IMG/VR virus record: IMGVR_UViG_3300011114_000402
Span: 1-23,068 of that record
DNA length: 23,068 bases
Reading direction: 5' to 3' (one strand)
DNA from: a virus
Every line of letters starts with the position of its first letter. Position 1 is the first letter of the stretch. Of this stretch, positions 1 through 23,068 are shown one piece after another. Below the pieces are notes generated by a model. That model was not told the DNA's origin and searched no databases. It worked only from the letters and a program-made list of their open reading frames with translations. The position numbers were made by a program, and so were the translations under genes.

Positions 1-752
1 TCCCCCATGTTAATTACATTCTGTGTTCCGGGACCAAATGGAGAAATGCTTTTTACAAGATACTTTCCATCTGGTAAAAGTTCAGCCTTAACATCATATT
101 TTTTTGTGTCTAAAGCCTTAAATTCTGATTCCGACATTATTTTTCCCACAGGAGACTTTCCGACAGCGGTAGCTAGATTTAGCTCTGTTTGGCTTCTCTT
201 TTCAGCAATATTGGCAGCACCTAATTCTTGTCCTTGCATATATTGAGCAAAGCCCATAGGATTGTCTCCACCAAGGGCAGAGTACATAGCCGTTTCACGT
301 CCGGGCATAATAACTCCGGGTGCTGTAGCACCAAGGAATGCGCTATTCTGAACTTGTTGTGCGGCACGGTCACTTAACAGTCCGCTTGTCATTTGTACAC
401 CTTTACGGACATCTCCTCCTCCAATGGTTGTAACAGCTATTGCAATTCCCTTCTCATCCCATGTATTTGTTTTTGTGTCTTTGCGTAAGCCAAGTTTGTT
501 TGCAATGTAAGGGTCTTTATCTAAGATGCCTGCAATCCTCTTTGTTACTCCACCCAACATCTCTTTTGTGTCTTTATTATAATAATACTTTTGAACGGCT
601 TTTCCAGCTTCTTCGCCAAGACTGGCAATTCCTTGCCCAATCATCTGGCTGCCCCTAGCGGACATTTCTGCGCCAGCCAATGACCCCCTAAGAATGGGAC
701 TATAGTCGATTGCGCCGAGTTGTGGGTTAATGCCCTGTCCAAAAGTTGCCAT
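1..752 (-). CDS. Putative internal virion / ejection protein, partial (runs off left edge)
   Basis: An open frame begins at ATG 752-750 and stays open for 250 codons to the window edge, so the C-terminus is missing. The protein starts MATFGQGINPQLGAIDYSPI and continues with Gly/Ala-rich and helical segments (for example GSLAGAEMSARGSQMIGQGI), with no signal peptide or clear enzymatic motif. Its start lies one base after the stop of the 754-2673 gene (TAACATG), so translation is probably coupled to it. Last place in a late structural block, next to a Q/A-rich virion protein, suggests an internal virion or DNA-ejection protein of a short-tailed phage. This role is inferred from position and composition, not from a recognised catalytic domain. 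Reality as a gene is near certain; function is moderate to low confidence. Confidence 0.6.
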   Translation of the reverse strand, partial: MATFGQGINPQLGAIDYSPILRGSLAGAEMSARGSQMIGQGIASLGEEAGKAVQKYYYNKDTKEMLGGVTKRIAGILDKDPYIANKLGLRKDTKTNTWDEKGIAIAVTTIGGGDVRKGVQMTSGLLSDRAAQQVQNSAFLGATAPGVIMPGRETAMYSALGGDNPMGFAQYMQGQELGAANIAEKRSQTELNLATAVGKSPVGKIMSESEFKALDTKKYDVKAELLPDGKYLVKSISPFGPGTQNVINMG

Positions 753-753
753 G

Positions 754-2673
754 TTATGCTAGATTAAGTTGAGATGTGTTCTGGATGCGCCCGTTCATCC
801 ACATGCGGATAACAGACTTTAACATAGGCTTATTCTTGATAAATGCCGCAAAACGCTCTCCGTGCTTTAAGTATAGATTGTAGAACCATTTAGGAGATTT
901 TGTATCAAGCCAAGCGCGGAAGTAAAGCCATTTAGGATTATTTTTGCCAAACACTTCACGGGCTACCCAACATGGTAGTTTACCAGCAGCAGCAAAACCA
1001 CCACCTAGCGCACCAAGGCCAGAAGCAAGTCCACCAATCATAGCACCACGAGCTTGTGCCTGTGCGCCAGCAAAACCAGCCTGTGAGCCATAGATATTAG
1101 CGTTGTAATTGCTCAGATTAGCGTTCTGGCCCAAGGCCAAGTTAATGCCCGCATTAGGGTCAAATAGCTGCGGCCCTTGCTGACCAGCCATACCCTGAGC
1201 AAATTGTTGCTGTGCCATGCCCATTTGTGCCGCATTGGATGGCCTGCCAAGGATGGCTTGGAAAGGATCAGAAGCCGTAGTTTGACGCGCTCCTACAAGA
1301 CCCATAGCATATCCACGATCAGCGGCTAGCCCCTGATTAAAGAGCTGTGAACCCTGACCAAGATTCTGAATGTAATTCTGATATTGCTGCTGGGCATTGG
1401 CGCGATTGCTTTCAGATGCGCCCAGATTTGCCTGTTGATTGGCAAGTTGTGCCTGCATCTGAGCCTGTTGATTGGCTTGCCCCACTGTTAAGCCAGCCTG
1501 TTGATTAAGTTGCTGGGCATTCATTAACGCCTGTTGATTGGCTTGACCAACCGTTAGCCCAGCTTGCTGGTTAGCAAGTTGTGACTGCATAAGAGCTTGT
1601 TGGTTACTTTGTCCAACATTTATACCAGCGGCTTGATTAAGCTGTTGGGCGTTCATCAATGCTTGTTGGTTTGCAAGAGCGGCCTGCTGTTGCATGGAAG
1701 CATTTGACTGAGAACGATTTAAGTCTTGTCCGTAGATATTGCCAGCCATGCCAAGACGCTGTTGGCCCATACCAAAGCCTTGATTTAATAGCTGACTGCT
1801 AAGCCCAAGATTGCGGCCCTCAAGGTCTAAATCAGCAGAAAGTCTTGCCCCAATCTCATCATACGTTGAACTCATGTCTCCAGATCGCCCACGCGCCTGT
1901 GATGCAATACGGGCTTGCTGGATAGCGTTTCTTGTCTGCATTGCACTTGCGCCAGCTTTCCGATTAAGTATTTCTAAACCAGCCTGATTCAACCCTTGCT
2001 CACCTTGAGAAGCGTAAAGTTGATCTATGCCGCCCTGTTGTAATCCAAGTCCAAGTGCGCTTTGACCAATTCCAGCAGCATTGATTCCGCTATAGCCAAC
2101 TTGTTGAGGGCCGCCAAGTTGAGCAGCTTGCACTTGCTGCGGCCCCCGCATTTGAGCAGCTTGTATTTGCTGCGCCCTTCCCATTTGGGCTGCACGAACT
2201 TGCTGTGCGTATATGTTTTCTCTTGATGGCTGTTGAGCTAATTGAGCAGAAAGAAGATTAGAATATTGATTCTGTTGTGGGCCAGCTAATGCGTCTGCTC
2301 GTTCTAAGGATGCCCTTAATTGAGGATTGGCATTAAGAAAGGCATCAGAAGCCCGTGTGCCATATTGCTCTACATCTGCAATGTCAGCACCACGCTGTGC
2401 AGATAGTGCAGCAATCTGATTTCTAGTCTGAGACTCTGTAGCAAGCCTGCTTTGCTCTAAAGCACCCATCTGGCCGCCCGTACCTTGCAAATAGCTATTA
2501 AGATCAGCTAGGTTAAGTGCCGCATATTGTGGGCGATAAGTCTGCTCACTCTGCAATATCTTCTCCTGCAAGGCTGGGTCAGCCATGCTGTTCATGTAAT
2601 CAAGCGCAGACTTGCCCGGATCAATTGGTGTTGGGGCTGCTGGAGCCTGTGGCATTTGAATACTAGAACCCAT
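754..2673 (-). CDS. Gln/Ala-rich putative internal virion protein with repeats and a conserved basic C-terminal domain
   Basis: The protein has 639 residues and three visible parts. Residues about 1-330 are helical and Q/A-rich, including three 11-residue repeats (AAQxxxxQQxQ, residues 161-193). Residues 335-422 are four exact-length 22-residue repeats beginning NQQA. The end (about 565-632) is quite different: aromatic and basic, beginning PCWVAREVFG and containing KWLYFRAWL, PKWFYNLY and MLKSVIRMWM. I recognise this end as a module common at the C-termini of phage virion proteins, but I know no biochemical role for it. A short Gly/Ala hydrophobic stretch (about 541-563) precedes it and could insert in a membrane. 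The start overlaps the upstream gene by 11 bases. Composition and position suggest an ejected internal virion protein. The gene is certain; the function is inferred. Confidence 0.65.
   Translation of the reverse strand: MGSSIQMPQAPAAPTPIDPGKSALDYMNSMADPALQEKILQSEQTYRPQYAALNLADLNSYLQGTGGQMGALEQSRLATESQTRNQIAALSAQRGADIADVEQYGTRASDAFLNANPQLRASLERADALAGPQQNQYSNLLSAQLAQQPSRENIYAQQVRAAQMGRAQQIQAAQMRGPQQVQAAQLGGPQQVGYSGINAAGIGQSALGLGLQQGGIDQLYASQGEQGLNQAGLEILNRKAGASAMQTRNAIQQARIASQARGRSGDMSSTYDEIGARLSADLDLEGRNLGLSSQLLNQGFGMGQQRLGMAGNIYGQDLNRSQSNASMQQQAALANQQALMNAQQLNQAAGINVGQSNQQALMQSQLANQQAGLTVGQANQQALMNAQQLNQQAGLTVGQANQQAQMQAQLANQQANLGASESNRANAQQQYQNYIQNLGQGSQLFNQGLAADRGYAMGLVGARQTTASDPFQAILGRPSNAAQMGMAQQQFAQGMAGQQGPQLFDPNAGINLALGQNANLSNYNANIYGSQAGFAGAQAQARGAMIGGLASGLGALGGGFAAAGKLPCWVAREVFGKNNPKWLYFRAWLDTKSPKWFYNLYLKHGERFAAFIKNKPMLKSVIRMWMNGRIQNTSQLNLA
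1408..1671 (-). repeat. Four 66-bp tandem coding repeats (22 residues each)
   Basis: Residues 335-422 of the 639-residue protein are four consecutive 22-residue units starting NQQALMNAQQ, NQQALMQSQL, NQQALMNAQQ and NQQAQMQAQL. Units 1 and 3 resemble each other (NAQQLNQ), and so do 2 and 4 (QLANQQA). The array therefore has a 44-residue (132-bp) higher-order period, as expected from duplication of a two-unit block. Confidence 0.9.
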
Positions 2674-2998
2674 GATTTATCCTGTGTTGAAGTTTGTGAA
2701 AGTCGTAGAAGCGAGGAGTAGGCTTGTTTTTGAAATCTCTGCGCCAACCAATTTTGGCAAAAGGAAAGGGTATTTTGCTATACATAATACTAAGGGCATT
2801 AGGGCCAACGCATAGTTCAATCCACCAAGCATCCGCATCTTGCGGCTCAACCCATTCTTCAAATCGTTCCATAAGACACGGCCTTGCAAGAGCGAGCATT
2901 GTAGGTTCAGAATAACAGAAGCCTCGCTCCAAATACATCCCATGAAGCCGAGGAAAGTCAGAGCCGTATAGAGCGATTGCATCTTGGATGGCTCCCAT
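2663..2998 (-). CDS. Conserved phage protein of unknown function
   Basis: The 111-residue product starts MGAIQDAIALYGSDFPRLHG and has aromatic-rich patches: DADAWWIELCVG, IPFPFAKIGWRRD and PRFYDFHKLQ. The arrangement (YG.D, then YLERGFCYS, then WW, then a PFPF..GW segment) matches a small protein I have often seen beside internal virion genes in marine and freshwater phages. I know no assigned function. A GNAT-like or virion-accessory role cannot be judged from sequence. It lies between the fibre-like gene (stop at 3027) and the Q/A-rich virion gene, overlapping the latter by 11 bases. Another minus-strand frame (2677-2982) overlaps it but lacks the conserved aromatic pattern. No clear ribosome binding site is visible. 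Confidence 0.7.
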   Translation of the reverse strand: MGAIQDAIALYGSDFPRLHGMYLERGFCYSEPTMLALARPCLMERFEEWVEPQDADAWWIELCVGPNALSIMYSKIPFPFAKIGWRRDFKNKPTPRFYDFHKLQHRINHGF

Positions 2999-3026
2999 TA
3001 AATGCTTCTGTTATAGCAGACATTCA

Positions 3027-3590
3027 TTATATTGAAGAAACAGCATAAACGCTAGCTAATGTGCTTCCGTAGGAATAAAGAGTGAACACCATTGCCTGAC
3101 CAGCAGTGAGAGAGGCTGGGAAGGAACCGCCAGCCGATGTCCAAGCAGGCCATGCTGTTGTAATAGTGCCACCAGTGCTGTTCTTAATGGTAAAGATATT
3201 CACTGATCCAGAGGCTTGCCCAGAAACCGTAAAGGTAGAATTATTAGTTAACAGGATGATAGCATTGCTGGCAACCGAAAGGTTTAACGCAATAGTGCCA
3301 GAAGTAGTGTAACCTGTTTCTGGGTCTAGCTTTAACAGGTCGGTTGTTATGATGCTTGTAACAACAGCAGATGTAACAGTCAGAGAACCAACAGTATATG
3401 AGGCAGTAGAGTCTAGCTTCTGGGGAGAAATACCACTATCTTTAACAATAATAGCCCCAGAGGAAAGCTGTGTAGTTGCGCCGTCCACTGCACCAGACGC
3501 AAAGGTTGCGCTATTAACGGCTGCGTTTAAGTTCGTAGACGTTACTTGATCGTTAGCTGCAAAAGTGTTACCTGTTACGAGTATAGCCAT
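3027..3590 (-). CDS. Fibre- or spike-like virion structural protein
   Basis: The 187-residue product is Thr/Ser/Ala/Val-rich, as expected for a trimeric beta-structured phage protein. The N-terminal part (about 1-60) contains NTFAANDQVTSTNLNAAVNS and SSGAIIVKDSGISPQKLDS. This resembles particle-attachment regions of tail fibres and collar fibres. The rest looks like a short beta-sandwich (about 95-187) ending in YAVSSI. There is no catalytic motif or transmembrane segment. A plausible ribosome binding site (AGGA, 7 bases before the ATG) lies upstream, unlike most genes here. It follows the large beta-rich tail protein, so it is probably a small fibre or tail-associated protein. The class assignment rests on composition only. 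Confidence 0.55.
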   Translation of the reverse strand: MAILVTGNTFAANDQVTSTNLNAAVNSATFASGAVDGATTQLSSGAIIVKDSGISPQKLDSTASYTVGSLTVTSAVVTSIITTDLLKLDPETGYTTSGTIALNLSVASNAIILLTNNSTFTVSGQASGSVNIFTIKNSTGGTITTAWPAWTSAGGSFPASLTAGQAMVFTLYSYGSTLASVYAVSSI

Positions 3591-3608
3591 TGTAATATCC
3601 TATCACGT

Positions 3609-5783
3609 TTATTGTTTGGAATTAATAGAAAGGTCTGTTAGTTGCGATGTTAGCTTCAAAGCGCGTACTTTAGGTCTGCCTTGGGTCGGGGCAATTGTAA
3701 ATTGCGCTCCATATCCGCGCACATTGCCGCAACGCCCACGAATAGACGCATCTTCAGAAACGGCTAATTTCTCTCCTAGTAGTGTTTCTACGGAATCAAG
3801 AGTGGTAACAGAATCAGGGTTTTCTGTTTCTAATGTAAGAGTGGCGTTAGATTCATTGCTGGCTGAACTTTCAAGTTGAAGTTCAAACGAGTTAAATCTT
3901 TTTCTGTCCATTGTGCTAGCCGTGTATTGTCTTGTGGTGACAGAAGATACAACATCATAAGCCACTGCCGATGTAGCCACTTGATTAATAATAAGATCAT
4001 TGTCGTCATCTCTATCGTCAAGAAGATGGATGCCGCCAAAAGAATTTACGGCATACAACTTGTTTAGGGCATTAGCCCCGGCTCTGATTAGATTGCGAAC
4101 ATTCCAGTTTACAGAATCTACAGTGTCTAATGATTCCCAGCCTTGATTAATAAAGTTATAAACTAACAAAGCATTGTTCTCAATAGAACTGTCTATAGGA
4201 ACAGAAAGATAATAACGGTTGTCGTGATAGATGCCCACAGAATTTTGGGCATAATTACGATTGATGCGTTTAATCAGAGGATTAATGCTTTCAGATAAAG
4301 GAACTGAAGCCCCGCGCAGATTATATAAATCCTCAAAGGTTATAGCGTATACGCCATTATCAGAAAGAAACAAGATTTGATTGCCAACTTGAACTACAGA
4401 TTTACGAGCCAAGCAACCCACTTCTCTAGTGATTTCTTGAACTACTGTGGCGTTAACATCACCACTCACCCCTTTAATAAGATGGATAGTGTTGCGGTTG
4501 AATACAACAAGATTGTCTTCTGTAAATGGCTGAATGGCTATAACATAATCAGCTCCGCCTGATGCAATCCGATAACTAGCATAGATTTTATCGTAAGTAT
4601 CTTGGTCAAGAATATCGGAAGCAATAATCTCGTCTGTAATGTTACGCGACGTAATGGTGGGACTACCAGATGATCCGGTGGTGTTGTAGAGATATGGCAT
4701 CCACAAACGACGCTGATGATAGATAGCCCACGGAGGTGCGGGCATATGGCTTAATCCAGTGCTTACTGAAAGCCGTTTGCTATAGATAACTTGGCCTGCT
4801 CCAGCATCAGGAACTTCCGCAAAGAAAGTAAAGGTGTTGGCACTAGCAACAGTGGCTACCGTGTATCCCTCCCCGTTCTCAATTAAGGTGGAAGACCCAT
4901 TATTAATTACATAGACGCGATCACCAATAGCTAGTCCATGCGCGGTTTCAGATACAGTGGCAATACCATCTACAATAGTGGTATTTGATGCAGCATCAAG
5001 ATATGTACTAACAGCATAGGCTCCATTGCTTACCAATGTAAATGCTGGACTTGAAACCAAGCTGCCATCCCATTGCAATGTCGTTAAGCCATCTCTAAAT
5101 ATAAAGACATAGTTAAAGGCTTGGAGAAGGTTTACGGTAGATGCGATTGTTGTGCCAGATGGATAAGCAATGGTTGTCGTTGTGCCATCTGATAACTTCA
5201 CGGCATAGGCCGCTTGATTCGTTGCTATAACAATGTATTCTAAATTACTAGCGGATGGATCAGAGAATAAACAAGAACCATACACCCCATTAATAGCGTC
5301 ATCTTCTAGTCTTGGCGCACCAACTATAGCCGTACCAGCAATACTGCCAGACAGTCCCACTACGGTGATTTTAATGGTTGTAGACGTTAGCACCGTAATA
5401 ACCCTATTACCATTAGGCGTTGGCGTAAGACCAGTGATGCCAGAGATATACGCTAATGTTGATGTTGTTAACGTATGCGGAGAAGTAAAAGTTAAGGTAA
5501 TATCGTTGGTTGAACGAGTAATAGAACTGGCTGTCCTATTGGCATAGATATAAAACGGCAGAGTTAAGGCACTGGTATTTGTCGTTATTGTAGTGTCAAA
5601 ATTGGTGATGCCATTGCGCGGTTGCCATGCGCCATCTACATCCATACGTCCGTTAAGGGATAGGGCCACTTCTCCCGCCTTTAATTGATCGGGACGCAAG
5701 CGTGCGTTCATGCGGGAAAAGCCCATATCACCTTCTTCTATCATTGGGCCGTCTAATGGGCCATAGTTATCGAAGCGTGCCAT
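3609..5783 (-). CDS. Large beta-rich tail protein (tail nozzle/hub-like candidate)
   Basis: The 724-residue product begins with a compact conserved segment (FSRMNARLRPDQLKAGEVAL then SLNGRMDVDGAWQPRNGITNF). I associate this with large podovirus tail structural proteins that line the distal tail. The rest is almost entirely beta-prone. It has repeated short hydrophobic strands and phrases such as YAVKLSDGTTT, LQWDGSL, DNLVVFNRNTIHLIKG and QILFLSDNGVYAITF, which look like beta-propeller blades. Such propellers occur in tail nozzle or hub proteins of short-tailed phages (T7 gp12-type). A small inserted domain near residues 60-160 (SSITRSTNDITLTFTSPHTL) resembles Ig-like or adhesin insertions. 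It lies 15 bases after the preceding small basic gene. The structural role is probable; the exact component is inferred. Confidence 0.6.
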   Translation of the reverse strand: MARFDNYGPLDGPMIEEGDMGFSRMNARLRPDQLKAGEVALSLNGRMDVDGAWQPRNGITNFDTTITTNTSALTLPFYIYANRTASSITRSTNDITLTFTSPHTLTTSTLAYISGITGLTPTPNGNRVITVLTSTTIKITVVGLSGSIAGTAIVGAPRLEDDAINGVYGSCLFSDPSASNLEYIVIATNQAAYAVKLSDGTTTTIAYPSGTTIASTVNLLQAFNYVFIFRDGLTTLQWDGSLVSSPAFTLVSNGAYAVSTYLDAASNTTIVDGIATVSETAHGLAIGDRVYVINNGSSTLIENGEGYTVATVASANTFTFFAEVPDAGAGQVIYSKRLSVSTGLSHMPAPPWAIYHQRRLWMPYLYNTTGSSGSPTITSRNITDEIIASDILDQDTYDKIYASYRIASGGADYVIAIQPFTEDNLVVFNRNTIHLIKGVSGDVNATVVQEITREVGCLARKSVVQVGNQILFLSDNGVYAITFEDLYNLRGASVPLSESINPLIKRINRNYAQNSVGIYHDNRYYLSVPIDSSIENNALLVYNFINQGWESLDTVDSVNWNVRNLIRAGANALNKLYAVNSFGGIHLLDDRDDDNDLIINQVATSAVAYDVVSSVTTRQYTASTMDRKRFNSFELQLESSASNESNATLTLETENPDSVTTLDSVETLLGEKLAVSEDASIRGRCGNVRGYGAQFTIAPTQGRPKVRALKLTSQLTDLSINSKQ

Positions 5784-5797
5784 GAGCTTATATTACC

Positions 5798-6040
5798 TTA
5801 ACAATCCCAAGCTCGGCGGCTCCAATAATTTGCTGATAGTTTGTTTCCTGTGCCTTTGATGCCGCCAGATCGAGCGCAATAGCTTTTCTTGCGTGCAGGG
5901 GAGGACTTCTTAATGGTCATATTAGCGTCTCCAAAACGCACAACACGCTCCTGGCCGTTCTGGCATCCTTTGACGACAGATTTCTTGCCGCCACTAATGT
6001 CTCGTCTAGGGCTGTTACAGGGTAGGTCGCGGGGATTCAT
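5798..6040 (-). CDS. Small basic conserved phage protein (RFGDxNM-type)
   Basis: I place the start at ATG 6040, giving 80 residues. It lies one base after the stop of the upstream gene (TAACATG), and the protein then begins with the conserved MNPRDLPCNSPRR. An in-frame ATG at 6070 would overlap the upstream gene by 29 bases and is less likely. Visible blocks are KKSVVKGC, RVVRFGDANMTIKK, ARKKSYCARSGGI and SANYWSRRAWDC. These match a family of small phage proteins found in many aquatic phages, whose function I do not know. The protein is strongly basic with four cysteines, so nucleic-acid or metal binding is possible but unproven. It belongs to a run of four tiny basic genes ahead of the large tail protein. 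Confidence 0.8.
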   Translation of the reverse strand: MNPRDLPCNSPRRDISGGKKSVVKGCQNGQERVVRFGDANMTIKKSSPARKKSYCARSGGIKGTGNKLSANYWSRRAWDC

Positions 6041-6041
6041 G

Positions 6042-6311
6042 TTAGCGATAGGCTGCCGTTTTCTTGGCAATGTTCTTGGGTTGTTTTACAAATTGCTTCC
6101 CTGCTTTCATGCCTTGACGTTTAGCTCTATTAGTGGCCGCTTTTTCCCCAGAACTTAGGGCTTTCTGGGCAGCATCAGGTAGGTAGCGTTCGCCTGTTTC
6201 AAGGCTTGGCTTCCCAGAGGATGTGCGCCATTTCTGGCGCGTCCAATCCACAAGACTGCGTTGTTGCGGCTTCAATGGCGTGTTATCTAGAAGTGGTATA
6301 GCCCCCACCAT
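6042..6311 (-). CDS. Small basic conserved phage protein (DUF5872-like)
   Basis: The product is 89 residues from ATG 6311. The conserved core is VDWTRQKWRTSSGKPSLETG, followed by GERYLPDAAQKALSSGE, RAKRQGMKAGKQFVKQP and IAKKTAAYR. I recognise this pattern as what is annotated DUF5872 in many phages and some cellular genomes; the family name is from memory. No function is known to me; Lys/Arg richness suggests nucleic-acid contact. It overlaps the upstream 60-residue gene by 29 bases. AAGGG sits 2 bases before the ATG and 5 bases before the next codon, GTG, so GTG 6308 may be the true start. It is followed one base later by the next gene's ATG. Confidence 0.8.
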   Translation of the reverse strand: MVGAIPLLDNTPLKPQQRSLVDWTRQKWRTSSGKPSLETGERYLPDAAQKALSSGEKAATNRAKRQGMKAGKQFVKQPKNIAKKTAAYR

Positions 6312-6465
6312 TTCCCTTGTATCGTTTGGCTAGAAGCTGGCTTTTGCGTGCGCTCCATTGCCCTGCGTTGCCCCCCTTGCTCCCAGCTTTAATGCTCTGG
6401 AACAAGCGTTTACGCATTGTTGGCTTGGTGTAAACGCCAGCCGAGTTGACGGTGGACGCTGCCAT
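6283..6465 (-). CDS. Small basic conserved phage protein (TVNSAGxYTKP-type)
   Basis: The product is 60 residues. It is strongly basic and Gly-rich, with blocks TVNSAGVYTKPTMRKRLFQS, IKAGSKGG, GQWSARKSQLLAKRYK and a GGGY end. This is a well-conserved phage small-protein type. I know it from repeated occurrence beside the other small basic genes here, not from any function. Its start is separated by one base from the stop of the 47-residue gene (TAATATG). Its last 29 bases overlap the next gene. Absence of acidic residues and the WSARK motif suggest RNA or DNA binding, but this is inference. Confidence 0.8.
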   Translation of the reverse strand: MAASTVNSAGVYTKPTMRKRLFQSIKAGSKGGNAGQWSARKSQLLAKRYKGNGGGYTTSR

Positions 6466-6466
6466 A

Positions 6467-6610
6467 TTAACAAGCCTTGCGGGAGGTGGAATAGCTCATA
6501 CGGCCACCATTAGCCGTGCCAGCCTCCATTACGCGCTTCTTGGCGGCATCTTTGTTCTGATGCTTCATCATTTCTTTCTTGCTCATGTTCTTGTGGCTCT
6601 TGGTCTTCAT
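6467..6610 (-). CDS. Very small basic phage protein (47 residues)
   Basis: ATG 6610 opens a 47-codon frame: MKTKSHKNMSKKEMMKHQNK, then AAKKRVMEAG, GTANGGRMSYSTSRKAC, then TAA. It is extremely Lys/Arg-rich, with a likely helix in the first 30 residues and a GTANGGRMxY block I have seen in similar small phage proteins. The stop is followed by one base and the ATG of the next gene (TAATATG), the same junction used by five other gene pairs here, which supports its being translated. It is the first gene after the tandem promoter-like repeat at 6622-6705. The function is unknown. Confidence 0.75.
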   Translation of the reverse strand: MKTKSHKNMSKKEMMKHQNKDAAKKRVMEAGTANGGRMSYSTSRKAC

Positions 6611-6621
6611 TGTAGGGATTT

Positions 6622-6705
6622 TGATTGGTTATGGGTAGGGAAGTGGCCTTAAAGCGTCAAATGTGATTGATTATGGATAGGGAGGTAGCCTTAAGGAGTC
6701 AAATG
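6622..6705 (-). promoter_or_regulatory. Tandem 42-bp repeat carrying two sigma70-like promoters, leftward
   Basis: Two adjacent 42-bp units (6622-6663 and 6664-6705) differ at only a few positions, and a partial third copy of their middle (gccttaaaacgc) follows at 6706. Read on the minus strand, each unit carries a -35 hexamer, a 17-bp spacer and a -10-like hexamer: TTGACT-17-TATCCA in the upstream unit and TTGACG-17-TACCCA in the downstream one. Both spacers have ideal length. The upstream unit also contains the palindrome CCTTAAGG. The units fill the spacer between the holin candidate and the 47-residue gene, so they could re-start transcription of the small basic and tail genes. The -10 elements are imperfect, so promoter activity is an inference. 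Confidence 0.55.
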
Positions 6706-6753
6706 GCCTTAAAACGCACGGAAAGGGGGATAGAAACGATGTCTGCGACAGCG

Positions 6754-7194
6754 TTATTTAGCGGTTCTAGCCAAAGGACGGCTACCAAACCACCACATAA
6801 CGGCTGTTGATGTAGTAAATACAAAGTCTGAGATGACGGCTTCCGTAGCAGTTATACCTAGTTTATCGCTGAATATAACACAACTGAGCGTAACAATCAT
6901 GGCCCAAGTGAGGCCGGGACGGGTGAACGCCCTAAAAGCGTCCACTAACACACGGATGGCTGACACCCAGACAGGGGTGTTCTCTGGGATGGCAATGTCT
7001 TCATTAGCCTGTTGGGACGTTGTAAATGCCGCCAACTCCCCCTCTGTCACTTTGAGCCGCGCCATGCTCTCCATCTTGCGTATCTCAATGTCAGCCTCCA
7101 TCCCCTTAGCTTTAACATCAGCCCACTTCTGGAATAGGCTTAGGATGCCGCCGAGTAAGCTGCCCCCTAATGCGCTGCTGATGAAGCTAAACAT
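6754..7194 (-). CDS. Putative holin (2-3 transmembrane segments)
   Basis: The product is 146 residues. A hydrophobic N-terminus (about 3-20) is followed by a charged helical region (about 22-70) with many Lys, Glu and Ala. Two transmembrane-like segments follow, at about 93-109 (PGLTWAMIVTLSCVIF) and about 122-137. The protein ends with VMWWFGSRPLARTAK. The WFGSR end and the RPG before the first C-terminal helix match a class of phage membrane proteins related to the three-TM holins of gene transfer agents (GTA_holin_3TM-like). It would oligomerise in the inner membrane to release the lysozyme. Start coupling by TAATATG to the upstream 48-residue gene supports this start. An alternative is a non-lytic membrane protein. 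The family match is from pattern recognition only. Confidence 0.6.
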   Translation of the reverse strand: MFSFISSALGGSLLGGILSLFQKWADVKAKGMEADIEIRKMESMARLKVTEGELAAFTTSQQANEDIAIPENTPVWVSAIRVLVDAFRAFTRPGLTWAMIVTLSCVIFSDKLGITATEAVISDFVFTTSTAVMWWFGSRPLARTAK

Positions 7195-7195
7195 A

Positions 7196-7342
7196 TTAGT
7201 CTTGAGCGACAGGCTCAGGCTTAGGCTTTAAGGCTTCTGCAAGCTGTTCAGCGCATTTGCGGATAAGCTCATGCTGCTCCGCATTTAGCGGGGCAAGACG
7301 GGCGGCGTTATAGAGATTGTTCAGGGCTTGTTCTGTGGTCAT
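7196..7342 (-). CDS. Small acidic/helical phage protein (48 residues)
   Basis: ATG 7342 opens a 48-codon frame beginning MTTEQALNNLYNAARLAPLN, then AEQHELIRKCAEQLAEALKP and ending PEPVAQD. It is almost all helix, with a Pro-rich tail. The TTEQAL and N(A/R)xxHxxIxxAxxxL pattern recurs in small phage proteins. I believe these lie near lysis or fibre genes; no function is known to me. It starts two bases after the stop of the 73-residue membrane protein, with GGA in that gene's end as a weak ribosome binding site. It ends one base before the holin candidate's ATG (TAATATG). This tight packing on both sides is good evidence of a real gene. Confidence 0.7.
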   Translation of the reverse strand: MTTEQALNNLYNAARLAPLNAEQHELIRKCAEQLAEALKPKPEPVAQD

Positions 7343-7344
7343 AT

Positions 7345-7566
7345 TTATCCATTACGTTTAATAAACCAAGCTGTCAAGCCAGAAACCACCGCCGCCAAAA
7401 TTGCCACCTTCCCCTTCAGCTCGTTCTTGAAACTCTCCAGCATCGTCACCCGCCCATTGGTTTTGATGCACTGCGCCAAAATAGTCTCCATTACTTTGTC
7501 CTGCGCGTCCATGCGCGTCAGGATGGCGGAAAGCTGTGCGTCAATACTGAGAGGGTCGTAGCTCAT
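7345..7566 (-). CDS. Small single-TM protein, holin/accessory lysis candidate (XhlA-like layout)
   Basis: The product is 73 residues. Residues 1-50 form a helical, coiled-coil-like region (DAQLSAILTRMDAQDKVMET). One transmembrane segment lies at about 52-69 (VAILAAVVSGLTAWFI), and the end KRNG is short and positive. This layout is that of XhlA-type haemolysin/holin-associated proteins and of small class III holins, but identity is too low to name it. It overlaps the 56-residue gene by 4 bases (ATGA), so translation is probably coupled. Its first 11 bases (ATGAGCTACGA) are identical to those of that gene, suggesting that the junction was duplicated. A role in lysis is inferred from topology and from the holin candidate two genes downstream. 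Confidence 0.55.
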   Translation of the reverse strand: MSYDPLSIDAQLSAILTRMDAQDKVMETILAQCIKTNGRVTMLESFKNELKGKVAILAAVVSGLTAWFIKRNG

Positions 7567-7733
7567 GTGCTGTCGCGTTTTTTATCCAGCTCCAGCTCGG
7601 CCATGCCGAGAGCAAATGTTTCCGGAATGCCGTCAGGAATAACCAGAGCAGTAGTCCCGTTAGAAGTTACCGCAAAGTCGGGCGTGATGGTTGATATATT
7701 ATCGACTGAGGAGTTGTGTGGTTCGTAGCTCAT
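7563..7733 (-). CDS. Small hypothetical protein (56 residues), coupled to tail fibre
   Basis: ATG 7733 opens a 56-codon frame beginning MSYEPHNSSVDNISTITPDF, with a middle GTTALVIPDGIPETFALG and ending LDKKRDST. Its ATG overlaps the fibre stop (ATGA), and its stop overlaps the next ATG (ATGA). It is therefore the middle of a three-gene coupled chain, the best evidence that it is real. The N-terminal half looks beta or loop-rich and the C-terminal half helical. There is no membrane segment or catalytic motif. Lying directly after the fibre, it may be a small fibre-assembly or baseplate accessory protein. I do not recognise the family. Confidence 0.65.
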   Translation of the reverse strand: MSYEPHNSSVDNISTITPDFAVTSNGTTALVIPDGIPETFALGMAELELDKKRDST

Positions 7734-10138
7734 TTGGATTCTAGGGCGGCGAGGCGTTTGCGGAGGGATTGCAGCTCGGCTACAAGGATAGGAATGAGAG
7801 CCGCATCACTACGCTGCCATTGCTTTGTAATCGTGTCTGGGTCGTCATCGCCTACACTCACCGCGCCAATGTGAGCAAAGATTGGGTCGGCTGCGTGTTC
7901 TTCTTGAGCGATAAACCCAATAACACCCTTGCCGTTATCATCGCTATTTTTCCAGTCAAATACGCGAGGCTTTAGCGCATCAATCAAACGGCCAGAGTCC
8001 GTGAAGTCGCGGAAGTTTTCTTTGAGGCGACCGTCTGAGGTAGTGTTGAACGCAACAGCATTTGTTGTGGTAACACGGGAAATAGAGCCAATGACTGACC
8101 CTCCACTGTTAAAACAAGTAAAGAATCTCGCTCCGCTAGCATCATCTGTTGAGTATGAATCGTAGCCGCCGAGCGTGCTGGTGAAAGTGGAAAGGATTGG
8201 AGTTGTTGCACATACAACTGTCAACTTTCCGCTGGGACTCGTCGTCCCAATGCCGACGTTGCCGCTGCTCACGTTCATTGAAAGAACATTAAGAGATAAT
8301 GCCCCTCCTGCTGTGCTAGTGCCAAACGAATAAACGCTGCTTGCTGTTTCGTTTAAGGCAAAGTTGTTGCCAGTCCCGTTATTAAACAACAATTGACCAT
8401 TGTTTGTGCCAGTTATGCGCGAATTTAGATAGATATAACTGCTCGTTGATGTAAGACTCAGTGTTCCTCCACTCATGGTGAGCGAACTCGTGGCCGACAG
8501 CGTGCCAGTGACGGCGACCGAACCCGCGCCCATCCTCATAACTTCCACTCCCGCCGTGTAGAAATAAAGCCCGTCGCTCGCGTCGTTTGCGATGTACCAC
8601 TTATAGCTTCCGGCACGTTGAAGCACGATTCCGGCTTCGTTGCCCGCTGCGCTGCCGTTTATGGTCAGGTAATTGTTGCCCGCAACTGCGCTTGATAGCG
8701 TCGTGAAGCTCCCCGCTGCCGGTGTGGTCGCGCCGATTGCTGTGGAGTTTAGGCCAGTGGAGGTGAAGGTGGCTATTGGCGTGGTAAAAGTAGTCCCACC
8801 ATTTGTCGTAGATGGTGTAATCGTGAGAGCATTTGTAGTGATGTCTTGCGCCCCAAGTGACCATGCAAGATTACTTCCACCGCCACGCATATTAAGGCGT
8901 GAATAGCTTCCAACGCCTCCATCCGATAAAGTAAGCAATGATTGCCCAGTAGTAGTGTTGATTGTTGCGCCCGTCGCGCTAATCGTAGTTGCCGCCACCG
9001 TGCTAGGCGTGGTGGCTCCCACCGTGCCATTTATATTAATGCTGGCCGTCCCAGTAAGATTTGTCACCGTGCCGCTGGCTGGTGTGCCGAGAATAGCTCC
9101 GTTGCCCAGCGTGGCTACACCTGTAACACCGAGCGTGCTGCTGAATGTGCCTGTCGTGGCTGCTACGGATGAGGGTGTAGTGGCTCCCAGCGTGCCGTTC
9201 AGCGCACCTCCTGTGATGGTGGGGCTAGTGAGCGTCTTGTTTGTGAGCGTGTCCGTCGTAGCTTTGCCCACCAGCGTATCCGTGGCATCTGGCAGCGAAA
9301 GCGTCCTATCCACCGTCTGCGTGCTGCTCAACATTGTGCGCGTGTTCGTCGTGCCACCCGCAGCATTGAACATGATGCGTTTGGTGGCATCTGTGCTGTC
9401 TTGCACGTTGACGTAGCCTGATGCGCCTTTGCCTGCCAAATGCAGGCCAACGCTGGCGTCGCCGCCTGTCGCTAAGATGTGGACGGCGTTGCCTGTCGCG
9501 GCGTTCTCTATCGTCACCTCGTTCACCGCGCTTGCAATCGAGGCCAGCTTCAAAGTCTCGTTGCCGTTTGCGTCGTTGATTTGGGCAATCACTGGGGTGG
9601 TGATTGTGGGGCTAGTGCCAAATACTAAAGAACCGCTGCCTGTTTCATTAGTAACAGCCGCTGCTAGATTTGCAGAAGTGGGTGTTCCTAAGAATGTAGC
9701 CACACCTGTTCCTAAGCTGCTAAGTCCTGTGCCGCCAGAAGCTGCTGCTAATGGTGTAGTGGCCGAAAGCGTTGTAAAAGCACCCGTAGAAGGGCTGCTA
9801 GCACCCACAGCCGTTGCTGTGATGCCTACAGAGCTATAATCCGTGCTTACGCCCACCACCGCGCCCGTGCGCCCGAATACGCTAGAAACAGCATCCGTAT
9901 TATCTACCTTCTCCCAAGCCGAGCCATTGCTGATAATCCAATCGCCAATGTTAAACACCAAGCTAAACTGCGTCCCACCCGCGCTCACTACATAGTAGAA
10001 TCCATTAGTAGTACTATCTGGTGGATTAATTAACGTAGGCGTATTGGTGGCCGCACTCCATGTCCCTTTGTACGTCACCGTACCTTTGAGCAAGCTGGGC
10101 GGAGCGTAGTTGATTACTTGGTCAAAGATTCCAGACAT
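7730..10138 (-). CDS. Tail fibre with C-terminal S74 intramolecular chaperone
   Basis: The 802-residue product probably forms the receptor-binding fibre. A short N-terminal attachment segment (MSGIFDQVINYAPPSLLKGT) is followed by a long Gly/Thr/Ser/Ala repeat shaft with recurring GATTPS or GASSPS units (near VGASSPSTGAF, LGATTPSSVAATTG, VGATTPSTVAATT, IGATTPAAGSFTT). The VGIGTTSPSGKLTV motif typical of S74 fibres precedes the C-terminal domain. That domain begins at about S701 (SDGRLKENFRDF), with a PRVFDWK strand, GFIAQE and a terminal leucine coiled coil. In the S74 family the Ser-Asp dyad cleaves the chain at this Ser and releases the chaperone after trimer folding. It starts one base after the upstream stop (TAATATG). 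Its middle is visibly more GC-rich than neighbouring genes, hinting at exchange. S74 is confident; receptor specificity is unknown. Confidence 0.92.
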   Translation of the reverse strand: MSGIFDQVINYAPPSLLKGTVTYKGTWSAATNTPTLINPPDSTTNGFYYVVSAGGTQFSLVFNIGDWIISNGSAWEKVDNTDAVSSVFGRTGAVVGVSTDYSSVGITATAVGASSPSTGAFTTLSATTPLAAASGGTGLSSLGTGVATFLGTPTSANLAAAVTNETGSGSLVFGTSPTITTPVIAQINDANGNETLKLASIASAVNEVTIENAATGNAVHILATGGDASVGLHLAGKGASGYVNVQDSTDATKRIMFNAAGGTTNTRTMLSSTQTVDRTLSLPDATDTLVGKATTDTLTNKTLTSPTITGGALNGTLGATTPSSVAATTGTFSSTLGVTGVATLGNGAILGTPASGTVTNLTGTASININGTVGATTPSTVAATTISATGATINTTTGQSLLTLSDGGVGSYSRLNMRGGGSNLAWSLGAQDITTNALTITPSTTNGGTTFTTPIATFTSTGLNSTAIGATTPAAGSFTTLSSAVAGNNYLTINGSAAGNEAGIVLQRAGSYKWYIANDASDGLYFYTAGVEVMRMGAGSVAVTGTLSATSSLTMSGGTLSLTSTSSYIYLNSRITGTNNGQLLFNNGTGNNFALNETASSVYSFGTSTAGGALSLNVLSMNVSSGNVGIGTTSPSGKLTVVCATTPILSTFTSTLGGYDSYSTDDASGARFFTCFNSGGSVIGSISRVTTTNAVAFNTTSDGRLKENFRDFTDSGRLIDALKPRVFDWKNSDDNGKGVIGFIAQEEHAADPIFAHIGAVSVGDDDPDTITKQWQRSDAALIPILVAELQSLRKRLAALESK

Positions 10139-10139
10139 A

Positions 10140-10460
10140 TTAGGCGTAGTTAAGTTCGCTGATTGTAATTGTGCCGCTGCCAGATGTTGCTATCACCTTA
10201 GCAGCAATAGCCCATGAGCGGCTCCAGATACCAGAGTTGCCATCCTTAAAAATATGACCAGCCCCAGCCGTAGGCGCACCGCCGTCAATCGTGACGCGCA
10301 TATCGCACCCATCTAAGCTCCAATAGACATGGCTTGTGTCAGCATCAAGTGCCGCCACAATAAAATCAGAAGCTGTTCCCGTAACAGCTAATGTTCTATC
10401 ACCCACGCCGGGCGCGGGTAACACTTGCATTGGGCCATTAACAATTCTTGAGTTAGCCAT
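10140..10460 (-). CDS. Small beta-rich virion protein, paralogue 2
   Basis: I choose ATG 10460 (106 residues). It starts four bases after the upstream stop and gives an N-terminus (MANSRIV...LPAPG) that matches the neighbour's MANTFSV...LPAPG. The in-frame ATG at 10544 would overlap that gene by 80 bases. Shared landmarks with the 103-residue gene are MAN, LPAPG, VT.DG..P and GH, WS and a following AT. They show that the two are tandem paralogues. The predicted fold is a small beta-sandwich with no membrane segment. Between adaptor and fibre genes, such proteins may be head/tail accessory or fibre-connector subunits. No function is known to me. Confidence 0.65.
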   Translation of the reverse strand: MANSRIVNGPMQVLPAPGVGDRTLAVTGTASDFIVAALDADTSHVYWSLDGCDMRVTIDGGAPTAGAGHIFKDGNSGIWSRSWAIAAKVIATSGSGTITISELNYA

Positions 10461-10464
10461 AAAA

Positions 10465-10776
10465 TTAGCAAGTAAAGGGTGAGCCGTAAACTGTGGCATC
10501 CACTGTTGCACGAATAAATTGGGCCGCATCTGCCCTGTTAGCACTCCAGAACTCGCGGGTGTTTACAGCATAGAGATGCCCATTAGATGAGCTAGGTGTG
10601 CTGCCATCAAAGGTGACATACACCCCACCAGCTTGCACTTCAAATAGCACAAACTTTACCTTCCCGTCATAAAATATGGAGGTAAACGGAATAGCGGTGG
10701 TACTCACTGTAATCTTCTGGAGCGTGGCCCCTGGAGCAGGAAGCGGATATAGATTTACTGAAAAGGTATTAGCCAT
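10465..10776 (-). CDS. Small beta-rich virion protein, paralogue 1
   Basis: The product is 103 residues, beginning MANTFSVNLYPLPAPGATLQ with a core VYVTFDGSTPSSSNGHLYAV and then REFWSANRADAAQFIRAT. The core has the VT(F/I)DG..P....GH........WS signature also present in the next gene, so the pair arose by tandem duplication. It lies two bases after the adaptor-like gene. The sequence is strand-rich with a DGSTP turn. I have seen similar short proteins in phage structural blocks, without assigned function. A virion accessory, tail-connector or decoration-like role is inferred from location. Confidence 0.65.
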   Translation of the reverse strand: MANTFSVNLYPLPAPGATLQKITVSTTAIPFTSIFYDGKVKFVLFEVQAGGVYVTFDGSTPSSSNGHLYAVNTREFWSANRADAAQFIRATVDATVYGSPFTC

Positions 10777-10778
10777 GA

Positions 10779-11624
10779 TTAACGGGACTGACGGGAGTTG
10801 TAGGTTGAGATTCTGCGTTGTAAACTATTAACATTACGTTGGTTTTCTGCTTTGTCTACTTCTATCATAAGATACTGCTGGGCATTGTTTTCTTCGGCCA
10901 TTGCTTTGTCAATCTGTCCATCAAAGCGCAGATAGTCAGCATAGGTAGCATGGACAGCAAAACGATAAAACTCTAAGGGAATATCTGTGGATGCCGCCGT
11001 GTATGGGCCGCTCCACTCTTTGTAATAATTAACCCAGAATGAACTATTGTTTGAGAAATTGTTGATGATGTGCGCCCCATCAATATCTACATAAAACTCA
11101 TATTCCACTGAGCTATAAAGATTAAGAGGATTGTCGCGGAAGATGCGATTGAAGCTATCCACCGTTGAAATGCCAGCGTACACCGCTGTGCCGCTGCCTG
11201 TATAGGTTTCTGTGCCAGTGCCAGTGGCTAAATCATAGGTAAACACAGAGGCACTCACTTCTGTAATCTCATAATCGCCATCTGGTTCAATCGTGCCAGA
11301 CAAACCAGCAATCGTCACTGTTGCGCCCGTGAACATGGCGTAGGGTGCGCTTGTAGTAATAGTCACTACAGTTCCACTACGAGTTGCAGTGCTTATTGTG
11401 TATGTCGCCCCAGCAATAGCATCACGGCTAATTACACTATCCACGGCTGGACGTAACTCGCTGCCCACAATGTAGCGCGGCCAACTTGAAAAGCTACGAT
11501 AAGCCTGATACAGCCTACGGTTCGCATTAGCCAAAATGCGAGTTTGCTCAGTGGTGGTAAAGCTGCTATTGCCCGTGAGAGCCAAGACATCTGCATAGAA
11601 ACTTGTATAGGTGTTGCTTTGCAT
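10779..11624 (-). CDS. Head-tail adaptor / tail-tube-terminator-like protein
   Basis: The product is 281 residues. Its helical N-terminus (MQSNTYTSFYADVLALTGNS, then TTTEQTRILANANRRLYQAY) and helical C-terminus (EFYRFAVHATYADYLRFDGQ, then KAMAEENNAQQYLMIEVDKA) flank a beta-rich insertion (about 75-150). The insertion has repeats such as TYTISTATRSGTVVTITTSA and TATIAGLSGTI-like strands resembling an Ig-like or adhesin fold. Helical ends with DKAMAEENNAQQYL and the SSWPRY motif fit gp6/gp11-like adaptors that sit under the portal ring in short-tailed phages. Position directly after the capsid group fits too. Its ATG overlaps the preceding stop by one base (TAATG). The structural role is probable; the exact adaptor type is inferred. 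Confidence 0.6.
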   Translation of the reverse strand: MQSNTYTSFYADVLALTGNSSFTTTEQTRILANANRRLYQAYRSFSSWPRYIVGSELRPAVDSVISRDAIAGATYTISTATRSGTVVTITTSAPYAMFTGATVTIAGLSGTIEPDGDYEITEVSASVFTYDLATGTGTETYTGSGTAVYAGISTVDSFNRIFRDNPLNLYSSVEYEFYVDIDGAHIINNFSNNSSFWVNYYKEWSGPYTAASTDIPLEFYRFAVHATYADYLRFDGQIDKAMAEENNAQQYLMIEVDKAENQRNVNSLQRRISTYNSRQSR

Positions 11625-11932
11625 TATAGTTTATTAGGAGATAGATGCGGAAATGCCTTCTGGAAATACTTCATAAAGCCCTTGGAATGAATCTCGGCGT
11701 GGCCGTATCTCTGCTGCATACGGAAAAACTCCCATTCTGGAATAACCCCTACACAACGTCCCAAGCCCTTCATAGCTTTAACGTCTTTATACTGTTTAGC
11801 CTGTTCTGCCGCCTCAATTTCTTTCTTTCTTTCTGTCTGCTTCTTCAGCTCCATCCCTGTGGAAATCTCGCGGATTAACGCTCTATTCACCTCACCATCA
11901 GAGTATCTAGGTAGCTGAGTAATTATGTTCAT
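11624..11932 (-). CDS. Conserved hypothetical phage protein downstream of the capsid terminator
   Basis: The product is 102 residues. It begins MNIITQLPRYSDGEVNRALI, then has a charged helical section rich in Lys/Glu (about 28-50), then GRCVGVIPEWEFFRMQQRYG, and ends KYFQKAFPHLSPNKL. The FRMQQRYGHAEIHSKGFMKY plus FQKxFPHLxPNK end is a pattern I have seen in short phage proteins between capsid and adaptor genes. Its function is unknown. It is the first gene after the strong terminator at 11938-11968 and begins only a few bases beyond the T-tract, so it needs readthrough or its own signal. It overlaps the adaptor gene by one base. Confidence 0.65.
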   Translation of the reverse strand: MNIITQLPRYSDGEVNRALIREISTGMELKKQTERKKEIEAAEQAKQYKDVKAMKGLGRCVGVIPEWEFFRMQQRYGHAEIHSKGFMKYFQKAFPHLSPNKL

Positions 11933-11937
11933 ACGCT

Positions 11938-11968
11938 AAAAAGGGGCATACCCATAAAGGTATGCCCC
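11938..11968 (-). terminator. Intrinsic terminator after the capsid/decoration genes (leftward)
   Basis: A perfect 10-bp inverted repeat, GGGGCATACC (43-52) and GGTATGCCCC (59-68, relative to 11900), encloses a 6-base loop. On the minus strand it is followed directly by TTTTT (plus-strand A-run 11938-11942). This is a textbook rho-independent terminator. It lies about 50 bases after the decoration gene's stop, so it likely ends or attenuates the capsid transcript and sets high capsid versus lower tail expression, as in T7. Confidence 0.9.
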
Positions 11969-11986
11969 AATTATAGCAAGACTAGT

Positions 11987-12030
11987 TTGTGCTTGTCTTA
12001 CAACTGACTTGTGCTTGTCTTAGAACTGAC
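11987..12030. repeat. 22-bp tandem duplication at the decoration-gene 3' end
   Basis: TTGTGCTTGTCTTA followed by caactgac (11987-12008) is repeated directly as TTGTGCTTGTCTTA followed by gaactgac (12009-12030) with one mismatch. The second copy contains the stop codon of the putative decoration gene (12020-12022). The duplication therefore extends the 3' untranslated segment without altering the protein. Confidence 0.85.
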
Positions 12031-12469
12031 CGAGGTTAAGCACGCGCATACCGATAATCCACTTACCAGCCGTGAGGCTAGCAACAGCGGCATCAGTGAG
12101 CTTCAAATACACCGTTGTATCAGCAGCCACTGGTTTCACTGGTAACGCACCACCCTTAATGGTAGTTGTGCCAGCAGATTGCACGAATGATGTACCTGTG
12201 TTATAGACAGGAGTTGTCATTCCATCAGCATCCAAAGAGTCAATAAACTCTGTAGGAGTGGCCGATGTTGTGCCAACGCTGAGAACGACGCTTGAGCTAC
12301 CAACAGCAGCAGTTGCTTTGTGGATACCCACAAACTCAACCGAGCTACCAGCAGGAAGAACAGCAATGGCTTTTGAAACGCCAGTGCCTTGGGCAATCAG
12401 GTCAACATAGTCAACCGATACGATGTGTGTGAAGCCAGAAGCGGCCTCGTTTACTGTTAATTTAGGCAT
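12020..12469 (-). CDS. Putative capsid decoration / stabilisation protein
   Basis: The product is 149 residues, Ala/Val/Thr-rich and beta-prone. It begins MPKLTVNEAASGFTHIVSVD, contains VLPAGSSVEFVGIHKATAAV and ends with KWIIGMRVLNLGQF. This composition (small, beta, no enzyme motif) and its position directly after the major capsid gene and before its terminator fit a head decoration or minor head protein made in large amounts. It has one of the clearest ribosome binding sites in the window (AAGGAA, 8 bases before ATG), consistent with high expression. The function is inferred from context and no specific family was recognised. A tail-tube role is less likely given the location. Confidence 0.55.
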   Translation of the reverse strand: MPKLTVNEAASGFTHIVSVDYVDLIAQGTGVSKAIAVLPAGSSVEFVGIHKATAAVGSSSVVLSVGTTSATPTEFIDSLDADGMTTPVYNTGTSFVQSAGTTTIKGGALPVKPVAADTTVYLKLTDAAVASLTAGKWIIGMRVLNLGQF

Positions 12470-12488
12470 AGTAGTAGTTCCTTAGTTA

Positions 12489-13472
12489 TCAAGCGATTGC
12501 TGTGATTTTGCCGTGTGCGCCGGGGTGTTTAACCAGCAGCGTCAGAGTGCTATCAACATAACCACGGTCGCCGCCGCCAAGGTTAGGAAGACGTGTCGAA
12601 CCAAGGCTGATAAGCTCCGAAACCCCGTAGTAGTCAGGATTGATGAGGTAACCAGTGTCTTTGTTCGATGTGTCAGGAGCGCAGTCAGGGTTCATGTTGA
12701 CGATGCTCACCATGCCGTGGTCGGACTCATACATCTCAACTGCGAGCTTGATGGTCGAAACCTCGCCATTGTACGTCACTTGGCGAACAGAATAATCTGT
12801 GCTGCCAGAAGTACGGGCATAATCGCTAATAACGCGACGGAGGGCTGTGTCAGCAACCAGCGTGAGGCTGTTTGTTGTGCCAGTGACGCGATAGATAGAG
12901 GTAATCAGGTTATTAAACACTGTCTCTGTAATCGCACCAGACGAACTAATGCTTGCAGCAGGAGTGCGGTAGGCAGCAGGAACGTCGCTTGGGCCAGAGG
13001 AATCAATCCAGTCGCCCAAACCACGCAGACCGTAGACGGTGCTACCACCATCTTCAACCGAGCGGTCGTTATTGGACATCAAAGTCGCTTCGATGTCGCG
13101 CTTGATTTCACGGACGGCTTTCGCCTCCGCTTGGGCAATCTTCGCTGGGCCAACCGAGTCAACAGCGTTCTGAAGGTCAGACACCATGAAGTCACGGCGG
13201 AACTTTTGAACATAGTTGCCAAGGCGAGCGCGGCCAGCAAACTTGTCGGTGAAGGCAGTGACATCAGAACCTTCCGCAACACCCGTTGTGACGGGAGCAG
13301 AAAGGCTGTCCACTGTCCACTCAACGAAAGTGGCAGAAGCTTTGGATTTAGGGGCGGACGACAGCACAGGAGTTTCCTCTGGTGCAAGAATCGTCAATAC
13401 GTCAAGCAAGTCCTCGCGGTTAGATACCGCAGAACCCGGATTGGTTGTGTCGAATGTGTTTGAAAAGGCCAT
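12489..13472 (-). CDS. Major capsid protein (HK97 fold, SU10/DUF5309-type)
   Basis: The 327-residue product begins MAFSNTFDTTNPGSAVSNRE, then DLLDVLTILAPEETPVLSSA. This is the N-terminal pattern of the SU10-like (DUF5309) major capsid proteins. Supporting blocks are WTVDSLSAP, the long helix RREIxRDIEA-like segment (VREIKRDIEATLMSNN), the central LVADTALRRVISDYART and the end DSTLTLLVKHPGAHGKITAI. The family forms an HK97-fold shell assembled with scaffold. It lies 12 bases after the scaffold stop and is followed by the decoration candidate, the usual capsid module order. No prohead-protease gene is seen nearby. There is no clear ribosome binding site. A 316-codon antisense frame overlaps it and is regarded as a shadow. 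Confidence 0.88.
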   Translation of the reverse strand: MAFSNTFDTTNPGSAVSNREDLLDVLTILAPEETPVLSSAPKSKASATFVEWTVDSLSAPVTTGVAEGSDVTAFTDKFAGRARLGNYVQKFRRDFMVSDLQNAVDSVGPAKIAQAEAKAVREIKRDIEATLMSNNDRSVEDGGSTVYGLRGLGDWIDSSGPSDVPAAYRTPAASISSSGAITETVFNNLITSIYRVTGTTNSLTLVADTALRRVISDYARTSGSTDYSVRQVTYNGEVSTIKLAVEMYESDHGMVSIVNMNPDCAPDTSNKDTGYLINPDYYGVSELISLGSTRLPNLGGGDRGYVDSTLTLLVKHPGAHGKITAIA

Positions 13473-13484
13473 TGTGTTAGATAA

Positions 13485-14567
13485 TTACTTACGTTTTAAA
13501 ATTTGCTGAGTTCGGAGAGCTATGAAGTCACTCACTGCATTAGTCTTTAAGAACCTCTCATGGGTGTCTCTCTCCTGCTTCTGCTGACGACCCTCTGGCT
13601 GCTCAGTTTGAGCAGAAGAAGAACCGGGCGAAGAAGGCGGGTTGATTGAGACTTTGGGCTTGTCTATGTTAATAGACTTGCGGCCATAAATAGAATTAGC
13701 GGCGTGTGCCACCATATACTCCATGTAAGGCTCTAGGTCAGGGACGCTATCCATAGCCTTTCTGAGAAGGGGACTGCCCTTAAGTATCTCATATTGCTTA
13801 CGAACATCGTTATCCTCACCACCCATCCATTCCAATTCCTGTCTAGCAGCAACGTCCATTTGGCCGCGAAGGGCTTTACGTTGTTCACCAGCCTGTAGCT
13901 CACGCAACTGCGAGGGAAGAAAGTCTTTGCGAGCTTTTTGAGCATCGCGCAGGGCTTTCCGCACTTGCAATTTTGTCAACTCCTGACCGTTCACTGTTGC
14001 CACTACGTCATCCGCCGCCAAATGCTCATTGTTCCATAGCACATCGTCGGCCCATTCAATCACCTCATCGACTTCTTGGGTTTTAGCCTGTAGGTCGGGA
14101 AGGGTCTTGATAGACGCATAGGGATTGTCTTTGGTTTTCTCAGAAGCGAGTGGGTCGCTGTTATTGCGATTGTTTAACTCATTCCGAAGGGCAGCAAGCT
14201 GTTCCTCGGCGTGTTTGCGTTTAGCAGTGAGTTCCCCAAATCGGGCCACGGCACGCGAACCTAGCTTTTCAGATAGTTCGCGCAGTTCCGCTTCTGACAT
14301 ATTCTCTAAATCAACTTCGTTTGAAAGAACATCCTTTGCTTTTGGGGCTTCCTTTGCTTGGGCTGGGACACTCTCTTTCGTCGTCTCAGCTTTACGCTCT
14401 GGTTGCTCCTCTGGCTTGGGTTCTGAAGCCGTAGGAGCCGAGGGCGGTTGCCCTTGGTTCTTCTGGCTAATACGATGGCGTGCAAGTTCTGCCATTGTAA
14501 TGTTGGACTTTACCACTGGGTTACTATCAGCACCCCCAGCGTTGGGTGCAGTTACTTCATCAGACAT
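13485..14567 (-). CDS. Scaffolding protein
   Basis: The product is 360 residues, highly charged and helical. Residues 1-75 are disordered and Pro/Glu/Ala/Lys-rich. Residues about 85-150 (DLENMSEAELRELSEKLGSR, KRKHAEEQLAALRNELNNRN) form a coiled coil. Helical, acidic middle sections (DEVIEWADDVLWNNEHLAAD) follow, and the Lys/Arg-rich C-terminal tail ends QILKRK. This is the usual profile of a phage scaffold, with a basic C-terminal capsid-binding end. It lies directly before the major capsid gene. It begins in the divergent spacer at 14568-14672, opposite two rightward genes, and has no clear ribosome binding site. The role is inferred from order and composition, with no homologue named. Confidence 0.75.
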   Translation of the reverse strand: MSDEVTAPNAGGADSNPVVKSNITMAELARHRISQKNQGQPPSAPTASEPKPEEQPERKAETTKESVPAQAKEAPKAKDVLSNEVDLENMSEAELRELSEKLGSRAVARFGELTAKRKHAEEQLAALRNELNNRNNSDPLASEKTKDNPYASIKTLPDLQAKTQEVDEVIEWADDVLWNNEHLAADDVVATVNGQELTKLQVRKALRDAQKARKDFLPSQLRELQAGEQRKALRGQMDVAARQELEWMGGEDNDVRKQYEILKGSPLLRKAMDSVPDLEPYMEYMVAHAANSIYGRKSINIDKPKVSINPPSSPGSSSAQTEQPEGRQQKQERDTHERFLKTNAVSDFIALRTQQILKRK

Positions 14568-14633
14568 AGGTTTGTGCCGCTTGTTAACGACCAGCGAAGT
14601 CGATAGGCAGATAATAACATCCCTTTTTGATGC

Positions 14634-14673
14634 TTGACGTATTTATGTTAATCTATCTCATATATTTATGTTA
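14634..14673 (+). promoter_or_regulatory. Promoter-like region with two 11-bp direct repeats
   Basis: The motif TTGACG (14634-14639), an 18-bp spacer and TCATAT (14658-14663) resemble a sigma70 promoter pointing right. TATATT just after offers an alternative -10. An 11-bp sequence, TATTTATGTTA, occurs twice (14640-14650 and 14663-14673), 23 bp apart. The repeats overlap both promoter and start codon and could be binding sites for a regulator. The opposite strand also has TTGCAT, a 17-bp spacer and TAGATT toward the scaffold gene. From this promoter the mRNA would begin almost at the ATG of 14673. Confidence 0.5.
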
Positions 14674-14870
14674 TGCAAAGCCTTGTAATAAACCACCACA
14701 GCTCTAACCCAAATGCTTGGGTAGCTCCAGAACACTATTACATTGCCAAAAGTATGCGCCGCCATAAGGGAGAACTCATCATCCCAGAACACAGCATTTT
14801 TAAGTATAGCCGTGAGAATCCCCCGTATTGGATGGCAGGAGACGTTAAGCTAAAAACAGCACAACGATGA
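14673..14870 (+). CDS. Opposite-strand small gene 1 (moron candidate)
   Basis: The product is 65 residues, beginning MQSLVINHHSSNPNAWVAPE, with a basic middle (KSMRRHKGELIIPEHSIFKY) and ending DVKLKTAQR. No family is recognised; there are no signal, membrane or catalytic features. It is transcribed opposite to all neighbours and overlaps the next small gene by ATGA, so the two form a coupled pair. No Shine-Dalgarno site is visible, and the predicted start of transcription lies very close to the ATG, so the mRNA might be nearly leaderless. An independently expressed accessory (moron) pair is the simplest reading. The coupling argues against a chance frame. Confidence 0.6.
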   Translation: MQSLVINHHSSNPNAWVAPEHYYIAKSMRRHKGELIIPEHSIFKYSRENPPYWMAGDVKLKTAQR

Positions 14871-15055
14871 ACCGCTATCAGATTAAATGGACTCAATATC
14901 TCCGTTCTGGGAACGACAGATTGCCAAATGATGCCGAAGTGTTGTGTGCTGGTGAGATGCCTATTTGGGCAGCAGACGCTCAAAAAGCCATCATTTCCGT
15001 AAAGGAAAACTTTCGTGGAATAAAAATAGTTTCAGTCGAGGAATACAGGAAATGA
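14867..15055 (+). CDS. Opposite-strand small gene 2 (moron candidate)
   Basis: The product is 62 residues, beginning MNRYQIKWTQYLRSGNDRLP, then NDAEVLCAGEMPIWAADAQK and ending VSVEEYRK. The alternating strands and helix (YQIKW..YL, AQKAIISVKENF, IKIVSV) suggest a small alpha/beta domain. It starts inside the preceding gene's stop (ATGA). It ends facing the leftward small gene at 15200, so the two converge. No intrinsic terminator is evident after it. I recognise no family. A role in host takeover or superinfection control is possible for such inserts but is not shown by the sequence. Confidence 0.6.
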   Translation: MNRYQIKWTQYLRSGNDRLPNDAEVLCAGEMPIWAADAQKAIISVKENFRGIKIVSVEEYRK

Positions 15056-15162
15056 AATTATGTTCTTGACAAGGGGCTAGATTTAGTCTCATACTCTGTT
15101 TTTCTTTCTTGTTTCTTTTTAATTTTAAGCTGTAAGCCGAAAATAGCTTTATTAAATAAACT

Positions 15163-15198
15163 TTAAGCTGCATGGCCGCCGCCATAGCGGAAGGCCAT
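15163..15198 (-). other. Minimal coupled ORF (11 codons) overlapping a hairpin
   Basis: Immediately after the stop of the 15200-15412 gene, the same one-base TAATATG junction occurs, followed by ATG GCC TTC and 8 more codons (MAFRYGGGHAA) and TAA. The DNA also forms an imperfect hairpin: ATGGCC pairs with GGCCAT, with an inner CCGC/GCGG. It may be a remnant of a lost gene, a coupling leader or chance. It lies in an AT-rich spacer (15056-15199) that holds no other gene I can support. Confidence 0.3.
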
Positions 15199-15199
15199 A

Positions 15200-15412
15200 T
15201 TAAGGAAGATTATCTGTCTTCTTAATAACATCCTTAGCTTCTGTAAGCTGCAAGATGCTGTCAAAAGCAATGATCTGTCCGCTAATCTGCTGAATGTGTT
15301 CTGTCTTAGCCTCCAGGAGAGAGCTAATAGCATCTTCTCTCATCTCTTGGATTTGCTTGAGCAGCTCGCCAAACGGCTTGAAATTGCTGAGAAATAAAAG
15401 GTCTTTTTGCAT
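15200..15412 (-). CDS. Small coiled-coil phage protein (70 residues)
   Basis: The product begins MQKDLLFLSNFKPFGELLKQ and is nearly all helix (QIQEMREDAISSLLEAKTEH, then IQQISGQIIAFDSILQLTEA). It ends KDVIKKTDNLP. The pattern of a short N-terminus, then R(E/D)xxI..L, then a final helix, is known to me from small genes next to portal genes, but its function is not. A virion-assembly or connector-associated role is possible. It begins five bases after the lysozyme stop with no clear ribosome binding site, so it is probably coupled. Confidence 0.65.
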   Translation of the reverse strand: MQKDLLFLSNFKPFGELLKQIQEMREDAISSLLEAKTEHIQQISGQIIAFDSILQLTEAKDVIKKTDNLP

Positions 15413-15417
15413 AAAGA

Positions 15418-15987
15418 TTATTTGGCCGAGCGCACCATGTCAGAAAGGGTGTTAGCACGTTTGCCCACTTGTTTAGCCCAATTGCTATCCATCATTTCTT
15501 TAGCAGCCTCTTTGTAGTCTTTATTAATCAGAGCCTCGCGGGTTTTGGCAAAGCCAGCCAGCTTAGTTGCTCCCAAATTAAATGACATATCAATTACAGC
15601 TTTCTGCACATCTTCTGGCTGCTCAGAAAGATTGGGAATCCACTTGTTAGCATCCTTGGTAGCCTTAGCAACCGATGTTTCATACAGTTCTCTAATGACA
15701 GGCTCCGTAAGCCTTACTTTGCCAGCAATAACATTCTGAACATTATATCCCATGTCAGCTAATATTCTTTGGTTATCTTTATCGTTTAGATTAAATCCAA
15801 TACCAATAGAACGTCCGTCTCTATCCTTATAAGAATATTGTCGAGTGCCTTCATGTTGCAACAATTGCAAATATAAGCTCTCACCAAAATCTGGAGCAGG
15901 AGCAGCAGCAGCTTTAGCCACAATAGGAGCCATTGGAGCTGGCCCCTGTTGTGGGGCAAAGTTTACGTTAAACATAGGCTTGTTCAT
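15418..15987 (-). CDS. T4-type lysozyme (GH24-like muramidase) with unusual active-site residues
   Basis: The product is 189 residues. A Pro/Ala-rich N-terminus (about 1-34, no signal peptide) precedes a GH24-type domain. QHEGTRQYSYKDRDGRSIGI corresponds to T4 lysozyme's Glu-Gly...Asp...Thr-Ile-Gly-Ile-Gly strand. Glu46 and Asp55 are nine residues apart, as in T4 lysozyme (E11, D20). The region equivalent to T4 Thr26 is one residue shorter and has Ser60. T4 His31 is Phe65 (GFNL instead of GH). Later blocks include the conserved AVIDMSFNLGATKLAGF. It would cut peptidoglycan glycan strands. It is coupled to portal by ATGA and lies far from the holin candidates. A virion-associated ejection lysozyme is therefore as plausible as the lysis endolysin. 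Activity with the altered residues is uncertain. Confidence 0.85.
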   Translation of the reverse strand: MNKPMFNVNFAPQQGPAPMAPIVAKAAAAPAPDFGESLYLQLLQHEGTRQYSYKDRDGRSIGIGFNLNDKDNQRILADMGYNVQNVIAGKVRLTEPVIRELYETSVAKATKDANKWIPNLSEQPEDVQKAVIDMSFNLGATKLAGFAKTREALINKDYKEAAKEMMDSNWAKQVGKRANTLSDMVRSAK

Positions 15988-18083
15988 TGCTGCGCCATTT
16001 GCTGCGTATTCATTTGCCCAACGGCAGCGGGCTGAGTCCCGATTTTGCCAATCTGGGCATTCTGCATCTGCTGCATTTGGAAGATATATTGTGAATGATA
16101 CTTTTCGAGGCGGCCCTTGAAGGCTTCGTCTTGCTGCAATCGCTGGGCAACGTCTGGCTGCTGGGCGTATTGGGTGATAACTTGCAGCGCAATTTGCGCC
16201 CCATTTGGACGGGCTGGCATTTCAATAGCGGACGAGATTTTTGTAAGGTCATCGGTTACTTGTTTAACAACCTGTTGCTGTGCTTGTTCGGCTGGCTGCA
16301 AAATAGCGTCGGCCAACATTGGGTCAATCGCGGCAGCCGCCATGTCCAACAAAGCATCCACATTAATGCGGCCATTCTTGTCGAGCTGCAATAACGAGAC
16401 GAGTTGATTAAGCTTTGCTTCTTGTGTCTCTGGGTCTGTGTTGAGGACATCAAAATTAATCATAATGTCAAAGTCCTCATCAGGATTGCCCTTATCAAAC
16501 CGCTGTGGGTCAGGCACACCTGTAACACGGAACCATACGCTATCTGGGCCGAAGCGTTGATAGCACTTGAAGGACATCTTAATTACTTCCTTAACATGGC
16601 CCAAGAACTTATCTACAAAGAACTGCTGTTTAATAGACGACAGAGGATTGGTTGGGTCTAAGCCAACTAAATTGTCAGCCGTCTTGAGCTGGGTGTTCTC
16701 CATCTCTACAGACCCCGGATTGTATTGCGGGATAGGGCCAAACTGAAACTCACCAGCGCGGCGATAGGGAACATAACGCCCCGGCCCCCAATCTTTGGGT
16801 TCATTGCCTACAGGATGCAGCACAGGAGGCAGGGTAGCCATGCTGTTGCGGTCAATGCGGCTATCGCGTTCCACCTTCACTTGCCATTGAATCCCGCGCA
16901 ATAGGTCGGAAATATTCTGTGTATCGTACAGACGCTTGCTGTTCTCAAAGAGCCGTGTAACAACAACGGGATAATCCTCGTAGCCATTCATCAACTCAAA
17001 TTTAGCATAAGCAGGCACATTCTGCGACTCTTTTTGGCGGTCTAAGTCACGATGGAACACCGTGCAGTAGATACCTTCCGAGTTGTCCTCTTTGTCAATT
17101 AAACGTTGGTAGCCATAAATCACTTCAATGAGTTCATTGGCCTCATAGATTTGATTAGTGAAGCCATAGTTGCGGCGGCCATTAAGTTCTGTCTCAATCG
17201 CGTTCACTTTAATTCCGCGATAATGCTCAATGACATAATCCACCCATTCTTTATCCCATCCTTCTGTGCCAACTTTGTTCTGCAACTCTTGGGCTGTGTA
17301 ATAGGTGCGCCAAAAACAATAGGGCGAACGCTGTGGGTCTGTAACGTAAGACGGGAAGAAGAAATCCCCATCAGGGCTAAGAGTTTTGACTAGGGGACAG
17401 TCAATCTGGCGGCGTACAACAGGAATCTCGGCTACACCTTTCTTGCGGAGTTCATTCAAAGCACGCTTGGCACGTTTATCAGACACTTGAGGGTAGACAG
17501 AGCGCAGCATCTCAATGAGCTGGTCATCAGCGGTTCCCTCTAGCACAGCTTTGGCTAGATTCGGGTCGGCTTGAGCTAGTTGCGCTAAGTCTAATTTTTG
17601 TAAGTAGGAGCTGTTCTCACGTTGCCAGCCTACATAGGTGATGAGAACGCCGCGTTCCAATAAATAATTGGCGGCTAGTTCCATCTCTTTCTTAAAACGG
17701 GGAATATAAGTACTCACCATCCACTTTAAGAAGCTACTAACAATCTTGGCGCGTCCAATGTCGGTAATCTCTACGGGATAGGCGCGAATGTTTGCGCGAG
17801 ACATGGACGAAATAAACATGGAGACATAAGCATTGATACGCTCATCAATAACGTGAGCCTCTGTATCTGCCGCACCCTCCCAAGGAAACGCATCAGCCCC
17901 ATGCTTGCGTAGGTCGCGGCTCTTGCCCGGCCAATAATTGCGACGGTCATCATAGCTGCTACGGCAAGTGTCAAAGAAGCTACTTAGTTCATTAACAGTT
18001 TGTTCATACGCAGAACGCAGCACTGTGATGTCTGGTTCTTTGCTGGCATACGTCAGGGCTTCTTGTTTGTCGGTATTATCCAT
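15984..18083 (-). CDS. Portal protein
   Basis: The product is 699 residues, the usual size for podovirus portals of this type. Visible parts are an N-terminal region (RSSYDDRRNYWPGKSRDLRK with ADAFPWEGAADTEAHVIDER), which is the signature segment of the P22-like/phiEco32-like portal group. A central wing and clip region (for example GDFFFPSYVTDPQRSPYCFW) follows, then a C-terminal helical and Gln-rich crown (QVITQYAQQPDVAQRLQQDE to the end). It forms the dodecameric DNA gateway in the capsid vertex. Its ATG overlaps the stop of the 68-residue gene by 8 bases. Its stop overlaps the lysozyme start (ATGA). The family is confident from the N-terminal signature, length and location after terminase. 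Confidence 0.9.
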   Translation of the reverse strand: MDNTDKQEALTYASKEPDITVLRSAYEQTVNELSSFFDTCRSSYDDRRNYWPGKSRDLRKHGADAFPWEGAADTEAHVIDERINAYVSMFISSMSRANIRAYPVEITDIGRAKIVSSFLKWMVSTYIPRFKKEMELAANYLLERGVLITYVGWQRENSSYLQKLDLAQLAQADPNLAKAVLEGTADDQLIEMLRSVYPQVSDKRAKRALNELRKKGVAEIPVVRRQIDCPLVKTLSPDGDFFFPSYVTDPQRSPYCFWRTYYTAQELQNKVGTEGWDKEWVDYVIEHYRGIKVNAIETELNGRRNYGFTNQIYEANELIEVIYGYQRLIDKEDNSEGIYCTVFHRDLDRQKESQNVPAYAKFELMNGYEDYPVVVTRLFENSKRLYDTQNISDLLRGIQWQVKVERDSRIDRNSMATLPPVLHPVGNEPKDWGPGRYVPYRRAGEFQFGPIPQYNPGSVEMENTQLKTADNLVGLDPTNPLSSIKQQFFVDKFLGHVKEVIKMSFKCYQRFGPDSVWFRVTGVPDPQRFDKGNPDEDFDIMINFDVLNTDPETQEAKLNQLVSLLQLDKNGRINVDALLDMAAAAIDPMLADAILQPAEQAQQQVVKQVTDDLTKISSAIEMPARPNGAQIALQVITQYAQQPDVAQRLQQDEAFKGRLEKYHSQYIFQMQQMQNAQIGKIGTQPAAVGQMNTQQMAQQ

Positions 18084-18282
18084 TTAATTGGCGGGTTCTA
18101 ATGTCGGACAGAATGGTGTGAGAGTATCCTTTATGCATCCCGATTTTATCAGCGAGAGAGCCGGGAGGAATAGGGCGTGGGTCGGAGGTAACTAATTTAG
18201 TCAGCACTTCAAACCCAAGGAGTCTATCCGTTTGCGATGCAATCCACGCAGGGTTATTGGTTATATCCTGTGAGGAGCGCAT
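18076..18282 (-). CDS. Small HTH-like DNA-binding protein (68 residues)
   Basis: I choose ATG 18282, starting MRSSQDITNNPAWIASQTDR, because the earlier in-frame ATGs (18306, 18351) lie deeper inside the upstream gene. The overlap is then 29 bases. The C-terminal half, IPPGSLADKIGMHKGYSHTI then LSDIRTRQLNG, looks like a helix-turn-helix recognition pair, as in resolvase-type or small phage regulators. It sits between a larger HTH-like gene and portal. It could regulate late genes or act in packaging. No family is named. The N-terminal extent is the main uncertainty. Confidence 0.55.
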   Translation of the reverse strand: MRSSQDITNNPAWIASQTDRLLGFEVLTKLVTSDPRPIPPGSLADKIGMHKGYSHTILSDIRTRQLNG

Positions 18283-18643
18283 GGCGATAGGTTGTTCCCG
18301 TGGCATCAGTGATGGCGTGAATTGGAATACGCTTATTAAGCAGTTTACCACGCAAGCGGCGTGGGATGGCTACAGGCTTTTTGCCGCCAATTCCCACAAT
18401 CTCGCAATACACCCAATTAGGATTCTTGGCACTAGATAACACCATGCCTATAAATTGGTTTGGCACAGCCAACGGGATGTCAATGGCTAGACGAATCTTG
18501 GCAAGGCCAGCCTCGTTAAACCATGTGTTCTTACCAACGCCCTTGTAGTCTGTAGCATCGAGCTTATTGGTCTTCAATAGCATCAACTCATTAACAGATA
18601 CGTTTAGTTCCTTAGCCAAGTCTGTGATACGAATAGCACTCAT
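18254..18643 (-). CDS. Hypothetical protein with IF2-N-like N-terminal HTH
   Basis: The product is 129 residues. The N-terminus, MSAIRITDLAKELNVSVNEL then MLLKTNKLDATDYKGVGKNT, resembles the small winged domain at the N-terminus of bacterial initiation factor IF-2, which binds nucleic acid. The rest (about 50-129) is beta-rich and Lys/Arg-rich (GIGGKKPVAIPRRLRGKLLN). It ends RHALLTGYNQ. Together with its position next to terminase and portal, this suggests nucleic-acid contact, possibly in packaging, but the function is unknown. It starts 10 bases downstream of the HNH stop without a ribosome binding site. Confidence 0.55.
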   Translation of the reverse strand: MSAIRITDLAKELNVSVNELMLLKTNKLDATDYKGVGKNTWFNEAGLAKIRLAIDIPLAVPNQFIGMVLSSAKNPNWVYCEIVGIGGKKPVAIPRRLRGKLLNKRIPIHAITDATGTTYRHALLTGYNQ

Positions 18644-18652
18644 TTAATAATT

Positions 18653-19153
18653 TTAGTTAGTAGCTTTTGTGACATTGTAATGGGCTGTTGTAACCCGTAG
18701 ATTGTTAGGATGATGTAATCCACCGCGACATATTGGTTGGCAATGGTCAACATGAAACATTGCGCGGCCATGTTGTTTATTCAAAATATCCCTAAAAGCA
18801 TAGACATCTTTTACTAAGGCTTTTTCGCTATCTGATAGCAGAATTGCATTTCCTTGGATTATTGCACGACGAGCAGACTGAAAGCTGTCCATATACGCGC
18901 GATTGGCTTTATTCCATTTACGCTTTCTAGCACGGGCTAACTCAGAACAATTCTTAGTTTTTTCTTTGGCTCTATATGCTGGGTCGTTGTAATAACGCCA
19001 TTTAGCTCTATCTCTAGAATCTTGATTAATCTTATTATAATGTTCAACTGTTACCCACCATTCATAACTTTTAGTAACACGTTTTGATTTAGACAAAAAC
19101 ACCATACCGTCTTCTCTAACATCTCCTCTTTTAGGTGTCTTAGTTGCAATCAT
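18653..19153 (-). CDS. Free-standing HNH endonuclease (homing-type candidate)
   Basis: The product is 166 residues. The C-terminal HNH domain is clear: FHVDHCQPICRGGLHHPNNL then RVTTAHYNVTKA, with His134, Asp136-His137, His147/148, Asn150-Asn151, His158, Asn160 and Lys163. This nuclease would nick or cleave DNA. The N-terminus (RGDVREDGMVFLSKSKRVTK, then SYEWWVTVEHYNKIN) is the tail of HNH enzymes often found free-standing in phage genomes. The middle is a basic, helical linker. Located directly after large terminase, it could be a homing element. HNH nucleases next to terminase can also assist packaging cleavage in cos-type phages, so either role is open. It starts 21 bases after the terminase stop. 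Confidence 0.85.
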   Translation of the reverse strand: MIATKTPKRGDVREDGMVFLSKSKRVTKSYEWWVTVEHYNKINQDSRDRAKWRYYNDPAYRAKEKTKNCSELARARKRKWNKANRAYMDSFQSARRAIIQGNAILLSDSEKALVKDVYAFRDILNKQHGRAMFHVDHCQPICRGGLHHPNNLRVTTAHYNVTKATN

Positions 19154-19174
19154 TAGTTATTGTATCTGAATTAC

Positions 19175-20788
19175 TTAGTAACCGCCAGTCTTATTTTTTT
19201 CCACAGCATATTTATTTTCTTCAACAAAGTAGATACCCGCAATGGCCGCGTATCGACATACATCAATTCCATCTTTCCATGCTTCGTCGGGGCCGCCTTC
19301 AGCCGTGTATTCTTGGAACGCTTGGATAATGTTTTGACAACGGTTGGATACATAAAGGTGTGGGCGATTAACGCCATCTATTGAAATTTTTTTATTATAA
19401 GCCATCTTGCTTTGGAGGGCTTGGATGCCGTCCTCAATATCAAGTCCAGGCGCAGGCACAAACGTCAGGCCAGCCATAGACAAGTCTTCGATGATGGAGG
19501 AAGCCCCATCTTGCCCTTGATACTTGGCCGCACCCAAACGTGGGTCAATCAGCCGTTCAAAGATGTTCTCCTTGCCATCAGACTCTAGTGTGGTGATGAG
19601 GTTGACATAATCCTTAATGCCATAGCCCAGCCCCTTGCTGCCTTCGCCGCCAATCCATTTGCCGCCATGCCACTTAGCCCAATCTCCCACCGCAACGTCA
19701 GGCCATTCTCGATAGATGTAATACGTCTCAGTCTCATCCACAGCTATCCAGCACATGAACCAATTCTTGCGGCCAGCAGGGTCTAGCACCATGTACCTAG
19801 TGACATTTATCCTAGGAATTTTTTCGTGGGGTATGACATTTACATCCGTACTAAAATTAGGGAACTGACAGCTAAAGCTCTTGGTAGGAATCCCATACGC
19901 ACGGCACAGGATTTCTTCCTCTGGCCTATTAGCTAAGTCTTTAGCAATACGGTCATAGCCGCCAAAGGGATTGTCCTTTGTATGAAAGTAGATGACGGCG
20001 GCATTACGATTCTTAGAATGCTGGATAGTGCTTACCAATCGTCCCCCAAGGAGTTCTGCTGGTTTGCTTTCTATGGTGGTAGCCCCACCAATGTAGTCGC
20101 GCACTACCTCCGTGTATCCATCAATAGGGGTAAACGTCACAATCATCTTGGCATTGCGGGTAGCCAAACGAAACCTTAGCGTGTTCAGTAGATCTGGCCC
20201 AATCAAGTATTCGTCGCACCATGCCCCAATGTTCATCACCTTAGCATCTCTACATCCCAGCTCCGCACCCTCCAAGATGGTGTCGTTGTTTAAGTATTGG
20301 GCATACGTTTTGAAAATTATTTGCGACAAGCTGTTGGGCAGAATTAAACTCCCTTTGCTAAAGCCGTTCTTTCTAGTGTAGCTAACATTCTCCTCTGCGC
20401 CCAGCATTTTCTTTCTATATTCTTCTGGCAGAGCATCATAGATGGCACTCTGCTGTTGACGGATGGATACGTCGGCGTTCTGGCTGAAGCACATGATGAC
20501 GCTGCCGTGATTCTCAATTGCCGCCTGCACCACAGCCCTAGCCGCATAACTTGTTTTACCAGAACGATTACCGCCGCTAATCAGTATCTCTGTAAACTTG
20601 GCAAGCTGCTGGTCGGCCTGTTTCCAATGGGGCAGAACAAAGCCATACCGATAGCTGTCCCGCTCGCTGTTAGCAATAGACGAATGATATATCTCCCACA
20701 GCTCCAGCAACTTATCAGGCTCCATCTGCGCCATCTCATCAGGCGTGGGTGGCTGCAAAACAGCGTGTGGCTTCCAACGTAGGCTCAT
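19175..20788 (-). CDS. terL: Terminase large subunit (packaging ATPase-nuclease)
   Basis: The product is 537 residues. The ATPase domain has Walker A GGNRSGKTS (residues 72-80) and a Walker B-like NIGAWCDEYLI (around 186-196) with Asp192-Glu193. The C-terminal nuclease has the expected acidic residues near D336 (YMVLDPAGR), D415 (IDPRLG) and D506/D509 (WKDGIDVCRYA). It docks to portal and translocates and cuts DNA during packaging. It is coupled to small terminase by ATGA (20785-20788) and shares the late block with portal. Glu193 and the acidic trio are intact, so I see no sign of inactivation. The family is secure from the combination of motifs and gene order. Confidence 0.96.
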   Translation of the reverse strand: MSLRWKPHAVLQPPTPDEMAQMEPDKLLELWEIYHSSIANSERDSYRYGFVLPHWKQADQQLAKFTEILISGGNRSGKTSYAARAVVQAAIENHGSVIMCFSQNADVSIRQQQSAIYDALPEEYRKKMLGAEENVSYTRKNGFSKGSLILPNSLSQIIFKTYAQYLNNDTILEGAELGCRDAKVMNIGAWCDEYLIGPDLLNTLRFRLATRNAKMIVTFTPIDGYTEVVRDYIGGATTIESKPAELLGGRLVSTIQHSKNRNAAVIYFHTKDNPFGGYDRIAKDLANRPEEEILCRAYGIPTKSFSCQFPNFSTDVNVIPHEKIPRINVTRYMVLDPAGRKNWFMCWIAVDETETYYIYREWPDVAVGDWAKWHGGKWIGGEGSKGLGYGIKDYVNLITTLESDGKENIFERLIDPRLGAAKYQGQDGASSIIEDLSMAGLTFVPAPGLDIEDGIQALQSKMAYNKKISIDGVNRPHLYVSNRCQNIIQAFQEYTAEGGPDEAWKDGIDVCRYAAIAGIYFVEENKYAVEKNKTGGY

Positions 20789-21318
20789 GCGGCATCACCC
20801 GGCGGCACTACAAAACTCTCCACAGGAATAGCATCCTTAATCAAGGAAGCCTTAGCAGCATTAATTGCGGCAACAGCATCCTCTAAGGAAGGTTTTCCAG
20901 ACCTATGCTCAATCACCACCTTGGCCTCGCCCAAGCTCTGTAACGCTTTATCCATTGCAATACCGTAGGGCAACACTAGGTCGCGGATGTTCACCTTCTT
21001 CATTGCTTCCTCATCATTCGCTAACATCTCAGCCTTCTGAGCAATCAGTAGTCTCATTTTCTCCGCTATCTCAAACCCATCTGCTGCAAGCTGTTGCCTA
21101 CGAACGTCCATAGCCACTTCATTGCGCGCCTTCAAAGAACTAATGGCATTAAACGACAAACCTGTCTCTTTGCGTATCTCCTCAAACGTCCATCCCTGAC
21201 ATAGCCTCTCTAACGCCAACACAGCCTCTTTAGGACGTTTTGATTCTGTAAGCGCACCATTCCCCCCATGCGCCGCTACACTCGCCGCAATGACAGGTAG
21301 AACGTATTCCTCAGACAT
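20785..21318 (-). CDS. Terminase small subunit (putative)
   Basis: I start at ATG 21318 (177 residues) because AAGG lies 8 bases upstream. A longer reading from TTG 21354 has no support. The N-terminal part contains an HTH (about residues 35-70: CQGWTFEEIRKETGLSFNAI then SSLKARNEVAMD). It is followed by long helices typical of small-terminase oligomerisation (DVRRQQLAADGFEIAEKMRL), and the end is Ala-rich. In the known arrangement this ring binds the packaging site and loads TerL. It sits directly before terL with an ATGA overlap. The assignment is from position, size and HTH; no specific family is recognised. Confidence 0.78.
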   Translation of the reverse strand: MSEEYVLPVIAASVAAHGGNGALTESKRPKEAVLALERLCQGWTFEEIRKETGLSFNAISSLKARNEVAMDVRRQQLAADGFEIAEKMRLLIAQKAEMLANDEEAMKKVNIRDLVLPYGIAMDKALQSLGEAKVVIEHRSGKPSLEDAVAAINAAKASLIKDAIPVESFVVPPGDAA

Positions 21319-21377
21319 ATCTAACACCTTACCCTTGACTAACATCTGTGTCAATCATTTTTTTGCGGCATATGTCC

Positions 21378-21405
21378 TGCGGCATCCATACCACCTATAA
21401 GGAGT
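21378..21405 (+). repeat. 28-bp direct repeat, copy 1 (T7-promoter-like core)
   Basis: A 28-bp sequence that starts TGCGGCAT and contains CCATACCACCTATAAGGAGT. Copy 2 (21503-21530) differs at one base (t/a at position 8). The core CTATA(A/G)GGAG resembles the initiating region of T7-class RNA-polymerase promoters (CACTATAGGGAG). It also contains AAGGAG, which could serve as a Shine-Dalgarno site for ATG 21411. Which function is real is not decided by sequence. Confidence 0.65.
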
Positions 21406-21440
21406 GTTCTATGTTTATATATCCGTCTTTTAAGCGGATC

Positions 21441-21471
21441 AGCATACACAATAAGACACAGCTAATGTCAA
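21441..21471 (-). promoter_or_regulatory. Leftward promoter candidate for the late (terminase) block
   Basis: On the minus strand TTGACA (21471-21466), a 19-bp spacer and TATGCT (21446-21441) form a sigma70-like promoter with a perfect -35, a good -10 and a slightly long spacer. Transcription would start near 21434, about 115 bases before the small terminase ATG. Confidence 0.45.
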
Positions 21472-21495
21472 AAAAAGTATGCGGAATTTTTGACA
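21466..21495. repeat. Inverted repeat TGTCAAAAA / TTTTTGACA
   Basis: A perfect 9-bp inverted repeat: TGTCAAAAA at 21466-21474 and TTTTTGACA at 21487-21495, with a 12-bp centre. Each arm reads outward as a perfect -35 (TTGACA), one leftward and one rightward. The palindrome is a good place for a repressor to control both directions. The rightward arm has only a poor -10 at proper distance. Confidence 0.7.
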
Positions 21496-21502
21496 AAAGG
21501 AT

Positions 21503-21530
21503 TGCGGCAACCATACCACCTATAAGGAGT
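21503..21530 (+). repeat. 28-bp direct repeat, copy 2
   Basis: A near-identical copy 125 bp to the right of copy 1. No start codon follows it at ribosome-binding distance, which argues that conservation is for something other than translation. A degenerate third piece (TACCACCTAGGGGTAG) follows at about 21541. Confidence 0.65.
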
Positions 21531-21752
21531 ATCTTAGCTTTACCACCTAGGGGTAGTAACTACTCAATAAACCTTAGACATTGGTAGATTTGGTCACGAA
21601 ACAGATTTCATTACCAATTATCATTTGGGTGAATCCACCGATGAACCATCGTTTGCCCAACACCAAGAAAACAATAGCAGGCAGGCCATGTTGCAATTTT
21701 TTTTAGGGCGGTGCTAACCAATCCCAATCATAGTCAACCGCTGGCTGGTCGA

Positions 21753-21765
21753 CCCCCCCCCCCCC
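21753..21765. repeat. C13 homopolymer next to a GTCGAC site
   Basis: Thirteen consecutive C bases (G13 on the minus strand) follow directly on the hexamer GTCGAC (21748-21753). Such a tract is unusual in this GC-balanced DNA and lies in a non-coding stretch. Confidence 0.95.
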
Positions 21766-21878
21766 TGTGTGGTATTGCATAAGCTTGGCAATAGGTAATG
21801 AGAAGCTGTCTCAATAAGTAACGCAAACAGCTTGCGGCTAGTAGTAAGCATCATGACTACTTTAGTAAACATGGCTAC

Positions 21879-21893
21879 TTAGAATGATTCTAA
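21879..21893. promoter_or_regulatory. 15-bp perfect palindrome, operator candidate
   Basis: TTAGAAT-G-ATTCTAA is a perfect 7-bp inverted repeat around one central base, and ATACC-TG-GGTAT follows at 21906-21917. These are the size and shape of dimeric regulator sites. No promoter directly overlaps them. Confidence 0.45.
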
Positions 21894-22156
21894 ATAGGTT
21901 TATTGATACCTGGGTATGCCTTTTAATCAAATCGCCTAGAATTGGCCGCAATCGGTAGCTAATAGCTTTTGCAATCGCTTAACATTAGGGGCGGGCGGGA
22001 GATTATCAGGGATGGAGAGAAGGCATTGCTGCAACTGTTTTGCCATTGCTCCGCTCCGGCTTGTCCGGCCGTTCCGGCCGTCTGCTTGCTCCCGGCTGTT
22101 TGGGTCTTGGGATGGGCTTTTCTCTCTCCCTTGGTTTAGATGCCGCCGAAAAAAAC

Positions 22157-22195
22157 TTCACTCTTAGTGAAAGATAATTGTTGACTTCTTCAATT
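22157..22195 (+). promoter_or_regulatory. Operator-like inverted repeats around the rightward promoter
   Basis: TTCACT-ctt-AGTGAA (22157-22171) lies just upstream of the -35. AATTG (22176-22180) and CAATT (22191-22195) enclose the -35 TTGACT. These inverted repeats would place a dimeric regulator on the promoter of the 22254 gene. Confidence 0.5.
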
Positions 22196-22209
22196 CGTGA
22201 CCCCATATT
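22181..22209 (+). promoter_or_regulatory. Rightward sigma70-like promoter
   Basis: TTGACT (22181-22186), a 17-bp spacer and CATATT (22204-22209) are close to consensus at ideal spacing. Transcription would start near 22216, about 38 bases before the first rightward gene. The transcript would pass through the hammerhead ribozyme and end at the terminator at 22895-22926. Confidence 0.65.
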
Positions 22210-22253
22210 GATACCAGTCGAACGACAACCGCTCGACGCAACCCTAGAAATAA

Positions 22254-22580
22254 ATGAAAATTAAACCTCACGTTAATTCAGTTGGAGCTTGTTACTTTGC
22301 CTCCAACTTTTTCGGCTGGGCTACCGCCAAAACTCCCTGGCAAGCTTTGGCTAAATTGGATTTGTCTGCTTGTCGCAGACCGCGACTTTCTCCTAAGCTC
22401 TTGGCTTTTGCGAAAGATGAGGTTTGTCTTTATTACATTCCCAACGAAGACACGTTTGCGGGAGTAAAATCTTACTCGCCCGTAGACGCGAATGACAAGC
22501 CCTACGGGGTTTGTTTATATTCGGGCGGAGAAAGTGAGCATAACGAGCAACTTGTTTTTAACGAGTTGACCGATACCTAA
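22254..22580 (+). CDS. Small hypothetical phage protein (108 residues) upstream of the ribozyme
   Basis: The product begins MKIKPHVNSVGACYFASNFF, continues GWATAKTPWQALAKLDLSAC, and ends with a mixed strand/loop region containing CLYYIPNEDTFAGVKSYSPV and ELTDT. It contains four cysteines but no recognised motif or transmembrane segment. It begins in an A-rich leader (CTAGAAATAAATG) without a Shine-Dalgarno site. It is the first gene after the promoter at 22181. Its stop codon is followed immediately by the ribozyme, so cleavage would leave its mRNA with a structured 3' end. I do not recognise the family; early host-interaction genes are commonly this size. Confidence 0.7.
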   Translation: MKIKPHVNSVGACYFASNFFGWATAKTPWQALAKLDLSACRRPRLSPKLLAFAKDEVCLYYIPNEDTFAGVKSYSPVDANDKPYGVCLYSGGESEHNEQLVFNELTDT

Positions 22581-22633
22581 AGACGAAACACGCGCAAGCG
22601 TGTCCATGGGTAATGCCCCATGCTGACGAGTCT
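22581..22633 (+). ncRNA. Type II hammerhead self-cleaving ribozyme
   Basis: All elements of the hammerhead are present in order. Stem II 5' AGAC (22581-22584) is followed by core GAAA (22585-22588). Stem III is CACGC (22589-22593), loop GCAA, and GCGTG (22598-22602). U22603 and C22604 form the cleavage triplet GUC with G22602. Stem I is CATGGG (22605-22610), loop TAATGC, and CCCATG (22617-22622). Core CTGACGA (22623-22629) follows, and stem II 3' is GTCT (22630-22633), pairing fully with AGAC. The first stem II pair is G-C (10.1-11.1) as in the consensus, and A22588 pairs with U22603. Stem II is the open stem, so this is type II. Predicted cleavage is after C22604. Stem II has only 4 bp, so strength of activity is open. 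Confidence 0.93.
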
Positions 22634-22658
22634 CAAACAAACAAACAAAATCCATCCC

Positions 22659-22874
22659 ATGAAAATTATCCTAAAAGACACATTCAATAATTTTATTATT
22701 TCTCGCCATCGCACCGTTGCGGCAGCGGTTGCGGCACGCGATGCTTATTCTCGCCGGATAAAGCGTGCCAACGGTCAAGGAAGTTATATACCAATGAGCA
22801 TTATTTCATTTCCTTTTGGAGAAGACATAGACAATGCGATTTTTGAGGCTGAGCAGATGCTTAGTATGCGCTAG
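22659..22874 (+). CDS. Small conserved phage protein downstream of the ribozyme
   Basis: I choose ATG 22659 (71 residues, MKIILKDTFNNFIISRHRTV). Earlier in-frame starts fall in the ribozyme or in the (CAAA)4 leader. The core RTVAAAVAARDAYSRRIKRA then NGQGSYIPMSIISF matches a small phage family with an RTxxxAVxA..........RANG..SY pattern that I recognise without a known function. The rest is acidic helix (EDIDNAIFEAEQMLSMR). The 25 bases between the ribozyme and ATG are unstructured C/A repeats, as in a clean 5' end after cleavage. No Shine-Dalgarno site is visible. Confidence 0.75.
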   Translation: MKIILKDTFNNFIISRHRTVAAAVAARDAYSRRIKRANGQGSYIPMSIISFPFGEDIDNAIFEAEQMLSMR

Positions 22875-22894
22875 CCAACACAAGCCCCGCTCAC

Positions 22895-22926
22895 AAGCCC
22901 GCTCCCTTTCGCTAGGGGCGGGCTTT
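22895..22926 (+). terminator. Intrinsic terminator after the small rightward genes
   Basis: AAGCCCGCTCC (22895-22905) pairs with GGGGCGGGCTT (22915-22925), giving an 11-bp stem with one T-G pair. It is followed only by a short T-run (TTT). The hairpin ends the two-gene rightward unit 20 bases after the 22659 gene. The short T-run makes it moderately rather than fully efficient. Confidence 0.75.
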
Positions 22927-22962
22927 CCCGGTGCAACAGTAAACCATTAAAAAAATATAAAC

Positions 22963-23068
22963 ATGACAACCATCACCGCCGCCACTATTGGCGCAAATAA
23001 AAACGAATTGCTAGCCTTGCTCTACACCTTTATAAATAAAAGGCCGGGGCTAGAGTTTGGCAACTACG
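22963..23068 (+). CDS. Hypothetical phage protein, partial (runs off right edge)
   Basis: ATG 22963 opens a frame of 35 codons (MTTITAATIGANKNELLALL, then YTFINKRPGLEFGNY) with no stop before the edge. The upstream leader (ATTAAAAAAATATAAAC) is A-rich without a Shine-Dalgarno site, like the two genes before it. I have seen the IGANKNELLALL...INKRPGLEFGNY pattern in phage genomes but know no function. It lies beyond the terminator at 22895-22926, so it should have its own promoter or be reached by readthrough. Confidence 0.7.
   Translation, partial: MTTITAATIGANKNELLALLYTFINKRPGLEFGNY

Follow-up and report, generated by a model that had tools for sequence, protein, structure and literature searches.

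What would a self-cleaving ribozyme do between two genes of a phage? The window, by which we mean the whole 23,068-base virus record that was analysed, has genes for a phrog_2 terminase and for a major capsid protein of the SU10 type, both on the minus strand. A plus-strand operon diverges from the terminase side, beginning near position 22250, and between its first and second genes lies a 53 nt sequence that a preliminary description had taken, from the letters alone, for a complete type II hammerhead ribozyme with all core positions and three fully paired stems. The locus raises the question of whether the ribozyme is genuine and, if it is, whether it serves the two genes that happen to flank it or the transcript as such.

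Genomic setting

The features of the region are collected in Table 1. The promoter candidate is a weak match to the consensus (9/12), and three such sites were found where 1.3 were expected by chance; it falls within a stretch that is conserved in relatives. No relatives of the two flanking orphan proteins were found in viral contigs, PHROGs or Pfam. A second in-frame ATG at 22620, within stem I, is a less likely start of the 71 aa gene than the one at 22659, and no Shine-Dalgarno sequence was found in the 25 nt leader that precedes the latter. The hairpin beyond the downstream gene, which may be a terminator (one without a long T run) or an RNA-processing site, is 91–93% identical in three relatives with different genes before it (L362, L363 and L369).

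Table 1. Features of the early operon and of the ribozyme, numbered from the first base of the window
Feature	Position	Strand	Basis or remark
Sigma-70-like promoter candidate, TTGACT-17-CATATT	22181..22209	+	ahead of first operon gene
Upstream gene, 108 aa orphan protein	22254..22580	+	stop TAA 22578-22580
A at ribozyme position -1, last base of stop codon TAA	22580	+	sequence
Type II hammerhead ribozyme, pseudoknot-free class	22581..22633	+	core, fold, covariance model
Stem II 3' strand AGAC, paired with GTCT 22630-22633	22581..22584	+	3/4 pairs covary in class
Invariant GAAA (G12 A13 A14 A15.1)	22585..22588	+	invariant
Stem III hairpin ACACGC-GCAA-GCGTGT	22588..22603	+	fold; predicted 3' end of upstream message
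C17	22604	+	predicted cleavage between 22604 and 22605
Stem I hairpin CATGGG-TAATGC-CCCATG	22605..22622	+	fold; predicted 5' end of downstream message
CUGANGA core (CTGACGA)	22623..22629	+	invariant except at N7
Stem II 5' strand GTCT, paired with 22581-22584	22630..22633	+	fold, covariation
A-rich leader of downstream gene, 25 nt	22634..22658	+	sequence
Downstream gene, 71 aa orphan protein	22659..22874	+	start ATG 22659
Strong hairpin 3' of downstream gene	22895..22925	+	-28.3 kcal/mol, z -3.5

Other features were seen in the non-coding gap between the terminase and the early operon and in relatives. A 40-nt direct repeat (85%) occupies 21378–21417 and 21503–21542, 125 nt apart, and many relatives match both copies at one place, making a short duplication likely. 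A run of about 14 C lies in non-coding sequence at 21753–21766, and C-rich tracts are found at the same place in L014 and L018. The close relative L001 carries a tRNA gene (1330–1401, minus strand, 75.5 bits); none was found in the window.

Structure of the ribozyme

The sequence contains the CUGANGA and GAAA elements, the A15.1-U16.1 pair, a GUC triplet (of the UH form) and the G-C pair that closes stem II. Loops close stems I and III while stem II is open, which is the type II order, so the arrangement originally read from the letters was recovered in both the sequence and the fold. Folded without its surroundings, the stretch 22581–22633 takes up the secondary structure of a hammerhead exactly (-18.4 kcal/mol, z -2.6). 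When flanking sequence was included, the predicted probability of stem II was 0.22 at 20 nt on either side, 0.72 at 40 nt and 0.01 at 80 nt, and the drop in the longer context indicates that competing folds with the coding sequence are possible. The predicted cut site in Table 1 is that implied by the hammerhead mechanism. No second ribozyme was found within the window.

No pseudoknot of 4 bp or more was found between loop I and the 3' tail, the loop TAATGC not being complementary to the tail CAAACAAAC. A pairing of GGUA, from stem I and loop I, with UACC just before the stop codon appeared possible by eye in the window but was rejected because the partner is not kept in two close relatives that carry the ribozyme (L001 and L087). 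Neither a pseudoknot nor any other tertiary contact could be demonstrated for the window ribozyme. Fast cleavage by hammerheads at low magnesium usually depends on a tertiary contact.

Detection against background

The Rfam search that the preliminary description had named as a check went against it at the library threshold. Release 15 gave no match at the gathering score, an E-value scan over 601 bases also missed the ribozyme, and RF02276 (Hammerhead_II) was returned solely from a 73-base scan, with 30.5 bits (E 4e-5) where the gathering cutoff is 37. SNORD111 and mir-602 matches in the E-value scan were below threshold and are meaningless here. A custom covariance model, built from 18 type II hammerheads of other phages with the window, L001 and L087 left out, scored the window ribozyme at 58.4 bits (E 1.2e-18, the E-values of such custom models being rough). 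That the Rfam score falls below threshold is due to the library model and not to a shortcoming of the ribozyme.

A strict structural scan found 246 type II matches in 2.09 Mb of phage loci, a number that is not a rate because most of the loci were fetched by ribozyme patterns, and none when the same sequence was reversed. The same scan of randomised window sequence gave one type II match in 9.2 Mb. When the type II pattern with AGAC and GTCT as the stem II strands was searched for in IMG/VR, 41 valid loci were obtained (L081–L131). Only two matches (L356 and L357) were found in 257 Gb of bacterial and archaeal genomes and neither could be folded as a hammerhead, so bacterial genomes were rejected as the home of this exact form, which may occur solely in phages that rarely leave prophages behind.

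Two architectures of phage type II hammerheads

The 195 distinct type II hammerheads collected from phage contigs split into two architectures with 144 and 51 members, proportions that are not unbiased because parts of stem II or stem III were prescribed in the scans, and counts that are not independent events because the phages are related to each other. In the commoner class the stem I hairpin is 16–19 nt long, stem II has at least 4 bp in 140 of the 144, loop I starts with U and is mostly of the form UNANG, and the potential for a pseudoknot is 20% compared with 15% in shuffled sequences. The rarer class has a longer stem I hairpin and mostly a stem II of 3 bp or fewer, and a pseudoknot between loop I and the tail is possible in 96% of members compared with 44% after shuffling. 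The window ribozyme, with its 4-bp stem II, U-first UNANG-type loop and A at position -1, belongs to the commoner class; its loop, UAAUGC, is one base longer than the commonest loop of the class. At the Rfam gathering score, three of four pseudoknotted ribozymes in the relatives were found but none of the window's class in 11 loci where that class is present, and none of 23 type II ribozymes from Streptomyces phages was found.

In an alignment of 24 members of the class, 99.5% of stem cells were paired compared with 64% in shuffled sequences, a value inflated by the selection of sequences that already matched the structure. Two-sided stem changes numbered 130 compared with 36 after shuffling, with 13 of the 16 pairs changing on both sides. 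Two-sided changes in the window's own lineage, described below, are a fairer sign than the percentage paired in the class. Of 83 distinct stem III hairpins with a tetraloop, 49 have a GNRA or UNCG loop; such caps are expected if the stability of stem III matters, and they may only serve folding.

Hammerheads of the other circular orders were also seen. With a closed stem II fixed, at least 143 type I and at least 11 type III forms were present among the matches listed (L235–L354), and the excess of type I suggests that phages favour forms with a closed stem III. The idea that type II is favoured because both cut ends are hairpins was rejected, as type I forms are abundant too; it may be a closed stem III, and not the type II order as such, that the forms have in common. 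The UGA within the invariant CUGA of the core seems to serve as the upstream frame's stop codon in 19 of 119 phage type I hammerheads from this set.

Conservation in related phages

A search with the terminase gave 80 related loci. The ribozyme is found at the same place in L001, where the terminase is 98% identical to that of the window, and in L087, which has a closely related small terminase gene; both loci were found by core, stem II and terminase. The ribozymes are 91% (L001) and 81% (L087) identical to that of the window. In L001, stem III is ACGCC/GGCGT in place of ACACGC/GCGTGT, while L087 has ACACCC/GGGTGT in stem III and CGCAGG/CCTGCG in stem I. The core is identical in all three except at the variable N7. 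Compensatory changes in related phages, which had been put forward as a means of checking the assignment, are therefore present in both relatives with the core intact. Together with the core, the fold, the independent covariance model and the covariation in the class, these two orthologues bear out the identification of a complete type II hammerhead.

The proteins encoded on either side of the ribozyme differ among the window, L001 and L087, and those of the window are unrelated to their counterparts in the other two. That the ribozyme was kept while both flanking genes were replaced points to a function that is independent of the genes. The leaders that follow the ribozyme in L001 and L087 are identical to each other, A-rich and about equal in length to that of the window. 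The region between the conserved promoter-side stretch and the conserved hairpin behaves as a gene cassette. The ribozyme is dispensable, being present in some but not all members of the lineage whose promoter regions are comparable. In C75C1 (L355), the nearest phage with an annotation, no ribozyme was found close to the terminase.

Four more distant members (L020, L022, L026 and L056), placed in the same group by their terminases, also carry a type II hammerhead after a gene end in a divergent early region, at a similar place. These ribozymes are of the other architecture, differing from that of the window in a stem II of 2–3 bp and a loop I-tail pseudoknot, which is about 6 bp in L020 and L026 and weaker in L022. 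All but L022 pass the Rfam threshold.

Placement and arrays

The preliminary description had given the ribozyme as abutting a stop codon and lying 25 bases before the next start, which is correct (TAA ends at 22580, the ribozyme runs from 22581 and the ATG at 22659 follows after 25 nt), and had called this placement notable. The adjoining stop is real but is not peculiar to this locus, as it is the rule in phages: the upstream stop ends between -3 and +5 nt from the edge of stem II in 135 of 185 (73%) evaluable ribozymes. By chance, this is expected at 3.7% of random positions and at 4.7% of random positions that follow an A. Genes in these counts are open reading frames, a crude measure for which the annotated Streptomyces phages serve as a check. 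An A is found at position -1 in 137 of the 144 members of the window's class, and in 47 of 47 cases in which the stop is 1–5 nt away, indicating that the A belongs to the ribozyme and is often contributed by the stop codon, as it is in the window, where AGAC follows TAA. A position between an upstream stop and a start on the same strand was seen for 148 of the 185, the start being within 80 nt in most.

Several phages carry arrays. Eight type II hammerheads occur in 3.3 kb of L097 (bases 3035–6289), at nearly every gene junction, and the early operons of the cultured Streptomyces phages ShakeNBake (L378), Gibson (L379) and Yara (L380) contain eight, seven and eight, respectively. In the Streptomyces phages, 22 of the 23 are intergenic and 11–17 nt before an annotated start, and the upstream stop is 4 to 777 nt away. 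The window has a single copy in the part that was sequenced.

Possible roles

We favour the reading, with a probability of roughly 0.65, that the ribozyme is a self-cleaving, gene-independent punctuation mark of phage early mRNA. Starting from the observed sequence, structure, covariation, placement and conservation despite swapping of the flanks, we infer that the predicted ribozyme cleaves in the cell and affects stability and expression. It would cut the transcript between the first two genes of the operon, and one long mRNA would probably become two hairpin-ended pieces. Stem III, with a 2',3'-cyclic phosphate, would form the hairpin at the 3' end of the upstream message, and the downstream message would begin with a 5'-OH at the stem I hairpin, followed by the core remnant, the leader and the start codon. 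Among the circular orders, type II alone gives closed hairpins at both new ends. Both messages could thus be protected from end-dependent RNases, and each would have an untranslated end that stays the same for any gene inserted. End-dependent bacterial RNases are hindered by 5'-OH ends and by terminal hairpins.

Since the flanking genes change while the ribozyme stays, a generic role is more likely than one in regulating particular genes. The likeliest role is to divide the mRNA into two messages, as the flank swapping, the arrays and the spacing support. The cutting would most likely be constitutive, acting on the polycistronic early mRNA like a natural RiboJ insulator, and the predicted anatomy, a hairpin-led 5' UTR before a start codon, fits this. 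The fixed downstream spacing favours a benefit to the second message, and the abutment on the stop together with the tetraloops favours one to the first.

It is unlikely, though it deserves some weight, that the ribozyme only matures the leader, giving the downstream gene a fixed, hairpin-started 5' end with any upstream effect being incidental. The distance to the start is fixed in the Streptomyces phages where the upstream stop may lie hundreds of nt off, a start still follows after 5–60 nt for 17 of 20 phage ribozymes distant from a stop, L001 and L087 share the same leader, and engineered RiboJ insulators consist of a hammerhead and a hairpin in the 5' UTR (PMC7536230). However, the 73% that adjoin an upstream stop go beyond what leader trimming alone needs, and stem III, which would be left on the upstream message, is mostly capped by stable tetraloops. 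The compactness of phage genomes could explain the abutment, and to that extent punctuation and leader maturation overlap as readings.

A rather doubtful elaboration is that, throughout a large class specific to phages, the ribozyme and the upstream stop form a fused module, in which the stop gives the flanking A and cutting is coupled to translation. A terminating ribosome would cover stem II and the GAAA strand, so that cleavage would occur only when no ribosome is finishing the upstream gene.

Regulation specific to these genes or controlled by a ligand, with the ribozyme tuning the ratio of the two proteins, is very improbable. The ribozyme does lie between two genes of one unit, and PMC3088659 suggests regulated cleavage in phages as a possibility, but the orthologues in L001 and L087 are flanked on either side by unrelated genes and the compact 53-nt form leaves no room for a sensor domain. 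Slighter still is the chance that the element is a cassette boundary or hitchhiking repeat, kept as homology for swapping small early genes rather than for its activity. It is better conserved than its neighbours and lies between the conserved promoter region and the conserved hairpin; its stems, however, change by compensation instead of staying identical, revealing selection on the fold, and class members of other phages share little sequence beyond the core. The least credible reading, a chance match or a decayed, inactive ribozyme, draws on the sub-threshold Rfam score and on the inactivity of 4 of 18 consensus hammerheads assayed in PMC3088659, and is opposed by the reversed and random controls, by orthologues with intact cores and compensated stems and by the covariation of the class.

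Relation to known ribozymes

The element in the window belongs to a kind already described. Type II hammerheads, their presence in phages and clusters flanking genes in prophages were reported by Perreault et al. (2011; PMC3088659), who suggested that cutting turns long phage transcripts into messages of operon or gene length. The type II hammerheads of that study and of RF02276 share with the window the stem order, complete core, open stem II and intergenic location in phage or prophage genomes, sometimes clustered around genes. The published type II consensus includes a pseudoknot between loop I and the 3' tail, whereas the window's class has none and is distinguished by its 4-bp stem II, short UNANG-type loop I and score below the Rfam gathering cutoff.

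In the same study, comparable natural arrays self-cleaved in vitro. The hammerheads flanking ardA in Agrobacterium tumefaciens and others border single genes of a phage-derived operon and cleave in vitro, those of A. tumefaciens also in Escherichia coli. They differ from the window in their prophage context, other flanking genes and clustering, the window having a single copy. In RiboJ (PMC7536230), too, the hammerhead stands ahead of a start codon and shortens the leader so that a 5' hairpin remains, and a model of RiboJ treats the uncleaved message as shorter-lived. It is engineered, with an added 23-nt hairpin, whereas the 5' hairpin in the window would be stem I itself and the upstream gene is predicted to be cut off too. 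A later paper notes an enrichment, for reasons that it calls unknown, of hammerheads and twisters of bacteria in the neighbourhood of particular genes, above all those of Mu-like phages (PMC10085705).

Within the open-access literature covered, no description was found of the pseudoknot-free class as a main phage form, of the stop-codon fusion or of the arrays in cultured Streptomyces phages, and priority is uncertain for all three. The role of bacterial and phage hammerheads has been an open question since 2011. In every locus checked, the window's form scored below the gathering threshold of the standard RNA library. A ribozyme that is kept while both its neighbours change, ribozyme edges that fall at stop codons in many phages and arrays of seven or eight in cultured Streptomyces phages open what was a vague question to direct testing in laboratory hosts, and they point to natural, very short insulator parts.
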